Assembly (NCBI GenBank): GCA_024401475.1
Contig: JAKSKZ010000004.1
Coordinates: 1-64,000 of the forward strand
Direction: 5' to 3'
Source: Paludibacteraceae bacterium
GTDB taxonomy: Bacteria; Bacteroidota; Bacteroidia; Bacteroidales; Paludibacteraceae
Length of the DNA: 64,000 nucleotides
Under the pieces are notes generated by a model that searched no databases, had not been told where the DNA came from, and was given only the letters and a program-made list of their open reading frames with translations. This document shows positions 1 through 64,000 of this stretch, piece by piece (position 1 is the stretch's first letter; each line of letters opens with the position of its first letter). The position numbers were made by a program, and so were the translations under genes.

Positions 1-58
1 TAGGGCACAGCCTTTTTTATGTCAGTTCAAAAGGTTTAGCGGACACCAATGATTTTAA
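1..58 (+). other. possible tail of a second IS that truncated the IS30 gene
   Basis: The plus strand reads KRFSGHQ-stop at about 33-56. A similar string (FSGQQ-stop) occurs near 30657-30674, and both contain TTTAGCGGACA followed by CAAT. The first 12 bases are also the reverse complement of GGCTGTGCCCTA at 30257-30268. I infer that the IS30 reading frame enters an unrelated element here. From memory, the SGQ-type ending resembles some DUF4372 IS4-family transposases, but this is weak evidence. Confidence 0.3.
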
Positions 59-761
59 GACCGAAGCCTTTATAAGGGAGTAGAAGTCTCCAAACAACCG
101 AAGCGAGGGCAGCCGCATTTTTCCCATTAGGGAGGTTAGCCGCAAGGATGAAGTTTGTGCTGCGCTCTGTAAGAGTAAGTATGGCCCCTTTATTGCCAGG
201 CCCAACAATCGTGTCCATCTCCCAGTCCCCAAAACGAGATCCATCGGCCTCTTTAGGACGCTCATGTATGCTGACCCTGCCGGGGATGTTTTTAGCCACC
301 TGCTTGATCCAATGATGCCTATATTTCATTTTGTGCCTACAATGACTGGCGAGCACACCCGACTTGTCGTTTCTGATGATTTGGTAAATAGCCTCGTGAG
401 AAACCTTTATGGAATAGTTCTTTTCAAGCCATCCAGCCGTTTGTCTGGGAGACCAATCCTTCGTTATGCAGTCGTTAATCAGCATGACAATTTCGGGTTT
501 CAACTTCCTGTTTGAGGTCCGATGAGCCAGCTTTTTAGCTTTTTCGTCAGCGGCAACCCAATTGTATCCAGAACGGGAACCTCCATGCCTCTTGATTTCC
601 CTACAAACTGTACTTTCGCTGACTTTTATGGCCTGAGCAATAGCCTTCAGCGACTTTTTTTCTTGTAATCCCAGATAAATCCCATATCTTTGCTCTCGGG
701 TAAGATGATTGTACATATGCAATACAAAATTATCAAACCTATTGGAGACTTCGGTCTCCAT
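36..761 (-). pseudogene. IS30-family transposase, truncated at the C-terminus
   Basis: Helix-turn-helix IS30-type transposase that would cut and join element ends. The N-terminal HTH (LTREQRYGIYLGL, then IKVSESTVCREIKRHGG) and the start of the DDE catalytic domain (GDWEMDTIVG, holding the first Asp) are clear. The protein stops after LKIIGVR, just where family members normally continue with the second Asp in a DNG motif and the final Glu. About 80-100 C-terminal residues are therefore missing and it cannot be active as read. The ATG at 761 is used here; an ATG at 716 (MYNHLTREQR) is equally plausible and closer to many relatives. The frame is open back to 833, but that extension reads through a long hairpin. 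Confidence 0.8.
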
Positions 762-794
762 TTTTGTTTTTTTTATATTGCTTCTTGATTTCCT

Positions 795-850
795 AAAGAG
801 TCGGATGAAGGATGCAGGAGCTAGCCCCTGCATCCTTCATCCGACTCTTT
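795..850. repeat. 24-bp perfect inverted repeat upstream of the IS30 gene
   Basis: Left arm 795-818 (AAAGAGTCGGATGAAGG...) pairs perfectly with 827-850 across an 8-nt spacer. It lies just upstream of the transposase start. IS30-type elements are known to favour palindromic targets and neighbouring end sequences, so this may be an insertion scar or a doubled element end. It could also act as a terminator shielding the transposase. Confidence 0.7.
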
Positions 851-854
851 TTCT

Positions 855-877
855 TGCACTTCTAAATTGAAAGTACA
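855..877 (+). repeat. copy of a 23-bp dyad motif also found at 9921-9943
   Basis: Begins TGCACTTCTAAATT and matches 9921-9943 at 20 of 23 positions. The 9921 copy is a perfect dyad and this one is degenerate. It sits at the outer edge of the IS30 remnant, so it may be the element's terminal repeat or preferred target. Confidence 0.45.
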
Positions 878-1043
878 GGGGAACTCCTGAAAATTTGCGA
901 TTTGGTGGAAATTGTCAGACGGGTTGAAACTTTTCAAAATGGTGGTCGTCGCCCTTGGGGAATGGCGGTAATGCCATGGAGAATGATGGATTTTTTTATA
1001 TTGGGGCGTCTTCGGATGCCCCATTTCATTTGATTGTAATTTT

Positions 1044-1511
1044 ATGATATTCCAAGATTTTGATGAAAGCGTAGTCAAAGCGGCTGTTGACCGTTTTGTG
1101 ACAGAGGTTCAGGCTTTTGCCGGTGTGATGCTTGTGGCAATGGTTATTGCCGTATTCTTTCGGGAATCATTTGTTTGCATTCCTCTTGTCGGAGAGGCTG
1201 CGATGATTGTATGGTTCGCCTTAGAATCAAATGTTTCAAAAGTGAAGAAGGTCTATTGCTCTTCTTGTGCGGTAGCGGTCGTCTATTTCGGTTTGGTCTT
1301 GTTGATGGAGTCTGAATTGGGTTTGGATTTGTTCAAACTTATTCAATTTGTTCCGCTTCTGGTGATGATGTTTGGTTTGTTGTTGACGGCTTGGTGCGGA
1401 AATGAGGATCATTCTCATGGGTTACCCCAGTTTGTCCGAACGTACCAATGGCGTTACTTCTTTGCTTTCCTTTCGTTGGGTTTGTTGTTCTATTTCGTGT
1501 TGTGTCTATAA
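1044..1511 (+). CDS. small integral membrane protein, unknown function
   Basis: 155-residue protein whose composition is dominated by four hydrophobic stretches, at roughly residues 25-42, 44-60, 72-90 plus 100-118, and 138-155. It has a short soluble linker (CGNEDHSHGLPQFVRTYQWR) before the last segment. The cytoplasmic membrane is the likely location. I recognise no conserved family motif. The start ATG at 1044 is the first in frame, with no ribosome binding site, which is usual in this phylum. It stands alone between an IS remnant and a convergent esterase gene. No function is claimed. Confidence 0.6.
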   Translation: MIFQDFDESVVKAAVDRFVTEVQAFAGVMLVAMVIAVFFRESFVCIPLVGEAAMIVWFALESNVSKVKKVYCSSCAVAVVYFGLVLLMESELGLDLFKLIQFVPLLVMMFGLLLTAWCGNEDHSHGLPQFVRTYQWRYFFAFLSLGLLFYFVLCL

Positions 1512-1551
1512 CTTTCTAAGAATTTAAGGCGAGGATTGACGACCATAGCGC

Positions 1552-1585
1552 AAAAAAAACGCTTGCCCCGTTAAGAGCAAGCGTT
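1552..1585 (-). terminator. rho-independent terminator of the esterase gene
   Basis: Stem AACGCTTGC (1558-1566) with GCAAGCGTT (1577-1585). Read on the minus strand it is followed by eight T (complement of A 1552-1559). It lies 33 bp past the stop codon of the minus-strand gene at 1618. Confidence 0.85.
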
Positions 1586-1617
1586 CCTGTGATGAAAAAC
1601 TATTTGTTTGCCATGAT

Positions 1618-3414
1618 TTATTTCTCGATTATCAATCTCTTGGTTATTGCCATATCTTGGGTGATTACTTGTATTAAGTAGTTGCTTGCCGCAAGATTGG
1701 AAATGTTGATCTCTAAATCGTTAGATGCGGCGGCCAATGACATTACGACTTCTCCTCTCATGGTCATTATCAGGACCTTTTCGATAGGGGAAGGTGTGCT
1801 GACCTTTACAGATGATTTTGCTGGATTAGGGTAGAGGTTGATGGTGTTTGCCTCTGCGTCGATTTTATTGAGATGGGAGGAACCGGGGAGGTCACCAGAG
1901 AATTTCACATAATCAAGATTGGTGTAGTCACTCAAGAATTGAACTTTGATGATGTGTTTTCCTGCTGGCAATGTTACTTTGTTTTTTGTGGAGATGGTTG
2001 AATAAGTGTCCCAATCCGCCGTCTTGTTTCCGCTGAGTACGCACAATTTCTCGTTGTCGAGTTGGAGTTCGATTTCGAAGTTTGAGTTTCCGTTAGAAGC
2101 GCTTGCTTCGATGTCGCATTCTACATTGGCAGGGACGTTGATCGTGTATTCCAACCATTCGCCCGATTTGGTATAGCCGATGGCATAACCTCCCTTCTTG
2201 TTGTCCACGATGTCAACGCCGTCCTCTCTGTAGGCTTTTCCTTCATTGATTTCGTCCGTGTCGTAGAAGGCATAACCTTCTCCACCCAAGTCGTAATCTT
2301 CTGCCTCAATTGTGCCTGGAATTTGGATAGGCGTGCCGCTATAAGGCGTTTGAGGAACATTGACGAAGAACTTAGTTTGAGCCTCCATTTCAGAGTTGTC
2401 TTCCATCGTGGCAACGGCTTTCAATACGTGGTTGCCCGAAACGGCCGTCCACTCTGTGCTCCAAGGCTCCGAGGTGAGGGTAGTCAAAGGCTCGTTGTCA
2501 AGTGTGAGTACGATCTGCTTGGCTTCAAGTTTGCCGCCCACTTTTATAGAAATAGGGAGGAGGTCACCGTCTGAGTATTTGCCTCCAGCAGAAGGGGAAG
2601 AGAAACTGATGCCGTTTGAATTTACCTTGCCGCAGTCGAGCGAGTAGTTCTTTACGAAATTCCAGATTTCGCGGCTTGTGTGTAATGCGCCGCTGTTGTT
2701 GTGCTCGTGGTCACGTCCGCTAAAAGAAATGCGGACAACTTCAGTTTCGCATTCTCCTCCGGTCCATACCTCTTTTTTGCAATTTGGGAAGCCGTTGTTG
2801 TACTGTGTTGTGGTGGCCGTCATGTTACAACCGTTGCGTTTTGCCCAGCCTTGCACGGCATTTCCCGAGCCTTCGTAGCCAACTACACTGTCGCTTGTAC
2901 CATGCACATGGATAAGGGGGATGGGCCTTGCGCTTTGGAAGGCTTGCCCTTGCATCAGGTATCCCGATACAGGTCCAAATGCCGCGATTCTATCGGCAAT
3001 CTTGTTCATGAGGTGGTAGGTGAGCATGCCGCCCATGGAGAATCCGGACATATAGACGCGGTTGGGGTCAATGCTGTACTTTTGTTGCATGGCATCAATG
3101 ATGGCGAGAATAAAGTTTACATCTTTGTCTCCGCTGATGTCCCATGTGGAGAATCCCGTGCCGCCGCCAGGATAAACGACGAGGAAGTTGGCCGTGTCTG
3201 CCACTTCTTCCCATTTTGCCATACCTCTTTGGTACTGAATGTCTTGGTCCATACCATGACAGGAAATCAACAATGGACGGTTGTCCGTCAAACCTTTAGG
3301 GGCGTGTACATAAAATTGTCTGTTTTGCCCTCCTACATTTACGGATTGCATTTCTGCAAAAGTTGCTGACGAAAACAGCAACGACACCAGAATGGTGAAG
3401 AAAACGTGTTTCAT
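1618..3414 (-). CDS. secreted CE1-type esterase (PHB depolymerase/feruloyl esterase-like) with CBM6 and T9SS sorting tail
   Basis: 598-residue modular exported enzyme. A signal peptide (about 1-20, ending ATFA) is followed by an alpha/beta-hydrolase domain (about 22-255) with the oxyanion strand LLISCHGMDQ and the nucleophile elbow GFSMGG. Next come an Ig-like linker (about 265-355), a CBM6 module beginning IPGTIEAEDYDLGGEG (about 365-505), and a C-terminal T9SS type A sorting domain (NLYPNPAKSSVKV... to LIIEK). The family cleaves ester side chains (feruloyl or acetyl groups on xylan) or polyhydroxyalkanoates. The CBM6 favours a plant polysaccharide target, which is an inference. The sorting domain predicts export through the outer membrane by T9SS. 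It has its own promoter and terminator. Confidence 0.9.
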   Translation of the reverse strand: MKHVFFTILVSLLFSSATFAEMQSVNVGGQNRQFYVHAPKGLTDNRPLLISCHGMDQDIQYQRGMAKWEEVADTANFLVVYPGGGTGFSTWDISGDKDVNFILAIIDAMQQKYSIDPNRVYMSGFSMGGMLTYHLMNKIADRIAAFGPVSGYLMQGQAFQSARPIPLIHVHGTSDSVVGYEGSGNAVQGWAKRNGCNMTATTTQYNNGFPNCKKEVWTGGECETEVVRISFSGRDHEHNNSGALHTSREIWNFVKNYSLDCGKVNSNGISFSSPSAGGKYSDGDLLPISIKVGGKLEAKQIVLTLDNEPLTTLTSEPWSTEWTAVSGNHVLKAVATMEDNSEMEAQTKFFVNVPQTPYSGTPIQIPGTIEAEDYDLGGEGYAFYDTDEINEGKAYREDGVDIVDNKKGGYAIGYTKSGEWLEYTINVPANVECDIEASASNGNSNFEIELQLDNEKLCVLSGNKTADWDTYSTISTKNKVTLPAGKHIIKVQFLSDYTNLDYVKFSGDLPGSSHLNKIDAEANTINLYPNPAKSSVKVSTPSPIEKVLIMTMRGEVVMSLAAASNDLEINISNLAASNYLIQVITQDMAITKRLIIEK

Positions 3415-3454
3415 GTTTTTTAGATAATTGGTTTAATGGTTTTATAGTTCGCCG

Positions 3455-3462
3455 CAAATATA
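3455..3462 (-). promoter_or_regulatory. -7 element of the esterase promoter
   Basis: The minus strand reads TATATTTG, matching the Bacteroidetes -7 consensus TAnnTTTG, about 40 bp upstream of the ATG at 3414. No clean -33 TTTG is seen. Confidence 0.5.
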
Positions 3463-3509
3463 CGGATATATTCTTGGAAAAAAAAGCCGTGATGCGATTT
3501 GACTTCCAT

Positions 3510-3540
3510 TTTGTTATCCCCAAAAAAGTCCGTACTTTTG
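3510..3540 (+). promoter_or_regulatory. canonical Bacteroidetes promoter
   Basis: TTTG at 3510-3513, a 19-bp spacer, then TACTTTTG at 3533-3540. It matches TTTG-N19-21-TAnnTTTG. Predicted start is near 3547, well upstream of the first surface-protein gene. Confidence 0.7.
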
Positions 3541-3546
3541 CCCGAA

Positions 3547-3710
3547 ATCAGTTTTAACGACTAATGAAAATTTATAATTTTATAAATTATTATAAATCAG
3601 TTAATTATATAATAAGGGAGGGTAAAATAACTTCCGCCTATATTCGTGTATATCAATATATAAGCCTTTCGTAGGTGTCTTCAGACTTCTGCGAAAGGCT
3701 TTTTGTTTTT
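3547..3710 (+). ncRNA. candidate short leader RNA or sRNA ending in an intrinsic terminator
   Basis: A consensus promoter (3510-3540) and a strong terminator (3662-3710) bracket about 160 nt with no convincing reading frame. The terminator lies upstream of the ATG at 3745, so transcription into the surface-protein genes must read through or start again. It could be an attenuating leader or an independent small RNA. Boundaries are predictions. Confidence 0.45.
3662..3710 (+). terminator. intrinsic terminator or attenuator ahead of the surface-protein genes
   Basis: Stem AAGCCTTTCG (3662-3671) with CGAAAGGCTT (3692-3701), followed by TTTTGTTTTT. It lies 35 bp before the ATG at 3745. Confidence 0.75.
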
Positions 3711-3744
3711 AGCATAATATATCATTCCAATAAATATTTAAATC

Positions 3745-4008
3745 ATGAAAAAGATAATTCTATTATTTTTCTCTCTTGTGTGCGCAATGAGTGCGTGGGC
3801 CGAGATCACTCCATCGAAGCCCGCAACGCTTGTTACAGCCGAGAACGCAGAAAGCCTCGGTCTTGAGGCAAGTTATGAAGGTTACTATGCCATCGCCAAT
3901 GCTGACCAGCTTTATTGGTTCGCTGGTCTGGTAAACGGCGATTTTACAGTTTGCGATGGTGTATCTGTAAAACAGGATACCTATACTCATAAAAATAAAT
4001 TTAATTGA
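3745..4008 (+). CDS. short exported protein, probably a truncated surface protein
   Basis: 87 residues with a clear signal peptide (MKKIILLFFSLVCAMSAWA). The following stretch, YYAIANADQLYWFAGLVNGD, resembles the opening of large Bacteroidales cell-surface proteins. The protein stops soon after, at YTHKNKFN, with no domain completed. The next gene starts 7 bp later with its own signal peptide, so this is probably the surviving 5' end of a larger gene rather than a complete small protein. A functional small secreted protein cannot be excluded. Confidence 0.5.
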   Translation: MKKIILLFFSLVCAMSAWAEITPSKPATLVTAENAESLGLEASYEGYYAIANADQLYWFAGLVNGDFTVCDGVSVKQDTYTHKNKFN

Positions 4009-4015
4009 ATATATT

Positions 4016-7000
4016 ATGAAGAAACTTTTTCAATTTTTACTCCCTCTGATGCTATGCCTCATCTGTGGCATAAGACCGGTGTCGGCGGCTGAGAACATCA
4101 CCACATGGGCAGAACTCAAGGCAGCCATGGAGAGTGCAACAGAGCCTACGACAATAGTGCTGACGCAGGATATTGTTGCAACGGCAGAGGACAAGGTAAT
4201 TTGGCCCGCTGCGACATCCATCGTACTCGATTTGAATGGTTACACGCTGGACAGAAACCTGTCTGAACCAAGTGATTACGGATGTGTGTTTTTTATATAT
4301 GGCAGCTTAATTGACTTGACCATCAAGGATAGTTCTCCTGCAAAGACGGGTGTCATTACAGGTGGTTATGCAACAGGTTGTGCTGGCTGTATCGAATTAT
4401 GGAGAGGATCACTTACTCTTCTTGGAGGAACCATCACTGGTAATAAAACTTTATATTATGGAGGTGGAATCGCCAAAATACCTACCGCAAAGCTTGTGGT
4501 AGGTGGCACAGCAAGGGTGATAGGCAACTATGCTTATGAAACGGACATTAAACAGTGGAATAGCGACATTCATTTCATTGACAATGTTTTAGACGGCTTC
4601 AGCTTTGCCACTGGCGATGATGCATTGGTGACCGAGGGCGAACACAAGGCACAGTTTGGTATCCGTTTTTGGACTGGCGCTGATATGCCAACAACGCTTT
4701 GGACACTTCCAAGTTATGAAACCGCAAGCTGTTTCGTTTCCAACAATCAGCGTGAGAAATATAGGACAAGCGTTGAAGAAGATGATGGGGAATTTCTCTT
4801 GTGTCTGACATTGCACGACCACGAGTTTGATGGAATAAAATGTACATCAGCGTGTGAATTGTGCGGAATGGTACGAGAGGATGGCATACACAACATGAAG
4901 GGTGAAGGATGCACTCAGGAATGCTCGTATTGCCATATTAAAGTCCATTCCAATGACATATATGATTCCAAGGGAATCTGCCCACAATGCAAGGCACATA
5001 GGGTGGATGACGAGACTTTGCTTGATTATCAGGGAGTGAGGTATAGGTTAAAAGTTGACAGCAAATTAAATACTTATGCTGAAGTATATGGATATGCTGA
5101 CGATATAAAAGAGAGTGTCGTCATACCTAAAACTATTGCGACAAGCAATGGCGTTTTTCGAGTTGCCAGCTTTGCAACTTTCTGTTTTCAAGGATGCACA
5201 AGGGTTAAGGATGTTGATATTCAGGCGGAAGTTACAGTTGTTGCGAATAATACATTTAAAGGTTGCAGCAACTTGACCAGTGTTGTAATTCCTAATAGTG
5301 TCACCGAATTTGGAACTCAGGTATTTATGGTTTGTAGTAGCTTGACAAACATAACAATTCCAGATGGTGTCACTAAAATTGGAGACGGCACATTTGGGCG
5401 TTGCAGTAAGTTGGTCAGTGTTGTAATTCCAAATGGTGTAACTGAAATTGAAGGCAGCACATTTGATGGTTGTAGCAGTCTGACAAGTATCAATCTTCCA
5501 GAGGGCTTGACGACAATTGGATATTATGCATTTCGTGGTTGTAGCAGTCTGGCAAGTATCAATCTTCCAGAGGGCTTGACGACAATTAGAAGTGATGCAT
5601 TTAATAATTGTAGCAGTCTGGCAAGTATCAATCTTCCAGAGGGCTTGACGACAATTGGATATTCTGCATTTTTTAATTGCTCTGCTTTGAAGAGCATAGT
5701 GATTCCAGGAAGTGTTCAGACTATTGACCATTTAGCGTTTAATTCAACTGGTCTGACCAGTGTGACAATCAATCAAGGTGTTGAAGAAATCGGAGGGCAT
5801 GATGTTTTTTCAAATTGTCTTAGTTTAACGGATGTTTCACTCCCTGGCAGTCTGAAAACTATTGGCCAAGGTATGTTTAGGGGTTGCAAAAGTATAGCTG
5901 AAATTGTGATTCCTAATGGAGTGGAAACCATTAAAAATAGTGCATTTAGCAACTGCACAAATCTGAAAAGTGTCACAATTCCAAGCAGTGTGATTAGTGT
6001 AAGCCGTACGGGCAACTCTACTTTCTATGGCTGCTCCAGCGACAAACTGGTGATAAACGTGGCTTGTACCGAATATCTCAACGAAGTTACTCCAGAGCAA
6101 TGGGGCAATATTAAGGAGATAAACAGGGTTCACGACTTCACTGCCGAAGAGGCAAAGGACGAGGCATTTAAGAGCGCGGCCACATGTCTTGACAAGGCTG
6201 TGTATTACAGAAGCTGCTCAACTTGTGGTCATGTCCATGAGAGCGATGACGATGTGTTTGAATATGGATCGGCTCTCGGTCACTCTTGGGGCGAATACGT
6301 TCTTGATGACGAGGAAATAGAGGATGGCCACAAGACAGCTAAATGTACCCGTGAAGGCTGCACAGCAACTAACACTATTGGCCACAAATGGGGCGAATAC
6401 GTTCTTGATGGCGACCAGACTTGCACAGAGGACGGTCATAAGACTGCACACTGCACTCGTACAGGCTGCACTGAGACTGACAAGATTGAAGCTACAGGTG
6501 CTGCTCTCGGACATGACTGGGAGGACTATTTTACCACAGACATTGCGGCAACATGCACAGAAGCAGGTAGTGAGTCGCGCCACTGCGCACGTTGCTCTGC
6601 AACAACAGACGTTGCACCTATAGTTGCTCACGGTCATTCATTCACCGACTACATCTCAAACGGCGACGCAACCACAGAGGCCGACGGCACCAAGACAGCT
6701 GTGTGTGACCATGGCTGCGGCGAGACACACACCGTCATCGACGAGGGCAGCCGAATAGGATTGCAAATTAAGGATTTCCAAATAGGAAAAGATATTACGC
6801 TATATTTAGAATCAGGCGTATGGGTCTGCTATGATCCAATCACCATCGAAGACGGTGTCGCCTTCAACTCGCCTGTCGATTTTGTGGCCGACAAGGTGGT
6901 TTACAGCCGTTTGGCTACCAAAGACACGATGAGCATCATCTTGCCTTTCGATGTGCCTGCCGACCGTTTGAACGGTGTTGCCTACAAGTTCACTTCGTTC

Positions 7001-7540
7001 GACGGCAAGAACCTCTTCTTCGAATCTACCGATGGCATCCAAGCGAACACGCCTTGCATGCTCTCGGGCATAAAGACATTGGGCGAACCAATCATCTCGG
7101 CTGAATTGGAGAACGTCACCATCAAGGCTTCCAACCCAATCGATGTGGAGGACGCCACAGGCGAGTCGGCCCACTTCGGCGTTTACGAGAAGAGCCTCTT
7201 CGAGTGCGGCGGACACGACTACTACGGCTTCAAGAACAACCAGTTCGTGAAGGCGGGCATCGACATCGAGGTCTCACCGTTCCGTGCTGCCGTAAGGTTG
7301 AAGAAGAGCGCCCTCAGGTCGTTGTCCTACAACCCAGCCACCCTTGGCATCGTCTTTGACGGCAACGAGGTGACCCATGCCGCCGACATCGAGCAGACAA
7401 TGACAGGCAAGGTCAACGTCCACGATGTGACAGGCCGCATCCTACGCCACAACGTGGAGGCAGCCAACTGCACCGACGGCTTAGAGCCAGGCGTTTACGT
7501 CGTGAATGGAAAGAAAGTAGTAGTAACCGTTAAAGAGTAA
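4016..7540 (+). CDS. BspA-like leucine-rich-repeat surface protein
   Basis: 1174-residue exported protein. A signal peptide (1-24) is followed by a region resembling a right-handed beta-helix (about 40-230; repeats such as LTLLGGTITGN and LVVGGTARVIGNY). A Cys-rich segment (about 268-335) has several CxxC pairs. Residues about 385-690 are LRR_5/BspA repeats (pattern: GCSSLTSINLPEGLTTIG). Residues about 725-910 carry three or more repeats of the form GHxWxxYxxD with regular Cys and His. The C-terminus (VHDVTGRILRHN... to GVYVVNGKKVVVTVKE) resembles the short sorting tails of exported Bacteroidales proteins. Relatives mediate adhesion and host or fibre binding; the ligand here is unknown. Confidence 0.85.
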   Translation: MKKLFQFLLPLMLCLICGIRPVSAAENITTWAELKAAMESATEPTTIVLTQDIVATAEDKVIWPAATSIVLDLNGYTLDRNLSEPSDYGCVFFIYGSLIDLTIKDSSPAKTGVITGGYATGCAGCIELWRGSLTLLGGTITGNKTLYYGGGIAKIPTAKLVVGGTARVIGNYAYETDIKQWNSDIHFIDNVLDGFSFATGDDALVTEGEHKAQFGIRFWTGADMPTTLWTLPSYETASCFVSNNQREKYRTSVEEDDGEFLLCLTLHDHEFDGIKCTSACELCGMVREDGIHNMKGEGCTQECSYCHIKVHSNDIYDSKGICPQCKAHRVDDETLLDYQGVRYRLKVDSKLNTYAEVYGYADDIKESVVIPKTIATSNGVFRVASFATFCFQGCTRVKDVDIQAEVTVVANNTFKGCSNLTSVVIPNSVTEFGTQVFMVCSSLTNITIPDGVTKIGDGTFGRCSKLVSVVIPNGVTEIEGSTFDGCSSLTSINLPEGLTTIGYYAFRGCSSLASINLPEGLTTIRSDAFNNCSSLASINLPEGLTTIGYSAFFNCSALKSIVIPGSVQTIDHLAFNSTGLTSVTINQGVEEIGGHDVFSNCLSLTDVSLPGSLKTIGQGMFRGCKSIAEIVIPNGVETIKNSAFSNCTNLKSVTIPSSVISVSRTGNSTFYGCSSDKLVINVACTEYLNEVTPEQWGNIKEINRVHDFTAEEAKDEAFKSAATCLDKAVYYRSCSTCGHVHESDDDVFEYGSALGHSWGEYVLDDEEIEDGHKTAKCTREGCTATNTIGHKWGEYVLDGDQTCTEDGHKTAHCTRTGCTETDKIEATGAALGHDWEDYFTTDIAATCTEAGSESRHCARCSATTDVAPIVAHGHSFTDYISNGDATTEADGTKTAVCDHGCGETHTVIDEGSRIGLQIKDFQIGKDITLYLESGVWVCYDPITIEDGVAFNSPVDFVADKVVYSRLATKDTMSIILPFDVPADRLNGVAYKFTSFDGKNLFFESTDGIQANTPCMLSGIKTLGEPIISAELENVTIKASNPIDVEDATGESAHFGVYEKSLFECGGHDYYGFKNNQFVKAGIDIEVSPFRAAVRLKKSALRSLSYNPATLGIVFDGNEVTHAADIEQTMTGKVNVHDVTGRILRHNVEAANCTDGLEPGVYVVNGKKVVVTVKE
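5468..5674 (+). repeat. three near-identical 69-bp LRR units
   Basis: Units start at 5468, 5537 and 5606. Each encodes one 23-residue leucine-rich repeat containing SINLPEGLTTI. DNA identity is much higher between these three than among the other LRR units of the gene, which points to recent tandem duplication and possible copy-number variation. Confidence 0.8.
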
Positions 7541-7545
7541 GCAAG

Positions 7546-7662
7546 ATGAAGAAAGAATATATAATTCCCGAAGTAGAGATCATCGAATTGGAATTGGAAG
7601 GCGTAATCGCCACCAGCGGCGGCGATTTCCCCGTCATTGACCATTTGACGGATTTGGATTGA
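7546..7662 (+). CDS. 38-residue acidic peptide downstream of the surface protein
   Basis: Reads MKKEYIIPEVEIIELELEGV, then a Gly-rich hinge (IATSGGDF), then PVIDHLTDLD and a stop. It starts 5 bp after the BspA-like gene and is probably co-transcribed. There is no signal peptide or membrane segment. Short peptides of the form KKxYxxPxxxxxEL...SGG are common in Bacteroidales and have been suggested as natural-product or export precursors because of their Gly-Gly-like centre. No modifying enzyme or peptidase lies next to it here, so function is open. Coding status rests on spacing, start context and family resemblance. Confidence 0.55.
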   Translation: MKKEYIIPEVEIIELELEGVIATSGGDFPVIDHLTDLD

Positions 7663-7741
7663 TGAAATCGGGGCGGGCCATGTGTCCGCCCCATTTTTTT
7701 TGTTTCAAACGATGATTTTTCGCACCAATCGTCGGACTCGA

Positions 7742-7851
7742 TGTTGGGGCAAATCACCAGGGCGGGCACAAGGCACCGCCCCTACGCCGGGGCCGACGGG
7801 CAAATCGTCGGACCGATGTTGGGGCAATCCCTTGTGGTTGCCCATTTTTTT
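7742..7851. repeat. hairpin-rich intergenic repeat, copy 1
   Basis: The first 67 bp (7742-7808) are identical to 9477-9543, and the rest (to 7851) matches 9550-9587 with few differences. The core contains GGGCGG and CCGCCC arms (7761-7781). On the minus strand it begins with GTAG at 7785, the tetranucleotide that precedes hairpins recognised by RAYT transposases. A second hairpin uses GGGCAA (7823-7828) with TTGCCC (7838-7843). The rest of 7663-8026 shows nothing else convincing. Confidence 0.75.
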
Positions 7852-8026
7852 GTGGTTGATGTTTCCACCGTGGGGTGGGAATTTTCACCGGAGGAGCGCA
7901 AATCATCAGGTGTGTAAAAAAGCGTTGGGGAATATTGCCGTAAACATTAAAATCGCTATATTTGCATTGTTGTCTTACGGAAAGTGTGGTAATAATACAC
8001 AAAACGGAACTTATTGATGTTTTTGT

Positions 8027-9349
8027 ATGGAGATTAAAAGAGATATTATAGAGATATTAAAAGCATGGAAAGAGAATGAAAGGCATAAGCCGATTCTCTT
8101 GAAGGGTGCTCGTCAAATAGGCAAAACATGGGCAATGGAGACGTTCGGACGCGAATGTTTTGAATATTGTGTGAAGTTTGATTTTGACAGACAGCCTGAA
8201 CTCAAGACGGTATTTCAAGCGACAAAATCACCACGGCAACTTATCAAAGAGTTGACTCTCTATTGTGACGACCCTATAGAGCCAGGGAAGACATTGATGA
8301 TATTTGACGAGATACAGGAGTGCGAAGAGGCTTTGAACAGTTTGAAGTATTTTTGTGAGGATGCTCCTCAATACCACATTATCGCCGCAGGGTCTCTCTT
8401 GGGTGTGGCTGTAAAGAAAAGAAAGATGACAGTGCCTGTGGGCAAAGTCAATATCATAAGGATGTATCCTATATCTTTCAAGGAATTCCTTCGTGCCAGC
8501 GACCCTAAAACATACGACTACATCTCATCGCTCACAACTATAGAGCATCTGCCATCGATAATTCTCAATAATCTGAAGACTGAATATCGTCGTTACCAGA
8601 TATGCGGTGGAATGCCTGAAGCAGTAGTGTCTATGCTCGAAGACAGAGGTGTGCGAGCGGTTGATGATGTCTTGCAAAACATACTTGATCTATATGAGTT
8701 GGATTTCTCTAAATATGCCGAACCACGTGAAATACCGCGCATCCACTCCTTGTGGCATTCTCTGCCAGCTCAACTATCTAAGGAGAACAGGAAGTTTATA
8801 TACAAGGTTATCAAGTCGGGTGCCCGCTCCAAGGATTACGAAGATGCACTCATGTGGCTTGAGGACGCAGGCATGATACATATTGTCTATAACATCAGCA
8901 AACCCGGATTGCCTCTTTCTGCCTACGAAGAGAAGGATTTCTTTAAGGTCTATGCGTGCGACTGCGGTCTGCTCAGAAGACTTGCACGTCTGTCGCCTAC
9001 GGTCATCATGGACCCTACGGCCAATTACACCGAGTTTAAGGGAGCCATGGCTGAGAATGCTACACTGCAGGCATTAATGCCTGTTCTGGACAATCAGACA
9101 CCATGCTATTGGACATCGGAGGGCAAGGCAGAGGTGGAGTTTGTAATGCAGAAAGACGAATTGGTGATACCTGTCGAAGTCAAAGCCGAGGATAACATCA
9201 ACGGTCGAAGCATCACCGTCTATAACGAAAAATACAAACCACAGTTGCGCATACGTTATTCTATGCTCAATTTGCAATACAATTGTGGTATGCTGTCGTG
9301 CCCATTGCCTTTGGCTGGGTGGCTTGGTGAGATGATGAAACTAATATGA
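8027..9349 (+). CDS. AAA_14/DUF4143 ATPase
   Basis: 440-residue protein of the widespread AAA_14 plus DUF4143 family. Walker A is GARQIGKTW (about 27-35), Walker B is LMIFDEIQE (about 90-98), and the C-terminal DUF4143 part (about 200-400) ends with the nuclease-like strand pair AEVEFVMQ...VIPVEVKAE. That E-V-E-F...PVEVKA arrangement resembles the PD-(D/E)xK core often noted in this family. Biological role is not established; these genes are typically scattered, mobile and multicopy. The gene is bracketed by direct copies of a REP-like repeat (7742-7851 and 9477-9587), which fits past mobility. Confidence 0.85.
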   Translation: MEIKRDIIEILKAWKENERHKPILLKGARQIGKTWAMETFGRECFEYCVKFDFDRQPELKTVFQATKSPRQLIKELTLYCDDPIEPGKTLMIFDEIQECEEALNSLKYFCEDAPQYHIIAAGSLLGVAVKKRKMTVPVGKVNIIRMYPISFKEFLRASDPKTYDYISSLTTIEHLPSIILNNLKTEYRRYQICGGMPEAVVSMLEDRGVRAVDDVLQNILDLYELDFSKYAEPREIPRIHSLWHSLPAQLSKENRKFIYKVIKSGARSKDYEDALMWLEDAGMIHIVYNISKPGLPLSAYEEKDFFKVYACDCGLLRRLARLSPTVIMDPTANYTEFKGAMAENATLQALMPVLDNQTPCYWTSEGKAEVEFVMQKDELVIPVEVKAEDNINGRSITVYNEKYKPQLRIRYSMLNLQYNCGMLSCPLPLAGWLGEMMKLI

Positions 9350-9476
9350 TGTTTCCCGTTCCCATTTTTTTGGGGGGTTACAAACAATGATTTTCGCACC
9401 AACCGCCGTGAACGGCAAAACATCGTTTTTCACGGCCATTACATCCGATGATACACCCGCCAACCGTCGGAACCGG

Positions 9477-9587
9477 TGTTGGGGCAAATCACCAGGGCGG
9501 GCACAAGGCACCGCCCCTACGCCGGGGCCGACGGGCAAATCGTTGGAACCGATGTCGGGGCAATCCCTTGTGGTTGCCCATTTTTTT
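9477..9587. repeat. hairpin-rich intergenic repeat, copy 2
   Basis: Direct-orientation partner of 7742-7851; the first 67 bp are identical. It contains the same GGGCGG and CCGCCC hairpin with GTAG on the minus strand (9494-9520) and the GGGCAA/TTGCCC hairpin. Upstream, 9386-9470 holds a further related but diverged segment. Confidence 0.75.
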
Positions 9588-10043
9588 GGGGGCACCGTGG
9601 GGTGCCGTTCCCACCGTAGGCGGGAATTTCACCAGAGCAGTGAAAAATAATGCGGACATTAAATTTCTGAAAAGTACGGATTTTTGTTTGGTTATTAAAT
9701 TGATAATCAATGTTTAAGTGTGTTTTTTAGAGGGATTTTTAGGCTTCTCAAATTAGTTTTGAATTATATTTAAACAGTCTCTAAATATATAAATATTTGT
9801 AAGTAATATTGTTAATAGTAATTACTCAATCATTTTGGTAATTCAGAACGCAAAAAGTGAACGATGTGGATTTAATTCGTAAGGAGATAGATAATATGCT
9901 TTATGAGCATACAGCAATTCTGCACTTCTAAATTAGAAGTGCAACCTCTATTTTACTTTATAAAATTTTTTTTATTTATTTTCGAATCATAACCAATTGA
10001 TTTTCAATAGCACACATCAAACAAAAATAAAAAACATTGATTT
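9588..10043. other. gene-free AT-rich stretch
   Basis: No reading frame with coding character on either strand. The only clear structure is a dyad at 9921-9943 with arms TGCACTTCTA and TAGAAGTGCA around a 3-nt centre. It shares 20 of 23 bases with 855-877 beside the IS30 remnant. It may be a target or relic of that element. Confidence 0.5.
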
Positions 10044-10075
10044 TTTGGTGGTTTAATAAAATAAATGTAATTTTG
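10044..10075 (+). promoter_or_regulatory. consensus promoter for the candidate RNA
   Basis: TTTG 10044-10047, 20-bp spacer, TAATTTTG 10068-10075. This is a full match to the Bacteroidetes housekeeping promoter consensus. Predicted start about 10082. Confidence 0.75.
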
Positions 10076-10081
10076 TGCCGT

Positions 10082-10350
10082 TATAAAAAAGGAAGGAGAC
10101 GATGAACATCCCCTTCGCTGAGACAAACTATTGTTACAAGTTTCAAAACGTTCTTTTGTGATCATCTCGCGGAAAAAAAATCAATTCTCGCAAAATCCAA
10201 AAGCAAAATGATAGACTTTGGCACGGTATTTGTTTCATAGTAAACAGAAAGTATTTTTTTCAGCATACTAAATAGTTTCAGTTCGTTTTATGTGATTAAT
10301 ATTTTACAGCGGTCATCCTTGTGGGAACAACGATGACCGTTACTTTTTTT
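10082..10350 (+). ncRNA. candidate non-coding RNA of about 270 nt
   Basis: Bracketed by a consensus promoter and a strong terminator, with no gene of normal length inside. It contains one mini-frame at 10102-10161 (19 codons, MNIPFAETNYCYKFQNVLL), preceded by a purine run AAGGAAGGAG that is unusual in this phylum. The RNA could therefore encode a peptide or be dual-function. I found no hallmark of tmRNA, RNase P RNA or SRP RNA in it. It is not the leader of a plus-strand gene, because the next coding gene lies on the opposite strand. Confidence 0.5.
10310..10350 (+). terminator. intrinsic terminator of the candidate RNA
   Basis: CGGTCATC (10310-10317) pairs with GATGACCG (10332-10339). An inner TTGT/ACAA stem closes the loop, and seven T follow at 10344-10350. 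Confidence 0.85.
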
Positions 10351-10576
10351 ATCAGTTCGTTACCCTAAATTATAATTACCCGAAGACATTTCCAAATTTT
10401 CAGTATAATTTATTTCTTTTAACGAATCAATCTTGATTTTGATTAAGTAGACAAGAGATATTCTGGGAGTCTTTCCGACTTTTTTCCATAAGCAAATCCA
10501 GCAAATAGGAGTCGCACCAACCACGGCAGGCCATTCTCCCCCCCAAAAAAAAAACGGATTCAAGCTGACCTGACTC

Positions 10577-11746
10577 TTAATTCTTAACTCCCCTAAAGTC
10601 CGAAGGGGCAACACCCTTCATCTGCTTGAACACCCTTGTAAATTGGGCTTGAGAGGAGAATCCAAGACGGAACGCAATCTCCTGGATGCTATAAGTCGTT
10701 GTTGTCAAAAGTTTAGAAGCATTATCAATCAAAGCCTCCATAACCAACTGTTTAGAGGGCTTTCCACAAATAGACATAGTGACTTGCGAAAGGTAACGAA
10801 TCGATATATTCAACCTATCGGCATAGAATTGCACATCATGTTGTTTGTCGTAATGGTTGGTCAGCAATTGCATGAAAGCATTATAAATTTCTTGCTGACG
10901 AGGAGTAAAATGTTTAGTCGGAAGTTTGGAACTATTCGTCGGAGTGTGCCCTATCAATGACGATTGGTGGCCTAACGGAGAACTCACCGAATAGACAGTA
11001 AGAGTTTGAAGATAACGATAAGATTGTTTCACTGCCTCAGGCAACGGGTTCTTTTGCGCCAAATAATTGGCGATACAAGCCGATAGAGTTCCCGCCAAAC
11101 CGTGCGTATTACAATTGGTGAAATCAGGCAAAACAAAGTATTGGTAGAAATAGCCTTGCGGCTGAGAATCATCCGAAGCAAAAAAGAGATCACTATACAC
11201 TCCATCCTTATTCAATGCTCCTTGAACGACAAGCGCCTTCAAACCACCTCTCTCAAGAAGAAGCTGCGCCGACGATAGCAAATCTTCGCAATTAGCAATC
11301 TTCCCATTCAAAAGCAATTCCACCTCGGAGAGTTTCATAATGACAATTTCACAATAAGGCATCACCTTTCGACGCACACTATCAACCACATCTCGACTGG
11401 CAATAGACTCTCCTCGAGAAGAGACGAATGCCGTATCGAGCACTACGTTTCGAAGTTTGCGCACATGCTTACTCACCACCTCCACCGACTCAACATCGCA
11501 AAGCATGCCGACCTTAACCGCACATGGTGGCATATCCCGCGTAATGCTTTCAAGTTGAGAATCAATCACCTCCGAAGGCATAGGGTGTGTGGACAAGATG
11601 CCGCGCGTATCTTGAACGGTCACCGCCGTCACAACCGACAACGCATAACCACCCAGGACAGCACACGTCTTGATGTCTGCCTGAATGCCAGATCCTCCAG
11701 TTCCATCGGAACCTGTCACGGATAGTATAGGGATGAGGTCCTTCAT
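10577..11746 (-). CDS. ThiD-like (HMP-phosphate kinase) domain fused to AraC HTH; probable ligand-responsive regulator
   Basis: 389-residue fusion. Residues about 1-250 follow the ThiD ribokinase fold (ILSVTGSDGTGGSGIQADIK, then VQDTRG, VKVGML, VLDTAFVSSRG). Residues about 285-389 are an AraC/XylS DNA-binding domain (LSQVTMSICGKPSKQLV... SIQEIAFRLGFSSQAQFTRVFKQMKGVAPSDFR, shown in parts). ThiD normally phosphorylates hydroxymethylpyrimidine phosphate for thiamine synthesis. Its anion-hole/catalytic motif GTGC is here GLAG (THGLAGTLSA), and the usual P-N before the E of the central motif is K-L. Catalysis is therefore doubtful and a pyrimidine-sensing role is more likely. The ATG at 11746 is chosen; a GTG nine codons upstream is possible. 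No thiamine gene is adjacent. Confidence 0.85.
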   Translation of the reverse strand: MKDLIPILSVTGSDGTGGSGIQADIKTCAVLGGYALSVVTAVTVQDTRGILSTHPMPSEVIDSQLESITRDMPPCAVKVGMLCDVESVEVVSKHVRKLRNVVLDTAFVSSRGESIASRDVVDSVRRKVMPYCEIVIMKLSEVELLLNGKIANCEDLLSSAQLLLERGGLKALVVQGALNKDGVYSDLFFASDDSQPQGYFYQYFVLPDFTNCNTHGLAGTLSACIANYLAQKNPLPEAVKQSYRYLQTLTVYSVSSPLGHQSSLIGHTPTNSSKLPTKHFTPRQQEIYNAFMQLLTNHYDKQHDVQFYADRLNISIRYLSQVTMSICGKPSKQLVMEALIDNASKLLTTTTYSIQEIAFRLGFSSQAQFTRVFKQMKGVAPSDFRGVKN

Positions 11747-11906
11747 TCCGTTACTCTTCAACTTATTTTCCACAAATACGCTACAATTTTACATTTACCT
11801 TTCCAAAACGACAAAAAAGTGTTCGTCTTCCGTCAAAAACTACTTACAAAATGAGAAATCTGCAGTTGCTTCAGCACAAAGGTAAGCAGAAAAGCATAGA
11901 ATTCTG

Positions 11907-11938
11907 AAAAAAAAGACGCACAGCGAATGCCATGCGCC
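11907..11938 (-). terminator. terminator after the 60-residue basic protein gene
   Basis: The minus strand reads GGCGCA...TGCGTC with an inner GGC/GCT stem, followed by eight T (A 11907-11914). Confidence 0.65.
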
Positions 11939-11970
11939 ATTAAATAACTCAAAGACCAGTTAGATTTGTA

Positions 11971-12153
11971 CTAACGGTTTGCCCGTCTTCTTCGATATTC
12001 AGCCTTCATTTTGGCCGAACCTGAGCCGTGCGCCCCCTTAACGTATGAGGTTTTTTTAGCCTTGGATTTCACTTTCCCCGGCTGTTCCGAATTAGGTCCT
12101 GACGATTTTTTAAAGACAGAACCCTCCATTAATATCTTTTCTAATCCATCCAT
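11971..12153 (-). CDS. small basic protein, unknown function
   Basis: 60 residues, strongly basic in its second half (KSKAKKTSYVKG, ending KAEYRRRRANR), with a more acidic N-terminus (MDGLEKILMEG). A nucleic-acid-binding role would fit the composition but is only a guess. It has its own consensus promoter (12187-12218) about 30 bp upstream and an intrinsic terminator (11907-11938) just downstream, which strongly supports it as a real, independently transcribed gene. No family is recognised. Confidence 0.65.
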   Translation of the reverse strand: MDGLEKILMEGSVFKKSSGPNSEQPGKVKSKAKKTSYVKGAHGSGSAKMKAEYRRRRANR

Positions 12154-12186
12154 AATCTCAAATTTAGGCGAATCTCAAATTCGTTA

Positions 12187-12218
12187 CAAAAATACGAAGA
12201 TATTGAGAATTTAGCAAA
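12187..12218 (-). promoter_or_regulatory. consensus promoter of the 60-residue basic protein
   Basis: On the minus strand TTTG (12215-12218), 20-bp spacer, TATTTTTG (12187-12194). Predicted start near 12180, 27 nt before the ATG. Confidence 0.75.
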
Positions 12219-12253
12219 ATGCCATCTCATAAGAAAACTTAACGAACAAGCCT

Positions 12254-13666
12254 TTAACACTTGGGCTCATAGCCCAACTCCTTTGCCTTAGCCACCATGA
12301 AATCGTAGGCAGGCTGATATTCGTTAGGTATGACTCCATCAAGAATCGCATCTTTGATCGCCATCTTGATAGTGCCGACCGCCTGACAAGGAGGCAAGTC
12401 AAATATACGCATGATCTCATCGCCTTGAATAGGAGGCTGGAAGTTGCGGATTCGGTCTTTCTCGTCTATGTCATGCATTTTCTGCATAACCAACTTGAAG
12501 TTCTCCTTGTATTTAATCTGCTTCTCTCTATTTTTAGAAGTGACATCCGAATCGCAAAGCATCATCAAAGCCTCCAAATCATCCCCAGCATCAAAAAGCA
12601 GACGGCGGACAGCCGAATCAGTCACACCATCGTCCACCAACGAAATCGGACGCATGTGAAGATCGACCATCTTCTGCACGAACTTCATCTTTTCATTCAT
12701 CGGGAACTTCATACGCTTGAAGATGCCAGGTATCATTTTGCTACCTATATAATTATGGTTGTGGAAGGTCCATCCTATTTTATCCACCCACTTTTTCGTA
12801 GAAGGTTTGCCTATATCGTGGAAAACAGCCGACCAACGGAGCCAAAGGTCGTCCGATTTTTCGGCCAACGAGTTGAGCACCTGCAACGTGTGCAAGAAAT
12901 TATCCTTATGCCCCCTACCCTCTTTCTCTTCAACGCCTTTCAATTTATGCATTTCAGGAAAGATGATTTCCAAAAGGCCTGAACGCTCCAACAAATCAAA
13001 ACCAATGCCCGGTTTCGGAGAGGCTACAATTTTATTCAGTTCGTCCACAATTCGTTCCTTGGAGATGATGCGGATACGCTCCTTATTTCGTTCAATCGCA
13101 AAGAAAGTACGCTCTTCGATAAAAAAGCCCAACTGAGTGGCAAAACGAATGCAACGCATCATTCGCAAAGGATCATCGCTAAATGTTATATCAGGGTCAA
13201 GAGGCGTGCGGATAATCTTGGTCTCCATATCACGCATTCCGTTAAACGGATCGACCAACTCGCCAAAGCGATCCTTATTCAAACAAATAGCCAAAGCATT
13301 GATGGTAAAATCTCGACGATTCTGATCATCTTCCAAGGTGCCATCCTCCACAATCGGATTTCTGGATTCACGATGGTATGACTCCTTACGAGCCCCGACA
13401 AACTCCACCTCTACAGAGCCTCGTTTTATCTGAGCCGTGCCAAAATTCTTAAAAACAGAGAGATGCGTTCCCTTTCCCATCTTATCGGCCACAGCCTGCG
13501 CCATTTCAATACCGCTTCCGACCACCACCACGTCTATATCCTTAGAAGGACGATTGAGTATTAGGTCGCGCACATAACCACCGATTACATAACATTCCAA
13601 CCCCAATCCGTCGGCCACCTCAGACAACGTAGTGAAAATCTTATCCTTCAAACAATATTTTTCCAT
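12254..13666 (-). CDS. cca: CCA-adding tRNA nucleotidyltransferase
   Basis: 470-residue enzyme that adds or repairs the 3' CCA of tRNA. The class II nucleotidyltransferase head has GGYVRDLIL and the catalytic D-x-D in SKDIDVVVVG (about residues 30-50). The RRDFTINALA motif, the RMMRCIRFATQLGF neck region and a C-terminal HD phosphohydrolase domain (FHDIGKPSTKKW) follow. The order and length fit the Bacteroidetes CCA/poly(A) polymerase family with HD domain. The start at 13666 (MEKYCLKD) is preferred over an ATG 21 codons upstream because the promoter's -7 element lies between the two. It is divergent from the small gene at 13840. Confidence 0.9.
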   Translation of the reverse strand: MEKYCLKDKIFTTLSEVADGLGLECYVIGGYVRDLILNRPSKDIDVVVVGSGIEMAQAVADKMGKGTHLSVFKNFGTAQIKRGSVEVEFVGARKESYHRESRNPIVEDGTLEDDQNRRDFTINALAICLNKDRFGELVDPFNGMRDMETKIIRTPLDPDITFSDDPLRMMRCIRFATQLGFFIEERTFFAIERNKERIRIISKERIVDELNKIVASPKPGIGFDLLERSGLLEIIFPEMHKLKGVEEKEGRGHKDNFLHTLQVLNSLAEKSDDLWLRWSAVFHDIGKPSTKKWVDKIGWTFHNHNYIGSKMIPGIFKRMKFPMNEKMKFVQKMVDLHMRPISLVDDGVTDSAVRRLLFDAGDDLEALMMLCDSDVTSKNREKQIKYKENFKLVMQKMHDIDEKDRIRNFQPPIQGDEIMRIFDLPPCQAVGTIKMAIKDAILDGVIPNEYQPAYDFMVAKAKELGYEPKC

Positions 13667-13685
13667 CAATGCAATAATTTGGGTG

Positions 13686-13693
13686 CAAAGGTA
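13686..13693 (-). promoter_or_regulatory. -7 element of the cca promoter
   Basis: The minus strand reads TACCTTTG, about 20 bp before the ATG at 13666. It would place the longer upstream start outside the transcript. Confidence 0.6.
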
Positions 13694-13742
13694 GTCATAA
13701 ATATTCACTATTCGATGATAGATCCACAAAGGCCATAAACTT

Positions 13743-13774
13743 TTTGGGTCAACAGAATATTTTATTTAAATTTG
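13743..13774 (+). promoter_or_regulatory. consensus promoter of the small gene/GNAT pair
   Basis: TTTG 13743-13746, 20-bp spacer, TAAATTTG 13767-13774. It is followed by a 14-codon mini-frame at 13776 and then the ATG at 13840. Confidence 0.65.
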
Positions 13775-13839
13775 CCATGAAAACAATTTTGGCTATAGAC
13801 GAAATCAAAATAGCCAATGAATAAAAAAAGATAGCTGTT

Positions 13840-14001
13840 ATGTTAGGTGTAAAAAATGGAGAAGAAACCATAAAAGGTGAATTCGCAAAAGAAATTTTGA
13901 GACTGCTAAAGTCCTCGACAAAAGAAAGGGGAAGCGGTAAAAAAAGAAGTAGTAAACAATCTGTCAAAAAGATTTTTAACTACGATGGAATTTGGGAATG
14001 A
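13840..14001 (+). CDS. 53-residue basic protein overlapping a GNAT gene
   Basis: Reads MLGVKNGEETIKGEFAKEIL, continuing RLLKSSTKERGSGKKRSSK and ending KKIFNYDGIWE. It is amphipathic at the N-terminus and very basic in the middle. It overlaps the following acetyltransferase gene by 17 bp in another frame and shares its promoter, the arrangement expected for translationally coupled partners. In known GNAT toxin systems the upstream gene encodes a small DNA-binding antitoxin. This peptide has no recognisable ribbon-helix-helix motif, so that role is only a hypothesis. Confidence 0.5.
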   Translation: MLGVKNGEETIKGEFAKEILRLLKSSTKERGSGKKRSSKQSVKKIFNYDGIWE

Positions 14002-14539
14002 CGACAATTTTAAATTTGAAAGATTAGATGGGAATTCTAATCTTTCAATTTTTTTTTGTGGATTGCAGGAAATGGACCATTTCATTCACAACGGATACAT
14101 TACACATATAAAAAACAACCCGAACTCATCTTTTTGCATTAAAAAAGAGAATGAGATTGTGGCCATTTTTTCCGTCGAACTAAGAAACCTTATTTTAGAA
14201 ATCGACGACGTAGATAAATTCAATTCTCTTTGCGATGAAAAAGACAAATTAGTATGCACTCTAGAAGGAGCCCAAGTGCCGTCTATGGAAATAGACTATT
14301 TGGCTGTCAGTAAAGATTGGAGAGGGAAAGGCATAGGTAGTATTGTGATAAACACTATAGAAAATTATGTAAAAAGCAAATACAGCCACGTCAAATTTCT
14401 ATCCGTAAATGCCTACCATACAATTGGATACTCTGCAACTGGATTTTACTATAAAAACAATTTCGTCAAAGGACAAATGGAAGACTCTCTCTCAACCACA
14501 TTAAAAATGTACAAACATTTGCTAGAATTTGAAGAATAA
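13985..14539 (+). CDS. GNAT-family N-acetyltransferase
   Basis: 184 residues. The acetyl-CoA binding motif A is visible as IDYLAVSKDWRGKGIGSIVI (about 97-116), with a later beta-strand/helix YSATGFYYKNNF typical of GNAT motif B. The substrate (protein, tRNA or small molecule) cannot be read from sequence. It is coupled by overlap to the 53-residue gene upstream. GNAT proteins in such pairs can be aminoacyl-tRNA-acetylating toxins, though this protein is somewhat longer than typical TacT/AtaT proteins. Lone metabolic acetyltransferase is the alternative. Confidence 0.75.
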   Translation: MEFGNDDNFKFERLDGNSNLSIFFCGLQEMDHFIHNGYITHIKNNPNSSFCIKKENEIVAIFSVELRNLILEIDDVDKFNSLCDEKDKLVCTLEGAQVPSMEIDYLAVSKDWRGKGIGSIVINTIENYVKSKYSHVKFLSVNAYHTIGYSATGFYYKNNFVKGQMEDSLSTTLKMYKHLLEFEE

Positions 14540-14619
14540 ACATAATTTAAGTTTCAACAACATTGTTATTTAGTAAATTCGCCATCAACAATCACAACCA
14601 CAACAAATAAACATTTTGT

Positions 14620-15879
14620 ATGAGTATAAAACATGACATTCAAGAGTTGACGGACAATCATGTCATCGACCAAGAGACGGCCGATAGGATTGCCCAGTAC
14701 TATCAATCCAGGAAGAAAACGATTAATCTGTCAACAATCATCTGCATTGTAGCCGCCATATTTGTAGGGTCTGGCGTAATCTCCATCATAGCATTCAATT
14801 GGGACGATCTTCCTAATTTCCTACGGTTGCTGATTGCATTAGTACCTCTGTCGGCATCTTCTTATGGTTGCTATTACGCATTAAAAAACAAAATGGATCA
14901 AAAGCCATGGATGGAGTCAATGGGTATCTTGCAATGGCTTGGTTATGCGGCCAGTTTCGCCATTATCAACCAGATTTACCAAATACAATTGGATTTCGAT
15001 GGCTTTGCCTGCATTATGCTATTGCTCACGCTGCCATTCCTATTCATCATGCGCTCAGCTGCATTGTCAACTATAACCATCGTCCTCGCAAGCCTCTACT
15101 TTTGGGATTCTCCCAACCACTTCGGAACGATGCACTGCTGGACAACGAGCATTGTCATAGTAGCAGACATTCTATTCCTCTACTATTATTACGGCAAACA
15201 AAACGAAGACTTTCTGTTGAGGCTTAGAATCACCATAGCCCCTTTCATCGTCATTCTATTGGCATTTAAAATCAGGGCGATTTTAGACATTCGTCTCAAC
15301 GACGAAGAGACTATTTGCTTGACGCTTCTATACTCCTCCATCTTCTATTCGATATACACATGGATATACGAAAACAAAAAAACGAACAGCAAAGGTCGAC
15401 TCTTTAAAGTGGGCTTTTATCTATTATTTTTTCCTTGTATGCTAATCTTGTCAAGTCTAAAGAACCATTTCCATACTGAAGAAATACGCATACTTCGGAT
15501 TGCGACGATCACCCTTCCTATCATCCTATCGGCAGCCATAAAGATGAAACTTCACAAGAGGATTCAATGGCAGGAATGGATTGCCCTTCCAGCCACTCTC
15601 TGCTTATTGCTTATAGGTGACTCGCCTATCATTTTCAGTCTCATCACACTTGCCATCATCGCCTACTGCATCTACGAAAGTTGCCAAGACTTTGACTTGT
15701 TCAAGATGAACTGCGGCATCATCTCTCTATTTGCTTGGGCTTTCATCGTTTTGGCAAATTACGACTTGAAATTTTATGTTTTCGGGCTCATCCTCATCCT
15801 TATGGGTGTTGCTCTATTCTTAATGAACAAATTTATAATCGAAAAAAAGAGAAGTCATGAACTTACAGAAAATAAATAA
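14620..15879 (+). CDS. DUF2157 multi-pass membrane protein
   Basis: 419 residues. A soluble N-terminal helix pair (DIQELTDNHVIDQETADRIA) typical of DUF2157 is followed by about a dozen hydrophobic segments from residue 35 to the C-terminus. The C-terminal tail is basic (EKKRSHELTENK). Function of the family is unknown. It overlaps the next gene by 23 bp, the usual DUF2157 plus GDYXXLXY pairing, so the two products probably form one membrane complex. Confidence 0.8.
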   Translation: MSIKHDIQELTDNHVIDQETADRIAQYYQSRKKTINLSTIICIVAAIFVGSGVISIIAFNWDDLPNFLRLLIALVPLSASSYGCYYALKNKMDQKPWMESMGILQWLGYAASFAIINQIYQIQLDFDGFACIMLLLTLPFLFIMRSAALSTITIVLASLYFWDSPNHFGTMHCWTTSIVIVADILFLYYYYGKQNEDFLLRLRITIAPFIVILLAFKIRAILDIRLNDEETICLTLLYSSIFYSIYTWIYENKKTNSKGRLFKVGFYLLFFPCMLILSSLKNHFHTEEIRILRIATITLPIILSAAIKMKLHKRIQWQEWIALPATLCLLLIGDSPIIFSLITLAIIAYCIYESCQDFDLFKMNCGIISLFAWAFIVLANYDLKFYVFGLILILMGVALFLMNKFIIEKKRSHELTENK

Positions 15880-16543
15880 ACGATGGCTACTATTCGCCAT
15901 TGCCGTTTTTGCCCAATTTGCTACTATTTTCTATTGGGCGATTCGTTCGGAAGAGACTATTGCCAAAGGGACCCCACTGAAATTCAGATTACGAGGCTTT
16001 GATCCTCACGACCCTTTCAGAGGCGAATATCTCAGAATCCAGTTTCAAGACAATTCCATGAAAGTCTCCAAGGAAGAGTATGAGTTTATGAAAGCTTACG
16101 AATATCTTGTGTTCGACGTTGATTACAACGGCTATGCAACACCAGCATATTTATCAGAGATTCCAGCGGAACTCTCTTTGAAAGTGAAGACCAACGCCTA
16201 TAATTTCACATCCAAAGATTCTATAGACTCCACTCGAATTTGGATTGATTATCCATTTGACAGAATTTGGATGAATCAAGAGGAGGCTCCTATTGCGGAA
16301 AAACTTATCAACAAAGCCCTCCAAGATGAGGGTGATATATATGCAATTGTATCCGTAAAAGATGGAAATGGCATTCTAACAGATGTTGAAATAAATGGAT
16401 TTAGTATAAAGGAGTTGGTCAAACAAAACATTGAATATGGTGAGGAGCAGATTGAGATTGTACCCGATTCAACCGAACCCACATTAGAAGATTCCATTGC
16501 CAATGTTGTAATAGAGGAACTGACCGGGGATTCTACGAAGTGA
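15857..16543 (+). CDS. GDYXXLXY-domain protein, partner of DUF2157
   Basis: 228 residues with one N-terminal membrane anchor (about 9-28, LLFAIAVFAQFATIFYWAI) and an extracytoplasmic domain. The domain has the family signature in the form FDPHDPFRGEYLRIQF (consensus D-P-x-x-x-x-G-D/E-Y-x-x-L). The tail is acidic. The family is almost always encoded beside DUF2157 proteins, as here, with overlapping frames implying coupled translation. Function unknown. Confidence 0.8.
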   Translation: MNLQKINKRWLLFAIAVFAQFATIFYWAIRSEETIAKGTPLKFRLRGFDPHDPFRGEYLRIQFQDNSMKVSKEEYEFMKAYEYLVFDVDYNGYATPAYLSEIPAELSLKVKTNAYNFTSKDSIDSTRIWIDYPFDRIWMNQEEAPIAEKLINKALQDEGDIYAIVSVKDGNGILTDVEINGFSIKELVKQNIEYGEEQIEIVPDSTEPTLEDSIANVVIEELTGDSTK

Positions 16544-16574
16544 CATTTCTCAACGCAAACGACAAAGCATAAAA

Positions 16575-16598
16575 AAAGTGCACCGATTGGTGCACTTT
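16575..16598. terminator. bidirectional terminator
   Basis: Stem AAAGTGCACC / GGTGCACTTT with loop GATT and A/T runs on both sides. It separates the convergent GDYXXLXY and flavin-reductase-like genes. Confidence 0.85.
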
Positions 16599-16618
16599 TA
16601 TGTTATATAAGGATCTTT

Positions 16619-17248
16619 TCACTTAGCGTAAACGCTCTCAATCTCTACCACATAAATGGTATGCAAACCACCACCTGGTTTGTCGTTATACCAACGCTCA
16701 AGCACAGACTTGTCGATGAAAGCAGAGTCGGTCATTTCCGTTTTGAAGAGTTTGCGGCAATCCAACACCATACGAGCCTCGTTGAATGTTGTCGTGCCAG
16801 ATTCCATAGCCAAAGGAGTCAAGCCAGCCTCTTTCACTTTGTCACAATCTCTACCCGACTTCGTTCCGCAAATTTGCAAAGCCTTGCGATAGTCCTCGGT
16901 GAAGAAAGAGAGAGTCAAACGCTCGTTCTCCTCGATGAAGCCATGCGTATAACGCTCAGGGCGAACAAAGATGAACGCCACAGGCTTGTTCCATAGCCAA
17001 CCGAAGCCACCCCAAGAGGCCGTCATCGTATTATACTTAGAAGTGTTGCCTGCAGTGATAAGCATCCACTCCTGACCAATCAACTTAAACGCATCTTCCT
17101 TTCCAAGGATTGAAATGTCTTGTTTTACCATACTATCTGTTGTTTTTACTTTGTTACTAACATCTTCGCCATTCGAACAGCCAGCCAACAATCCACAAAA
17201 AAGAAGTGCAGCAAAGCTTTTCTTACATACGTTGAATATACCTTCCAT
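16619..17248 (-). CDS. flavin-reductase-like lipoprotein
   Basis: 209 residues. The flavin reductase-like (FMN-binding split barrel) domain is seen in KLIGQEWMLITAGNTSKYN, TMTASWGGFGWLWNKPVAF and FVRPERYTHGFIEEN. Cytosolic relatives start near MVKQDISILGKEDAF. Here that domain is preceded by a lipoprotein signal (SFAALLFCGLLAGC), predicting anchorage in the envelope. The ATG at 17248 is chosen because a start further upstream (17362) would overlap the glnN terminator at 17301-17331. If the signal is real, the protein would act outside the cytoplasm, which is unusual for a flavin reductase-like protein; an FMN-binding role is inferred only. Confidence 0.7.
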   Translation of the reverse strand: MEGIFNVCKKSFAALLFCGLLAGCSNGEDVSNKVKTTDSMVKQDISILGKEDAFKLIGQEWMLITAGNTSKYNTMTASWGGFGWLWNKPVAFIFVRPERYTHGFIEENERLTLSFFTEDYRKALQICGTKSGRDCDKVKEAGLTPLAMESGTTTFNEARMVLDCRKLFKTEMTDSAFIDKSVLERWYNDKPGGGLHTIYVVEIESVYAK

Positions 17249-17300
17249 GAGTTCCGCTATTTTTCCACAAAAGAACAAATTTTCCGTCACACTACCAAAC

Positions 17301-17331
17301 AAAAAAAACCAGCGACTTTCACAAGTCGCTG
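17301..17331 (-). terminator. glnN terminator
   Basis: Stem with arms 17310-17317 and 17324-17331 (AGTCGCT type). On the minus strand eight T follow (A 17301-17308). It ends the nitrogen block. Confidence 0.85.
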
Positions 17332-17391
17332 ATTCCAAAGAGAGTAAAAATACTATCTGCACTTTTGCAGAAAACTTATAATAGTCAGAAA

Positions 17392-19581
17392 TTAACGAAT
17401 AAACAATAATTCTCTGTACTTAGGAAGGATCCACATTTGGTCATCAACGATCAACTCCAACTTGTCAATGTGATAACGGATGGTCTCCAACATAGGAGCA
17501 ACATTGTCATGATAAGCGATTGCTTTCTCGCGCTCGCTTTCGATCTTGTTGGCCTTCTTACGCTCATCGATCATCTTCTCTACGTTAGCAGTGATAAATG
17601 CAGCGTGTTCAGAGATTTGTTCAATCAATTCAAGATTGTTTGCACTCAACTTAGCAACCTTGTCAGCAGGGAAGATTTCCTTCAACTTGCAGACATTGTC
17701 GATCAATGAGCTTTGATAACGAGTAGCTGTTGGGATGATGTGGTTCATTGCCAAATCACCGAAGATACGAGCCTCGATTTGGATCTTCTTAGTGTAAGTC
17801 TCCCATTTGATCTCGTTTCTTGCCTCCAACTCTTTAGCCGTCATGACGTTCATCTTCTCGAACATCTCGACAGATGGCTTATCCAAATAACGGTCAAAGA
17901 TAATAGGACAACTCTTCTCGATGTCCAATCCACGCTTGCCAGCCTCAACAACCCATTCGTCTGAGTAACCGTTTCCATCGAAGCGGATTGGCTTACAAGT
18001 CTTAATATCTTCACGAAGAACTTCTAGGATAGCTGTGAACTTAGGCTCACCCTTAGAGATCTTCTCATCAACACGAACCTTAAAGTCTGCCAAAGCCTCA
18101 GCAACTGCCGTATTCAATGCGATCATGGCAGAAGCACAGTTTGCCTCAGAACCAACAGCACGGAACTCAAAACGGTTACCTGTGAAGGCGAATGGAGAAG
18201 TACGGTTACGGTCTGTATTATCAATCATCAACTCTGGGATTGAAGGGATATCCAATTTCAAACCTTTCTTACCAGACATTGTAATCAACTCGTCAGTCTT
18301 AGAGTTCTCAATCTGATCCAAAGTATCAGTCAACTGCTTGCCAAGGAAAGAAGAGATGATTGCAGGAGGTGCCTCATTTGCACCCAAACGGTGAGCGTTA
18401 GTTGCACTCATGATAGAAGCCTTCAACAATCCATTGTGCTTGTAAACACCCATCAAAGTCTCAACTACGAAAGTGATGAAACGAAGTGTGCTTTCAGCAT
18501 CCTTACCAGGAGCGTGAAGAACAATACCTGTATCAGTTGACAAAGACCAGTTGTTGTGTTTACCAGAACCGTTGATGCCAGCGAATGGCTTCTCATGCAA
18601 GAGGACACGGAAACTGTGCTTACGAGCAACCTTACGCATCAATGACATGATCAACATGTTGTGGTCAACAGCCAAGTTACACTCCTCGAAGATAGGAGCC
18701 AACTCAAACTGGTTAGGAGCCACCTCGTTGTGACGAGTCTTGCATGGGACACCCAATTCCAAAGCTTGGATTTCAAGATCTTTCATGAAAGCAGCAACAC
18801 GAGAAGGAATTGCACCGAAGTAGTGGTCTTCCATCTGTTGGTTCTTTGCAGAATCGTGTCCCATCAATGTACGGCCAGTCATCAACAAATCTGGGCGAGC
18901 AGAATAAAGACCCTCATCAACCAAGAAGTACTCTTGCTCCCAACCCAAGTTAGCCTGTACCTTAGAAACCTCAGGATTGAAATACTTAACTACATCTGTA
19001 GCAGCCTTGTTAACTGCACGCAAAGCCTTCTTCAAAGGTGCCTTGTAGTCAAGAGCCTCACCTGTATATGAAATAAATACAGTAGGGATCATCAATGTGT
19101 CACCAATCACGAAAACTGGAGAAGCAGGGTCCCATGCTGAATAACCACGAGCCTCGAAAGTAGAACGAATACCACCGTTAGGGAATGACGAAGCATCTGG
19201 CTCTTGTTGAACAAGAAGCTTGCCTTCAAACTCCTCAACCATACCGCCTTTCCAATCGTGCTCTACGAAACCGTCATGCTTTTCAGCGGTTCCCTCTGTC
19301 AAAGGCTGGAACCAGTGAGTATAGTGTGTTACACCCAACTCCATAGCCCATTTCTTCATTCCTGCTGCAACCTCGTCAGCAATTGCTCTGTCAAGTGGTG
19401 CACCATTGTCGATTACATCACACATCTTAGCATACACCTTTGCAGGAAGGTATTTGAACATCTTCTGCTTGTTGAAGACGTATTTTGCAAAATAATCTGA
19501 AGGGCGCTCTTCTGGAGTTACAACCTCCAAGGCTTTCTTAGCAAACGCCTCGCCTACCACTTTAAATCTTAAGTTTGACAT
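17392..19581 (-). CDS. glnN: type III glutamine synthetase
   Basis: 729 residues, the length of GSIII and much longer than GSI. It makes glutamine from glutamate, ammonia and ATP in the cytoplasm. Family segments include THWFQPLTEGTAEKHDGF, the Glu/metal region QVEANLGWEQEYF-like (KVQANLGWEQEYFLV), the HNEVAPNQFELAPIFEE strand and the ATP-site GINGSGKHNNWSLST. It follows amtB by 88 bp, with a GC-rich hairpin (19626-19660) between, so it can be either read through or separately controlled. Ammonia uptake (AmtB), PII signalling (GlnK) and assimilation are thus adjacent. Confidence 0.95.
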   Translation of the reverse strand: MSNLRFKVVGEAFAKKALEVVTPEERPSDYFAKYVFNKQKMFKYLPAKVYAKMCDVIDNGAPLDRAIADEVAAGMKKWAMELGVTHYTHWFQPLTEGTAEKHDGFVEHDWKGGMVEEFEGKLLVQQEPDASSFPNGGIRSTFEARGYSAWDPASPVFVIGDTLMIPTVFISYTGEALDYKAPLKKALRAVNKAATDVVKYFNPEVSKVQANLGWEQEYFLVDEGLYSARPDLLMTGRTLMGHDSAKNQQMEDHYFGAIPSRVAAFMKDLEIQALELGVPCKTRHNEVAPNQFELAPIFEECNLAVDHNMLIMSLMRKVARKHSFRVLLHEKPFAGINGSGKHNNWSLSTDTGIVLHAPGKDAESTLRFITFVVETLMGVYKHNGLLKASIMSATNAHRLGANEAPPAIISSFLGKQLTDTLDQIENSKTDELITMSGKKGLKLDIPSIPELMIDNTDRNRTSPFAFTGNRFEFRAVGSEANCASAMIALNTAVAEALADFKVRVDEKISKGEPKFTAILEVLREDIKTCKPIRFDGNGYSDEWVVEAGKRGLDIEKSCPIIFDRYLDKPSVEMFEKMNVMTAKELEARNEIKWETYTKKIQIEARIFGDLAMNHIIPTATRYQSSLIDNVCKLKEIFPADKVAKLSANNLELIEQISEHAAFITANVEKMIDERKKANKIESEREKAIAYHDNVAPMLETIRYHIDKLELIVDDQMWILPKYRELLFIR

Positions 19582-19625
19582 ACACTCTCTTTTTTATTTA
19601 TAATAAATATTTAATTCTATTTTGA

Positions 19626-19660
19626 AGAAAGCGGCGGGGAACTTAACCCCACCCCTTTCT
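19626..19660 (-). promoter_or_regulatory. intercistronic hairpin between amtB and glnN
   Basis: Fourteen-base arms (AGAAAGCGGCGGGG with CCCCACCCCTTTCT, two mismatches). No T tract follows on the minus strand, so it is more likely a partial attenuator or an RNA-stability element than a full terminator. Confidence 0.5.
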
Positions 19661-19669
19661 ATAATCTCA

Positions 19670-21052
19670 TTAGTTGTAAGCAGCCTCTCCGTGCTCGTAA
19701 ACGTCCAAGCCCTCTTCCTCAATTCTCTTATCGACTCTCAAGCCGTGGATCTTCTTGATTGCCATGAAGATTATCAAACCACAAACGAATGACCATCCTG
19801 CTATGCAAACCTCACCAATCAACTGAGTAAGAACGCTGTAGCCACACTCTGAATATGCAAATACTCCTGTCAAAACTGTACCAGTGAAACCAGCCATACC
19901 ATGAACAGAAACTGCACCAACAGGATCATCGATATGAAGTTTTGTATCCAAGAAGTTTACTGCGTAGCACATTACTATAGATGCAACCAAACCGATAACA
20001 GCCGCTGCCCAGATTGGAACACAATCACAACCTGCTGTGATACCAACCAAACCAGCCAAGATACCGTTGCATACCATTGACAATGATGGTTTTCCGTAAG
20101 CGATCCAAGTATAAACCAAAGCTGTAAGAGCTCCTACTGCCGCTGCAATGTTAGTTGTAACGAAGATATGTGACATTGCAGACATGTTCTCCAAGATTCC
20201 ACCACCATATTGGCTAGCATCCACACCGCCAGTTGCAGCAACTGTAGAACCTGGGTTGAAACCGAACCAGCCGAACCACAAGATCCATACACCCAAAGCA
20301 GCCAATGTCAAGCTGTGACCAGGAATAGCGTTTGAACGAATCTTGCCATCCTTCATCTTTGTGTACTTGCCCACACGTGGACCCAATACGATAGCACCAG
20401 CCAAAGCAAGGAAACCGCCACAAGAGTGAACCACTGCAGAACCTGCGAAGTCATGGAAGCCCATTTCGCTCAACCAGCCACCACCCCAAGACCAGTGACC
20501 TTGGATAGGATAAACAAAGGCAGAGATGATAATTGAGTAAACCAAATACATGGAGAACTTAGTACGTTCAGCCATAGCACCAGAAACGATTGTTGCAGCT
20601 GTTGCACAGAATACAGTTTGGAAGATGAAGTAACACTCTTTTGGAAGGTTTCCACAAGGGTTTTCTACATCAGAAATTCCAAATCCGTTCCATCCCAAGA
20701 AATCACCAGCGCCAAACATGATTGAGAATCCGAGGAACCAGAACAAAACTGATCCAGCAGAGAAGTCCATGAAGTTCTTCATCAAGATGTTGGCCGTATT
20801 TTTAGTTCGGGTCAAACCAGCCTCAACCAAAGCAAAACCTGGTTGCATAAAGAAAACTAGCATTGCTGCGATCAAGACCCACACAGTGTCCAATGGGATG
20901 ATTGGAGAGGCAGCCTCTTCGGCCACTGTCTCCGCTACTGGAGCTACTGCTTCTGCAGTCGCTGTAGCTGCTACACTATCTGTTTGTGCCATCAAAGAAG
21001 CAGGCAACATCAAAAGTGCAAGCGTCAAAAATTTGTAAATATATGATTTCAT
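19670..21052 (-). CDS. amtB: ammonium transporter
   Basis: 460 residues. After a signal-like N-terminus and a short Ala/Val/Thr-rich linker, about eleven membrane helices carry Amt signatures: DTVWVLIAAMLVFFMQPGF, the conserved FMDFSAGSVLFWFLGF, HFAGSAVVHSCGG-type (FHDFAGSAVVHSCGGFLAL) and VSVHGMAGFTGTVLTG with the pore His. It conducts ammonium into the cell. It sits directly downstream of glnK, its PII regulator; PII proteins plug Amt channels in nitrogen-rich conditions. Confidence 0.95.
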   Translation of the reverse strand: MKSYIYKFLTLALLMLPASLMAQTDSVAATATAEAVAPVAETVAEEAASPIIPLDTVWVLIAAMLVFFMQPGFALVEAGLTRTKNTANILMKNFMDFSAGSVLFWFLGFSIMFGAGDFLGWNGFGISDVENPCGNLPKECYFIFQTVFCATAATIVSGAMAERTKFSMYLVYSIIISAFVYPIQGHWSWGGGWLSEMGFHDFAGSAVVHSCGGFLALAGAIVLGPRVGKYTKMKDGKIRSNAIPGHSLTLAALGVWILWFGWFGFNPGSTVAATGGVDASQYGGGILENMSAMSHIFVTTNIAAAVGALTALVYTWIAYGKPSLSMVCNGILAGLVGITAGCDCVPIWAAAVIGLVASIVMCYAVNFLDTKLHIDDPVGAVSVHGMAGFTGTVLTGVFAYSECGYSVLTQLIGEVCIAGWSFVCGLIIFMAIKKIHGLRVDKRIEEEGLDVYEHGEAAYN

Positions 21053-21085
21053 AAAATTCGAATTAAGAGTAACATTAAAAGAGTA

Positions 21086-21442
21086 TTATTTCTCTTGATC
21101 TGCGTTGTAGAGGGCAATATCACCTCTTTCTCCCGTACGGATTCTGACAGCATCCTCAATTGGAATTATGAAGATACGACCATCACCGATTTCGCCTGTC
21201 TGAGCAGCACGCTGGATAGCAGCTACCGTCTTTTCCACATTAATATCACGAACTATGATGGAAATCAACGTACGCTCAATGATGGAAGTATCATAGACCA
21301 CACCACGGTAAATACGTCCCTGTGTTGCTTTACCAACACCTCTTACATCATAGTATGAAAACCATTCGATATCGGCTGAGGTAAGAGCCTCCTTCACGTC
21401 CTCGAACTTCGTCTTACGAATAATTGCTTCGATCTTTTTCAT
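21086..21442 (-). CDS. glnK: PII nitrogen regulatory protein
   Basis: 118 residues. The PII fold is clear from MKKIEAIIRKTKFEDVKEAL, the nucleotide-site strand TGEIGDGRIFIIPIEDAVRIRTGERG, and a T-loop with RIYRGVVYDTSIIERT. The loop has a Tyr-Arg-Gly core but departs from the classic E. coli sequence. It senses ATP/ADP and 2-oxoglutarate and controls AmtB. It lies 33 bp from amtB and is probably in one operon with the porin-like gene. Confidence 0.93.
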   Translation of the reverse strand: MKKIEAIIRKTKFEDVKEALTSADIEWFSYYDVRGVGKATQGRIYRGVVYDTSIIERTLISIIVRDINVEKTVAAIQRAAQTGEIGDGRIFIIPIEDAVRIRTGERGDIALYNADQEK

Positions 21443-21477
21443 GACGTTATCTATTTATAGGGTTGATATTCTTTGTA

Positions 21478-22215
21478 TTATAGGCTAACTCCGACAACGA
21501 AGAAACCATAGTTTGTTGAAGGGTTCCAGATGATGTTTGAAGAAACTCCGAAAGAGTAACCATTCGAACAATTGATCGTCTTTGTAGCACCGATACCCAC
21601 ATTAGTGAAAGAGAAATCCTTATCTGCATCTGCATAGAAAGAAGTCTTCCAAGGAACGATACCTGCATCTGCCGTCCAGCTCAAACCAACCCAATCAAAA
21701 GGACAAGAGATGTTGAAATATGAGGAGTAAGCTCTCTCTCCATCTTCATTTACACCATCAGCGCCACCGAAGTTCGTGTACCAGTTGAGTGCCAAGAAAC
21801 CGAAGTCATAACCTACTTGACCTTCCCAAACGTGAGCCGTTTCGTGAGCTTGATATTGGAAGTAGCGGTTGGTAGGCAAACTTGGATAAGAGAACCAATA
21901 ATCCGTCACGCCGAAACTCAAACCTCCAATTGCATAGCTCAAAGTCAAATCAAACTCCTTATTGTCATCTTTATCAAAACTATAAGATCCCCATGCTGTC
22001 AAAGACAAACCATTATATTCAACTCCGAGTGTAGGCTGCAAGCTCACGCCTGCCATATCCTGTCCACGCCAAACATAGTGGCTCACCAAATCCGCAGCAA
22101 CTGTTCCATTCCACTTAACAGAAGTTTCAGTCTGCTCCTCTGTTGCGTTTCCGTTTACTAATAAAGTCATCAACATTGCTACCATTAATGACGTCCGTTT
22201 TAACATTGCTTTCAT
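21478..22215 (-). CDS. outer-membrane beta-barrel protein of the ammonium operon
   Basis: 245 residues from the ATG at 22215 (MKAMLKRTSLMVAMLMTLLV signal peptide). The rest is alternating amphipathic beta strands rich in Tyr/Trp, ending in a C-terminal aromatic-hydrophobic strand (GFFVVGVSL), typical of outer-membrane barrels. It resembles TorF-type putative porins (DLVSHYVWRGQDMAGVSLQP). Placement just before glnK-amtB suggests it passes small nitrogen compounds across the outer membrane, which is inference from context. Confidence 0.7.
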   Translation of the reverse strand: MKAMLKRTSLMVAMLMTLLVNGNATEEQTETSVKWNGTVAADLVSHYVWRGQDMAGVSLQPTLGVEYNGLSLTAWGSYSFDKDDNKEFDLTLSYAIGGLSFGVTDYWFSYPSLPTNRYFQYQAHETAHVWEGQVGYDFGFLALNWYTNFGGADGVNEDGERAYSSYFNISCPFDWVGLSWTADAGIVPWKTSFYADADKDFSFTNVGIGATKTINCSNGYSFGVSSNIIWNPSTNYGFFVVGVSL

Positions 22216-22282
22216 AATCTGTTGAATTTTATAATTAAACACTCGGTAAGATGTTGTGCACGGGCACCTTGCCTTAATTGTT

Positions 22283-23506
22283 TCAGAGTTTTCTCAATCG
22301 AACCATTGCCTCCTCACAATTCTTGCGCTCGCCGAAGGCTGTCAATCGGATGTAACCCTCACCGCTTGGACCGAATCCAACGCCTGGTGTTCCAACCACA
22401 TTTGCCTCGTTGAGCAATTTTTCAAAGAATCCCCAAGAAGAGAGTCCCTCCGGAGTTTTAACCCACAAGTATGGAGCATTCTCGCCACCAAACACTTGAT
22501 AACCCATTGAGGTCAAGCCCTCTCTCATGATCTTGGCATTGGTCATATAATAATTTATCGTTTCTCTCACTTGAGCCTTACCCTCGGCGGAGAAGATTGC
22601 CTCTGCTCCTCGTTGAGTAATGTATGAAGTTCCGTTGAACTTGGTGCATTGACGTCTGTTCCACAAAGCATTGAGAGCGACACGCTCACCATTTGATCTC
22701 TTGGCAGTCAACTCTTTCGGAACTACGGTGTAACCACATCTAACACCTGTAAAACCTGCGGTCTTGGAAAAACTTCTGAACTCGATCGCCACCTGCTTAG
22801 CACCCTCTATCTCATAAATTGAATGAGGAATGTCAGGGTTTTGAATATATGCCTCATAAGCTGCATCATACATGATGATCGAGTCGTTCTTCAAAGCATA
22901 CTGCACCCACTTTTCCAACTCGCCCTTTGAAATCACCGTTCCTGTTGGATTGTTTGGATAGCAGAGGTAAACGATATCCATCTTGTGACTTGGAATTTGT
23001 GGAATAAATCCATTCTCCATTACACTTGGCATATAAGTGATGTTGCTCCATTTGCCATCTTTGGCATCTCCTGCCCTACCGCTCATCACATTTGAATCGA
23101 TATATACAGGATAGATAGGATCAGTAACGCCTATGCTATTGTTCAATCCCAAGATATCGCCGATGTTACCAACATCGCTCTTACTACCATCACTGATGAA
23201 AACCTCGCACTCTTCTAATTGGACGCCGCGTGGCTCATAATCATTTTTAATTATGGCATTGATTAGGAAGTCATAACCATGTTCTGGACCATAACCACGG
23301 AATGTTTCACCGCAAGCCATCTCATCAACCGCTTTATGCATTGCCTCAATAGCAGCTTTCGGAAGAGGTTTGGTTACATCACCAATACCCAATCTAATTA
23401 TTTGTGCTTCAGGATGAGCCACCTTATAAGCACTCACTTTCTTTGCTATATCTGAGAACAAATAGTTGTTCGATAGTTTCAAAAAACATTCATTAACTAA
23501 TGCCAT
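22283..23506 (-). CDS. dapL: LL-diaminopimelate aminotransferase
   Basis: 407-residue fold-type I PLP enzyme that converts tetrahydrodipicolinate and glutamate to LL-diaminopimelate, bypassing the succinylase branch. DapL features: [41 protein letters not shown], the PLP motif [16 protein letters not shown] with Lys, and a C-terminal [19 protein letters not shown]. The enzyme is typical of Bacteroidetes, plants and chlamydiae. It is followed 67 bp downstream by the porin gene and preceded 21 bp upstream by dapF, the next step. Confidence 0.95.
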
Positions 23507-23527
23507 AACTTTCTATTTTTCGTATTA

Positions 23528-24370
23528 TTACTCTTCTATTTTACCTTCAAAGACAATAACAGCCTCTCCTGTCATATAGATCTTGCCGTCCGCCTCATTC
23601 CAAAGGATGGTCAAATCTCCGCCATCCATCCTGACCACCGACTCACGAGCTGCTTTTTCATTCAAGACTGCTGCCACCAATGTAGCACAAGCACCTGTTC
23701 CACAAGCCATCGTGATACCTGACCCTCTTTCCCAAACTCTCATTCTAAGAACACCATCTTTTTGAACTTCAACGAATTCAACGTTGACACGCTCTGGAAA
23801 TATAGAATGATGTTCCAACATCGGACCTACGGTAGGAATATCAATTGCTTTTATATCATCCACAAAAATCACGAAATGAGGATTTCCCATCGAAACGAAT
23901 GTGCCTCTGTAAGTTTGACCACCAACTGTGACTTCACCATCCTTCATGCTTCCGTCTGCCGTTGCCATCTGATCTTTGTTTGCCAAAACGGGAAGACCCA
24001 TATCGACCGTCACCGTGTCAACCTTTCCATCTTTGACATTCAAGTTCAAAACCTTGATGCCAGAGAGCGTCTCCAATTTGATTGACTTGCTCTTTGTCAA
24101 ACCATGCTCGTAAACATACTTTCCGATGCAACGAGAAGCATTTCCACACATCTTAGCTTCCGACCCGTCTGCGTTGAAAATACGCATACTGAAATCCGCC
24201 ACTTTAGAATCTCCTATTAAAACCAAACCATCCGAACCGATTCCCGTATGATAGCGACTCCACTTAATAGCGAGTGCTTCCGGATCAGCAATAGGGCAAG
24301 CCAAAGTGTTTACATATATGTAATCGTTACCCGCACCATGCATTTTTGTAAAATCAACAAATCGTGTCAT
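23528..24370 (-). CDS. dapF: diaminopimelate epimerase
   Basis: 280 residues. It converts LL- to meso-diaminopimelate for peptidoglycan and lysine. Both active-site Cys loops are present: [14 protein letters not shown] (about residue 75) and [14 protein letters not shown] (about 220). The N-terminus [14 protein letters not shown] is diagnostic. It is the first gene of the dapF-dapL block, with its own -7 element about 50 bp upstream. Confidence 0.95.
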
Positions 24371-24419
24371 TTTGTTTTGTTTTAATAAGATTTACTATCT
24401 TTTTGTTTTGATTACATTG

Positions 24420-24427
24420 CAAAAGTA
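24420..24427 (-). promoter_or_regulatory. -7 element of the dapF promoter
   Basis: The minus strand reads TACTTTTG, matching TAnnTTTG. A TTTG lies about 16 bp upstream, closer than the ideal 19-21. Confidence 0.5.
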
Positions 24428-24880
24428 TATCATATTCACAAACCAAAAATAAAATAGACTGCATTTGAGTGTAGATATTTTTTTATTGTTTCAATCCGTA
24501 AGTTTTTAATCAAATAAACTTACAACTCATCATATTTTAATAATCATTTGTTTGAATTTTACATCGCAAATTCCGTTAGCATTTTCAAAGAAAAATACAT
24601 TTAGAAAGCGAAAAACACGATTAAGCAAACAAAAATCAAGATTTTTGCTCTTTTAGCGAACGAAATCACACAAAAAGGGAGATAGAAAAGTGTATAACAA
24701 AGGGGAAACAAGATGTTTTTCGAGGAATGGGCCAAAGGATGTTCCAAATTAGGAGGATAAAACAATAAAAATCATAAGCTCAAAAGAACTTATGATATCA
24801 ATCTTAATAAATTCGTTGCATACAAACTAACAACCGGTTGTATGTATTCTTGACAATTTGACACAAACAAACACTTTTAA
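24428..24880. other. AT-rich intergenic stretch between core genes and the RM remains
   Basis: No coding frame. One hairpin: ATCATAAG (24771-24778) with CTTATGAT (24789-24796), a possible weak terminator for the hsdR remnant side. Nothing else recognised. Confidence 0.4.
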
Positions 24881-25471
24881 TCAACCATTGTACTTTTTGA
24901 AATTTTCAGCTTGTTCCAAGACCTCCTTGTAAACTTCGTCATTCGTCACAGGTGGATAACCATGTTCCGCATTGTGGATGGTTGTCTCCTCCTTCACGGC
25001 GCTTTTGAATTCAAGCACCACCAATGGCAGTCCGTTCACAAAGACGATTCCGTCGGGAATGCGTCTTTCGGTCCCCTGAATCTCCAACTGATTGACGATT
25101 CGGAAAATATTGTTTTCAGGATGTTCGAAATCAATGGGTTGGATGAATAATGACGGTAGAGACGGTGTGCACACCGTCTCCAAAGCAACGTCACGTTTTA
25201 TGGAAAATCCTTCGGTTATCAGGCGGAAGGTGTTCACATTGTTGTCATACACCGAATTGCCTGAATTGGCGGAGAGGTGTGCAATTGCCTGCTCCACCTC
25301 CAGAGAGGTGATGTCGGCATAGCGTTTTTTCAGGAACATACGGATGTCGTCACGCAACAGCACGTCGGAGGCCTCCCGATGGAGTTCCTCGCCATTGGTG
25401 TAGATGTAGCCCTCCTGCTGGAAGAGCTCCATGATCGCCAGTTCTAAGGTATGTTCGTTGAAGATGGACAT
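24881..25471 (-). pseudogene. hsdR: N-terminal fragment of type I restriction subunit HsdR with in-frame palindrome
   Basis: 196 residues matching the start of HsdR: a helical N-terminus, then the nuclease core IPDGIVFVNGLPLVVLEFKSA. The frame stops after EQAENFKKYNG, whereas intact HsdR is about 900-1100 residues with a DEAD helicase, so this is a 5' remnant. Residues LETVCTPSLPS are encoded by a palindrome (25156-25180) inserted without breaking the frame. The intact ATG context and the retained open frame show that the palindrome was tolerated before, or independently of, the truncation. Confidence 0.85.
25156..25180. repeat. GTAG palindrome, copy 1 (inside hsdR remnant)
   Basis: Starts GTAGAGACGGTGTG and continues as its reverse complement to GTCTC. 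The outer TAC of the right end has become CAA. The inner 22 bp (25159-25180) are a perfect palindrome. Confidence 0.9.
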
Positions 25472-25525
25472 TCGTTATGTATTGATAGACAAAGATAAAG
25501 ATTTTTTTTAAAATGGAATGTTTCC

Positions 25526-25553
25526 GTAGAGACGTGGTGCGCCGCGTCTCTAC
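25526..25553. repeat. GTAG palindrome, copy 2 (supplies the RAYT stop codon)
   Basis: 28 bp, GTAGAGACG at each end in inverted orientation, with a variant centre (TGGTGCGCCG). The TAG stop of the RAYT gene (25550-25552 on the minus strand) is part of the GTAG at its right end. Confidence 0.9.
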
Positions 25554-26194
25554 AATTTATTAAATTCGTCCAAATGCCATTGGACAACATTGTTTTCGAT
25601 GTACGTGGCAATACGATTCAATTCATCCTGATCACGGACAATGCGATCATGGAAACGTGTTTGCCAGGCAAATGGAATGTTGTTGGTGTTGGCGTAATGG
25701 GTGATGGACCGTTTCAGACCTCCTACAACGACCGATAATCGGCCTTTGCATTTAGATATGATTTGCATTTGTACGTTTACGAAATCCAATTTCCATCGTT
25801 CACCCGTAGAGACGGTGTGCACACCGTCTCTACAACGCACCGCACCATCATTTTCACCATTTGCCGTGTCATTCCCATCAATTACCACAACCGCATGAAT
25901 ATGGTTGGGCATTACCACAAACAATGGTATTTCGGCGTACGGATAATGCGATTGTACGTTTACAAATTGTTTGTGGGCGTATTGACCAATTGGGGATAAT
26001 TGCATCTGTGATTCAGGTATTACCATTCCCGTAGAGACGGTGTGCACACCGTCTCTACAATCGGTTGTTATTTCCCCGAAATAATGTTCACGATTTTTGG
26101 TGCAAATGGTTACAAAATAGACGCCTCCATTGTAATTGTGCCAATTGGCACGCGCCGACGGTATGCGGTATTGGTTTTGATATTTTTCAGACAT
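25550..26194 (-). CDS. REP-associated tyrosine transposase (RAYT) carrying its own REP-like palindromes
   Basis: 214-residue Y1/HUH-type single-strand transposase. The divalent-metal HUH motif is MPNHIHAVV (about 115-123), and the preceding strand YFVTICTKNREHYFG is diagnostic. The catalytic Tyr is expected in the C-terminal helix, for example in RIATYIENN. Such enzymes bind hairpins preceded by a GTAG tetranucleotide and are thought to spread REP elements. Here two 28-bp GTAG palindromes (25806-25833 and 26031-26058) lie in the coding frame and are read as CRDGVHTVSTG each time; a third provides the stop codon and a fourth lies 60 bp upstream. One insert lies before and one after the HUH motif, so activity of the protein is uncertain. 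Confidence 0.88.
   Translation of the reverse strand: MSEKYQNQYRIPSARANWHNYNGGVYFVTICTKNREHYFGEITTDCRDGVHTVSTGMVIPESQMQLSPIGQYAHKQFVNVQSHYPYAEIPLFVVMPNHIHAVVVIDGNDTANGENDGAVRCRDGVHTVSTGERWKLDFVNVQMQIISKCKGRLSVVVGGLKRSITHYANTNNIPFAWQTRFHDRIVRDQDELNRIATYIENNVVQWHLDEFNKL
25806..25833. repeat. GTAG palindrome, copy 3 (in frame inside RAYT)
   Basis: Perfect 28-bp palindrome with half-site GTAGAGACGGTGTG. Identical to 26031-26058 and 28031-28058. Confidence 0.95.
26031..26058. repeat. GTAG palindrome, copy 4 (in frame inside RAYT)
   Basis: Perfect 28-bp palindrome with half-site GTAGAGACGGTGTG, encoding CRDGVHTVST in the RAYT frame. Confidence 0.95.
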
Positions 26195-26253
26195 AACAGA
26201 TATTTTTTTATTGTTAATTATTCATTTTTCGGTCGTTGTCGGTGGTTCCCCCC

Positions 26254-26281
26254 GTAGAGACGTGGCGCGCCGCGTCTCTAC
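26254..26281. repeat. GTAG palindrome, copy 5 (upstream of RAYT)
   Basis: 28 bp with GTAGAGACG at both ends and a centre TGGCGCGCCG, close to copy 2. Copies 2 and 5 therefore flank the RAYT gene as a matched variant pair. Confidence 0.9.
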
Positions 26282-26328
26282 AACAATGTGCCATCATATC
26301 CATACAAGGACGCATATCAATAATGATT

Positions 26329-27156
26329 TCACCTTATCTTCTGAGCCTTATCTAATCTTCGATGACAATATGATATAATCCCCAAAATTTCTAATGCATC
26401 CTGTTCTTCTATTTCCCAGTCAATTTTTGGTTCATGAGCAGTTGGATTCCTAAACATAGAACATAATCCTTTCAGTAAATTACAAAAACCATTGTGTTCG
26501 TTTTTCTCAGATGCAGTTTGATAATTATTGATAATTAAAATTGGATTAGAACTAAATACTTGTTCTATTAATTTATTCCCATCCTCTTGAACCAATGACA
26601 GATCTCGAATACGTTGAAATAGACCTTTATTAGCCTCCAACACAGAATGAAAATAATTATTTTGCAATAATTCTTCTTTGCAGTAATTAAATATCTGAAC
26701 ATGAGCTTTCCTGGCCTGAAGTTCTTGCTTAAGATTGTCCGTTTTAATTTTGACATCCGCAATAGTGGAAGCTCTTTCTATTTCTCTATATTGACCATTA
26801 TCTTTCAATTCATAACCAACAAATGCTAATTGTTGATTAATTAACATTCTTAGTCTTTCGTACTCTTGTTGATTGTTTACATACAAAGATGGATCCAGCA
26901 CTATAGAAATAAAATTCAATATGCCATTTGAACATTTCTGAGTATTCTGACATTCTACAAGAGCATTATACAACCTTATTCTTTTTGTGTTATTAGAATC
27001 AACATCTTCGATATTAGCCCTCTGTAGATATTTATGTATTTCGCTTCCCGTCAGCCCACTGTTTGTATCTCCAAGAACATTGCAAATAGATTCCAATACA
27101 TTTGCTGATATACATTTTCTTAAAATGGTCATACGCTTCTGTTTTTTACATTCCAA
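26329..27156 (-). CDS. TIGR02391-family protein associated with type I RM loci
   Basis: 275 residues. The C-terminal half matches the TIGR02391 (Ymh-like) signature: HNGFCNLLKGLCSMFRNPTA, HEPKIDW, then EEQDALEILGIISYCHRRLD. The N-terminal half is helical. The family has no proven activity but is recurrent in restriction and phage-defence neighbourhoods, and may act like small HEPN-type proteins; the RNP-like FRNPTAH stretch fits that idea without proving it. It overlaps the 3' end of hsdS by 11 bp, so it was part of the RM operon and remains intact while hsdM, hsdS and hsdR have decayed. Confidence 0.8.
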   Translation of the reverse strand: MECKKQKRMTILRKCISANVLESICNVLGDTNSGLTGSEIHKYLQRANIEDVDSNNTKRIRLYNALVECQNTQKCSNGILNFISIVLDPSLYVNNQQEYERLRMLINQQLAFVGYELKDNGQYREIERASTIADVKIKTDNLKQELQARKAHVQIFNYCKEELLQNNYFHSVLEANKGLFQRIRDLSLVQEDGNKLIEQVFSSNPILIINNYQTASEKNEHNGFCNLLKGLCSMFRNPTAHEPKIDWEIEEQDALEILGIISYCHRRLDKAQKIR

Positions 27157-28367
27157 TCTCTACCATTAGCAAAGATAGCATTTCTATTAAAATTTCGTTT
27201 TCTTGTGATTTTAAAGAAATAGAATCACAAAGAATTTTTGTTTTATCATTAAAAGATTTTATTGTATCAAGAGTAGGAATCAAAATCTTTTGCATTTCGA
27301 CTTCTCCTTTTGTTAGCGCTTCTCTAGTAGATCCGGATTCGCTTGCGGTTAGCAATTCTCTTTTTGTATTTTCATTATTGATTTGAAAAAGCAAGAAATA
27401 CTGACAATAAGCTTCTTTTGCTCTAATAATCATGACATGCTGATTAACTCTTGCTGGCAAAATATCGGATGGTACCATGCAACAACGTCCAACAGAAGCT
27501 CCTATAATATTCAACAATATATCCTCATCTTGTACAGTAATAGAACCTAATGCTTTTGCTTGACTCTCAGTAATATGAGCTAATTTCTCTCTTTCAAAAT
27601 AGTAGTCAAAAACATTCATGCTTCTAATCAAACTGATTCCTTCTCTCAAGTACGAATCTTTCCCCCCTTTGGGAGTAGAACCACTTCCTATCTTTGAGCA
27701 CACATCTCCCAGCGTCCCCATTCTCCATCCCTCCGGCAAATTCTCCACATCAATTCCATCCACAAACATCTTTCTATACAATGCTTGGGCGGCTTCCTCT
27801 AATTTGGTAATGGTTTGCTTGTTGTTGGCAATGCGGTTTTCTATCGCTTGATAGCGGTTTACTATGCGGCGCTACTCCTCAAGGGAAGGGAACGGGAAGC
27901 ATGACATTACACATTTCTTCCCAATCAAAAACCTCACGAGCGCTGCCATGCGAATGATAACGTGCATAACGATCAAATTCCGCACGACGGAACCACATCA
28001 TCAGATATTCGGGCAATAATTGGTCGCATTGTAGAGACGGTGTGCACACCGTCTCTACGGTATTGCACGTACCTACAATTTCAAACACAACGTATGCCTG
28101 CGAAATAATAGCAGGTTCATTGCCTGTATATAATGCAACGGTTATTTTCTCGCCATTTCTTGATGTCACGGGAACATAGGCAAACTGATTATGCTTTACA
28201 ATCTTGTAAGGTCGTAAATCTGTTCCAACCATATTGGCTATGGAAGGAATAAATTTTTTCGCAATGCTCAATCCCAAAAGATTAGAGCATTGCAAATCTT
28301 TATTCCTTACATCCACTTCACGGATATAATCCCCCAGACGCTTATATGTAGAGTTGTTGTTAGTCAT
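27146..28367 (-). pseudogene. hsdS: type I specificity subunit HsdS, split by frameshift and nonsense codon
   Basis: Two target-recognition domains remain: residues from 28367 (NSTYKRLGDYIREVDVRNKD...) and from about 27740 (LPEGWRMGTLGDVCSKIGSGS). The first half ends prematurely at MLPVPFP (27879). Reading one frame over continues as PSLEE-stop-RRIVNRYQAIENRI..., where EEQRRIV is expected. There is thus one extra base near 27885 plus a CAG to TAG change. The downstream half is open from about 27860 to 27146. A GTAG palindrome (28031-28058) lies in frame in the first domain, read as VETVCTPSLQ. HsdS cannot be made as one chain. Confidence 0.88.
28031..28058. repeat. GTAG palindrome, copy 6 (in frame inside hsdS)
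   Basis: Perfect 28-bp copy, half-site GTAGAGACGGTGTG, translated VETVCTPSL in this gene. This is a different reading frame from that used in RAYT. Confidence 0.95.
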
Positions 28368-28382
28368 TAATAAATCTTTATA

Positions 28383-28415
28383 ATTCTTTCCAATTTACAA
28401 AGAATTGGAAAGAAT
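28383..28415. promoter_or_regulatory. inverted repeat upstream of hsdS
   Basis: ATTCTTTCCAATT (28383-28395) with its perfect inverse (28403-28415), 7-nt centre. It overlaps the last codons of fic (NTILSNSL-stop) and lies 16 bp upstream of the hsdS ATG. A near copy lies at the start of fic. Operator-like. Confidence 0.6.
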
Positions 28416-29774
28416 CGTATTGAAATCCTCACTTCTTGTATATCCTTTCTTCACATCGTTTAATGCGATTTCCTTAAGATATCCCTTTTCAATTAGTCCG
28501 ACTATATCTGTCTTTGCAGTTGTTGCAGTAACTCCGAAATGAATTTGAAAATCTTTCACGAAATATGTCTTATTTGGATTTTTCACATACAACCTCAATA
28601 TCTCTGCTTGTCTTTGGTTTATACCGCCAATCCGCAAGAATTTGTCTGCATCATTTCTTTCTGAACTCTTTCTTTGAAGATATGACTGAAGCTCTACAAA
28701 CGACTCCTTCAAAACTTTCAAATGATACAATATGAAATATCCTATGTCGTTTCCATCTGCTTCCGCATACAAATATGCCTTTTCATAATCATTTTTCCTT
28801 TTGTATATGATCCTAGAAATTGACATGTATTCCATTAGCCAATATCCTTCCTTTAGCATATACCAGTAGAATATTGCTCTTGCAGTTCTTCCATTTCCAT
28901 CCACAAAAGGATGCATATAAGCAATCATAAAATGAAGAATAATACCCTTTATGATTGGATGTACAAACAACTCACCATCTTTAGCATTGAAATAATCGCA
29001 GAAAATTTTTACAAATGATTGAATTTCCGTATGCGACGGTGGTGTATGTACCACTTCGTTTTTAGTGTCATCTACTACCACTACATCATCATTGCCTCTG
29101 AATTGCCCGCAATCCTTAGGATTGTCAAGCGTGTTTTCGGTCATAAGCGAATGAATATGAAGCAAAGCCTCTTCTGTCAAGGACTGATCTTTATGATCTG
29201 AGATATAACGAATTGTGTTATAATTATTCAAGATCATTTGTTGTGCTTTGTCCCTTGGCTTCAATCCCTTCCTTAACATTTCTTTCGCTACTTTTCTGGT
29301 AGTGGAAGCTCCTTCCATTTGGCTTGAAGCAATCGCTTCTTCCATCAAAGTACTTACCAGATATTTGTGTTTGTCTTCAGATTGCAAAAGCGAATCATTC
29401 CCTAAAACGCCACCGAAATTCAAGTCAAACTCATGACATAGACTCTGCATTTTGTTTGTCAGTCCAAAATGAATATTATAGTGCTCCCATTCCGATATCT
29501 CTTTAATTTGTAGCAATCTATCAAGTTTCACTCTCATCCATAATTCTTCAGGAGTACATCCATCTGGACTCTTTTTATATTTTACCTTGTTCCAGTACAA
29601 ATATTCTTCATTGATAGACCGCACAAATGACCACAATTCTTTATTCTCACTAAGAGTCAAGAACTGTTCTGTCATTTCTACATTAGAAAAATGTGGCGCA
29701 ATTTCAATCATATCGTAAGTTTTGTAATTCTTTCCAATTTTTACAAAATTAGAAAGAATTGGAATGTTTTCCAA
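28395..29774 (-). CDS. Fic-domain protein (probable AMPylase), class II
   Basis: 459 residues. The Fic core HPFVDGNGRTAR (about residue 290) is complete, with the invariant His. An inhibitory helix motif SSQMEGAS (about 155-162) lies N-terminal to it, as in class II Fic proteins, where the Glu blocks ATP. A C-terminal winged-helix (KTYFVKDFQIHFGVTATTAK, then LIEKGYLKEI) suggests DNA binding and autoregulation. Fic enzymes transfer AMP to target proteins. The start may be 29774 or the ATG at 29711; the first 20 codons coincide with an inverted repeat (29726-29760), so a true start at 29711 with an operator upstream is attractive. It stands between RM remnants and looks intact. Confidence 0.88.
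   Translation of the reverse strand: MENIPILSNFVKIGKNYKTYDMIEIAPHFSNVEMTEQFLTLSENKELWSFVRSINEEYLYWNKVKYKKSPDGCTPEELWMRVKLDRLLQIKEISEWEHYNIHFGLTNKMQSLCHEFDLNFGGVLGNDSLLQSEDKHKYLVSTLMEEAIASSQMEGASTTRKVAKEMLRKGLKPRDKAQQMILNNYNTIRYISDHKDQSLTEEALLHIHSLMTENTLDNPKDCGQFRGNDDVVVVDDTKNEVVHTPPSHTEIQSFVKIFCDYFNAKDGELFVHPIIKGIILHFMIAYMHPFVDGNGRTARAIFYWYMLKEGYWLMEYMSISRIIYKRKNDYEKAYLYAEADGNDIGYFILYHLKVLKESFVELQSYLQRKSSERNDADKFLRIGGINQRQAEILRLYVKNPNKTYFVKDFQIHFGVTATTAKTDIVGLIEKGYLKEIALNDVKKGYTRSEDFNTILSNSL
29726..29760. promoter_or_regulatory. inverted repeat at the 5' end of fic
   Basis: AATTCTTTCCAATTTT (29726-29741) with its inverse (29745-29760), one mismatch, 3-nt centre. It shares ATTCTTTCCAATT with the repeat at 28383-28415, so fic and hsdS each have the same operator-like element near their start. 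Confidence 0.6.
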
Positions 29775-29856
29775 AGAAATGTAATAAATTACAATTTATA
29801 CCCCATTATTCCTCTTGTTCATAATAATAGAATAATCAATTCCCTTCATAAATATT

Positions 29857-30099
29857 TCACGGTCGTCTATTTTGTCCGCCATCAGCTGCCGTCAATTTCA
29901 GTTGACTACAACGTGTAGTCAACTCAGGCTGACTCTTTTTAAGACGACTCTTGAGCACACTCCAATATTTACGAGGATTGGGGCTGTCCGTGATAGAAGC
30001 TATGACGTCAACAATTGAAATCATCCATATATTGTTGTCGTCATCCCATACAGTACGAACTTCACGATCGTTATAGAATCTTATAGAAACCTTCTTCAT
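29857..30099 (-). pseudogene. Bro-N (prophage antirepressor-type) fragment
   Basis: 80 residues. MKKVSIRFYNDREVRTVWDD, NIWMISIVDVIASITDSPNPRKYWSVLKSRL and CSQLKLTAAD match the N-terminal DNA-binding Bro-N domain often encoded inside Bacteroidales type I RM operons. After TAADG the frame runs into GQNRRP and a stop, whereas relatives continue for another 100-200 residues, so this is a truncated or frameshifted copy. Confidence 0.7.
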
Positions 30100-30106
30100 A
30101 AGTCAC

Positions 30107-30190
30107 CTACAGTTTGTAACCTAATTCCTCAAACACCTTCTCCACTGCTTTTTTGCTCTCCTCTTGGGCAAATAAATCTTGCAGCTCGGG
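30107..30190 (-). pseudogene. hsdM: 3' remnant of HsdM
   Basis: The minus strand reads ELQDLFAQEESKKAVEKVFE then ELGYKL and stop (30107), directly ahead of the Bro-N fragment. That ending (charged helix, then LGYxL) is characteristic of type I methylase subunits. An in-frame stop and unrelated sequence lie immediately upstream, so all of the catalytic part, including the NPPF motif, is gone. Confidence 0.6.
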
Positions 30191-30256
30191 GGAAAACTAC
30201 TCATGGTCTCCTCGTAACCAGCATATTCGCCACAATAGCTTCACCAACAAAATTTG

Positions 30257-30362
30257 GCTGTGCCCTATCTTGGGACTAACAACACCCAAGGTTAATCCCC
30301 TAACGGGGAATCGGCTTGTTCAACGCATTGTGATTCTACCAACATTAAACGCCTAACGGCGT
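30257..30362. repeat. cluster of three short hairpins with TAAC in each loop
   Basis: CTTGGG/CCCAAG (30269-30274 and 30285-30290), TCCCC/GGGGA (30296-30300 and 30305-30309) and ACGCC/GGCGT (30349-30353 and 30358-30362). The loops contain CTAAC, TAAC and TAAC. The cluster replaces the body of hsdM. Its left edge shares 12 bases (GGCTGTGCCCTA) with the start of the window, so it may be a dispersed element. Confidence 0.5.
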
Positions 30363-30531
30363 AATGTAACCGACCTTCCTTTTTGAATTATATATCAATG
30401 AAAATCAAATAAATATCTAAATTAGTGTTATCAGGCAAAAGTTTTTTAGATAGAAAAATTTAGACTGAATTCGGATTCCGGATTCAGCCTTTTTCGTTTA
30501 CTTTGTTTTCACCACAAAAATCCCATAAACG

Positions 30532-30680
30532 ATGAGCAATAGTACACATTTCAACGGACTTTACCATCTCTTTTCGATTGAGGGGGTTGTTTTTCAAAAA
30601 AAACAGTCCGCTACGCGTATTTATAGGCCTAGCGGACTGGAGTTTTATGCTTTTTAATTTTTAGCGGACAGCAATAATTT
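30532..30680 (+). pseudogene. possible internally deleted IS remnant
   Basis: MSNSTHFNG at 30532 resembles the start, and LIFSGQQ-stop near 30657-30674 the end, of some IS4-family (DUF4372) transposases, but the two are only about 100 bp apart. A 10-bp perfect hairpin, CAGTCCGCTA/TAGCGGACTG (30604-30613 and 30630-30639), lies between, and AGCGGACAG follows it. Recognition is from memory of family ends and is weak. Confidence 0.3.
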
Positions 30681-30710
30681 TTTATAATTTTGGTGCAAAA
30701 ATAGTTGTAT

Positions 30711-30730
30711 GTAGTCCCAAATCATGGGAC
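30711..30730 (+). promoter_or_regulatory. operator-like dyad, left copy
   Basis: Contains GTCCCAAATCATGGGAC (30714-30730): 6-bp arms GTCCCA/TGGGAC around AATCA. The same 20 bp, inverted and with one mismatch, lie at 31031-31050 on the other side of the XRE gene. Confidence 0.65.
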
Positions 30731-30772
30731 ATCCACTAACTATTTGCATTTTCTTGGTCTTTTTTCTCAATT

Positions 30773-30979
30773 TCAGGCAAAGCTTCGAAGCGCTAGATCA
30801 TTTAAATCAACTTCAAGTACCTTTGCAATCTACATCATTGTCTCAAGTGTAGGTTGTGCCATATTTGTGCACCACTTGCTGACAGTAGCAGGATCTTTAC
30901 CCACTTGTTCAGATAGCCACTTATTTGTTTTGCCCTTTTCTGCGAGCATTACTTTGATGCGATTAATCTTGCGTTCCAT
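30773..30979 (-). pseudogene. XRE-family HTH regulator with internal amber stop
   Basis: From the ATG at 30979 the minus strand reads ERKINRIKVMLAEKGKTNKW, LSEQVGKDPATVSKWCTNMA and QPTLETMM, then TAG (30830-30832). It continues in frame with IAKVLEVDLNDLALRSFA and a stop at 30773. The second part is the expected last helices of a Cro/C1-type HTH (normally ...LETLxxIAKVLEVDINEL), so a single nonsense change has split a 68-residue repressor. The 50-residue product keeps the HTH but loses the dimer end. Operator-like dyads flank it. Confidence 0.75.
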
Positions 30980-31030
30980 ACGTAAATTCTTAGTTTAATA
31001 TTACAGTAGGATATAATTTTTCTGTTACTT

Positions 31031-31050
31031 GTCCCATGATTTGAGACTAC
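31031..31050 (-). promoter_or_regulatory. operator-like dyad, right copy
   Basis: Reverse complement of 30711-30730 with one mismatch. It lies between the XRE start (30979) and the plus-strand -7 element at 31058, where a repressor could control both directions. Confidence 0.65.
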
Positions 31051-31057
31051 CCTATCT

Positions 31058-31065
31058 TACCTTTG
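31058..31065 (+). promoter_or_regulatory. -7 element of the defence-like operon
   Basis: TACCTTTG, followed by a small GCGGAA/TTCCGC hairpin at the expected transcript start. The ATG of the first gene is about 155 bp downstream. No good -33 at standard spacing. Confidence 0.5.
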
Positions 31066-31221
31066 CGGAAAATTCCGCGAAACTTGGATGTGCCTCGGAA
31101 TTCAAATACATTTGATTCTTCGCTCATCGTTCATCTTTATAAGGTGCTCAGGCGAGCAAGCTCGGAGGTCTCTCGGCTTTCACAAGCTTCGCACATCGTA
31201 TAAGTAAAAAAGGTTAAGACA

Positions 31222-32085
31222 ATGAGAACATTAAGTGATAGAAAGACATTCATATTGAAATGGAATCCTGCAATTTCATCCGTGAACTTGGAGGATTGGG
31301 ATTTCTGGGTAGAGAAGAAGGATTTTCTCGTTCTCAACTGGAGTGTACATGAGCACGAGAAGGTGGAAGTTGGCGACAAATGGTATATGCTTCGTGTTGG
31401 CGATGGGATTACTGGCATTGTGGGACACGGTACGTTTTGTAGCAATCCGCAGAAAGCTGGCGACTGGAGTGGCCAAGGAAAAGCAAGATACTATTCGGAA
31501 TTATGTATTTTAGACCTTATGCCCCATAGCGAACCCATGATAACTACTGAAACGCTTGAAAAGCATATCCCAAACTTTGATTGGCGTGGAGGTCATTCAG
31601 GTGTGATGCTTCCAAATGAGGAGGTGGAAACGCTTGATGAACTGAGAAGCGAATACTACAAACAACATCCATCAGACCTTCGTGGCTGGGGTGTTAGCAT
31701 AGAGAAAGGTATTGAGAAGGATATTGTCGGTTGGGAGAATCTGACAAACATATTCAAAGACAGGGAGTTGGAAGAAGGCTACATCTATTCAGACAACGTC
31801 TTTCACGATATGGTTACGCTCAAAACAGAGCACATCTATGGTGATAGCATCTTCACTTTCACCATTCTCATTCATGACAATGACATTCTCCCTGTCATTT
31901 GCCGAAAGCTTCAGCGCATTAAAACAGAGATACATGGTGGTGAATGCTATGAAAGCTATTGCAAGATATGGCATGACGGCTTCCACTTCCATGTGAATAT
32001 CAATGAGGTAGAGGTAATATGTGAGGACCTGGAGTTTGGAAAGACAAGTAAATACGAAAAGGATTTTATTGCCGTAACAATATAA
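31222..32085 (+). CDS. unknown protein with possible EVE/PUA-like N-terminal domain
   Basis: 287 residues, soluble. Residues about 20-110 (WDFWVEKKDFLVLNWSVHEH, VEVGDKWYMLRVGDGITGIV, GHGTFCSNPQ) have the spacing of EVE/PUA-type domains, where a Trp-rich strand is followed by GDxxxxxRVG...GIVGxG. Those domains read modified bases and often accompany modification-dependent restriction systems. The C-terminal 150 residues (HMVTLKTEHIYGDSIFTF-type, here DMVTLKTEHIYG) match no family I know. It is the first gene of a tight operon ending in two DUF262 proteins, which fits a recognition role. The EVE assignment is by eye. Confidence 0.5.
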   Translation: MRTLSDRKTFILKWNPAISSVNLEDWDFWVEKKDFLVLNWSVHEHEKVEVGDKWYMLRVGDGITGIVGHGTFCSNPQKAGDWSGQGKARYYSELCILDLMPHSEPMITTETLEKHIPNFDWRGGHSGVMLPNEEVETLDELRSEYYKQHPSDLRGWGVSIEKGIEKDIVGWENLTNIFKDRELEEGYIYSDNVFHDMVTLKTEHIYGDSIFTFTILIHDNDILPVICRKLQRIKTEIHGGECYESYCKIWHDGFHFHVNINEVEVICEDLEFGKTSKYEKDFIAVTI

Positions 32086-32090
32086 GCGTA

Positions 32091-32354
32091 ATGCAAGCAC
32101 TACTCGACAACATACTGAAACTGGTAGAGGAAGACAGAAAACTTCAAGCCCAGAGAATCAAGGATGGAGACAACTACCGCATCGACCACCTACGGATGAA
32201 TAAGAATCAATGTGAGTTCGGTGTCAATGGTGACGAAGCAGGAGCCTGGCTCTTCCGCTATCTCGTAACCGCAGAGATTGGAGCTGATGCCCATGCCGCA
32301 TGGCAAGCCTACCTCAATGCGTGGGAAATGTTGAATGAAAAGTATAAAAAATAA
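32091..32354 (+). CDS. small protein of the defence-like operon, unknown
   Basis: 87 residues, mixed charge, predicted mostly helical (MQALLDNILKLVEEDRKLQA... AHAAWQAYLNAWEMLNEKYK). No family recognised. It starts 5 bp after the EVE-like gene. Translation coupling with both neighbours is likely. Confidence 0.6.
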   Translation: MQALLDNILKLVEEDRKLQAQRIKDGDNYRIDHLRMNKNQCEFGVNGDEAGAWLFRYLVTAEIGADAHAAWQAYLNAWEMLNEKYKK

Positions 32355-32364
32355 TAATAAAGCT

Positions 32365-32700
32365 ATGGATTTTGAAATCATAAACAAGATTAATGATGCT
32401 GCCAAGAATTTCGCATTTGAAGCAATTGAAGATCCAAATAATCACATGGATGCTGTAGAAGAATTTAAATCTGGATTCATTCAAGGAGCAGAATGGCTAT
32501 TTGAGAATATAAACAAAATTAGCGATAAAAAACTTGAAGAAGCTTTAGAACTAATTGATGAGGCCATTGAAAATCAAGCCAAACTTCTTATGAGTAAATG
32601 TGAAACTAATGATTTTACCGAAGAAGAAAAACTTGTTCTACTTGAATCTTTCAAATATCCTTATAAAGAAGGCATCGATTGGGCATACGATAACTTATGA
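32365..32700 (+). CDS. small acidic helical protein of the defence-like operon, unknown
   Basis: 111 residues from MDFEIINKINDA. It is acidic and nearly all helical (LEEALELIDEAIENQAKLLM). The ATG at 32365 is preferred; a start at 32335 would overlap the previous gene. No family recognised. The spacing of 10 and 12 bp to its neighbours supports operon membership. Confidence 0.6.
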   Translation: MDFEIINKINDAAKNFAFEAIEDPNNHMDAVEEFKSGFIQGAEWLFENINKISDKKLEEALELIDEAIENQAKLLMSKCETNDFTEEEKLVLLESFKYPYKEGIDWAYDNL

Positions 32701-32712
32701 TATTATAGCAAT

Positions 32713-33993
32713 ATGCATAGTAAAAAAAATCATATCGGAATACTTCCCGTATCAGAGTGCTTACAGCTTAAACTCTCGATACCGGAGTACCAAAGACCAT
32801 ATAAATGGAGTGTTCAAAGTATAGACGATATGCTTTGGGATATCAACAATTCCATTCACCAAAGCTTTGCTTTTGGTGAATACAAATATCGTATTGGTAC
32901 TATCATCCTACATAAGTCAGATGATGTATTTAATGTGGTTGACGGCCAACAACGTCTAATTTCACTTACTCTTATATCAAAGTACCTTGACGAAGATTTT
33001 GACAATTCAATTCTTCGTACAACATTCTACGATAAGATTACACAAAAGCATATTCACGAGAATTTCATCCATATTAATGAATGGTTCTCGCTACGAGACC
33101 AAGACACGAAGGAATCTTTTAAAAAGGCATTGTGTGAAGTACTAGAAGTCGTGGTAATACAAGTAGGGAAAGAATCCGAAGCATTCCAATTGTTTGATTC
33201 ACAAAACACTCGTGGTCGTGCTCTTGATCCTCATGATTTGCTGAAAGCATTTCATCTCCGAGAGATGCAAAACGACAAATATGAGATGGAATATGCAGTA
33301 ACGAAATGGGAGGCGAAAGATGTCGCTCAAATACGAGAATTATTTTCTGCATATCTATTTCCTATTTGGAACTGGTCACGAGGTGCTAAGACATGGACAT
33401 TTACCGATCATGATATTGACACCTACAAAGGCATTCCTTCAAGCTCAACATATACCTATGCTCGACGTGCTGGCAAGGCTTCGCCATTCTTTCAGCTGAC
33501 AGAACCATTTATTGCTGGTTCTGATTTCTTTGATATGGTAGATCATTACATGAGAACTTTGGTCAATATCAAACAAGAACTTGCTACTAATCCTGCATTT
33601 GAGATACTCCACCCGTTCTGTCTACCTACTAAGCACTCTTCTGCTGGTCTTACACATGTTCGTAATCTTTTCTTTGCCGTATTATTGTTTTACTACGACA
33701 AATTCCATAATATGGACGAATTGGCTGTGAAGAAATTATTCAAATGGGCGTTCATGTTGCGTTTGGATTTACACAATTTAGGTTCTGATTCCGTCAACAA
33801 ATATGCCATAGGAGAATGGTCGGGCAATTATACAAATTACATACCTGTATTCTCCAAGATAAGTTTGGCTCGTCTACACACAGAAATAGGTAATCTTCAA
33901 ATAGCAATTGGTGCACGATTCCTCGAAACTGAAGAACAAAAAAATCTGTACATATTATTGCAAAAACTAAGTGGTTATGAAGAATGCAAATAA
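32713..33993 (+). CDS. DUF262 protein without HNH domain (GmrS-like)
   Basis: 426 residues. The DUF262 core is clear: LSIPEYQRPYKWSVQSIDDM near residue 25 and VVDGQQRLISLTLI near residue 80, the nucleotide-binding/hydrolysing DGQQR motif. Unlike the next gene it lacks a C-terminal DUF1524 HNH motif. DUF262 proteins act in modification-dependent (type IV) restriction such as GmrSD and in other phage defences. The gene overlaps its partner by 17 bp, so the two are probably made in fixed ratio and act together. Confidence 0.85.
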   Translation: MHSKKNHIGILPVSECLQLKLSIPEYQRPYKWSVQSIDDMLWDINNSIHQSFAFGEYKYRIGTIILHKSDDVFNVVDGQQRLISLTLISKYLDEDFDNSILRTTFYDKITQKHIHENFIHINEWFSLRDQDTKESFKKALCEVLEVVVIQVGKESEAFQLFDSQNTRGRALDPHDLLKAFHLREMQNDKYEMEYAVTKWEAKDVAQIRELFSAYLFPIWNWSRGAKTWTFTDHDIDTYKGIPSSSTYTYARRAGKASPFFQLTEPFIAGSDFFDMVDHYMRTLVNIKQELATNPAFEILHPFCLPTKHSSAGLTHVRNLFFAVLLFYYDKFHNMDELAVKKLFKWAFMLRLDLHNLGSDSVNKYAIGEWSGNYTNYIPVFSKISLARLHTEIGNLQIAIGARFLETEEQKNLYILLQKLSGYEECK

Positions 33994-35884
33994 AGTTTCA
34001 GAATTACATATACTAAGTGCCGATTCATCCATTTTTAATTCGGTCAAATATAGTATTCCACTATATCAGCGTGATTATGCATGGGAAGAGAAACAGATTG
34101 TACAACTCATTGAAGACATAGACGATGTAAATCTAGGAGAGAATTACTACATAGGTTCGTTGATTGTTGCCAACCACAATGATTCTTATGAAGTTGTGGA
34201 TGGACAACAGCGTCTTACTACATTGTTTCTCCTTTTGAGTTATTTAGGGCTCAATGAAGGAAATGAAGAAGCATTATCTTTTAGTTGTCGAGACAAATCA
34301 AACTACACCCTGCGCCACATCAAACCTATATTGGCTGACGAACGCGACAAGTACGATGCAGACCACCTACAGCAGAATATCATAAGCGGTTTAAATATCA
34401 TCAAAGAAAATATTGAAAAGTTTACCGATGAGCACAGGATTGCATTTGTAAAGAAACTGCATAACGTTGTTATTTATCGCATAGAAGTTCCAGAGCATAC
34501 GGATTTGAACCATTATTTTGAGATAATGAACACCCGTGGTGAGCAGTTGGAACAAAGTGATGTACTAAAAGCCCGATTAATGAGTGAGCTGCAAGGCAAT
34601 AAGAAGGATCAGCAGGTTTTCGCTACTATATGGGATGCATGTCGAGATATGTCTGGATATGTTCAGATGCACTTTACGCCTACTCAGCGAGGAGAATTGT
34701 TCAGTTGGGATTGGGCACAGATTCCATCACATAGAATGTCCGACTACAGAAATTTGCCTCAAACGTCATCATCAAAAACAGGAGCAAAGATTTCCGAGAT
34801 AATACGTCCGGATTTTAGCGTCGAAAAAGACGATGGTAGTTTGGATGACGATACAAGAGTACGATTCGAAAGCGTTATCGAGTTCCCATATTTCTTGTTA
34901 CATGCACTTAAAGTATATCTTTCAATTCATCCGGAAATTAAGCATAAAGATGGAGGAAAGCTTATAGATGAACTACTTGATGACAAGAAACTTACTTCTG
35001 CATTTGAACGTATTCTGGATTATGGAACAATCAATGGAGAGTCTTTAGACCGCTCAAAATTTTCCAGAGGATTCATGGTATGTTTGCTTCGTACCAGATA
35101 CTTGTTTGACAAATATATCATCAAACGAGAGTACGCCAACGAATCGTCAGATGGCGAATGGAGTTTAAAGTCTTTGTTTGTATCTGGTCAGCAATCGCAT
35201 AAGAAAGCTTACTTTGCAAACACTCGTTTCTCGGCTTCTAAACAATGGGCATCTACAAGCAAATGGTATCATCCAGACAATCTGATGCTACAGGCAGCTC
35301 TTCGTGTATCTTATACGTCTCCGAAAGTTATGCATTGGATAACACAGTTACTGATTTGGTTATCGCAAAATGTCGACAAACTTGATACTAATATCCCTCA
35401 CTATACAGATGCTATCAATGAAATAGCCAAAAGACCAGTGCGTGAATTTCTTAACAATGAGGATTATTCACTTGGCGTCAATACACCACATGTGGTGCTA
35501 AATTATCTTGATTTTCTGCTATGGAGAGGCAAATACAATAGAAATGTTGAATTTGATTTCGAGTTCCGCAATTCTGTCGAACATTGGTACCCACGTAATC
35601 CATCAGAAGGAACATTCGATCGTTGGGAGGATGATGTTGACAGATTTGGAAATTTATGCCTAATACAGCGTAATATTAATTCCAGATTCTCAAACATGTC
35701 ACCTGAAGCAAAGAAAAGTACCTTTAAGGAAATGATCAAGAAAGGTAGTTTAAAACTACGAATCATGAGTGATCTAACCCAAGGAGCCAACGCAAGTCTG
35801 CAATGGAAAGAGTCTATCTTTGCTCAACATGAAGAAGACATGCTTGATTTACTAAGAAAAGAAACCGAGATTATAAGTGAGTAA
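33977..35884 (+). CDS. DUF262/DUF1524 HNH nuclease-like protein (GmrSD-like)
   Basis: 635 residues. The N-terminal DUF262 has YSIPLYQRDYAWEEKQIVQL and VVDGQQRLTTLFLLLSYL. The C-terminal DUF1524 has the HNH-type SVEHWYPRNP (about residue 555) followed by DRFGNLCLIQRNINSRFSN. Together they form a fused GmrSD-like protein that would use NTP hydrolysis to license DNA cleavage. The ATG at 33977 lies inside the end of the preceding DUF262 gene. Pairing of an HNH-less and an HNH-bearing DUF262 protein suggests a two-component complex. Confidence 0.87.
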   Translation: MKNANKVSELHILSADSSIFNSVKYSIPLYQRDYAWEEKQIVQLIEDIDDVNLGENYYIGSLIVANHNDSYEVVDGQQRLTTLFLLLSYLGLNEGNEEALSFSCRDKSNYTLRHIKPILADERDKYDADHLQQNIISGLNIIKENIEKFTDEHRIAFVKKLHNVVIYRIEVPEHTDLNHYFEIMNTRGEQLEQSDVLKARLMSELQGNKKDQQVFATIWDACRDMSGYVQMHFTPTQRGELFSWDWAQIPSHRMSDYRNLPQTSSSKTGAKISEIIRPDFSVEKDDGSLDDDTRVRFESVIEFPYFLLHALKVYLSIHPEIKHKDGGKLIDELLDDKKLTSAFERILDYGTINGESLDRSKFSRGFMVCLLRTRYLFDKYIIKREYANESSDGEWSLKSLFVSGQQSHKKAYFANTRFSASKQWASTSKWYHPDNLMLQAALRVSYTSPKVMHWITQLLIWLSQNVDKLDTNIPHYTDAINEIAKRPVREFLNNEDYSLGVNTPHVVLNYLDFLLWRGKYNRNVEFDFEFRNSVEHWYPRNPSEGTFDRWEDDVDRFGNLCLIQRNINSRFSNMSPEAKKSTFKEMIKKGSLKLRIMSDLTQGANASLQWKESIFAQHEEDMLDLLRKETEIISE

Positions 35885-35907
35885 AAATAGATTAAAGACT
35901 TATTGAT

Positions 35908-36528
35908 ATGACACTAATAGAATCTCTTAAGAGTTTCAAAGGTGCTGCCACAATTGATGAGCTGACTGAACTTTTCCGAGAATTGGCACCTGCGATTATA
36001 TATGGTGGCTACATCAGAGTAGGCGAAGACTTTCGTATCTACATACATACGGTTGAGTTCTATTTTCACGCAGAGAATGGTTCTCCTTTTGATATTCAGG
36101 ATCTTATCGTTTATCATCGAGAAGAGAAATACAAAGGAAGACGTGTTCCATACTTTCCTGTTCTTTCTCTTCATGCTCATGCCTCAGGTTACGACATTAC
36201 TTTTGAGAATGAAGCCTTGAAGTATAGAGCTTCGGCTTTGATACGTGCATATTCTATTTATGACGTAAAGGAGAAACGATTCCTTGACACTCAAAAAGGA
36301 GGAAGACATTGGGATGATAGATCGACCTATCTATACGACTTTATAAATGGGTTCCCAATTGATGGCAAACATTATATTGAATGGATTGACGCAGAACAGA
36401 CTTGCCCACATGAGGTTAAAGAACCTGCTCCAAGAAGGAACGTATTTACCTACGAGAATGGCAAAAAGACAGACAAAAAAGATTTGCGCCCTTGGAGCTT
36501 CTCTAGAACGAAAGACATCACTTTATGA
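35908..36528 (+). CDS. unknown protein of the defence-like operon
   Basis: 206 residues. The centre reads YIHTVEFYFHAENGSPFDIQ, VYHREEKYKGRRVPYFPVLS and LHAHASGYDITFENE, a beta-rich core with conserved-looking His and aromatic residues. That pattern recalls small DNA-glycosylase-like (MPG-fold) proteins, but I cannot confirm it. The C-terminal tail is basic. It starts 23 bp after the HNH gene and overlaps the Nudix gene by 4 bp, so it belongs to the operon. Confidence 0.6.
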   Translation: MTLIESLKSFKGAATIDELTELFRELAPAIIYGGYIRVGEDFRIYIHTVEFYFHAENGSPFDIQDLIVYHREEKYKGRRVPYFPVLSLHAHASGYDITFENEALKYRASALIRAYSIYDVKEKRFLDTQKGGRHWDDRSTYLYDFINGFPIDGKHYIEWIDAEQTCPHEVKEPAPRRNVFTYENGKKTDKKDLRPWSFSRTKDITL

Positions 36529-36946
36529 GTTACACATATAAATATCCACGACCTGCTGTAACGGCAGATGTTGTTGCCATAACAAAAGAAGAAGAGCCGA
36601 AGGTGCTTCTGATTCAGAGAGGCTTCGAGCCATATAAAGGATGTTGGGCATTCCCTGGTGGTTTCATGGAAATGGATGAGACTACCGAGGAATGTGCTAT
36701 CCGTGAACTTGAAGAAGAAACAGGGTTGAGGTTGGACACCATGGTTCAAGTTGGAGATATTCAAAAGTTGACCGTGATCCACGTGGACGTACCATCACTA
36801 TTGCCTACCTCGCTATTGTTGACAAGCCGCTTTCTGTCATTGCACATGATGATGCAGCGAAGGCAGAGTGGTTTTCTATAAATGCTCTCCCTCCCCTCGC
36901 CTTTGACCATGATGAGATACAAGTTTGGTCTGAACAAGAAATATAA
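36525..36946 (+). pseudogene. Nudix hydrolase, frameshifted
   Basis: The first 80 residues are a good Nudix protein: GFEPYKGCWAFPGGFMEMDE and TTEECAIRELEEETGL form the Nudix box (G-x5-E-x7-R-E-x2-E-E-x-G). After VGDIQK the frame runs into nonsense and stops at 36881. Shifting one base gives RDPRGRTITIAYLAIVDKPL, SVIAHDDAAKAEWFSINALP and on to a stop at 36946, the normal second half. One base is therefore missing near 36765, in vivo or as a sequencing error. Relatives hydrolyse nucleoside diphosphate derivatives (ADP-ribose type). Confidence 0.8.
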
Positions 36947-37016
36947 TACTCCCCAGAATTTAGACAACAACAAAGGTGCATGAAAAAGTGTATCTTTGCA
37001 AAAGATCTAGAGAACA

Positions 37017-37247
37017 ATGGGAAGAAAAAGCAAGTTTGACTCAGCGTTCAAGACGAAGGTAGTTCTTGACACATTGAAGGGAAAGGAGACTCTGTCGGAG
37101 CTGGCCAAGGGTATAGCATACAAGTCAGTATGGATGGCGTATTTTTACGATTATGTATTGGAAAGTGAAAATTTTGCATCGGAAATTAACGGATTGACTC
37201 TCGTTAGTCAAGCAAATAAATCAGTCATAAACTATGACAGGACCTAA
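37017..37247 (+). pseudogene. IS3-family OrfA N-terminal fragment
   Basis: MGRKSKFDSAFKTKVVLDTL and KGKETLSELAK match the HTH of IS3-type OrfA. From GIAYKS onward (about 37110) the sequence is unrelated, so only the first 31 codons and the upstream end of the element remain. It marks the right border of the accessory island before core metabolism resumes at 37343. Bases 36947-37016 upstream are the presumed IS left end. Confidence 0.7.
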
Positions 37248-37342
37248 AATTTACACTATGGATGACGTGTTCCGAAAAAACAATGGCATCTTCCCCTTTT
37301 TTTCTTACCTTCGCATATCATTAACCACAAATTGAATCATTT

Positions 37343-38497
37343 ATGTCATCTATTAAATACATTGGTGTGGACGACACCGACATTGACTTGTTCGAGAGTC
37401 AGTATGTAGTTCCCGAAGGTATGTGTTACAACTCCTATCTTATCGAGGATGAAAAAATTGCCATCATGGATACTGTCGATGCTCGCAAAACTTCAGAATG
37501 GTTGCAAAAACTAAAGAGTGCATTGGACGGCAGAACACCAGAATATGTCATCATACAACACATGGAACCTGACCATAGTGGTTCTTTGGCAAGTCTTTTG
37601 AAAGAATACCCTAATTTGACAGTGGTGGCAAGCGCCAAAGCTATTCAATATATGGGACAATTCTTCGAAAACGCAAAAATCAACAGCAAAGCCATCGCCG
37701 AGGGCGACACACTCTCTCTCGGAAAGAACACGCTTCAGTTCATCGCAGCTCCACTCGTCCACTGGCCAGAAGTCATGGTGACCTATATGGCGAGCGAAAA
37801 AGTTCTATTCTCTGCCGATGGGTTCGGAAAATTCGGAGCTTACAATGCCGATCCTGACGATTGGGCTTGCGAAGCTCGTCGCTACTACTTCAACATTTGC
37901 GGCAAGTATGGCCTTCAAGTCAGTGCGTTACTAAAGAAAGCAAGTTCGATAGAAATTTCGAAAACATGTCCCCTTCACGGTCCTGTCTTAGAGGGAGAAA
38001 AACTCGCAGAAGCTGTCCGCCTCTACTCTATCTGGAGCAATTATGACGTAGAAACGCCTGGTGGAGTGTTGGTTGCCTACGCTTCCATCCACGGAGGAAC
38101 TAAGGCTGCAGCCGAAAAGATAGCAGAGATGTTAAAGTCGAAAGGAGCCACCAAGGTAGCCGTCGCAGATTTGAGTCGTGACGACATGGCAGAAACCATC
38201 GAAGACGCTTTCCGCATGGAATCGATGGTCTTGGCTTGTGCCACATACGACGGAGACATCTTCCCTCCGATGCACAACTTCCTACACAAACTATCCATCA
38301 AAGGATTCCAACGCCGCCGCGTAGGTTTGATGGAGAACGGAACTTGGGCACCTCAAGCCGCTCGCATCATGCGTGGCATGTTGGAAGGCATGAAGAACAT
38401 CGAAATCGTAGAACCAACGGTCACCATTAAGAGTCGCATGAAAGAGAGCGACTTAGAACAACTTAACGCTTTGGCAGATGCTATTGTGAAAAAATAA
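37343..38497 (+). CDS. flavodiiron protein (A-type flavoprotein)
   Basis: 384 residues. A metallo-beta-lactamase-like diiron domain (about 1-245) carries the ligand set HMEPDHSGS, with later His in LVHWPEVM and TCPLHGPV. It is followed by a flavodoxin domain (about 250-384, VAYASIHGGTKAAAEKIA). The enzyme reduces O2 to water or NO to N2O using FMN and a reductant such as rubredoxin, and protects anaerobes in the cytoplasm. Stand-alone gene; a hairpin terminator follows at 38521. Confidence 0.92.
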   Translation: MSSIKYIGVDDTDIDLFESQYVVPEGMCYNSYLIEDEKIAIMDTVDARKTSEWLQKLKSALDGRTPEYVIIQHMEPDHSGSLASLLKEYPNLTVVASAKAIQYMGQFFENAKINSKAIAEGDTLSLGKNTLQFIAAPLVHWPEVMVTYMASEKVLFSADGFGKFGAYNADPDDWACEARRYYFNICGKYGLQVSALLKKASSIEISKTCPLHGPVLEGEKLAEAVRLYSIWSNYDVETPGGVLVAYASIHGGTKAAAEKIAEMLKSKGATKVAVADLSRDDMAETIEDAFRMESMVLACATYDGDIFPPMHNFLHKLSIKGFQRRRVGLMENGTWAPQAARIMRGMLEGMKNIEIVEPTVTIKSRMKESDLEQLNALADAIVKK

Positions 38498-38520
38498 AAT
38501 AAACGAATCACTTATAATCA

Positions 38521-38557
38521 GAGCATTGTTTTCCTTTAGGAATTCAATGCTCTTTTT
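38521..38557 (+). terminator. terminator of the flavodiiron gene
   Basis: GAGCATTG (38521-38528) with CAATGCTC (38545-38552), then TTTTTG. Confidence 0.85.
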
Positions 38558-38602
38558 GAATTTTAAGGTATAAATGTGCCGTGCTTTCGCACACCCGCCC
38601 TC

Positions 38603-38610
38603 TACCTTTG
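38603..38610 (+). promoter_or_regulatory. -7 element upstream of the 127-residue gene
   Basis: TACCTTTG, about 31 bp before the ATG at 38642. Full match to the -7 consensus. Confidence 0.6.
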
Positions 38611-38641
38611 CATCGATAATTAATTCTAAAATCAAATGACA

Positions 38642-39025
38642 ATGAATAATTGGACAGAACACCGCAAAGAAATTTTGCAAAGCAACAGCGTAATTAATAT
38701 CGAAGAGAAAGATTTGAGTGAAATTTTTAATGGAAAGGAAGATGACGTCATCTCTATTGATGCCACCACGCCATCGACAGAACAACGCATAAAACAAGTA
38801 CTTTTAGAAGCAGAACAAAAACTAAAGCAATGGAGCATCAACCTACAGTCGTTCCATCACATTGTTGTGCATATTGCATACCCCACAAGTGCACCTTTGT
38901 TGGTGAATGAATTGCAAGAAATTACCGATTGGATTGACAATCAAAGCAACGATTCGGCTGAATCGCTATGGCATTGCAGTACAACAAACGATGAAACGTT
39001 CAGGATTATCTTAGCTGGGAAATAA
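38642..39025 (+). CDS. FtsZ C-terminal-like small protein, tentative
   Basis: 127 residues from MNNWTEHRKEI (a start two codons earlier is possible). The second half, TPSTEQRIKQVLLEAEQKLK, then HHIVVHIAYPTSAPLLVNEL and ITDWIDNQ, recalls the C-terminal domain of FtsZ/tubulin-like proteins, where a central strand-helix unit is followed by a final strand (TTNDETFRIILAGK). No GTP-binding half is present, so this would be a lone C-terminal-type domain. Its function is unknown. It has its own promoter and terminator. Confidence 0.45.
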   Translation: MNNWTEHRKEILQSNSVINIEEKDLSEIFNGKEDDVISIDATTPSTEQRIKQVLLEAEQKLKQWSINLQSFHHIVVHIAYPTSAPLLVNELQEITDWIDNQSNDSAESLWHCSTTNDETFRIILAGK

Positions 39026-39128
39026 AGCCACAGAAGATTAGTCAAAACCTAACTATCTATATAGAACAAGGGCCGCATTCCTCACGGACTGCGACCCTCC
39101 AACGATAATCAACAACAAGTTTCTGCAT

Positions 39129-39160
39129 AAAGGTGAATCAAAAGATTCACCTTTTTCTTT
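39129..39160 (+). terminator. intrinsic terminator
   Basis: AAAGGTGAATC (39129-39139), loop AAAA, GATTCACCTTT (39144-39154), then TTCTTT. It lies between the convergent 38642 gene and asnB. Confidence 0.8.
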
Positions 39161-39161
39161 A

Positions 39162-40826
39162 TCAATAAGCCTGTTCGTGGACGCCTTTGACAGCACGACC
39201 ACTTGGATCATTCAACTCTTTCCAAGCAGCATCCCACTCCAACGCTATGGCTGTTGAACAAGCCACAGAAGCCTCATGAGGCACGCTCTTGGCTGCGCTT
39301 GCACTTGGGAAATGCTCTTCGAATATTGTTCTGTAGTAATACTCCTCCTTGTTCATCGGAGTATTGATTGGGAATCTTTCTGCTGCGTGAGCCATTTGCT
39401 CATCGCTGACAGCCTCGGCTGTGATAGCCTTCAATGTATCAATCCAACTATATCCTACACCGTCGCTGAACTGCTCTTTTTGTCTCCAAGCAACGCTATC
39501 AGGCAACATGTCGGCAAAAGCCAAACGAACAATCTTCTTCTCTATTTCCTTGCCAGGACACATCTTAGCCTGTGGGTTCAAACGCATAGCCACGTCCAAG
39601 AACTCCTTGTCCAAGAATGGAACACGACCCTCAACACCCCAAGCAGACAAAGACTTGTTTGCTCTCAAGCAGTCGTAGAGATACAACTTGCCCAATTTAC
39701 GAACGGTCTCGTCGTGGAATGCCTTAGCATCTGGAGCCTTGTGGAAATAGAGGTAACCACCGAACACCTCGTCGGCACCCTCGCCACTAAGCACCATCTT
39801 GATACCCATGCTCTTGATGACACGAGCCAAAAGATACATCGGAGTGGAGGCACGAACAGTTGTCACATCATAAGTTTCAATAAAGTAGATGACATCACGG
39901 ATGGCATCCAAACCTTCTTGAACCGTATAATTGATTTCATGGTGAACCGTACCAATGTGGTTAGCCACTTCGCGAGCCTTCGCCAAATCTGGCGCACCCT
40001 TCAAACCAACGGCGAAAGAGTGAAGTTGAGGCCACCAAGCATCTTTCTTGTCATCTGTCTCAACACGCTTGTTAGCGTATTTCTTTGCGATGGCAGAGAT
40101 GACAGAACTATCCAAACCGCCAGAAAGCAAAACACCGTAAGGCACGTCACTCATCAACTGCCTTTTAACGGCAGCCTCCAAGGCGTCGTGAAGTTCCTCC
40201 ACGCTTGCCTCGTTGTTTTTAACCGTGTCATAAGACTCCCAATCTCTCTTATACCATTTCTTCATCACACCCTCTTTGCTTGAGTAGTAGTGACCAGGCA
40301 AGAATGGCTCGTAGCTTTCGCAGAAGCCTTCCAAGGCTTTCAACTCGCTTGCACAATAAACCTTACCATCAGCGTCCTTACCGATATACAAAGGAATTAC
40401 GCCTATTGGATCACGAGCAATCAAGAACTCGTCTTTCTCTTCATCATACAAAGCAAAAGCGAAGATACCGTTCAAGTCCTCCAAGAAATCAATACCTTTC
40501 TCTCTATAGAGAGGCAAGATAACCTCACAGTCGCTTCCTGTTTGGAAGTCATACTTACCTGCATATTGGGCTCTAATTTCGCGGTGGTTATAAATCTCTC
40601 CGTTAACAGCCAAGATTTGCTTCTTATCTGGGCTGAAGAGTGGCTGGCCGCCACTCTCAGGATCCACGATTGAAAGTCGCTCGTGTGCAAGAATCGCACT
40701 CTTGCCGACATAGATTCCACTCCAATCCGGACCTCTATGACGAATCTTCTGCGACATTTTTAGGGCTTTTGGGCGAAGATCTGCCGTTGCCCCTGCTATG
40801 TTAAATATACCGACAATTCCACACAT
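39162..40826 (-). CDS. asnB: asparagine synthase B, glutamine-hydrolysing
   Basis: 554 residues. An N-terminal glutaminase domain begins MCGIVGIFN with Cys1 as nucleophile. The C-terminal synthetase has the PP-loop ATP motif VLLSGGLDSSVIS (about 230) and the conserved GEGADEVFGGY. It makes asparagine from aspartate, glutamine and ATP. It lies 8 bp downstream of gltD, so it forms an operon with the glutamate synthase genes, an amide-nitrogen cluster. Confidence 0.95.
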   Translation of the reverse strand: MCGIVGIFNIAGATADLRPKALKMSQKIRHRGPDWSGIYVGKSAILAHERLSIVDPESGGQPLFSPDKKQILAVNGEIYNHREIRAQYAGKYDFQTGSDCEVILPLYREKGIDFLEDLNGIFAFALYDEEKDEFLIARDPIGVIPLYIGKDADGKVYCASELKALEGFCESYEPFLPGHYYSSKEGVMKKWYKRDWESYDTVKNNEASVEELHDALEAAVKRQLMSDVPYGVLLSGGLDSSVISAIAKKYANKRVETDDKKDAWWPQLHSFAVGLKGAPDLAKAREVANHIGTVHHEINYTVQEGLDAIRDVIYFIETYDVTTVRASTPMYLLARVIKSMGIKMVLSGEGADEVFGGYLYFHKAPDAKAFHDETVRKLGKLYLYDCLRANKSLSAWGVEGRVPFLDKEFLDVAMRLNPQAKMCPGKEIEKKIVRLAFADMLPDSVAWRQKEQFSDGVGYSWIDTLKAITAEAVSDEQMAHAAERFPINTPMNKEEYYYRTIFEEHFPSASAAKSVPHEASVACSTAIALEWDAAWKELNDPSGRAVKGVHEQAY

Positions 40827-40834
40827 AACTAATC

Positions 40835-42175
40835 TTATTTAGATAAATACTTGTCAACAGCCTCAGCTGTCTTTCTGCCGCTTGCGATAGCACGAACTAC
40901 CAAGCTTGCTCCACTTTGAGCATCACCTGCCAAGAATACATTCTCAGCAAATTGAGGATGCTCTGGCTTGAGGAATCCCATGGCCAAAAGAACCATGTCA
41001 CAATCAATCACCTCTTTCTTGCCTGTTGCCTTCATGATAGGTCTTCCTCCTTCTGGATTTGGAACCCATTCAACCTCTTCAACCTCAGCACCTGTAAGAA
41101 CACCATTCTTACCAATGAACTTATTAGTGTTGAGCAACCAACGACGCTCGCAACCTTCTTCGTGAGATGTAGTTGTCTTGAGGATGACAGGCCAGTTTGG
41201 CCAAGGTGTTGCAGGGTTCTCTCCTACTGGTGGCTTAGGCATAATCTCGATTTGAGTCACGCTTATTGCACCTTGACGATGAGCAGTACCGATACAGTCG
41301 GAACCCGTATCACCACCACCGATAACCAAGACTCTCTTACCCTTAGCATTTACCATTTCAGAGTCTTTGAACTTCATTCCAGCCAAGACTCTATTTTGTT
41401 GGCTCAACATTTCAAGAGCCAAGTAAACACCCTTCAATTCACGGCCTTCAATCTTCAAATCGCGAGCCGTTGGTGTACCTGTGCTGATGACATAAGCATC
41501 AAATCCAGCAGGCAACTTAGTTGAATCAACCGTTTTGTTATACTCAAACTTAACACCCTCAGCTTCCATAACAGCGATACGACGATCGATAACGCTCTTC
41601 GCCAATTTGAAGTTAGGAATACCATAACGAAGCAAACCTCCTGCAGCCTCGTTCTTCTCATAAACAGTCACTTCGTAGCCCTTGTAGTTCAATTGGTTGG
41701 CTGCAGCCAAACCCGCAGGACCTGCACCAACGACAAGCACCTTCTTGCCGTTTCTAACAGGATGCTCAATTGTCACATAGTTCTCCAAGAAGGCACGCTC
41801 AGCGATGGCACACTCGTTTTCACGACATGTAGTTGGCTCACCAATTGTAAGGTTGAGCACGCAAGCCTTCTCACAAAGAGCAGGACAAATACGGCCTGTA
41901 AATTCAGGAAAATCGTTTGTCTTCTTAAGAAGTTTGTAGGCCATTTCCCAATCGCCTTTATAAAGTGCGTCTTGCCATTCAGGTTGTTTGTTGCCAAGAG
42001 GACAAGCCCAGTGGCAGAAAGGGACACCACAATCCATGCAACGAGATGCCTGCAATTGACGGTCCTTAGTATTTAAAGTCTGTTCCACTTCAGCAAAATC
42101 ATGAATACGATCTTGAATAGGACGGTGTCCAGCCTCCTTACGAGGAACAGTTAGAAATGCTCTTGGATTTCCCAT
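40835..42175 (-). CDS. gltD: glutamate synthase small subunit
   Basis: 446 residues from MGNPRAFLTV (the usual start; the frame is open ten codons further). Two 4Fe-4S ligand clusters are seen in SRCMDCGVPFCHWACPLGN and CPALCEKACVLN. The FAD site is VLVVGAGPAGLAAANQL and the NADPH site VLVIGGGDTGSDCIG. It passes electrons to GltB to turn glutamine and 2-oxoglutarate into two glutamates. The gap to gltB upstream is 163 bp. Confidence 0.95.
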   Translation of the reverse strand: MGNPRAFLTVPRKEAGHRPIQDRIHDFAEVEQTLNTKDRQLQASRCMDCGVPFCHWACPLGNKQPEWQDALYKGDWEMAYKLLKKTNDFPEFTGRICPALCEKACVLNLTIGEPTTCRENECAIAERAFLENYVTIEHPVRNGKKVLVVGAGPAGLAAANQLNYKGYEVTVYEKNEAAGGLLRYGIPNFKLAKSVIDRRIAVMEAEGVKFEYNKTVDSTKLPAGFDAYVISTGTPTARDLKIEGRELKGVYLALEMLSQQNRVLAGMKFKDSEMVNAKGKRVLVIGGGDTGSDCIGTAHRQGAISVTQIEIMPKPPVGENPATPWPNWPVILKTTTSHEEGCERRWLLNTNKFIGKNGVLTGAEVEEVEWVPNPEGGRPIMKATGKKEVIDCDMVLLAMGFLKPEHPQFAENVFLAGDAQSGASLVVRAIASGRKTAEAVDKYLSK

Positions 42176-42338
42176 ACTGATAATATATTGGGGAAAGATG
42201 GACATTGCGCGGGGCGATGCCCACCTTTCAAAATTTCTAAATATTTTTTACTCACTGTTTCAAGAACTAAAGAAAGAATAATGCAAACCGACCACCATTG
42301 GGCCAATTCCTAATTCTTAACTCATAATTCTCAATTAA
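42176..42338. other. gltB-gltD spacer
   Basis: No gene or strong hairpin. It contains the AT-rich string TAATTCTTAACTCATAATTC (42310-42329), a short motif common in Bacteroidales spacers; a related ATTCTTAACTC occurs at 10579. Confidence 0.4.
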
Positions 42339-45300
42339 TCAATAGTCACGTTGGATATCTGCAATTTTGTCTTGCAACTTACGCAATTGCTCCTCTTGCA
42401 ACACACGCTTGTATTCGATAGGAACTACTTGGATGAACTCCTCTACATAGTGATTCCAATCATCCAACATCGTGCGGGCCAATTTAGAGCCTGTGTAAAC
42501 CCAGTGTTGACGGATCAACTCGTGCAACTCCTTACGGTAAGCATTCTCCTCTACAAGGCTAAGCTCAACCATATCCATGTTACAGAAGTAATCGAAGTGG
42601 TGGTTCTTATCCCAAACGTAGGCAACTCCACCTGACATACCAGCACCGAAGTTTCTACCAGTCTCACCCAAGACAACCACACGACCACCAGTCATGTATT
42701 CACAACAGTGATCACCGGCACCTTCGATAACGGCGATAGCACCTGAGTTACGAACACCGAAACGCTCACCTACGCGACCATTTACATAGAGTTCACCAGT
42801 TGTTGCACCGTACAATCCCGTGTTACCTGCGATGATGTTATCCTCAGGAACGAAGTTGCTACGAACTGGAGGCAAGATAGAGACACGTCCACCACTCAAT
42901 CCCTTAGCGAAGTAGTCATTGGTTTCACCTTCCAAACGGAAGTTAACACCCTTCATCAAGAAGGCACCGAAACTTTGACCTGCAGAACCTTTGAACTTAA
43001 CATTGATTGTTGAGTCTGGCAAACCAGCATCACCATATTTAGAAGCGATAACACCTGACAACATCGTACCGCAAGCACGATCTGTATTCTTTACCGCACA
43101 GTCTATTGTAATCTCTTGTTTTGTCTCAATAGCATTCTTAGCCTGAGCCAAAATCTCCATATCCTTTACATCCTCAACCTTAGTGAAAGGTCTTCCATCG
43201 TAGTGCAAAGCACCCTCGCCCTTAGTAAGCAAGCGAGTGAAATCCAATGTAGAAGCCTTAGAACCAGCCTCAACAGGTTTCTTAACGATCAAGTCTGTAC
43301 GACCAATGATGTCGTTAAGGCTACGGAAGCCCATCTCTGCCAAATACTCACGAACCTCTTGCGCCAAGAATGTGAAGTAATTAACGATATAATCAGAATG
43401 TCCACGGAAACGAGCACGCAACTTAGGATCTTGCGTTGCCACACCCACAGGACAAGTATTTGTGTTACACTTACGCATCATTACACAACCCAAAACGATC
43501 AAAGGAAGTGTACCGAAGCTAAACTCATCAGCTCCCAACATCGCCATCATGATAACGTCGCGACCTGTCTTCAACTGACCGTCCGTCTGCAAACGAACCT
43601 GAGCACGCAAGCCATTCAATGCCAATGTTTGTTGAGATTCAGCCAAACCGATTTCAGGAGAGATACCTGCGAAACGCATTGAAGAGGCAGGAGAAGCACC
43701 AGTACCACCCTCGGCACCTGAAATCACGATCAAGTCTGCCTTAGCCTTAGCCACACCAGCAGCAATTGTTCCGACACCGCTTTCAGCAACCAACTTAACA
43801 GAAACGGCTGCTGTTGGGTTGATGTTCTTCATATCGAAGATCAACTGAGCCAAATCCTCGATAGAGTAAATATCGTGGTGAGGCGGAGGTGAAATAAGTG
43901 AAATTCCAGGAATTGAGTTACGAGTCTTGGCAATGATTTCATTTACCTTAAATCCTGGCAACTGACCACCCTCACCTGGCTTAGCACCTTGTGCCACCTT
44001 GATTTGGATTTCCTCAGCGTTAACAAGATATTCTGCAGTCACACCAAAACGACCTGAAGCAATCTGCTTTGTTTTTGAGCTGTAAGAGATACCGTCCTCG
44101 GTAGTCTTGTGGTAACGTTCGTTATCCTCACCACCTTCACCCGTATTGCTTCGAGCACCCAATTTGTTCATTGCAATGGCAATAGCCTCGTGTGCCTCAG
44201 AAGACAAAGCTCCGAATGACATGGCACCTGTGACAAAGTGCTTTACGATAGACTCAACTGACTCAACCTGATCAACAGGGATCGGTTTAGCAGCACGCTT
44301 ATAATCGAGGAAGTCACGGATGAAGATTGGTTTCTCCTTGCAGTCAACCAACTTCGTGTACTCCTTATATTTATTGTAGTTACCCGTACGAGTAGCGATT
44401 TGCAAAGTTGCGATTGTCTCTGGGTTCCATGCGTGAAGGATTCCATCCTTACGATATGCGAACAAACCATTATTCGGAAGGAACTCATTCATCTCGGTAG
44501 GACGATAAGCCTCGTCGTGCAACTTAATCGCGTCAGCAGCCAAGTGCTTCAAACCGATACCACCAATAGTTGAAATTTCTGTTCCGAAATAGGTCTTCAA
44601 CAAATCCTCGCTCAAACCGATGCTCTCGAATATCTTAGCACCACGATAAGAACGAATAGTAGAGATACCCATCTTAGACATAATCTTGAGCAATCCCTTG
44701 CAAACAGCCTTGATGTAATTATGCTCGGCAGTTGTGTAGTCCTCTTGAATCTTGCCCTTCTTAACCAAATCGTCAATAACAGCAAATGTCATGTAAGGAC
44801 AGATAGCAGATGCACCATAACCCAACAAAAGGGCTGCGTGCATAACCTCGCGAATTTCACCAGACTCAACGATCAAAGCAGTTTGAACACGCTTGCCAAC
44901 ATTGATCAAATAGTGGTGAACCGCACTTACAGCAAGAAGTGATGGAATTACGGCGTGATCGCCATCGACATCACGGTCGCTCAAAATAATATAGTTGATA
45001 CCGCTGTCAACAGACTCTTCTGCTTGTTTGCACAAATCGTCCAATGCATTCTTCAAGCCGATTTCGCCTTTAGAAGCGTCGAACAACAACGGCAACTTCG
45101 TTGTCTTAAATCCTTTATAACGAATATTGCAAAGAATGTCCAACTGAGTATTTGTCAACACTGGGTGAGGAAGACGAACCATCTTACAGTTGCTCTCGTC
45201 TGGAGTCAAAATGTTCGTTCCTACAGCACCAATATACTCAGTCAATGACATTACCAACTCCTCACGGATTGGGTCGATGGCAGGGTTGGTAACCTGAGCA

Positions 45301-46826
45301 AATTGTTGACGGAAGTAGTTGAAGAAAATTTGAGGACGATCAGAGATAACAGCAAGCGGAGTATCATTACCCATCGCAGCCACAGGCTCAGCACCTGACG
45401 TACACATAGGAACGATAGTCTTGTCTATATCTTCTTGACCGAAACCGAAGTTCAACAACTTACGATCGTAGTTTTCTACGCTGTTGCTAACCTTACGGCC
45501 GCTCTTCAATTTCTCCAATTCAATACGGTTGGTACTCAACCACTCTTTATATGGATGCTCAGCTGCGAGCTGAGCCTTCAAATCGCCATCATAATAGATC
45601 TTGCCCTCTTCTGTATCGACCATCAAGATCTTACCTGGTTGCAAACGACCCTTTTGCTTAATCTGCATTGGATCAAAGTCCATCACTCCTACCTCAGATG
45701 CAACCAACATCATATCATTGTTGGTGATAAGGTAACGAGAAGGACGCAAACCGTTACGGTCAAGCAAACCACCTGCGAAACGACCATCACTAAACAACAA
45801 AGCTGCAGGACCATCCCATGGTTCCATCAAAATTGAATGGTACTCATAGAATGCCTTCAAATCTTCGCTAATAGGATTCTTATCGTTGAATGACTCAGGA
45901 ACAAGTACTGCCATTGCGTGAGGCAAGCTCATGCCTGACATAACGAAGAATTCAAACACGTTATCAAGAGAGGCAGAGTCACTCATGTTTGGTTGAACGA
46001 TAGGAGAAATCTCCTTCACCTCACCCAATGTTGCAGAAGAGAGGACACTTTCACGAGCCTTCATCCAGTTACGGTTACCGCGAACTGTATTAATCTCACC
46101 ATTGTGGCAAAGGAAGCGGAATGGCTGAGCCAAGCTCCATGTTGGGAATGTGTTGGTACTGAAACGTGAGTGAACCAACGCCAAACCACTAGTAAGATAA
46201 TCGTTAGACAAATCTGTGAAATACTCTCTCACCTGCATAGATGAGAGCATACCTTTATAGATGATCGTTTTGCTAGAAAGCGAAACGATATAGAAATCAG
46301 GATGAGAAACACGATTTTCGATTCTCTTACGAATCTTATATAATTTACGTTCGAACTCAGGAAGTTCCTCGTCAGAGATACCAGTAATGAAAAGTTGCTT
46401 GATGCTTGGCTCTGTTGCCAAGGCACCTTCGCCCAAACAAGTTGGGTTAGTTGGCACATTGCGCAAATGCATCAATGAGAGATTTTCCTTCTCAATCTCC
46501 TCAAGCATCACTCTAAGGATTTCGTCTTGCTCTTTTTGCGCTTTTGGCAAAAAGACCAAACCTGTTCCGTATTTTCCCTTTTCTGGTACTGGAATACCTT
46601 GAAGCAGAATGAATTCGTGAGGAATTTGGATAAGGATACCCGCTCCATCTCCTGTCTTACCATCACTACCCTCGGCTCCACGGTGACTCATGTTTTCCAA
46701 CACTTTGAGCGCCGAATTGACCAATTCGTGAGACTTGTTTCCGTGAATATTCACAATCATACCCACACCGCAAGCATCATGCTCATTGTCTCTTGAATAA
46801 AGACCTGTTTGACTTGTTAATTGCAT
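42339..46826 (-). CDS. gltB: glutamate synthase large subunit
   Basis: 1495 residues. The glutaminase domain starts after a short propeptide (Cys in NEHDACGVGMIV). The central and FMN domains follow (ARSNTGEGGEDNERY, GAEGGTGASPASSMRF). The 3Fe-4S ligands are in CVMMRKCNTNTCPVGVATQD. The C-terminal GXGXG beta-helix is GAGDHCCEYMTGGRVVVLG. It is the catalytic partner of GltD. A -7 element lies about 55 bp upstream, and purF is transcribed divergently. Confidence 0.96.
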   Translation of the reverse strand: MQLTSQTGLYSRDNEHDACGVGMIVNIHGNKSHELVNSALKVLENMSHRGAEGSDGKTGDGAGILIQIPHEFILLQGIPVPEKGKYGTGLVFLPKAQKEQDEILRVMLEEIEKENLSLMHLRNVPTNPTCLGEGALATEPSIKQLFITGISDEELPEFERKLYKIRKRIENRVSHPDFYIVSLSSKTIIYKGMLSSMQVREYFTDLSNDYLTSGLALVHSRFSTNTFPTWSLAQPFRFLCHNGEINTVRGNRNWMKARESVLSSATLGEVKEISPIVQPNMSDSASLDNVFEFFVMSGMSLPHAMAVLVPESFNDKNPISEDLKAFYEYHSILMEPWDGPAALLFSDGRFAGGLLDRNGLRPSRYLITNNDMMLVASEVGVMDFDPMQIKQKGRLQPGKILMVDTEEGKIYYDGDLKAQLAAEHPYKEWLSTNRIELEKLKSGRKVSNSVENYDRKLLNFGFGQEDIDKTIVPMCTSGAEPVAAMGNDTPLAVISDRPQIFFNYFRQQFAQVTNPAIDPIREELVMSLTEYIGAVGTNILTPDESNCKMVRLPHPVLTNTQLDILCNIRYKGFKTTKLPLLFDASKGEIGLKNALDDLCKQAEESVDSGINYIILSDRDVDGDHAVIPSLLAVSAVHHYLINVGKRVQTALIVESGEIREVMHAALLLGYGASAICPYMTFAVIDDLVKKGKIQEDYTTAEHNYIKAVCKGLLKIMSKMGISTIRSYRGAKIFESIGLSEDLLKTYFGTEISTIGGIGLKHLAADAIKLHDEAYRPTEMNEFLPNNGLFAYRKDGILHAWNPETIATLQIATRTGNYNKYKEYTKLVDCKEKPIFIRDFLDYKRAAKPIPVDQVESVESIVKHFVTGAMSFGALSSEAHEAIAIAMNKLGARSNTGEGGEDNERYHKTTEDGISYSSKTKQIASGRFGVTAEYLVNAEEIQIKVAQGAKPGEGGQLPGFKVNEIIAKTRNSIPGISLISPPPHHDIYSIEDLAQLIFDMKNINPTAAVSVKLVAESGVGTIAAGVAKAKADLIVISGAEGGTGASPASSMRFAGISPEIGLAESQQTLALNGLRAQVRLQTDGQLKTGRDVIMMAMLGADEFSFGTLPLIVLGCVMMRKCNTNTCPVGVATQDPKLRARFRGHSDYIVNYFTFLAQEVREYLAEMGFRSLNDIIGRTDLIVKKPVEAGSKASTLDFTRLLTKGEGALHYDGRPFTKVEDVKDMEILAQAKNAIETKQEITIDCAVKNTDRACGTMLSGVIASKYGDAGLPDSTINVKFKGSAGQSFGAFLMKGVNFRLEGETNDYFAKGLSGGRVSILPPVRSNFVPEDNIIAGNTGLYGATTGELYVNGRVGERFGVRNSGAIAVIEGAGDHCCEYMTGGRVVVLGETGRNFGAGMSGGVAYVWDKNHHFDYFCNMDMVELSLVEENAYRKELHELIRQHWVYTGSKLARTMLDDWNHYVEEFIQVVPIEYKRVLQEEQLRKLQDKIADIQRDY

Positions 46827-47194
46827 CGTTAGTGGAATTTAATTTATAATATTTTACTTTTTTCTGTCATTTTGTACTACAAAACTACAACAATGCTAAC
46901 ATTCAGACACAACCACAAAGCATAAGATTTTTTTTGAAATTCGAACAAAACAGACCAAACTAACAAACTGATATTTTTTCATAAAAATAACAAACAAATC
47001 AACGCAAAATTAACAAAAAATGATCCAAACTATCAAAACCAACAAAAAGTAAACCGCGTGGCATTTTTTCAAAATATCACACTTTCAAACAAATTAAAAT
47101 CTTTTTGACACCACATTCATCAAATATTAGTCAAAAAGTCATTTTTTAAACTTCAAATATAGATTTCAAGGTTTTCTTATATGATATTCTTATA
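46827..47194. other. divergent promoter region between gltB and purF
   Basis: About 400 bp, very AT-rich and without genes. It holds both promoters (46880-46887 minus, 47195-47202 plus). No clear operator dyad seen. Confidence 0.5.
46880..46887 (-). promoter_or_regulatory. -7 element of the gltB promoter
   Basis: The minus strand reads TAGTTTTG. A TTG lies about 22 bp upstream. Confidence 0.5.
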
Positions 47195-47202
47195 TATCTT
47201 TG
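47195..47202 (+). promoter_or_regulatory. -7 element of the purF promoter
   Basis: TATCTTTG, 27 bp upstream of the ATG at 47230. Confidence 0.55.
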
Positions 47203-47229
47203 TACTCGTAAAAATACAAACAAAAAGAA

Positions 47230-49113
47230 ATGGAACCTTTGAAGCACGAATGTGGAGTCGCCATGATACGCCTCCTCAAACCTTTGGAGTATTACGAAAA
47301 GAAATACGGTACTTGGATGTACGGACTCAACAAGTTGTACCTCCTCATGGAGAAACAGCACAACCGTGGCCAAGAAGGTGCGGGTCTTGCCTGCGTTAAA
47401 CTACAAGCCAACCCTGGCGAAGAGTATATGTTTCGCGAACGTGCCATGGGCACTGGAGCCATCACCGAAATATTCGGAACGGTACACGAACATTTCAAAG
47501 ATCTCACGCATGAGCAACTGCATGATGCGACTTACGCCACACAATGTCTTCCTTTTGCAGGAGAACTTTACATGGGCCACCTCCGCTACTCCACCACTGG
47601 GAAAAGCGGAATCTCATACGTCCACCCTTTCTTGAGAAGAAACAACTGGAGAGCGAAAAACTTAGCCCTTTGCGGAAACTTCAATTTGACCAACGTCGAT
47701 GAAATCTTTGCTGACATCACATCCGACGGTCAGCACCCAAGAAAATATGCCGACACCTACATCATGCTTGAGCAAGTGGGACACCGCCTCGACCGCGAAG
47801 TGGAACGCCTATATAATATATGTAGTCAAGAAGGTCTAAAGGGAATGGACATCACGCATGCCATCGAAGACCGCATCGACTTAGTCAACGTCTTGAAACG
47901 TTCTTCTAAAACTTGGGACGGCGGTTATGTAATTTGCGGATTGACAGGTAGTGGAGAGAGCTTCGCCATCAGAGACCCCTGGGGCATCCGTCCTGGATTC
48001 TGGTACAAAGACGACGAAATCATGGTGCTTGCTTCCGAAAGGCCTGTAATCCAAACTGCGCTCAACGTGCCTGTCGATAGCATACACGAATTGTTGCCCG
48101 GCCAAGCACTAATCGTAAACAAGAAAGGCGAGATGAGTCTTTCTCAAGTAAACGAGCCTAAGACGCTTAAAGCTTGTTCTTTTGAGAGAATTTATTTCAG
48201 TCGTGGCAGTGACATCGACATCTATCGTGAACGTAAGGAATTAGGAGCATCCCTCGTCCCTTCCATTCTAAAGGCTGTCGACAACGACATTCACAATACG
48301 GTATTCTCCTTCATCCCTAACACAGCCGAAGTTGCTTTCTACGGAATGTTGGAAGGCTTGGACAACTACCTCAACAAACTAAAGGCCAAGCGTATTGAAT
48401 CGTTGGGTCACAACCCAAGTCACAGTGAATTGGAGGCTATCCTATCGGAGAGAATCCGCAGTGAAAAGGTTGCTATCAAAGACATCAAACTTCGTACGTT
48501 CATCGCAGAGGGCAACACTCGAAACGACCTTGCCACTCACGTTTACGACACAACTTACGGAAGCATCGTCCCTTACATCGACAATTTGGTTGTCATTGAC
48601 GATAGTATTGTTAGAGGCACCACCCTCAAGCAAAGCATCATCAAAATATTGGATCGCTTGCATCCAAAGAAGATTGTCATCGTTTCCTCTTCACCTCAAG
48701 TACGCTACCCAGATTATTATGGTATCGACATGGCAAGCATGGATCAGTTCATAGCCTTCCGTGCAACTATGGCATTAATTGAAGAGAGAGGCATGACCGA
48801 CATTGTTAAACAGGCCTACCAAAAGAGCAAGGCCCAAGAGAACAAGCCTAAAGAAGAGATAGTCAACTATGTAAAAGAGATTTACGCTCCGTTTACCGAC
48901 GAAGAGATTTCTAAAAAGATGGTGGATCTTCTCTCCGACAGCAGCATCCAATCCGACGTTCAAGTGGTCTATCAAACGCTTGATGGATTAAGAAAGGCTT
49001 GTCCAAATCATCCTGGAGATTGGTACTTCAGCGGTGACTACCCTACGCCCGGAGGTCGAAGACTTCTTAACAAAGCCTTCATCGACTACATCGAGAAGAA
49101 CTACAAATTCTGA
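47230..49113 (+). CDS. purF: amidophosphoribosyltransferase-type protein
   Basis: 627 residues, about 120 longer than E. coli PurF, as is usual for this Bacteroidetes form. A short propeptide MEPLKHE precedes Cys8 of the Ntn glutaminase (CGVAMIRLL; EKQHNRGQEGAGLACV; GHLRYSTTGKSG). The PRPP-binding loop is LVVIDDSIVRGTTLKQSI. It would catalyse the first committed step of purine synthesis. Sequence insertions and a long C-terminal extension (from about 540) differ from canonical PurF, so the genome may carry a second, shorter purF. Confidence 0.88.
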   Translation: MEPLKHECGVAMIRLLKPLEYYEKKYGTWMYGLNKLYLLMEKQHNRGQEGAGLACVKLQANPGEEYMFRERAMGTGAITEIFGTVHEHFKDLTHEQLHDATYATQCLPFAGELYMGHLRYSTTGKSGISYVHPFLRRNNWRAKNLALCGNFNLTNVDEIFADITSDGQHPRKYADTYIMLEQVGHRLDREVERLYNICSQEGLKGMDITHAIEDRIDLVNVLKRSSKTWDGGYVICGLTGSGESFAIRDPWGIRPGFWYKDDEIMVLASERPVIQTALNVPVDSIHELLPGQALIVNKKGEMSLSQVNEPKTLKACSFERIYFSRGSDIDIYRERKELGASLVPSILKAVDNDIHNTVFSFIPNTAEVAFYGMLEGLDNYLNKLKAKRIESLGHNPSHSELEAILSERIRSEKVAIKDIKLRTFIAEGNTRNDLATHVYDTTYGSIVPYIDNLVVIDDSIVRGTTLKQSIIKILDRLHPKKIVIVSSSPQVRYPDYYGIDMASMDQFIAFRATMALIEERGMTDIVKQAYQKSKAQENKPKEEIVNYVKEIYAPFTDEEISKKMVDLLSDSSIQSDVQVVYQTLDGLRKACPNHPGDWYFSGDYPTPGGRRLLNKAFIDYIEKNYKF

Positions 49114-49137
49114 AAATCACGCTAAGGATTATAATAG

Positions 49138-49173
49138 AAATGGTTTGGAGCGAAAGTTCCAAACCATTTTTTC
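49138..49173 (+). terminator. purF terminator
   Basis: AAATGGTTTGGA with its complement TCCAAACCATTT around GCGAAAGT, then TTTC. Confidence 0.85.
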
Positions 49174-49303
49174 ATTTCACAACGCTATAATCAACATTCG
49201 CAAAGAAATTCTTGTCTCTTTCCTATTTTTTATTTACATTTATTAAAACAAAGACAAAACGCTCGGTTGTCAAGGGGTCCGAGGAAGTTTAAAATTCTAA
49301 GCC

Positions 49304-50584
49304 ATGGATATAAATAGCATATTATCAACAGACATGATCAATTTTTTGGTCGTCGGGGTATTCTCTCTTTTGATTGGACTTTCGCAAAGAAAACTATATC
49401 AAAAAGAAGACGATTCCATCAACACATTCGGTTCCGACCGAACCTTCACTTTGATAGGCGTACTTGGATACATTCTATACATCATCGGGAAAGGCTCGCT
49501 CGTTCCATTCCTTTGCGGAGGTGCAATGCTCTCAATGCTGCTGTGCATCAACTACAGTTACAAAATTTTCAAACAAGGCTATCACGGCATAACGTCAATC
49601 GTCATTGCCCTCATCACCTACTGTCTCACCCCGATCATCTACGAGAAGGAGATGTGGATGGGCATACTCATCGTAGTTTCCATTCTGATTTTGACAGAGA
49701 TGAAGAGCAAGTTCATCGAATTCACCAAAATGATGAACGACGAAGAGTTCCTCAATTTGGGAAAGTTCCTCATCATCGCAGGAGTCATTCTTCCTGTCCT
49801 ACCCGACAGTGAACTTTTAGAAGGTTCGGGGCTGACACCTTACACCATTTGGTTGGCAACAGTAGTCATTTCAGGCATTTCCTACGTCAGTTATCTTTTG
49901 AAAAAATATGTCTTCAAAGATGGAGGAATTATCGTAACTGGCATATTGGGCGGCATCTATAGTAGCACTGCCACCTGTATCATTTTGGCCAAGAAGGCGA
50001 AAGATTGCACGAACGACACAGACCTATACGTCAGTGCACTCTTCTGTGCCATCACGATGATGTACTTCAAATTTCTCATCCTTTTAGGCATTTTCAACAA
50101 CGAACTGATGCGACAATATTGGTATCTATTTGCTATCATGATTATTGTTTCTGCTTTAGTAGCCTTCTATTTCTTCAAAAAAGGAGGCAACAAGGAGAAG
50201 ACAGAAACTGCAGAAGAGGACAAGAAAGACGAGAAAAACCCATTGGAATTCAAAGTTGCTATCTTCTTTGCCGTGCTATTCGTGGCCTTCACGCTTGTCA
50301 CTAAATATGCGTTAGACTATTTCGGAGATAGCGGTCTAAGAATCCTCTCCATCATTGTCGGCGTCACAGACATCAATCCATTCATCATCAACTTGTTCCA
50401 ATCGCCACACAATGTGAGCGACACCTTGCTGATTCTTGCGGCCTTCCAAGCCATCATCAGCAACAATGTAGTGAAAATGCTATACGGCATCTTCTTCTCT
50501 GGAAGAAAGATAACTCGTCCTCTAATGATTGGATTCAGCATCATTTGTGCCGTGAACATCGCATTGGTTTTGATATTTCTGTAA
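49304..50584 (+). CDS. DUF4010 (MgtC-like) membrane protein
   Basis: 426 residues with about ten to twelve membrane segments. The N-terminal MgtC/DUF4010 pattern (FLVVGVFSLLIGLSQRKLYQ, DSINTFGSDRTFTLIGVLGY) and the central GGIYSSTATCIILAKKAKD match the DUF4010 family. A charged cytoplasmic insertion (KKGGNKEKTETAEEDKKDEK) separates the two halves. Transport or envelope stress roles are suspected for MgtC-like proteins, but the substrate is unknown. Confidence 0.8.
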   Translation: MDINSILSTDMINFLVVGVFSLLIGLSQRKLYQKEDDSINTFGSDRTFTLIGVLGYILYIIGKGSLVPFLCGGAMLSMLLCINYSYKIFKQGYHGITSIVIALITYCLTPIIYEKEMWMGILIVVSILILTEMKSKFIEFTKMMNDEEFLNLGKFLIIAGVILPVLPDSELLEGSGLTPYTIWLATVVISGISYVSYLLKKYVFKDGGIIVTGILGGIYSSTATCIILAKKAKDCTNDTDLYVSALFCAITMMYFKFLILLGIFNNELMRQYWYLFAIMIIVSALVAFYFFKKGGNKEKTETAEEDKKDEKNPLEFKVAIFFAVLFVAFTLVTKYALDYFGDSGLRILSIIVGVTDINPFIINLFQSPHNVSDTLLILAAFQAIISNNVVKMLYGIFFSGRKITRPLMIGFSIICAVNIALVLIFL

Positions 50585-50649
50585 TGACGTCTTTCTCTTT
50601 TTTCACAAAAGATGTAATTTTGGCAACTATAACATTACAAACAAGGCTT

Positions 50650-50877
50650 ATGACAAAAGAGCAGATCAACATCATCGAATACTTGGTTTGTTGCGTAGGG
50701 GCATTTTCCCAACGCTTTGGATTGACAAATCGCCAGGCATACCAGTACTTGCACCAATATAAGGGACTGCAATTCCTAATGGATTTCTATGACGTGGAGC
50801 ATACGCAATCTATCGACGATGCCGTGGAGGATTGTACAAAAATTTGTCAGAGGCATGGAGGTACCTTAACGCTATGA
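50650..50877 (+). CDS. DUF3791 protein
   Basis: 75 residues. Helical pattern EYLVCCVGAFSQRFGLTNRQ, AYQYLHQYKGLQFLMDFYDV is typical of DUF3791. The ATG at 50650 is used because the upstream frame overlaps the DUF4010 gene. Its stop overlaps the ATG of the DUF3990 gene (ATGA). In Bacteroidales these two families recur together, in an arrangement resembling a toxin-antitoxin pair in which this would be the antitoxin-side protein. Confidence 0.75.
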   Translation: MTKEQINIIEYLVCCVGAFSQRFGLTNRQAYQYLHQYKGLQFLMDFYDVEHTQSIDDAVEDCTKICQRHGGTLTL

Positions 50878-51344
50878 GACTCTATCATGGATCCAACATG
50901 TTCATCTCTGAAATAGACTTGAGCATGGGCAAAAAAGGTAAGGATTTCGGACGCGGATTCTATCTCAGTGCCCTTTACCCACAAGCCCTTAGAATGGCAG
51001 AGTTGACGGTAGCTAAGACCAATGAGGGGGAGCCTATCGTTTCAGAATTCATCTATGACGAGAGTAAAGCACAGAATTTGAATGTGCTATGCTTTGACGG
51101 CTATACCAAAGAGTGGGCGGAGTTCATCATCATGAACCGTCAAAATCGAAGTGATCTGCAAGTTCATAATTACGACATCGTTTATGGACCAATAGCTGAT
51201 GATACGGTAGGTGCCACAATCAACCTATTCGTCCGTCAGTACATTGACATAGACGAACTTATTCGACGTTTGAAATTTGCAGAGCCAAAATATCAGTATT
51301 TCTTTGCAACTCCATCGGCATTAACCACTTTGACCAAAGCATAA
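50874..51344 (+). CDS. DUF3990 protein, ADP-ribosyltransferase-like
   Basis: 156 residues from MRLYHGSNMF. RLYHGS (His) and DFGRGFYLS (Tyr) match the H and Y positions of the ADP-ribosyltransferase fold, to which DUF3990 is assigned. The third active residue is not certain. It starts inside the stop of the DUF3791 gene, so translation is coupled. If active it could modify a host target with ADP-ribose; toxin function is inferred from fold and gene pairing. Confidence 0.75.
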   Translation: MRLYHGSNMFISEIDLSMGKKGKDFGRGFYLSALYPQALRMAELTVAKTNEGEPIVSEFIYDESKAQNLNVLCFDGYTKEWAEFIIMNRQNRSDLQVHNYDIVYGPIADDTVGATINLFVRQYIDIDELIRRLKFAEPKYQYFFATPSALTTLTKA

Positions 51345-51345
51345 T

Positions 51346-51603
51346 ATGACACCACAAAAAATACACGAACGCGATAAGCAGTTTATGATAGAATGTCTAA
51401 CATCAGATATGATTCAGATGCTGATGGAAGACCGCGGACTTTCCATGGTCGAAGCCATGTCTCTACTTTATAATTCCAAGACCTACGAGAAGTTGGAAGA
51501 TGAGCGTACAGGCTTGTATTATCAGGGTGCCGTATATGTCATGGAGTATTTGGAAGAGGAATTGCAGAAATCGGAAACTGTGCCACCATTTGAACCAGAG
51601 TAA
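51346..51603 (+). CDS. third gene of the DUF3791/DUF3990 cassette
   Basis: 85 residues: RDKQFMIECLTSDMIQMLME, DRGLSMVEAMSLLYNSKTYE, then KLEDERTGLYYQGAVYVMEY. Helical and acidic at the end. It starts 1 bp after the DUF3990 stop. The helical spacing resembles DUF3791, so it may be a second, diverged antitoxin-like protein. No other family is recognised. Confidence 0.7.
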   Translation: MTPQKIHERDKQFMIECLTSDMIQMLMEDRGLSMVEAMSLLYNSKTYEKLEDERTGLYYQGAVYVMEYLEEELQKSETVPPFEPE

Positions 51604-51653
51604 AAAGGATTTTGATTAAGCAGGACAAAGCCAATAGAATTCAAGAGATCATT

Positions 51654-52061
51654 ATGAAAACAAACAAAAAAGATTTATACAAACAACAAAACGAAGATTT
51701 TTTAGTCCAAACAAAAGGGCAAGAGGGTGTAAAAGAATTGAAAAATGGAGTTCTCTACAAAATTCAATCTTCTGGCGAAGGGAAAGGCATAGTCCAACCG
51801 CATAGTGTCGTAACTTGCCACTACAAAGGCAGCCTGATCAACGGACGAGTTTTCGATAATTCATACAGTAGAAATTATCCCGAAGCCTTTCGAGTAAATG
51901 AGCTAATAGAAGGATTCCAACTCGCGTTGCTCAATATGCACATCGGCGACCATTGGATTGTCTACATACCTTCCGAACTGGGCTATGGCAAACGTTCTTC
52001 TGGCGACATACCAGGCAACTCCACCCTCATTTTTGAGATTGAGTTGTTTTCGATTGCGTAA
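51654..52061 (+). CDS. FKBP-type peptidyl-prolyl isomerase
   Basis: 135 residues from MKTNKKDLYK. FKBP core: SVVTCHYKGSLINGRVFDNS, VNELIEGFQLALLNMHIGDH and the terminal strand YGKRSSGDIPGNSTLIFEIE, which includes the family Y-G, P-N and F-x-x-E-L positions. It has no signal peptide, so it should be cytosolic. It speeds proline isomerisation during folding. It lies 50 bp after the DUF3990 cassette but is probably unrelated to it. Confidence 0.88.
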   Translation: MKTNKKDLYKQQNEDFLVQTKGQEGVKELKNGVLYKIQSSGEGKGIVQPHSVVTCHYKGSLINGRVFDNSYSRNYPEAFRVNELIEGFQLALLNMHIGDHWIVYIPSELGYGKRSSGDIPGNSTLIFEIELFSIA

Positions 52062-52164
52062 AAGCATAAATCAATCAGAATCAACAAGATAAAAGCAAGT
52101 CGAAAGACATGATCTCTTGATGATTACAAACTCAACGTCAAAGGAAGCAAAATAAATCCTACGA

Positions 52165-52195
52165 TAAAGGCGGCCCACATAGGGTCGCCTTTGCT
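52165..52195 (-). terminator. hairpin after the VWA gene
   Basis: On the minus strand AAAGGCG and CGCCTTT arms with an inner CC/GG pair. The T tract is weak. An open minus-strand stretch from 52260 to 52124 ends in a hydrophobic segment (FIVGFILLPLTLSL) but has no convincing start. Confidence 0.5.
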
Positions 52196-52262
52196 ATAAA
52201 ATGAGTTCGCCTTAGACTTATAACTTCTGAAGTAGCTCTTTCTAAATTCTACAACTACCCCA

Positions 52263-52886
52263 TTATCCCTTTCTTTCCATTCTTCTAGCTTCAGCACACT
52301 CTTCAGCACATTCGACCATAAAATTTGCCACACGACAGAATGCCATCCCCATACCTTCTTCTGTTGCAGACCAAGATGCCGAATGGGAGATGCCGATTTT
52401 TCTAGACTCTTGTATGACATCTTGATTGGCTCCTATGTAAGAGAATTTCCAACCCATAGATTCCAGTTCCGAAACCAAAGACTTCAATTTTGAACCATCA
52501 TACTTTACAGAAGAATTCTCGTAACCATCTGTGATAATCGTCACCATGGCCACACTCTCCTTCTCCTTTGAGATAGTATCTCGCAAATGAGTGACACTCT
52601 CCCCGATTGCATCATACAAAGGAGTACACGCATTAGGCCGATAATCAAATTCGGCCACTTCACGAGCATCGGCAATCGGAACTTTGTCGAAAATCACCTT
52701 GCAGCCTCCGCCTGAATTGAAGGAAACCAACGACAAGAAATGCTCCTGTTCTTCTTTGAACTTCTCTTGAGTGGAACGAATGCTTTGGATTGTTTCATTA
52801 CATCCCGTAATCGCCGCATTTCTGATGCTGCTCATAGAACCACTCTCGTCCAACACTATCAAATTATAAACATTTAACTTCTCCAT
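52263..52886 (-). CDS. von Willebrand factor A domain protein (TerY-like)
   Basis: 207 residues, almost all one VWA domain. The metal site (MIDAS) is complete: LDESGSMSS at residue 12, a Thr in NACTPLYDAI and ITDGYENSS. No signal or anchor, so cytoplasmic. TerY-type VWA proteins act as assembly factors in stress and phage-response complexes. The gene has its own promoter and follows two genes for large unknown proteins on the same strand, a possible functional group. Confidence 0.82.
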   Translation of the reverse strand: MEKLNVYNLIVLDESGSMSSIRNAAITGCNETIQSIRSTQEKFKEEQEHFLSLVSFNSGGGCKVIFDKVPIADAREVAEFDYRPNACTPLYDAIGESVTHLRDTISKEKESVAMVTIITDGYENSSVKYDGSKLKSLVSELESMGWKFSYIGANQDVIQESRKIGISHSASWSATEEGMGMAFCRVANFMVECAEECAEARRMERKG

Positions 52887-52916
52887 ATCTTTATCTTTTT
52901 AGTTTTGTTACTGAGA

Positions 52917-52924
52917 CAAAGATA
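52917..52924 (-). promoter_or_regulatory. -7 element of the VWA gene
   Basis: The minus strand reads TATCTTTG, 31 bp before the ATG. A perfect 12-bp palindrome TGCAATATTGCA (52953-52964) lies about 30 bp further upstream, within -33 distance, and is operator-like. Confidence 0.55.
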
Positions 52925-53017
52925 GAGTGATTATAAAGGCAAGGCAGACTTTTGCAATATTGCAGACTAAGGATTATGATTGGAGAAGATTTATCGTTTC
53001 ATTCCGAACAGGAACTC

Positions 53018-54193
53018 TCAGACTTTCAATTTCGACAAAGACTCAGGCAGAAGCAACAATTTGCGGTCTAAACGAATAGAATAAGGGGCAGACTTCTTTC
53101 CTTTTGGCACATACTCACACTCCAAATCATCATTAAGCAAATCTTTGAACCCCTTCCTTATCCTTGATAATTTCTGTTGACATAAATCTGAACATGGCTC
53201 CACCAAACGATTGACACTATCCTCCATCTTGTTGGTATCCTCACGATTGGAAACCATCTTATATATCTCCAACAAAACATTCCTATATTTATCAAGGTCG
53301 TTCAAACAGACTCCTTCTTGGGGCAAAAGAAGGAACAAGAAGAAAAGACTCTTCTCCAAAGTTCCTCCCACTTTGACCTCCTTATTTTGGTAATCCAGCA
53401 AGATTATTCTAAAGTCATCCGTCACCTGCAAACGACTCAAACCCGGTTGTGGATTCGCCGCTGCCAACATTTCCAAAATGCTCTTTCCATAGAGATTGAC
53501 CAACACATCCAAACCATTTGCTCGTTGTAGGGCTATAATTTCATTAAAAATACGTTCTGCCCGCTCCTCCTTCGTCTCTTTCGATTCCTTCAGTTCTCTG
53601 ATCGGTAGTATGGCATAATCCAACAATTCCTCTTCTACCTCCAAACATTTTGACACTCCGACGATTTTTCCCACCATAAATTCCCCAGCATCTGCTAAAT
53701 CGTTGGCTCTCCGACGACAAAAATAGGTCGGGCGCAAAACCTCTGCAAATCTTTGGATATCCGAAGAAAAAGAGACAACTGACAATTTGTAACCAATCGC
53801 CGTTATTGGATTCGAGCCTTTAGGATCCGACAACATGACCAACGGGTAGTTGCCAAAAGCATGCGCAGGACGTTCATCCAATTTAGACCAGTCCATGCCA
53901 TTGTTCATTGCCAGCAAATCCGTATCACTTCGATCTGGGAAATAGAGCGACAGCAAGGCCATCCGTTGTTCGATTGAAACGGTCGATGAAGAGATTATTT
54001 CGATACGATTGGGACCATGCTTCCCCATTACGCCCTTCATAAGGTCGAGTACATCTTCTTTTTTTGCAAGAAAACACCTCGTAAGTTCTTCTCCCGCTAT
54101 AGAAGGAAAGAAATAAAGCACATTAGGAGCAAGAGCTTCTGCCCGTGCCCCCGAAAAACGCCTCCATTTATCACATTTACCTCCAGAAACCAT
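53018..54193 (-). CDS. unknown cytoplasmic protein
   Basis: 391 residues with no signal peptide. The middle is helix-rich and charged (ELKESKETKEERAERIFNEI). The C-terminal third (DLDKYRNVLLEIYKMV... to SIRLDRKLLLLPE, in parts) looks like a helical/winged-helix module seen at the ends of some Bacteroidetes signalling proteins. I recognise no named family. It lies 21 bp downstream of the TPR gene and is probably co-transcribed with it. Confidence 0.6.
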   Translation of the reverse strand: MVSGGKCDKWRRFSGARAEALAPNVLYFFPSIAGEELTRCFLAKKEDVLDLMKGVMGKHGPNRIEIISSSTVSIEQRMALLSLYFPDRSDTDLLAMNNGMDWSKLDERPAHAFGNYPLVMLSDPKGSNPITAIGYKLSVVSFSSDIQRFAEVLRPTYFCRRRANDLADAGEFMVGKIVGVSKCLEVEEELLDYAILPIRELKESKETKEERAERIFNEIIALQRANGLDVLVNLYGKSILEMLAAANPQPGLSRLQVTDDFRIILLDYQNKEVKVGGTLEKSLFFLFLLLPQEGVCLNDLDKYRNVLLEIYKMVSNREDTNKMEDSVNRLVEPCSDLCQQKLSRIRKGFKDLLNDDLECEYVPKGKKSAPYSIRLDRKLLLLPESLSKLKV

Positions 54194-54214
54194 AATTTTT
54201 CCCCAAAAAAAGCA

Positions 54215-55966
54215 CTAAATTTTCAAATCGTCCAACTGAGCCTCTTCTTCATCCTCTCTTCTTAAGGATTGAATAAAAGCCAATTCTGTCAACGCAAAGG
54301 AATTATTGTTGGGTTCCTCCAACATTTTTTTGCATTCTGCCTCTGCCTCGTCCAATTCTCTTCGCTCGACTTGAAGGTAAATTTTTCGACGACGCAAAAA
54401 GTCCAAGAAAGCTAAGACTTCTTTGTCAGGCACAGAATCTTCATCCTCATCAGCAATTCTACCCTTGAGCCCCTCTATCAAATCATCAACCATGCGCGCA
54501 GCACGAAAATCGCCAGAGTTAACCATGCAGTTGATATACTCCATTGTATAATGAATAGAGTTAATAGGATAGAGGATTTGCAAATAATAAAGAGCCTTTT
54601 GGTACTGTTTCAATTCCGCATGACAGAATCCGATATAATAACAAAGTTGGAAAAAACGGTTACAATACTGCTCACTACCCGACTCAAACTTATCCTGCGA
54701 AGCCCAATAGGCCTTTTCCAAAAGAAGCAAAGCCTCATAATATCGGCCAGAAGAGTATAATTTCGTACCAAAATAGAGCGCATACGAGATATCGTTGTTC
54801 ATATTGGTCAACATCATATTTTGTTCGTCTGTCAACTCATTTTCCCTATTCTCCTCCACTTTATCCAAAGCATCCTGCATCATAAAGTTAAACTCTTGAA
54901 GACGCGAAGTTGGATCCGTACGATCATACGCCATGACGAAAGAATAGGATATCGGATTAGGCGTGTCATTCTCTTCCAAATCTTTCTTTGAGTTAGGGAC
55001 AGGAGCCTGACAAAAGGTCATCCGCACATAAAGAGAGTCTTTAGTTTCATCAGCAGACTGCATCATAACCGAATATAGCTGAGGTCCGCCTGCCGTCATT
55101 GGGTGATTGACAAGAATCGAAAGATTCGCCCAATCGTAAGCGAAATGAGCATCCCTTTCCTCTCCTTCCACCAATGCAGAAAGAACATCAAAATCGGCTA
55201 TTAGTATAGAATCAGAAAACGTTTGGTTAGAAGCATCGAAAGATGACGTCAATTTATGTAATGGACGTGCCAACGACATATATGCGAAGGCATCCTCTGG
55301 CAAATCAAACAATTGTTCAAATATCTGTGCCAAATTTATCTTTTCCGAACTACAAGCACGCCATCGATATGCTGGCATGATATGCTGCATCTCCTGTTCA
55401 CGAAGCAAAAAGACATTTCTTTCGTTCATGCTATTCATCTCTTCGGCATCCGACTGGCGGAAACTTTCAACTTGCGACTCATACACGTCACGAAACTTTC
55501 GAGAGAATTCAAAAATACTTTTCAGCACATCGCTCACCAATAATTCGAACGACCCCCCTGTATTTTCCAATGAAAAGCTCGATTGGATATGTACGCCGTA
55601 TTGGTTGCCCTTTTCGTTGAATGTATAGACCACTTTTGAGACCAAAGCCATCATATTACACTCGTTACAAGAAAAACGCAACAAGCCCAAATCATTCGGA
55701 TCTACCGAATAAAAATAAGGGAATAGCACCTTCACAAGTCTATCTTTCGTAACGAAGAATCGAAATCTTCCTCCCTGGAAATCAAAACTATATTGCACTC
55801 TCCCATCTTCCAACTCCACACGATCGTATTGTGCTCCTAAGAGAGTCAACACATTCGATATTTTCTCCTCATTCTCTTCCAAAGAAAAGACAACTCTATT
55901 GAGTTCTCTTCTTTCAGAACGAACAGAAAGCAATTCTCGCAACTTCTTCGCCAACCATTTCTTCAT
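54215..55966 (-). CDS. large TPR-containing protein, unknown
   Basis: 583 residues from MKKWLAKKL (the frame is open 30 codons further, but this ATG matches the basic helical start better). The N-terminal 150 residues form a domain with strands such as VQYSFDFQGGRFRFFVTKD. The last 200 contain three or four TPR helical pairs (YALYFGTKLYSSGRYYEALL, LCYYIGFCHAELKQYQKALY). It is very acidic at the C-terminus. A protein-interaction scaffold is likely. It is the first gene of a minus-strand group ending in the VWA protein. Confidence 0.65.
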   Translation of the reverse strand: MKKWLAKKLRELLSVRSERRELNRVVFSLEENEEKISNVLTLLGAQYDRVELEDGRVQYSFDFQGGRFRFFVTKDRLVKVLFPYFYSVDPNDLGLLRFSCNECNMMALVSKVVYTFNEKGNQYGVHIQSSFSLENTGGSFELLVSDVLKSIFEFSRKFRDVYESQVESFRQSDAEEMNSMNERNVFLLREQEMQHIMPAYRWRACSSEKINLAQIFEQLFDLPEDAFAYMSLARPLHKLTSSFDASNQTFSDSILIADFDVLSALVEGEERDAHFAYDWANLSILVNHPMTAGGPQLYSVMMQSADETKDSLYVRMTFCQAPVPNSKKDLEENDTPNPISYSFVMAYDRTDPTSRLQEFNFMMQDALDKVEENRENELTDEQNMMLTNMNNDISYALYFGTKLYSSGRYYEALLLLEKAYWASQDKFESGSEQYCNRFFQLCYYIGFCHAELKQYQKALYYLQILYPINSIHYTMEYINCMVNSGDFRAARMVDDLIEGLKGRIADEDEDSVPDKEVLAFLDFLRRRKIYLQVERRELDEAEAECKKMLEEPNNNSFALTELAFIQSLRREDEEEAQLDDLKI

Positions 55967-56359
55967 ACACAGTCCTGATTTTGTAGTCATCCATATACTT
56001 TCACTAAACTTTTCAAAGGAAGCCGACAGACGATTCATAGAACAATCAACCAACACGTCATCAAAAAAGGTAATTCACCTTAAGAGTCCTTTGATTTGTT
56101 TATATACAAACATACGAAAAAAAAAGAAACAGACAATTTTAGATACTAATTATAAGAACAATTTTTCTCCATCTAAACGCTATTTTTCACAAAAAAACAT
56201 TATTTTTGGAATGTTAAAGACAACTGTATGGCGGAAAAATCGCATTCTATACAGAATCTATTTTCCCCATAAAAACGAACTACATAGAAACACTCGACTC
56301 TTTAACAAACTAATTATTAACCCGATGAGGTTTTTGCCTTCATTGTAAAACAGAATATT

Positions 56360-56782
56360 ATGAAAGCTTATTTTTTCACCTCACTATTTATTGCCTTAGC
56401 ATCCCTAAGCGGTGTATATGCGCAATCTTGCTACAACTCTTATAGTTCCGAGATCGGCAGAATCGAAAATGATGGAACCATAAGAGACAAATATAGATCC
56501 CAAATCGGAAAATTCGACGACAACGGAGCTGTACGCAACAAATATCAATCACAAATCGGGAAAATCGATAGTGACGGATGTATTCGCAACAAATACAATT
56601 CACAAATCGGAAAAATCGATAGCGATGGCACAGTGCGCGATAGATATAGCTCGCAAATCGGAAAGGTCGAAAAAGATGGAACTATACGCAACAAATATAA
56701 TTCGCAAATAGGCAAAGCAAGCAATGTCGATCAGAAAAGGGCTGGCGTTTTCTATTTCTTCTTCGACGAGATGCAGAAATAA
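56360..56782 (+). CDS. secreted protein with five 17-residue tandem repeats
   Basis: 140 residues. A signal peptide (about 1-21, ending GVYA) precedes five to six copies of a repeat of the form SQIGKIDSDGTIRNKYN (positions about 30-122). Residues I-G-K, D-G and Y are almost invariant, and the Asp/Gly turn (DSDG) could bind calcium or form a tight beta turn. The tail is FYFFFDEMQK. A parallel beta-solenoid in the periplasm or on the surface is plausible. I know no functional family. The nearby 5'-nucleotidases are 40 bp downstream and may be co-expressed. Confidence 0.7.
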   Translation: MKAYFFTSLFIALASLSGVYAQSCYNSYSSEIGRIENDGTIRDKYRSQIGKFDDNGAVRNKYQSQIGKIDSDGCIRNKYNSQIGKIDSDGTVRDRYSSQIGKVEKDGTIRNKYNSQIGKASNVDQKRAGVFYFFFDEMQK

Positions 56783-56821
56783 CAACATTTAATTTTAAAA
56801 TATTATAACAACTTGAATTTC

Positions 56822-58426
56822 ATGAAAAGTATATTTCATTATTCACTATTGGCTGCTGGCCTTATCAGTGCTGCAACTCTTACTGGATGCAAGAGTTCAT
56901 CCAAGGCACCCAAAGCTCCAGAAAAACAAACTACTGTAGTAAAGAAAACTCAAGACAAGAGCATTGTCATCCTTTACGAAAATGACGTTCACTGCGGCAT
57001 CGACGGTTACGCTAAATTGGCTGGTCTTCGCGACGCCATCGCCGATACAGCCTATGTAGCTGTTGTTTCAAGTGGAGATTACCTTCAAGGAGGAACTGCA
57101 GGAGCCATCTCTAAAGGTAAGTATATTGTTGACATCATGAAGAGTGTCGGCTACGATGCTGTAACTCTGGGAAACCACGAGTTCGACTACAAAACGCCAA
57201 GAATGATCGAGCTACTCAATTATTTAGCAGCACCAGTAGTCAATGTCAACCTAAAAGACTCTCAGACTGGTAATTTCGTGTTCATGCCATACGTAATGAA
57301 AAAATATGGCACAAAGAAGGTGGCTTTCGTTGGTGTGACAACCCCAACAACTCGCTACACTGAGGAATACGCATTCTTCGACAACGACGGCAAGCAACTT
57401 TATGAATTGTGCGAGAAAAATGTTTACGAATTAGTTCAAAACGCAGTAAACAGCGCCAGATCTCATGGTGCCAACTATGTGATCGTATTGTCTCACCTTG
57501 GAGAGGATGACAACGACCTTCACGTTGAATCACACGGATTGATTGCCAACACAATGGGCATCGATGTAGTTTTGGACGGTCACACACACTCTGTCGTTCC
57601 TCACGAATATGTAACCGACAAGGGCGGTAGAAAAGTCCTTATTTCTCAAACAGGTACAAAACTCAACAACATAGGTAAACTTTACATTTCTAAAGATGGG
57701 GTTACTATCTCCAACGAATTGGTGCCTACAGCAAACATCAAAGAGAGTCCGATTGTAAAACATACCACTGATAGCATCAAGGCTCTTTCTGAAAACTTCA
57801 CAAGCAGACACGTCGGCACTTCCGACTACAAACTTCGCATTTTGGACGACAAAGGCAATCAACAAGTTCGCCTTGCTGAAACAAACGCAGGAGACCTCGT
57901 TGCAGATGCATTCCGCATAGTCATCGGTTCTCAAATCGGTATGACCAATGGAGGAGGTATTCGTACTGAAGTAAACGCAGGAGAATTGAAAATGGGTAAT
58001 ATCATCGATTTGTTGCCTTACGACAACTATTTGTATGAAGTTGAGGTCGAGGGCAGCACAATTGCTCAGTTGCTCACAAAATGTATCCAAGGCTTGCCTC
58101 ATGAAAATGGAGACTTTCCTCAGGTATCAGGTTTGAAGTTCGATATTGACGCAAAGGCTCACCAGGTTTCAAACATCAAGGTGCTCAACACTAAGACAAA
58201 TGAATACGAACCAATTAAGATGAATAGTCTTTACACCATTGCAACAACAGACTATTGCATCACTGGCGGTGGTATGGGTGGCATCCTAAAAGATAGTAAA
58301 GTCACAAAATCAAGCGTTATGATTTATAGCGAGGCTCTTGTTGAGTACATCAGCAACAACCTCAATGGCCATGTCGGTAAAGAATATGCAGCTCCTCAAG
58401 GTCGCATCAACTTTATCAATAAGTAA
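56822..58426 (+). CDS. lipoprotein 5'-nucleotidase/UshA-type metallophosphatase, copy 1
   Basis: 534 residues from MKSIFHYS. Lipobox TLTGC near residue 24. The calcineurin-like N-domain carries the dimetal motifs ENDVHCGIDGYA, SGDYLQGG, GNHEFDYKTP and DGHTHSVV. The C-terminal 5_nucleotid_C domain has the substrate stretch TNAGDLVADAFRI and NGGGIRTEV. It would hydrolyse extracellular nucleotides or nucleotide sugars at the envelope. It is followed by a terminator and then a close paralogue. Confidence 0.92.
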   Translation: MKSIFHYSLLAAGLISAATLTGCKSSSKAPKAPEKQTTVVKKTQDKSIVILYENDVHCGIDGYAKLAGLRDAIADTAYVAVVSSGDYLQGGTAGAISKGKYIVDIMKSVGYDAVTLGNHEFDYKTPRMIELLNYLAAPVVNVNLKDSQTGNFVFMPYVMKKYGTKKVAFVGVTTPTTRYTEEYAFFDNDGKQLYELCEKNVYELVQNAVNSARSHGANYVIVLSHLGEDDNDLHVESHGLIANTMGIDVVLDGHTHSVVPHEYVTDKGGRKVLISQTGTKLNNIGKLYISKDGVTISNELVPTANIKESPIVKHTTDSIKALSENFTSRHVGTSDYKLRILDDKGNQQVRLAETNAGDLVADAFRIVIGSQIGMTNGGGIRTEVNAGELKMGNIIDLLPYDNYLYEVEVEGSTIAQLLTKCIQGLPHENGDFPQVSGLKFDIDAKAHQVSNIKVLNTKTNEYEPIKMNSLYTIATTDYCITGGGMGGILKDSKVTKSSVMIYSEALVEYISNNLNGHVGKEYAAPQGRINFINK

Positions 58427-58443
58427 TAAAACACAACTCATAG

Positions 58444-58488
58444 ACAGCAGACTAATTCTAAATATTTGAATAGCCTGCTGTTTTTTTT
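58444..58488 (+). terminator. terminator between the two 5'-nucleotidase genes
   Basis: ACAGCAG (58444-58450) with CTGCTGT (58475-58481), then eight T. Confidence 0.85.
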
Positions 58489-58528
58489 GTTTAGAAGGTT
58501 TTCTTGCTAAAAAAACACATTTAAATAT

Positions 58529-60097
58529 ATGATTAAGAAAAATATCTTATTCGTAACCACATGCCTTGCATCCGCCTACATTTTGTCAAGTTGCAAGAGT
58601 AGTCAAAAAATTCCGACTACCCAACCTAAAAGCATTGTCATTCTATACGACAATGATGTTCACTGCAACATTGATGGTTACGCAAAAATAGCTGGCCTAA
58701 GAGACCTAATAAAAGATACGGCAGACGTCACTTTAGTATCGTGTGGAGATTTTCTTCAAGGAGGAATGACAAGCACCCTATCCAAAGGAAAATATATTGT
58801 TGACGTAATGAAACCAGCCAATTATGACATAGTCACGCTTGGAAACCACGAATTCGACTTTGGCACGCCCCACATGATGCAATTGTTGAAAGAATTAAAC
58901 GTACCAGTCACATGCGTTAATTTCAAAGAACATAAAACAGGGAAAGCCCCTTACGCTCCCTATATCATCAAAAAATATGGAGAGAAAAAAATAGCCTTCA
59001 TAGGAGTGTCCACGCCAACGGCCATCACATCAGAACGATACGCATTCTTCGATGAAAATGACGACCAGCTCTACAACATGAGCGAAAATGACATATATCC
59101 ACTCGTTCAAAAAACTATAGATGAAGTTAGAAAGCAAGGTGTTGACTATGTCATTATTTTGTCTCACTTGGGCGAAAAACCTACAGAATACAACATAGAC
59201 TCACGAGGATTGATTGCCAACACTCATGGCATAGATGTAGTTTTTGATGGACATACTCACTCCATTATTGAAAAGGAGATGTTAAAAAACCAAAAGGGAG
59301 AACTTGTCCTCTTGTCTCAAACAGGAACAAAATTTAAAAACATCGGAAAATGTGTAATTCTTCCGAACGGAAAATTTCACACAGAACTAGTTCCCACCAA
59401 AGAAATCAAAGACAATGCTATTGTCAAAAGCGCTATTGATAGCATTAACAATCTATCAGAAAAATATGTAAACAAAGTGATTGGCAATAGCGATTTTGAC
59501 ATAAGAATATCTGACGAAAACGGCAAACGTGCCGTTAGGCGTTCTGAAACAAACGCAGGAGATATCATAGCTGATGCGTTCCGAATTCTCGTGGGATCTG
59601 ACATAGGCATGACAGACGGAGGCAGTGTCCGTGCTGACATAAAGGCTGGAGATATCAAGATAAAAGATGTTTTAAATGTACTACCTTACGACAACTACAT
59701 TTACGAGCTCGAAGTAGATGGAAAACATATTGAAAAGGTTCTTAATGCTTGCATTCAAAAACTGCCCAACGAAGATGGAGAGTTTCCGATAGTCTCAGGT
59801 TTGAAATTCAACATAAAAATTGGACAAGGAGAGAATAAAGTATCAGACATTAAAGTTCTCAACAAAAAAAGCGGAGAATACGAGCCAATTGATTTTGATG
59901 CTAAATATACGGTCGCAACCATCGACTATATTGCAGTAGGAGGAGGAATGTATAATACGTTGAAAGGATGCAAGATTCTCCGGAAAGATCTCATTGTAGA
60001 CAAGGATGCTCTAATAGAGTACATTAGCAAAAATCAAAATGGACACGTTGGGCAAGAATATGCCAAACCACAAGGAAGAATCAAATTCATCCAATAA
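58529..60097 (+). CDS. lipoprotein 5'-nucleotidase/UshA-type metallophosphatase, copy 2
   Basis: 522 residues, paralogue of the preceding gene along its whole length. Lipobox YILSSC near residue 21. Metal motifs DNDVHCNIDGYA, CGDFLQGG, GNHEFDFGTP and DGHTHSII, and C-terminal TNAGDIIADAFRI plus TDGGSVRADI are intact. The substitution of GGG by GGS in the substrate loop may change specificity. The terminator between the copies lets each be controlled separately. Tandem duplication with divergence is the simplest history. Confidence 0.92.
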   Translation: MIKKNILFVTTCLASAYILSSCKSSQKIPTTQPKSIVILYDNDVHCNIDGYAKIAGLRDLIKDTADVTLVSCGDFLQGGMTSTLSKGKYIVDVMKPANYDIVTLGNHEFDFGTPHMMQLLKELNVPVTCVNFKEHKTGKAPYAPYIIKKYGEKKIAFIGVSTPTAITSERYAFFDENDDQLYNMSENDIYPLVQKTIDEVRKQGVDYVIILSHLGEKPTEYNIDSRGLIANTHGIDVVFDGHTHSIIEKEMLKNQKGELVLLSQTGTKFKNIGKCVILPNGKFHTELVPTKEIKDNAIVKSAIDSINNLSEKYVNKVIGNSDFDIRISDENGKRAVRRSETNAGDIIADAFRILVGSDIGMTDGGSVRADIKAGDIKIKDVLNVLPYDNYIYELEVDGKHIEKVLNACIQKLPNEDGEFPIVSGLKFNIKIGQGENKVSDIKVLNKKSGEYEPIDFDAKYTVATIDYIAVGGGMYNTLKGCKILRKDLIVDKDALIEYISKNQNGHVGQEYAKPQGRIKFIQ

Positions 60098-60155
60098 AGA
60101 CATTACAAAGAAGGTCATATCAAATTGACATGCTATTATATACAAACTTCATATC

Positions 60156-60569
60156 ATGAATTTCTTCACAGCAATAAGATCTTTGGCCAACAAATGTATT
60201 TTGTCGACCATCGGCATGATTGGATTCTGTTTTTCATGCAACTCCGCCCGCGAATATGGAGTTCCTACCGTATCTTACGAATTCAAGGGTACCGTAACTG
60301 ACGAAAACGGATTGCCTCTAGAAAATGTAAAAGTAAACATTGAGACATGGAACACTAACAAATCCTGCAACACAGACCCAAACGGATTCTACACAGCAAA
60401 AACAGAATATATCCGACCCGACAAAGTCAATCTGGAATTTTCCAAAGATGGTTACGAGAAAAAAGATGTGAGTTTCGACTCCGACGATTTCGATTACAAA
60501 AAAGGGAATGGCAAATACGACAAGCATGGTGAAAAGAACTTGAACATATCTCTTCGTAAAAAACAATAA
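60156..60569 (+). CDS. radical-SAM-associated lipoprotein (substrate candidate)
   Basis: 137 residues. An N-terminal segment ending GMIGFCFSC provides a lipobox-like Cys (about residue 28), followed by SAREYGVPTV, then a carboxypeptidase-regulatory-like beta domain (KGTVTDENGLPLENVKVNIE). It matches the rSAM/lipoprotein partner family (TIGR04134 type) that Haft and colleagues described beside TIGR04133 radical SAM enzymes. The matching enzyme lies 255 bp downstream. It is likely processed and modified at the envelope-facing N-terminus; the chemistry is unknown. Confidence 0.78.
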   Translation: MNFFTAIRSLANKCILSTIGMIGFCFSCNSAREYGVPTVSYEFKGTVTDENGLPLENVKVNIETWNTNKSCNTDPNGFYTAKTEYIRPDKVNLEFSKDGYEKKDVSFDSDDFDYKKGNGKYDKHGEKNLNISLRKKQ

Positions 60570-60660
60570 ACAACTGCTATCCCCATAAAATTATTTTCCT
60601 TCGCAATAGTTTTTCTTTTCTCAACACTTTGTGGGAATTAATTAGAGAAAAAAAGAAGCA

Positions 60661-60798
60661 ATGAAAAGAATTTTCATTTCGGAAAGATGTTTAATGAACC
60701 AATTAATTTATTCATTAATTGGCATGACCGGATTTTATACTTCTTGCACAAAACTGAACTCTCATGCGAGGATGGGAGTCCATCCGCATAAAAACTAA
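60661..60798 (+). CDS. 45-residue miniature lipoprotein beside the radical SAM gene
   Basis: MKRIFISERCLMNQLIYSLI, then GMTGFYTSC, then TKLNSHARMGVHPHKN and a stop. It mirrors the N-terminus of the larger lipoprotein (STIGMIGFCFSC followed by AREYGVP): a hydrophobic segment ending G-M-x-G-F-x-x-S-C, then A-R-x-G-V. It lacks the whole beta domain and ends in a His-rich tail. It lies 26 bp upstream of the radical SAM enzyme. It may be a second substrate or a decayed paralogue; its close spacing and preserved motif favour a functional peptide. Confidence 0.6.
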   Translation: MKRIFISERCLMNQLIYSLIGMTGFYTSCTKLNSHARMGVHPHKN

Positions 60799-60824
60799 CG
60801 AAAACATCCGAAAAACAAGCAACA

Positions 60825-61913
60825 ATGGTAGAGAATCCCGAAAAAATAGGTTTGAAGAAAAGGTTTGCACTAAACCTTTTTGACCATTACAGACATAATG
60901 AGGCCAAGAATCATCAACTCAGATATCTTTTTTGGGAATGTACGCTAAGGTGCACACTCAACTGCCTACATTGTGGTAGTGACTGCAAACAGATGACTAA
61001 TGTACCAGACATGCCAGTTGACGACTTTATTGGTGCAATAAAGAAAATCATTCCTATCGTCAATCCCAACCACACAATGGTGGTCTTCACGGGAGGCGAA
61101 GCCTTGGTAAGAAAAGACATTGAAGCAGCAGGCATAGAACTCTATAAAATGGGATTTCCATGGGGACTCGTCACCAATGGTTACTTACTGACCCAAGAGA
61201 GGTTAGTCTCTTTGTTACGAGCAGGCATGAGATCTTGCACAGTCAGCCTTGACGGGCTAAAAGATTCGCACAATTGGTTACGCAACAATCCTCTATCATT
61301 TGACAAAGCAATCGAGGCCATAAAGCTACTTCCCCAAACAGATTTACGTTATGATGTAGTGACGTGCGTGAACAACCGCAATTTTGACGAACTTCCTCAA
61401 ATCAAACAGATGCTCATAGACATGGGGGTGAAAGAGTGGAGAATATTCACCATTTTCCCCGTTGGAAGAGCAGCCAACAATCCTGAATTACAATTGCCCG
61501 ACAAAAAATTCAAAGCAGTATTTGATTTTATAGAAGAGACTCGAAATGAAGGGAAAATTGCTCTCGACTATGGCTGTGAAGGATTTCTTGGAGAATACGA
61601 GTCACGAGCCAGAGATTCATTCTTCTTCTGTCGTGCAGGAATCAATGTGGGCTCCATCTTGGTGGATGGTAGCATCTCTGCTTGCCCTGACCTACGAAGT
61701 CGTTTTATACAAGGCAATATCTACAAAGACGACTTTGCTGATGTGTGGCAAAACAAGTTTCAAATCATGCGAGACAGAAGTTGGACCAAAACAGGCATTT
61801 GTAAAGATTGTGAGTTTTTCAAACACTGCGAAGGGAATGGCCTCCATCTTAGAGATGAAGAGACTAATGAACTCGCTTTCTGTCATTTAAAAAGAATCAT
61901 AGCCGGGAAATAA
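60825..61913 (+). CDS. radical SAM/SPASM enzyme of the rSAM-lipoprotein system
   Basis: 362 residues. The SAM-binding 4Fe-4S cluster motif is CTLNCLHC (about residue 46), preceded by an additional Cys pair. GGEAL and the glycine/Ser loop VSLDGLKDSHN fit the rSAM barrel. The C-terminal SPASM domain has Cys in FFFCRAGINVGSI, SACPDLRSR and GICKDCEFFKHCEGN, enough for two auxiliary clusters. It belongs by motif and context to the TIGR04133 rSAM/lipoprotein group. The reaction is uncharacterised; SPASM enzymes usually form C-C, C-S or thioether links in peptides. Confidence 0.88.
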   Translation: MVENPEKIGLKKRFALNLFDHYRHNEAKNHQLRYLFWECTLRCTLNCLHCGSDCKQMTNVPDMPVDDFIGAIKKIIPIVNPNHTMVVFTGGEALVRKDIEAAGIELYKMGFPWGLVTNGYLLTQERLVSLLRAGMRSCTVSLDGLKDSHNWLRNNPLSFDKAIEAIKLLPQTDLRYDVVTCVNNRNFDELPQIKQMLIDMGVKEWRIFTIFPVGRAANNPELQLPDKKFKAVFDFIEETRNEGKIALDYGCEGFLGEYESRARDSFFFCRAGINVGSILVDGSISACPDLRSRFIQGNIYKDDFADVWQNKFQIMRDRSWTKTGICKDCEFFKHCEGNGLHLRDEETNELAFCHLKRIIAGK

Positions 61914-61935
61914 AAAAGGCAACCCGAAGGTTACC
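61912..61935 (-). terminator. terminator of the 61937 gene
   Basis: The minus strand reads AAGGTAACC TTCG GGTTGCCTT followed by six T (A 61912-61917). It begins inside the stop region of the convergent radical SAM gene. Confidence 0.75.
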
Positions 61936-61936
61936 T

Positions 61937-62653
61937 TCACTCGTCTATAGGCAATTCTATTTTCTCTTCTCCTCTACGATAGTAATAAACAATACCATAT
62001 TCTCCGCATTTTTTCAAACGCTCAGGAATTGACAAGAGAGAGAACGAATGCTCAACCTGATTCCATATATCCAACACCACCTTATCCACATTCTCATTAA
62101 GAGCAGAGACATTTGAAATCGTTCGAGTCGTATTGTTTTGTAACACTTTTTGATTGTTGTAATGCTCAACAAAGATATCGTAGTGAACACGAACCTTGGC
62201 GATAGCTGGGTTATAAATCGGAGTTCCTCCACTCTGAATACGTTTCTGCTCACCCTCAATAATCAAGTTACCCCATTTAAAGAGATTATCATCAGAAATC
62301 AAATCTGGCACGACATTCGAATCAACAGATAAACCATACAGTTTTTTCATCTCAGGCTTTATTTCATTACGAAGCACACACATATTCAACACTTGAACAA
62401 AATGCGATACGTAAAGACGAGCCATTTTGGCTGCTTCCTGAAATTTCTTATTCGTATCTACCTGCTTTACTGAGCATTGCTTATATTCGCTCATAGCCCG
62501 TTCATAACGGACAAGCAGAGCCCTTGCATCTTCCAACGTACTATAAGAGAACGCTAAATCGTATGTATCCTCCAACCTATCGCCCATTTCAACCGCAGTC
62601 TTCAAAGCCCGCATACGGGCCTGGTTGGTATTCGGTAATCGTCTATATGGCAT
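61937..62653 (-). CDS. conserved Bacteroidales protein of unknown function
   Basis: 238 residues from MPYRRLPNTNQARMRALKTA; the start is chosen because this opening is the conserved one I know from related genomes. Helical throughout, with no signal peptide. The second half includes WGNLIIEGEQKRIQSGGTPI and KVRVHYDIFVEHY. Function unknown. It lies downstream of the polyprenyl synthetase on the same strand but is probably separate. Confidence 0.65.
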   Translation of the reverse strand: MPYRRLPNTNQARMRALKTAVEMGDRLEDTYDLAFSYSTLEDARALLVRYERAMSEYKQCSVKQVDTNKKFQEAAKMARLYVSHFVQVLNMCVLRNEIKPEMKKLYGLSVDSNVVPDLISDDNLFKWGNLIIEGEQKRIQSGGTPIYNPAIAKVRVHYDIFVEHYNNQKVLQNNTTRTISNVSALNENVDKVVLDIWNQVEHSFSLLSIPERLKKCGEYGIVYYYRRGEEKIELPIDE

Positions 62654-62777
62654 ATTAAACTCACATATTAATCCTTTCTCCCCTCGCCTGGAGAAAAAGG
62701 CAAACAACTAATATAATTACCAATAGCACATGATCCCAATATCATGTGCCATAAGTCATTTGGATTTGGCCAAGCCA

Positions 62778-63752
62778 TCAATCTTCACGATAGAGAAGAT
62801 TGTTAGCCAAATCATACAAAGGCTGTTTAAGTTCCTCCGCTACTGATATTTGACGCAAAGCATTCAACGCATCCTCGTAGTAGGCACGCATTGCACTTTC
62901 TGCATTTGTACGAACATCCAACTTATCATATATCGCAGTCACGGCCTTCACCTTTTCAGTGCGGTCAAACTTTTCTCTTGAAATCCAATCCATCAAACTT
63001 GCCTTTGATGCAGCATCCGATTTCTCCAACGCAGTAATCAACAAGAATGTCTTTTTATTGCAATTGATATCTCCACCAATAGCCTTACCAAACTTCTTTT
63101 CATCTCCATAAACATCCAACAAATCATCCTTTATTTGGAAAGCAAGACCTATACCGATTCCATATTTATAAATCAAATCAGCGTCACGCTCAGAAGCACC
63201 TCCACACAATGCGCCTATTTTCAAGCTACCAGCCAAAAGGACAGCCGTCTTGAGGCGTATCATCTCTATATATTCAGGAATAGTAACATCATTACGAGTC
63301 TCAAACTCCATATCGTACTGTTGTCCTTCAAAAACATCCAAACTTGTTTCCGTGAAGGCATCGAAAATTGATTTAAAAACAGACGGATCACACTTGGCCA
63401 ATAACTCGTATGCTTTAAACGACATAGCGTCACCTGATAGAATCGCCGTATTCTCGTTCCATTTTTTATGCACGGTAGGATTGCCACGTCTCATATCAGC
63501 CTTATCCATAACATCATCATGCAACAAGGTGAAATTATGGAAAACTTCAATTCCTAAAGCGGGATAAATTGCCTTCTCTATATTTTCATCGAAGAGTTGG
63601 CAAGACAACAAAGCCAATACCGGACGAATACGTTTTCCTCCTAATGAAAGCACATACTCAATCGGTTCATACAAACCACAAGGTTCTATTCTCCAATCCA
63701 AAGATGCCAAATGGCTCTTCACTAATTGCTGAATCTCCTCTATTTTTTTCAT
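62778..63752 (-). CDS. polyprenyl (isoprenoid) diphosphate synthase
   Basis: 324 residues. The first Asp-rich motif is [14 protein letters not shown] (about residue 84) and the second is [12 protein letters not shown] (about 210). GGKRIRP near residue 37 binds pyrophosphate. It joins isopentenyl diphosphate units to an allylic primer to make quinone or carrier side chains; chain length cannot be set by eye, though the bulky residues before the first DDxxD suggest a short-to-medium product. The start codon overlaps the trmB stop (ATGA). Confidence 0.88.
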
Positions 63753-64000
63753 TCGACAACCTCCTTATTTGTATTTTTTCCGCTTCGCTTGCTTCTATTG
63801 TAACTTCTGTAACTATCATACTCGATTTCCACATCAGGTTCGATAAAAGTAGTACGCGGTTCTGCTTTGAACTTTATATATTTAATGGTCAACCCTCTGT
63901 CCAACCATTGCTGCTCATAGAATGTCTTGATAGACAAAATTCTATCGTCAGAAAAATCAGAATGATAAAGGTCGTTATTGTCAAACAACACCTCATAGCC
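63749..64000 (-). CDS. trmB: tRNA (guanine-N7)-methyltransferase, C-terminal part
   Basis: The gene runs off the right edge. The visible residues [20 protein letters not shown], then [20 protein letters not shown] and YIKFKAEP match the C-terminal end of TrmB, which methylates G46 of tRNA; the SAM-binding part lies outside. A basic tail ([18 protein letters not shown]) extends past the conserved YIKF ending. It overlaps the polyprenyl synthase start by 4 bp, so translation is coupled. Confidence 0.75.

Follow-up and report, generated by a model that had tools for sequence, protein, structure and literature searches.

Can a mobile palindrome become part of the proteins whose genes it enters? 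The question is raised by the window analysed here, a stretch of 64,000 nucleotides from a Paludibacteraceae bacterium, in which six copies of a 28-bp palindrome (pattern GTAGAGAC-N12-GTCTCTAC, with at most three mismatches) lie within 3 kb, at 25156-28058, whereas shuffled sequence is expected to give 0.1 matches and never gave six. The copies and the genes that surround or contain them are as follows.

24881-25471, minus strand: hsdR remnant (Pfam HSDR_N 4-164 and T1RH-like_C 168-193)
25156-25183: REP palindrome in the hsdR remnant, LETVCTPSLP; core GGTGTGCACACC, one foot decayed to GTCTCCAA
25526-25553: REP palindrome with the second core (GTGGYGCGCCGC), giving the RAYT stop codon TAG
25550-26194, minus strand: RAYT (TnpA-REP), an HUH single-strand transposase of 214 aa (NCBIfam NF047646, fold match 4er8)
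25806-25833: REP palindrome in RAYT, residues 121-130, CRDGVHTVST; core GGTGTGCACACC, loop after the HUH strand
26031-26058: REP palindrome in RAYT, residues 46-55, CRDGVHTVST; core GGTGTGCACACC, loop after HYFGEI
26254-26281: REP palindrome with the second core (GTGGYGCGCCGC), upstream of RAYT
26329-27156, minus strand: Hypoth_ymh-family gene between RAYT and hsdS (Pfam PF09509, E=5e-38)
27146-27871, minus strand: 3' part of a broken hsdS, second specificity domain (Pfam Methylase_S); the open frame resumes after a TAG
27879-28367, minus strand: 5' part of the broken hsdS, first specificity domain, homologous to the intact HsdS of L356, L357 and L358
28031-28058: REP palindrome in hsdS, VETVCTPSLQ; core GGTGTGCACACC, loop before PEYLMMWF
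28395-29774, minus strand: gene with a Fic domain, upstream of hsdS (the operon of relatives includes a RhuM/Fic gene)

The minus-strand translations bear out the preliminary description of an in-frame coding insertion in three genes: the palindrome is read in this way twice in RAYT and once each in hsdR and hsdS. One of its frames contains TAG and two are open, as had been stated; the frame with TAG is used as well, in that the GTAG of the second-core copy at 25526 supplies the stop codon of RAYT (TTG TAG). One core is common to four of the six copies and the second is found in the other two, while the feet, GT[AG]G (5') and C[TC]AC (3'), are perfect in five. The folded palindrome is a 12-bp hairpin with GTAG and CTAC feet (-12.1 kcal/mol, z -6). 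It is a double-foot GTAG REP of the type that accompanies subclass 2.4 of the TnpA-REP/RAYT proteins. Either orientation of insertion had been taken as equivalent, but the unit is not fully symmetric: AA or TT lies just outside a foot in 87 of 126 distinct copies among the matches listed, against 15% expected, which implies that the unit has polarity.

Both the class of element and its in-frame behaviour are already published (PMC6006769; PMC3733652). Subclass 2.4 RAYTs are found in Bacteroidetes and Cyanobacteria, have double-foot REPs and carry in-frame REPs inside their own genes (Quentin et al. 2018, PMC6006769). The locus resembles them in its GTAG...CTAC double foot, in the NHIH, WQ and YI-NN motifs, in its Bacteroidetes host and in the REP at RAYT residues 121-130, which lies in frame between HUH and Tyr. 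It differs in that the RAYT loop after HYFGEI serves as a second insertion site, and in that RAYT is found inside type I restriction-modification (R-M) loci whose hsdS and hsdR contain in-frame REPs. The passages of Di Nocera et al. (2013, PMC3733652) that treat GTAG and CGTC REPs describe in-frame copies in many genes and proteins, feet that give stop codons and a mostly intergenic distribution, a description that the present repeats match. The Bacteroidetes repeats in those passages are of the CGTC kind only, without GTAG, whereas GTAG is found here in Bacteroidales; a frame count and a comparison with empty orthologues are added to that account. CGTC repeats are described there as having no association with a transposase gene. 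The likeness to Rickettsia palindromic elements suggested in the preliminary description extends to palindromes in frame in functional genes (RPE-4, RPE-6 and RPE-1, as treated in the same passages) and not to the class of element: the Rickettsia elements have CGTC-tagged ends, are alphaproteobacterial and differ in sequence, whereas the window palindromes have GTAG feet and lack the CGTC tag. The hosts, the in-frame count, the reuse of the same loops and the slots whose core differs between homologues are new.

The RAYT family consists of IS200/IS605-like single-strand transposases. The RAYT of the window is intact, with both inserts in place, and has the NHIH and WQ motifs and the Tyr motif YIENN; the final P of the Tyr motif YIxNNP is absent in this protein (YIENNV). 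Its match to NF047646 (E=1.5e-14, 54.1 bits against a curated cut-off of 80) has its best stretch after the second insert, and an insert-free homologue scores 61.5. The Pfam profile search missed the gene, which was found by NCBIfam and by fold search. The top Foldseek match of the predicted fold in the PDB is 4er8, a TnpA-REP bound to a REP hairpin (E=1.9e-5); the phmmer match of the sequence to the same entry is marginal. The predicted structure gives the insert loops a pLDDT below 50, including residues 47-57, while much of the core exceeds 90. Comparison with the RAYT of the Bacteroidales contig L034, in which both inserts are found at matching positions, yields a dN/dS of 0.21, a ratio that indicates purifying selection on the decorated protein. 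Approximately 230 nt of RAYT are identical in the window (25850-26110) and L034 (5954-6240, approximate), and the remainder is ~80% identical, which suggests recent recombination; the identical stretch includes one palindrome and was excluded from the evidence for selection on the palindrome.

Of 30 RAYT loci taken from the window's genome and its relatives, at least 14 have an in-frame internal REP, which is read in either frame and mostly occupies the loop that follows the HUH strand, less often the one after HYFGEI. The differing frames point to insertions that reached the same tolerant loop several times independently. Among the RAYTs sampled, the core that the gene carries is the commonest core of its own genome (GATGTGCACATC in G001, GGTGTGCACACC in G003), which, together with the six copies in and around RAYT, upholds the proposed link between palindrome and RAYT. 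From the IS200/IS605-like family and the matched cores, we infer that RAYT mobilises the repeat. The protein encoded at 25550-26194 would presumably recognise, cut and copy the single-stranded hairpin with its GTAG feet, and new copies would land near RAYT and elsewhere. Copy number in the window's genome counts against this explanation: a pattern scan of the 3.6-Mb assembly found the palindrome in only nine places, the 25156-28058 cluster included, and congeners have 17-25 places each.

The internal copies might instead be kept for a function: by binding the hairpin within its gene or mRNA, RAYT would regulate itself or its hsd neighbours. Such a role would suit the finding that RAYTs of many genera have a REP in the same loop, with two frames in use and cores that differ, and the fact that a REP supplies the RAYT stop codon in L034 as well as in the window. 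It is unlikely, given that RAYTs without an internal REP exist (for example, L013 and L031), that the loop is predicted to be poorly ordered and that inserts in unrelated proteins point to tolerance.

The hsd genes, presented as hosts in the preliminary description, are hosts in relatives and are not working genes in the window, where both are broken for reasons other than the palindrome. Alignment to the full-length HsdR of L034 reveals that the first ~165 residues of the window hsdR ORF are joined in frame to the last ~30, with ~850 deleted, and hsdS is interrupted by a frameshift and a TAG near 27870-27882. A methylase motif NPPY/F was not found at 22-42 kb. Two adjacent GmrSD-type genes, at 32713-33993 and 33971-35884, lie near the broken hsd genes, and together these genes are a possible defence island.

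The counterpart of this locus in G067, a genome of another genus of the same family, is open throughout: the genes hsdM-RhuM/Fic-hsdS-RAYT-hsdR encode 525, 327, 386, 214, and 1080 aa, and REPs are present in hsdS, RAYT and hsdR. The palindrome of this intact hsdS is identical to that of the window and occupies the same loop just before PEYLMMWF, and hsdR carries a variant (VETWRAASLR) in the same loop as in the window hsdR. In the full-length L034 HsdR (1067 aa), that loop holds the palindrome as well, read in the other frame. Some orthologues lack the insert at these sites: the hsdS loop is filled in the intact gene of L357 and empty in L356 and L358, and the hsdR site is empty in L198, which shares 79% identity with the L034 query, and in L200. 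Since the same loops are filled in some orthologues and empty in others, the effect of an in-frame REP on fitness is open to direct test.

The window, UBA1715, G067, G071 and G083 all have a RAYT or its remnant either between hsdS and hsdR or immediately 5' of hsdR, and the L034 RAYT at 5704-6351 adjoins hsdR at 2410-5610. The association of RAYT with type I R-M loci is recurrent, and this placement in several genera, along with REPs inside both hsdS and hsdR, would be expected if the palindromes served the restriction system, perhaps by providing sites at which recombination shuffles the specificity of hsdS. Such a service is highly improbable: the same REPs are mostly intergenic and are also found inside many unrelated genes, and a second hsdS cassette was not noticed at this locus.

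The behaviour of the palindrome in other genomes was surveyed by scanning GTDB genomes with exact 28-mers, which returned at least 119 stretches, those listed all being Bacteroidales or Bacteroidia by record title. Because the scan behind L034-L152 selects exact 28-mers, identity of the palindrome in these contigs is uninformative, and the counts represent a sample. At least 135 exact copies are found in other Bacteroidales contigs; a total of 138 includes three IMG/VR contigs, L153, L154 and L155, which also hold the exact palindrome and are viral by database label. Coding signal and an open frame on both sides are present for 33 of the 135. Among the matches listed, all 33 are in frame, with none shifted and none stopped, and they are read in two frames only; this count is without RAYT copies, as the coding scorer misses RAYTs. 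The hosts are full-length and include HsdR, RmlB (481.7 bits, cut-off 365.1), an ADP-ribose hydrolase (366.6, cut-off 272), U32, AlkZ-like, MmeI-like, GH106 and T9SS proteins, so that the proposal that in-frame insertions add a peptide without killing the gene is borne out among these matches. A slightly looser scan gives at least 39 in-frame copies, in two phases and in ~14 unrelated host families, and it is the families rather than the copies that form the independent number for statistics. Under random frame and phase, 2/9 of events would be tolerated, and 14 of 14 is by our arithmetic very unlikely to arise by chance.

Genic copies are depleted ~2.4-fold among the matches listed: 33/135 are genic, compared with 58% of positions drawn at random and judged in the same way. 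About three quarters of these copies are not genic and are dispersed, and in the window's genus nearly all non-RAYT copies are intergenic. The refuting case named in the preliminary description, with almost all copies intergenic and those in genes confined to pseudogenes, would half apply if the window alone were considered, but it fails given the intact G067 operon and the other intact hosts. A related view is that genic copies only ride along in dying genes, as ordinary intergenic REPs that have landed in pseudogenes as well. The deleted hsdR and frameshifted hsdS of the window, the intergenic majority and its near-totality outside RAYT within the same genus all favour it; the 33 in-frame copies in conserved full-length proteins, the filling of the same hsdS and hsdR loops in an intact operon and the purifying selection on RAYT oppose it and leave it quite unlikely.

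Very probably, the REP is the non-autonomous partner of RAYT, and its genic copies survive only in frame and in tolerant loops. Selection would spare those genic copies that keep the frame, are read in frame 0 (VETxxxxSL) or frame 1 (xRDxxxxVST) and lie in a surface loop that tolerates them, while frame 2, with its TAG, would survive only as the stop codon of a gene. The outcome would be short, presumably neutral peptides added to RAYT, HsdS, HsdR and other proteins. A REP foot seemingly forms the stop codon of the upstream gene in L001 (5880-5935), L047 (4199), L133 (7785) and L135 (991). A RAYT-linked REP regularly becomes coding sequence in intact genes of gut Bacteroidales, including those for restriction and core metabolic enzymes, and the frame filter on its genic copies has been measured. 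Short odd peptides in proteins predicted from Bacteroidales, CRDGVHTVST and VETVCTPSL among them, can be explained as element-derived.

The net length of the insertions was expected to be a multiple of three, which the orthologue comparison supports, without the fixed 28 or 30 nt of a simple unit. Relative to empty orthologues, hsdR gains about 7, 13 and 14 residues, hsdS 6 to 7 and 14 to 15, RmlB 6, and a type III Mod-like methyltransferase about 16. U32 proteins gain 3 and 4, and at one of their sites the palindrome replaces ~6 residues. Overall, gains span 3-16 residues in whole codons and are never the ~10 of a clean insertion, which weighs against the explanation preferred here. Target bases may have been lost at insertion or the loops trimmed later, both being possible; a precise empty site with its junction was not recovered in these comparisons.

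Some in-frame palindromes occupy sites at which the core differs between homologous proteins. Four cores occur at a single codon position of T9SS sorting domains (YPNPTNGVLF followed by VETxxxxSLP), and in each of them 12-14 of the 14 pairs are complementary. One site of U32 peptidases carries GCGATTAATCGC or GCACGGCCGTGC, two REP families at almost the same position, and the L100 site has a compensating paired change from G-C to A-T. The intergenic copies between serC and serA gave no evidence of core turnover, as the flanks beside the palindrome do not align. A tentative reading, for which the odds are rather against than in favour, is that in-frame palindromes are fixed protein slots whose core is later rewritten whole, both arms together, possibly through conversion between REPs, through RAYT activity or through correction templated by the hairpin. 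The T9SS and U32 pattern is consistent with a fixed slot whose core is replaced; a conserved target that received several insertions is also possible. If slots are rewritten in this way, turnover of a mobile element at the level of DNA would repeatedly edit a protein loop.

Two further arrangements were observed among the copies. In the serC-serA intergenic region of G003 (L267, 772-840), a palindrome is nested in the halves of an older palindrome, which suggests, from its sequence, a REP inserted into a REP. To the left of position 801 in L277, three half-palindromes in tandem (GTAGGGACGGTGGGCA...) lie beside a full copy.

Follow-up and report, generated by a model that had tools for sequence, protein, structure and literature searches.

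We report that a RAYT gene from a Paludibacteraceae bacterium carries two perfect double-foot palindromes in frame within its own coding sequence, and we propose that this group 4 enzyme probably inserted its own REPs locally, an in-gene copy then being retained as its cognate site. The gene lies in the 64,000-nucleotide stretch of DNA that we analyzed (contig JAKSKZ010000004.1, hereafter the window), among genes of a type I restriction-modification locus (Table 1). Related RAYT genes carry comparable palindromes, which are denser inside the gene than beside it, occupy either of two stop-free frames, covary between their arms, share cores with other palindromes of the same locus and, in six genomes, are the only copy detected.

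Table 1. Features of the RAYT locus, in window coordinates
Feature	Position	Strand	Description
RAYT gene (TnpA_REP, assigned to group 4 / subclass 2.4)	25550..26194	minus	214 aa, ATG start, HUH residues 97-100, Y198
In-gene double-foot REP, copy 1	26031..26058		perfect 28-bp palindrome; encodes residues 46-55, CRDGVHTVST
In-gene double-foot REP, copy 2	25806..25833		perfect 28-bp palindrome; encodes residues 121-130, CRDGVHTVST
Flanking REP with the TAG stop codon of the RAYT (25552-25550)	25526..25553		GTAGAGACGTGGTGCGCCGCGTCTCTAC, slightly imperfect
Flanking REP, starting 60 bp upstream of the RAYT ATG	26254..26281		GTAGAGACGTGGCGCGCCGCGTCTCTAC, 13/14 pairs
hsdR remnant, directly downstream of the RAYT	24881..25471	minus	N-terminus fused to extreme C-terminus
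REP copy in frame in hsdR	25156..25183		LETVCTPSLP; ALETVCTPSLPS, one foot decayed
hsdS N-terminal ORF with in-frame REP	27879..28367	minus	
REP copy in frame in the hsdS ORF	28031..28058		VETVCTPSLQ; perfect palindrome

A RAYT gene with two in-frame palindromes

Sequence motifs and a predicted structure support the assignment of the gene to RAYT group 4, or TnpA_REP subclass 2.4. In an alignment of 27 relatives, its HUH motif corresponds to N97-H98-I99-H100 and its invariant tyrosine to Y198, with H98, H100, W177 and Y198 invariant throughout. The protein also has the WQ motif (W177-Q178) and a Y-motif, Y198-IENNV, that ends in V where the subclass consensus YIxNNP has P. Matches to NCBIfam NF047646 (REP_Tyr_transpos; E=1.5e-14, 54.1 bits for a cut-off of 80) and to Pfam Y1_Tnp (18.8 bits for a cut-off of 23) stay under the curated cut-offs, probably as a result of the inserts interrupting the domain match, and are thus insufficient as the sole basis for identity. 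The best structural match that Foldseek returned for the AlphaFold model is 4er8, a TnpA_REP bound to a REP hairpin, and a profile search with the protein also returns 4er8. The NF047646 match and this nearest solved fold bear out the RAYT identity given in the original prediction, as the alignment does the HUH motif. The closest named relative is found in Bacteroidales bacterium UBA1715 (locus L044), and the window gene is the one full-length copy in its own genome, the other matches being partial or diverged.

The two in-gene palindromes share the sequence GTAGAGACGGTGTGCACACCGTCTCTAC, with 14-bp arms that are 100% complementary. The first (insert 1, residues 46-55) is an additional segment compared with most of the 27 aligned relatives, and so has the character of an insertion that had been supposed for both. 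The second (insert 2, residues 121-130) occupies a variable loop between the HUH motif and the catalytic helix that is present in every aligned relative, and in which most relatives carry a palindrome of their own. In both the alignment and the AlphaFold model, a variable insertion separates the HUH strand from the catalytic helix. The model reaches a pLDDT of at least 90 in 110 of 214 residues, and its segments below 50 include residues 50-53 and 111-138, so both inserts are predicted to lie in or beside disordered loops.

The gene is bordered on both sides by GTAG REPs of the double-foot type, which have one core type, the in-gene pair having another; the upstream one matches the in-gene palindromes of the relatives L015 and L016. 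The arrangement described in the original prediction, with two perfect 28-bp palindromes read as the same ten residues, a third supplying the TAG stop and a fourth 60 bp upstream, is found at the positions in Table 1. Its view that RAYT gene and REP are superimposed holds for the in-frame copies and is not particular to the RAYT: two further in-frame copies, which it had missed, lie in the neighboring hsdR and hsdS ORFs. The 9-mer GTAGAGACG occurs 11 times in the window versus 0.25 expected and a maximum of 2 in dinucleotide shuffles; a literature search for the bare motif GTAGAGACG showed nothing relevant among the papers listed.

Association of the palindromes with RAYT genes

When the source genome (3,602,665 bases, 88 contigs) was searched for the palindrome at up to 2 mismatches, nine copies were found: six within 3 kb at the RAYT locus, one in a RAYT remnant on contig 33 and two elsewhere. 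Seven of the nine thus lie at RAYT sequences or their direct neighbors, and two do not adjoin any RAYT sequence. Nine copies in 3.6 Mb rule out a general high-copy REP family of this genome.

For a broader view, we collected 104 full-length RAYT genes from genomes of the family and from named genomes with a profile of the alignment, and called double-foot palindromes by a single rule at all loci; none was called in Markov-shuffled control loci. In-gene palindromes are present in 54 of the 104 relatives. At these loci, which were chosen by similarity to the window protein, palindrome density is 0.954/kb in the RAYT gene versus 0.685/kb in the flanks at 0-250 bp, and falls to 0.241/kb at 250-500 bp, 0.031 at 500-1000 bp and 0.008 beyond 1 kb. 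A hairpin with an arm of at least 10 sits in the HUH-W loop of 68 of the 104 genes. Such a strong hairpin is absent from the other 36, and it is therefore not essential for every RAYT of group 4. In the loops of L090, L109, L077 and L075, symmetry runs past the GTAG/CTAC feet to give arms of 20-24 bp, a pattern suggestive of hairpin growth through templated copying.

Across 199 sampled genomes of the family, scored for a RAYT match and for the GTAGAGACG palindrome, the palindrome is present in 52 of 58 genomes with a strong RAYT match versus 21 of 102 without a match, as raw counts that ignore kinship; among the latter positives, some assemblies are incomplete and some RAYTs may be lost or overly diverged. 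At 18 loci with palindromes both inside and outside the gene, the cores match at 10.6 of 12 bases versus 7.2 after shuffling (maximum 9.3). Because presence tracks the RAYT across genomes and same-locus cores match better than in every shuffle, these comparisons support the view that the palindromes behave as the REP family of the window RAYT. That they are instead unrelated to it, being regulator binding sites or another repeat family present by chance, would fit the two genomic copies away from RAYT sequence and the 21 palindrome-positive genomes lacking a match, and is nonetheless very improbable given the locus-specific cores, the tracking across genomes, the drop in density from 0.69/kb beside the RAYT to 0.008/kb beyond 1 kb and the fact that GTAG-footed hairpins are the known RAYT substrate (PMC8266576).

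Conservation of the hairpin and not of the peptide

The in-gene 28-mers of the relatives use two reading frames almost evenly: 29 and 26 lie in the two stop-free frames and 0 in the frame where GTAG gives a stop. Identical 28-mers are read in different frames in L015 and L016, whose proteins are 65% identical, and in L080 and L083 (62%). Among 38 distinct in-gene 28-mers, 515 of 532 opposing arm positions pair, versus a mean of 391 and a maximum of 429 when right arms are re-dealt. Changes on both sides occur at 9 of 14 pairs among 24 representatives, with 58 such cells versus 14.4 after shuffling; the re-deal test is the fairer of the two, because those 24 were hand-picked as perfect or nearly perfect palindromes. 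In L115 and L119 the palindrome is identical as far as aligned, amid a loop that cannot be aligned. Tree-based counts (15 frame changes versus a shuffled mean of 22, and 20 presence changes versus 30) serve as support only, because many branches are weak.

Judged from these sequences, the conserved thing is the DNA or RNA hairpin and not the peptide. Because identical 28-mers switch frame, we rejected selection on the encoded peptide. A peptide-level function, in which ten residues such as CRDGVHTVST were needed and the palindrome were a by-product of the codons, would sit well with the stretch being translated and in frame in every case; it is scarcely credible when the identical 28-mer yields an unrelated peptide in the other frame (L080/L083 and L015/L016), when both arms covary at the DNA level and when the region is of low confidence in the AlphaFold model.

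REP copies in a type I restriction-modification locus

In the window, as in L044, the RAYT is part of a type I restriction-modification locus, where it is flanked by hsdS and hsdR. By comparison with L044:10993-14196, the hsdR remnant retains ~166 N-terminal residues and the last ~28 of a ~1067-aa HsdR, joined by an in-frame internal deletion. The restriction system looks broken, with hsdR reduced to a remnant and hsdS split; its restriction subunit has presumably lost function, in contrast to the intact RAYT. The hsdS palindrome occupies one common loop in three genomes (the window, L044 and L132) and is absent from the other genomes compared; in hsdR, a single loop holds the palindrome in the window, L044 and L161, with differing frames. 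In most relatives, hsdS and hsdR have no palindrome at those loops.

Genes of the hsd type are found near the RAYT in 11 of the 104 loci, on the same strand in all, and hsdR is directly downstream in nine. RAYT loci inside type I restriction-modification operons are L010, L015, L016, L017, L018, L028, L029, L033, L044, L053 and L118; in L017 the RAYT stands between hsdM and hsdS, and one locus of this kind belongs to a Methylococcales symbiont. Our literature search found no report of a RAYT link to type I restriction operons. Accessory ORFs of the window locus (26329-27156 and 28395-29774) encode a Hypoth_ymh (PF09509) protein and a Fic-like protein, the latter recognized by eye from its HPFVDGNGR motif.

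A probable recent exchange and possible breakpoints

A 212-bp tract of the window RAYT (25893..26104, minus strand), which holds in-gene copy 1, is 100% identical to L044, with identities of 76% and 79% in the gene parts before and after it. An identical tract inside genes otherwise this diverged points to the two lineages having exchanged sequence recently, by gene conversion or transfer, which would have carried copy 1 along.

RAYT fragments that start or end at palindromes were seen at L044:10008-10133, L044:14208-14477 and L029:385-1200, and L029 has three tandem 5' RAYT fragments ahead of its intact gene. Overall, 22 of 58 truncation ends of RAYT fragments fall at a palindrome versus a base rate of 2.5%, which suggests that palindromes act as breakpoints of RAYT genes; the comparison is suggestive only, because alignments also stop in the variable loop beside the palindrome.

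Proposed local insertion and retention of the in-gene copy

We infer that the RAYT cuts and moves these palindromes. As an HUH single-strand DNA nuclease, it would recognize the GTAG-footed hairpin in single-stranded DNA and would move or copy the palindrome over short distances, recurrently. With movement of such short range, copies would pile up at the RAYT gene and its immediate neighbors, here hsdS and hsdR. Copies landing in genes would survive only if they fall in a surface or disordered loop and are read in either stop-free frame, as has probably happened twice in the window RAYT, at two permissive and probably disordered loops. The copy in the loop between HUH motif and catalytic helix would be kept over the long term as a DNA or RNA palindrome, whatever its peptide, because it would be the cognate site traveling with the enzyme gene.

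The bases around the palindromes differ between the two sides: frame-1 copies are mostly preceded by TT and followed by GG, and frame-0 copies show roughly the reverse complement, suggesting that the inserted unit is oriented. If that unit were TT plus the 28 bp, it would measure 30 bp, or ten codons, and would thereby preserve the frame. TnpA_REP enzymes of other groups bind GTAG-hairpin ssDNA and cut at CT, sometimes CA, dinucleotides (PMC8266576).

In the 56 more distant relatives, the subset in which query bias should be least, the ratio of in-gene density to that of the 0-500 bp flanks is 4.8 (95% bootstrap 2.5-12.0). Another double-foot palindrome within 1 kb is lacking in 29 of the 49 in-gene bearers with flanking sequence. 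In six genomes (L083, from Algoriphagus; L080; L114, from Massilibacteroides; L111 and L108, from Flavobacterium; and L073), the in-gene palindrome is the sole genomic copy at up to 3 mismatches to the searched pattern, positions having been assigned to the gene arithmetically. Since many surveyed genomes are MAGs, copy numbers are minimum values. No GC-rich hairpin was found within 700 bp of the RAYT in either direction in L083, L080, L073, L109 and L077.

These distributions bear on a neutral account, in which REPs hop locally into harmless loops, hairpin-templated (quasipalindrome) correction maintains their symmetry and the in-gene copy is functionless. Intragenic REPs have been viewed in this way in published work (PMC3733652, PMC6006769), and the account would explain why hsdR and hsdS also carry in-frame copies at loops that are palindrome-free in most relatives, why both RAYT inserts are predicted in or beside disordered loops and why the symmetry of several in-gene palindromes continues past the REP feet, an expected outcome of templated extension. 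It is harder to reconcile with a density that is 4.8-fold higher in the gene than in the flanks of distant relatives, though flanks accept insertions more freely, with palindromes persisting as sole genomic copies with no donor left, and with the identical palindrome of L115 and L119 amid an unalignable loop. We consider it possible, if doubtful.

Another account is autoregulation, in which the in-gene hairpin and the stop-codon REP act in cis on RAYT expression and make the enzyme self-limiting. This might work through the protein binding or, as the original prediction supposed, nicking its single-stranded gene, or through ribosomes being delayed or halted by the mRNA hairpin. Folded as RNA, the in-gene hairpin is a strong one (-20 kcal/mol, z about -6). 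It has been kept in the gene in distant relatives, also where no other copy was found in the genome, and the RAYT stop codon of the window lies in a REP; E. coli REPs no more than 15 nt from a stop are reported to stall ribosomes (cited in PMC12306157). Many relatives, however, have no stop-codon REP or no in-gene hairpin, and the literature consulted does not establish that TnpA_REP binds RNA. We regard autoregulation as rather unlikely.

Local insertion followed by retention of a cognate site is itself in tension with several observations. The symmetry could be kept up by hairpin-templated mutation instead of selection; the core of the in-gene pair differs from that of the flanking pair in this genome, so that either pair could be the cognate one; and both the 36 genes without a strong loop hairpin and the 21 palindrome-positive genomes without a RAYT match count against it. 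We regard it as possible, though less likely than not, that the RAYT gene is self-recognizing: instead of stray REP debris, its in-gene palindrome would be the main cognate site and under selection, in some genomes the sole REP, with compensatory arm changes in either frame and an action in cis through expression, cleavage or mobility.

Comparison with known systems

The wider interest lies in what RAYTs do for the cell and in why these single-copy genes persist. If the in-gene cognate hairpin is a selected cis site, RAYT function would become directly testable, since synonymous recoding separates hairpin from protein; RAYTs whose only detectable REP is in-gene would be the simplest such systems.

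IS200/IS605 transposases such as IS608 and ISDra2 share the HUH-Y1 fold with the window RAYT, as well as the hairpin recognition predicted for it, and differ in that the latter gives no evidence of a mobile unit with left and right ends and has one full-length genomic copy. Rickettsia palindromic elements also lie in frame in unrelated proteins, and we know of no RAYT association for them. They occupy many unrelated genes genome-wide, whereas the window genome has nine copies, seven of them at RAYT sequences or direct neighbors. Some Rickettsia families are described as CGTC-tagged or longer (PMC3733652).

GTAG REPs inside ORFs or supplying TAG stops, as in the window, are described by Di Nocera et al. 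(2013; PMC3733652). The survey in that paper covers Proteobacteria, Cyanobacteria, Chloroflexi and the PVC group, not Bacteroidetes, and its description of these REPs does not present the RAYT gene itself as a host (PMC3733652).

The closest precedent is TnpA_REP subclass 2.4, equivalent to RAYT group 4 of Bertels and found in Cyanobacteria and Bacteroidetes, for which frame-preserving insertions of double-foot REPs into the enzyme gene are described (Quentin et al. 2018, PMC6006769). A RAYT gene hosting its own REPs is thus an already published trait, and the window gene fits the subclass as described there: both have the HUH motif NH[IFV]H, the WQ motif, a Y-motif that varies in its last position, a variable insertion between HUH strand and catalytic helix, double-foot REPs (GTAG...CTAC) and an in-frame REP in the enzyme gene. 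The window differs from that description in its two in-gene copies, its YIENNV ending (V for P), the difference between inner and flanking cores and the in-frame copies in adjoining hsdR and hsdS. Frame switching, arm covariation and sole-copy genomes were not found in the main-text description of the subclass (PMC6006769). To that published trait we add the enrichment of palindromes in the gene over its flanks, the covariation of their arms, the use of both frames and the genomes in which the in-gene palindrome is the sole copy.

Follow-up and report, generated by a model that had tools for sequence, protein, structure and literature searches.

A short open reading frame upstream of a TIGR04133 radical SAM enzyme is probably a frameshifted remnant of a TIGR04134-type gene

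Results

The window, i.e. the whole stretch of 64,000 nucleotides of Paludibacteraceae DNA that was analysed, belongs to a draft assembly of 3.6 Mb in 88 contigs (G000) representing one strain of the species. It contains an intact gene for a TIGR04133 radical SAM/SPASM enzyme (60825–61913, + strand; 572.1 bits, cut-off 425). Of 144 enzymes aligned, at least 143 share each of its cysteines C43, C47 and C50 (CX3CX2C) and C269, C287, C326, C329 and C335 of the SPASM region. Upstream lies an intact gene for a TIGR04134 lipoprotein with a CarboxypepD_reg-like beta domain (60156–60569, + strand; TIGR04134 57.2 bits, cut-off 39.8; PF13620 34.6 bits). This protein combines all the features of TIGR04134, namely a score above the model cut-off, a lipobox, a YGxP motif and the beta domain; the lipobox and the motif, REYGVPTVSY with the Y-G-V-P codons at 60255–60266, were read from the sequence. 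Enzyme and lipoprotein thus exceed both curated cut-offs of a pair that NCBIfam describes as hypothetical equivalogs. Two tandem genes for 5′-nucleotidase/UshA-like lipoproteins adjoin the locus (56813–58426, and 58529–60097 on the + strand).

Between the lipoprotein and the enzyme genes lies a short open reading frame (sORF; 60661–60798, + strand) that had been singled out in a sequence-only reading of the window as an unannotated 45-codon lipoprotein paralogue located 26 bp before the radical SAM gene. The coordinates bear this out: the frame opens with an ATG at 60661, closes with a stop codon at 60796–60798, encodes 45 amino acids and is followed after 26 bp by the enzyme start at 60825. 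The same reading correctly noted that there is no beta domain. The sORF product matches no NCBIfam family at E values up to 1, staying below the TIGR04134 cut-off of 39.8 bits, and a Pfam scan gave only a chance-level match. No CarboxypepD_reg-like domain was found in it, and a mere 77 nt separate its Cys codon from the enzyme start.

The first 29 residues of the sORF (60661–60747, + strand, Cys codon at 60745–60747) form a signal-peptide-like leader with a lipobox and, judged by their sequence, are truly paralogous to the leader of the TIGR04134 lipoprotein. With a matrix derived from nine congeneric leaders, this stretch ranks second among 550 Cys-anchored stretches of the window with 25.4 bits, the next one scoring 13.0; rank one is the lipoprotein at 60156–60569, itself a member of the training set. 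A matrix for a shorter core, built from seven of the nine leaders, gives the sORF 15.7 bits; the other 778 ORFs in the window reach 10.9 at most. The resemblance to the G-M-x-G-F-x-x-S-C pattern of the larger lipoprotein, proposed from the sequence alone, is therefore real, even if the sORF was missed by a looser HMM built only from leaders of other genera; this HMM is poorly specific and ranked the true lipoprotein low. When the sORF protein was searched against the four genomes of the genus, only weak matches were obtained besides the sORF itself. Those in G000 (E 0.04) and G003 (E 0.93) fall on lipoprotein leaders of the enzyme locus; the match in G002 (E 0.33) lies away from such leaders, and G001 gave none.

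The part downstream of the cysteine was compared with a matrix of the family motif (E-Y-G-x-P-x-A-D-Y-like) derived from 172 lipoproteins. In the frame of the sORF no YGxP is present and the tail scores −12.1 bits, a value matched by 1791 of 4000 shuffles. Nor does the in-frame tail add a significant gain to alignments with nine congeneric lipoproteins (equalled by 467 to 854 of 1000 shuffles). The A-R-x-G-V pattern that had been aligned with the lipoprotein after the Cys is thus at chance level, and we have rejected this alignment. The picture changes in the frame shifted by +2 (−1), where a motif remnant C-E-D-G-S-P-S-A-stop, derivable from xEYGxPSA(D)(Y), is found at 60765–60791 (+ strand). 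It scores 14.3 bits, which was equalled by none of 4000 dinucleotide shuffles and by none of 39747 segments of the window and exceeds 11.4, the 5th percentile among the motifs used for training. In this remnant the motif Tyr is replaced by Asp and a stop codon follows directly after the motif. Against the nine congeneric tails the shifted-frame tail scores 41, a value that none of 1000 shuffles reaches. The histidine-rich end of the sORF (MGVHPHKN), previously considered a possible property of a peptide product, is the old motif read out of frame.

Alignments at the DNA level to three paralogues, from G000, G002 and G003, also place the motif in the shifted frame. A frameshift-tolerant alignment to the enzyme-adjacent gene of G003 spans both leader and motif with a score of 65, versus 53 without a shift; for one G002 gene the corresponding values are 60 and 39. 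The adjacent G000 lipoprotein behaves differently: NSHARMGV aligns in frame with NSAREYGV (score 59) and allowing for a frameshift brings no gain, as is also the case for the genes G002a and G002c. This in-frame alignment is the source of the A-R-x-G-V impression and counts against reading the sORF as a remnant. Two further candidates were examined. The survival of more of the beta domain downstream, in the form of TNEN from an original TDEN, is unsupported: the best block over three frames was equalled by 50 of 1000 shuffles, which is not significant, and the TNEN block scored lower. Programmed frameshifting within the sORF is unsupported as well, because the shifted product would end in CEDGSPSA and lack the Tyr; by eye, no canonical slippery site was seen in the sORF.

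The TIGR04133 enzymes of congeners are 79–88% identical, and the downstream neighbours of the locus in the window recur in G001 (87–88% identity) and G002 (74–76%). In G001, G002 and G003 the gene directly before the enzyme encodes a full-length lipoprotein, and tandem lipoprotein paralogues are present in congeners where the sORF sits. Near the 146 other distinct TIGR04133 genes, among 305 short ORFs examined, no orthologue of the sORF was seen; the best ORF after the sORF itself reached a raw score of 36, compared with 242 for the self match, and turned out to be a YGxP protein. A survey of this kind had been proposed together with the original idea, and lack of conservation, named there as evidence against it, is what we found. 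We also asked whether the sORF might be orthologous to the short YGGP proteins found in G002 and G003, and rejected this since protein searches in the four genomes of the genus did not link them.

Among 250 genomes sampled from the family, TIGR04133 was found in 119. A census of its surroundings covered 161 records, the window among them, and 159 of these had an enzyme ORF; 15 listed matches (mostly partial or lower-scoring) were left out. Merging enzymes identical over about the last 200 residues gave 147 distinct TIGR04133 genes. YGxP proteins with a beta domain occur near 102 of these, and proteins without it near 43. Both types are found at 19 enzyme genes, neither at 21, and at 24 the type lacking the beta domain is the sole substrate-like protein recognised. 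All these substrate counts are lower bounds since some flanks comprise 1500 bases only, and less at contig ends. The general part of the earlier proposal, that short lipoproteins without a beta domain work with these enzymes and tend to be overlooked, thus gains support from other loci (44 distinct proteins of 52–159 amino acids near the 43 enzyme genes), while for the sORF itself it is not supported. The 44 are what was left of 50 proteins without a beta-domain match after six unrelated ones had been removed by eye. Under a slightly looser pattern they contain one (19 proteins), two (18), three (5), four (1) or five (1) copies of a YGxP-type motif. As YG[TCVSPAMGIE]P was the seed of the census, short relatives without the seed motif are not counted; variants exist in L029 and L080 and one in L142. 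In a control on the opposite strand four ORFs combined a lipobox with YGxP, against 168 on the coding strand (duplicates unmerged). Genuine small partner proteins of TIGR04133 enzymes therefore appear, by sequence and gene neighbourhood, to occur in many gut bacteria.

Twelve short proteins were aligned, nine of them belonging to the set of 44, two encoded on contig C63 of G003 and one on contig C38 of G000; Y, G and P are the sole invariant columns. No convincing Pfam domain was found on scanning these 12, and TIGR04134 matched five of them weakly (best E 0.0011, well under the 39.8-bit cut-off). Folded domains went undetected in some short lipoproteins with three, four or five YGxP motifs, among them those of L122, L132, L097, L095 and L113. 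A recurrent short lipoprotein encoded upstream of the enzyme (L030, L094, L096, L101, L029, L080) has a doubled motif, such as YGIxPMYGVP or YGVxPMYGV, and in L030 its gene directly precedes that of a full-length lipoprotein.

The lipid anchor is not universal either. The substrate-like proteins in ten stretches from related genomes combine a signal peptide that lacks the lipobox Cys with YGCP as motif and with a beta domain; these LYGCP proteins of about 260–280 amino acids with a TIGR04134-like domain are encoded upstream of the enzyme (L066, L064, L073, L077, L078, L085, L089, L092, L068, L086). The two YGCP proteins that were scanned match, in place of a lipid anchor, the T9SS type A sorting domain TIGR04183 (47.5 and 37.1 bits, cut-off 23) and score 33.2 and 44.2 bits with TIGR04134 (cut-off 39.8). 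By eye, the remaining ones end in similar C-terminal tails. A further form lies in the genome of the window but outside the window itself, on contig C38 of G000 (L192:1504-1698). This protein of 64 amino acids has the family leader, with a Trp where the lipobox Cys would stand, and the GMYGAPPNYNYG motif, in the context G-M-Y-G-A-P-P-N-Y. The genome search found no TIGR04133 gene on this contig, and the protein is a possible trans-encoded substrate. Searches with it gave weak matches in G002 and G003, the short YGGP genes of these genomes among them. The leader core is common to the lipoprotein, Cys-less, signal-peptidase-I-like and T9SS forms, with scores of 15.7–29.0 bits for eight leaders.

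Discussion

The sORF is very probably a frameshifted and truncated remnant of a TIGR04134-type substrate gene, lying beside an intact enzyme gene and one intact lipoprotein gene. This reading is based on the family motif in the shifted frame, the lost Tyr, the 77 nt that are left, the full-length genes of the congeners and the absence of an orthologous frame. By analogy with the congeners, the ancestral gene would have encoded a signal-peptide leader up to the lipobox Cys, followed by the YGxP motif and then by a beta domain. The present arrangement would have arisen through a net frameshift between the Cys and the motif, replacement of the motif Tyr by Asp, a stop just after the motif and a deletion of about 300 nt. 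The lesions themselves can be read directly off the present-day DNA; that the missing part was a beta domain, and that the sORF lacks one because it was lost, we infer from the congeners. The enzyme would now serve the intact lipoprotein and perhaps also the YGAP protein on the other contig. Substrate paralogues probably come and go in tandem, and the gene from which the sORF descends would be one that has gone. Compared with the TIGR04134 family as a whole, leader and shifted-frame motif of the sORF derive from it, but the sORF is frameshifted and has neither the motif Tyr, nor the beta domain, nor a match to the model.

It could be argued that the sORF is nevertheless functional, its product being an acylated lipopeptide with a tail of 16 residues after the Cys ending in MGVHPHKN, that is modified by the enzyme or acts as a decoy or as a competitor consisting of little more than the leader. 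The frame does have an ATG, a plausible lipobox and an intact stop codon before the enzyme gene and could be translated, the leader is clearly of the TIGR04134 family, and genuine short substrate-like proteins exist elsewhere. However, the in-frame tail contains no family motif and shows no similarity beyond chance, and none of the 146 other enzyme genes is accompanied by an orthologue. With the motif out of frame, its Tyr lost, the frame unconserved and the congener gene full-length, the suggestion that the sORF represents a minimal substrate or a peptide product in its own right appears unlikely to us. That YGxP is kept in all 44 short proteins is no independent argument in this matter because the count was built on the motif. 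These proteins resemble the sORF in their type of leader and in lacking the beta domain, but they differ from it by their one to five in-frame motifs and their length, and their TIGR04134 matches are at best weak.

An error of assembly or sequencing, by which tandem paralogues were collapsed so that the real genome would still contain an intact lipoprotein gene, might be suspected in a draft of 88 contigs, particularly as congeners have tandem paralogues at the same place. Yet a loss of about 300 nt goes beyond any base error, the Tyr-to-Asp change and the stop codon are additional lesions, and the genes on both sides are intact; we regard such an artefact as very improbable. The idea that the sORF is a chance open frame of no lipoprotein ancestry is in practice refuted: short frames are indeed common (64 ORFs of at least 30 amino acids in 6.5 kb), but leader and shifted-frame motif both lie far above chance.

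Taken alone the remnant, a relic of a known family, is of little weight, apart from the warning that a convincing short frame with a start codon can hide a frameshift. What is new are the short, the multi-motif and the T9SS-sorted substrate-like proteins. What all the forms seen among the sequences compared have in common is the leader and YGxP, and the beta domain, the lipidation and the genetic linkage to the enzyme appear optional; the YGxP half of this commonality is partly built in through the seed of the census, the leader half is not. We slightly favour a modular reading, in which TIGR04133 serves RiPP-like surface substrates composed of YGxP cores, one to five in number, and of a constant leader of roughly the form R-x-x-x-[NR]-K-x-I-x-S-L-L-x-x-x-G-F, with the beta domain, the lipid anchor and genetic linkage as options, and in which the sORF is a relic of a pool with fast turnover. 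Short multi-core peptides lacking a folded domain, T9SS-sorted proteins and proteins encoded elsewhere in the genome would be its variants.

From the shared leader and YGxP a putative leader-guided modification can be proposed. The enzyme would recognise the leader and, while the protein is still in the cytoplasm, modify YGxP by its radical SAM/SPASM chemistry. The product would then be exported through Sec and lipidated or, in the other subtype, sorted by the T9SS. The pairing of the two genes as RiPP-like precursor and maturase, suggested by motif conservation and gene neighbourhood, is likewise putative, and repeated YGxP motifs would fit a multi-core substrate. The Gly found at the third motif position in some members would speak against the beta carbon of this residue being cross-linked. 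TIGR04133 has so far been annotated only as the hypothetical partner of a lipoprotein. The proteins that lack a beta domain, have several motif copies or are sorted by the T9SS reduce what the enzyme probably targets to some four residues, YGxP, attached to a leader that can be recognised, and the chemistry thereby becomes directly testable with small co-expressed peptides.

In the open-licence literature we found no paper that names TIGR04133, TIGR04134 or a radical SAM-associated lipoprotein pair, nor, with broader searches, one recognisably concerned with this pair, which is no proof of absence, and the term 'YGxP' does not occur in the accessible part of PMC10352776, a mining study of Bacteroidales RiPPs. 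The radical SAM/SPASM peptide maturases SkfB (6efn) and PqqE (6c8v), which gave sequence matches in the PDB, are distant (phmmer E 2.3e-10 and 2e-4, respectively).

The substrates of SkfB and PqqE are peptides of other kinds than the YGxP proteins. RiPPs such as the bufferins have precursors with Sec signal peptides, comparable to the signal-peptide-like leaders of the YGxP proteins, but are modified by MNIO and not by radical SAM enzymes.

The 5′-nucleotidase genes next to the locus have a counterpart in G003, whose pair resembles that at 56813–60097. Directly after the two tandem 5′-nucleotidase genes of G003 follow two tandem short YGGP proteins of 80 and 84 amino acids (L208:60-570, contig C63), one of them a lipoprotein and the other with a signal-peptidase-I-like end.
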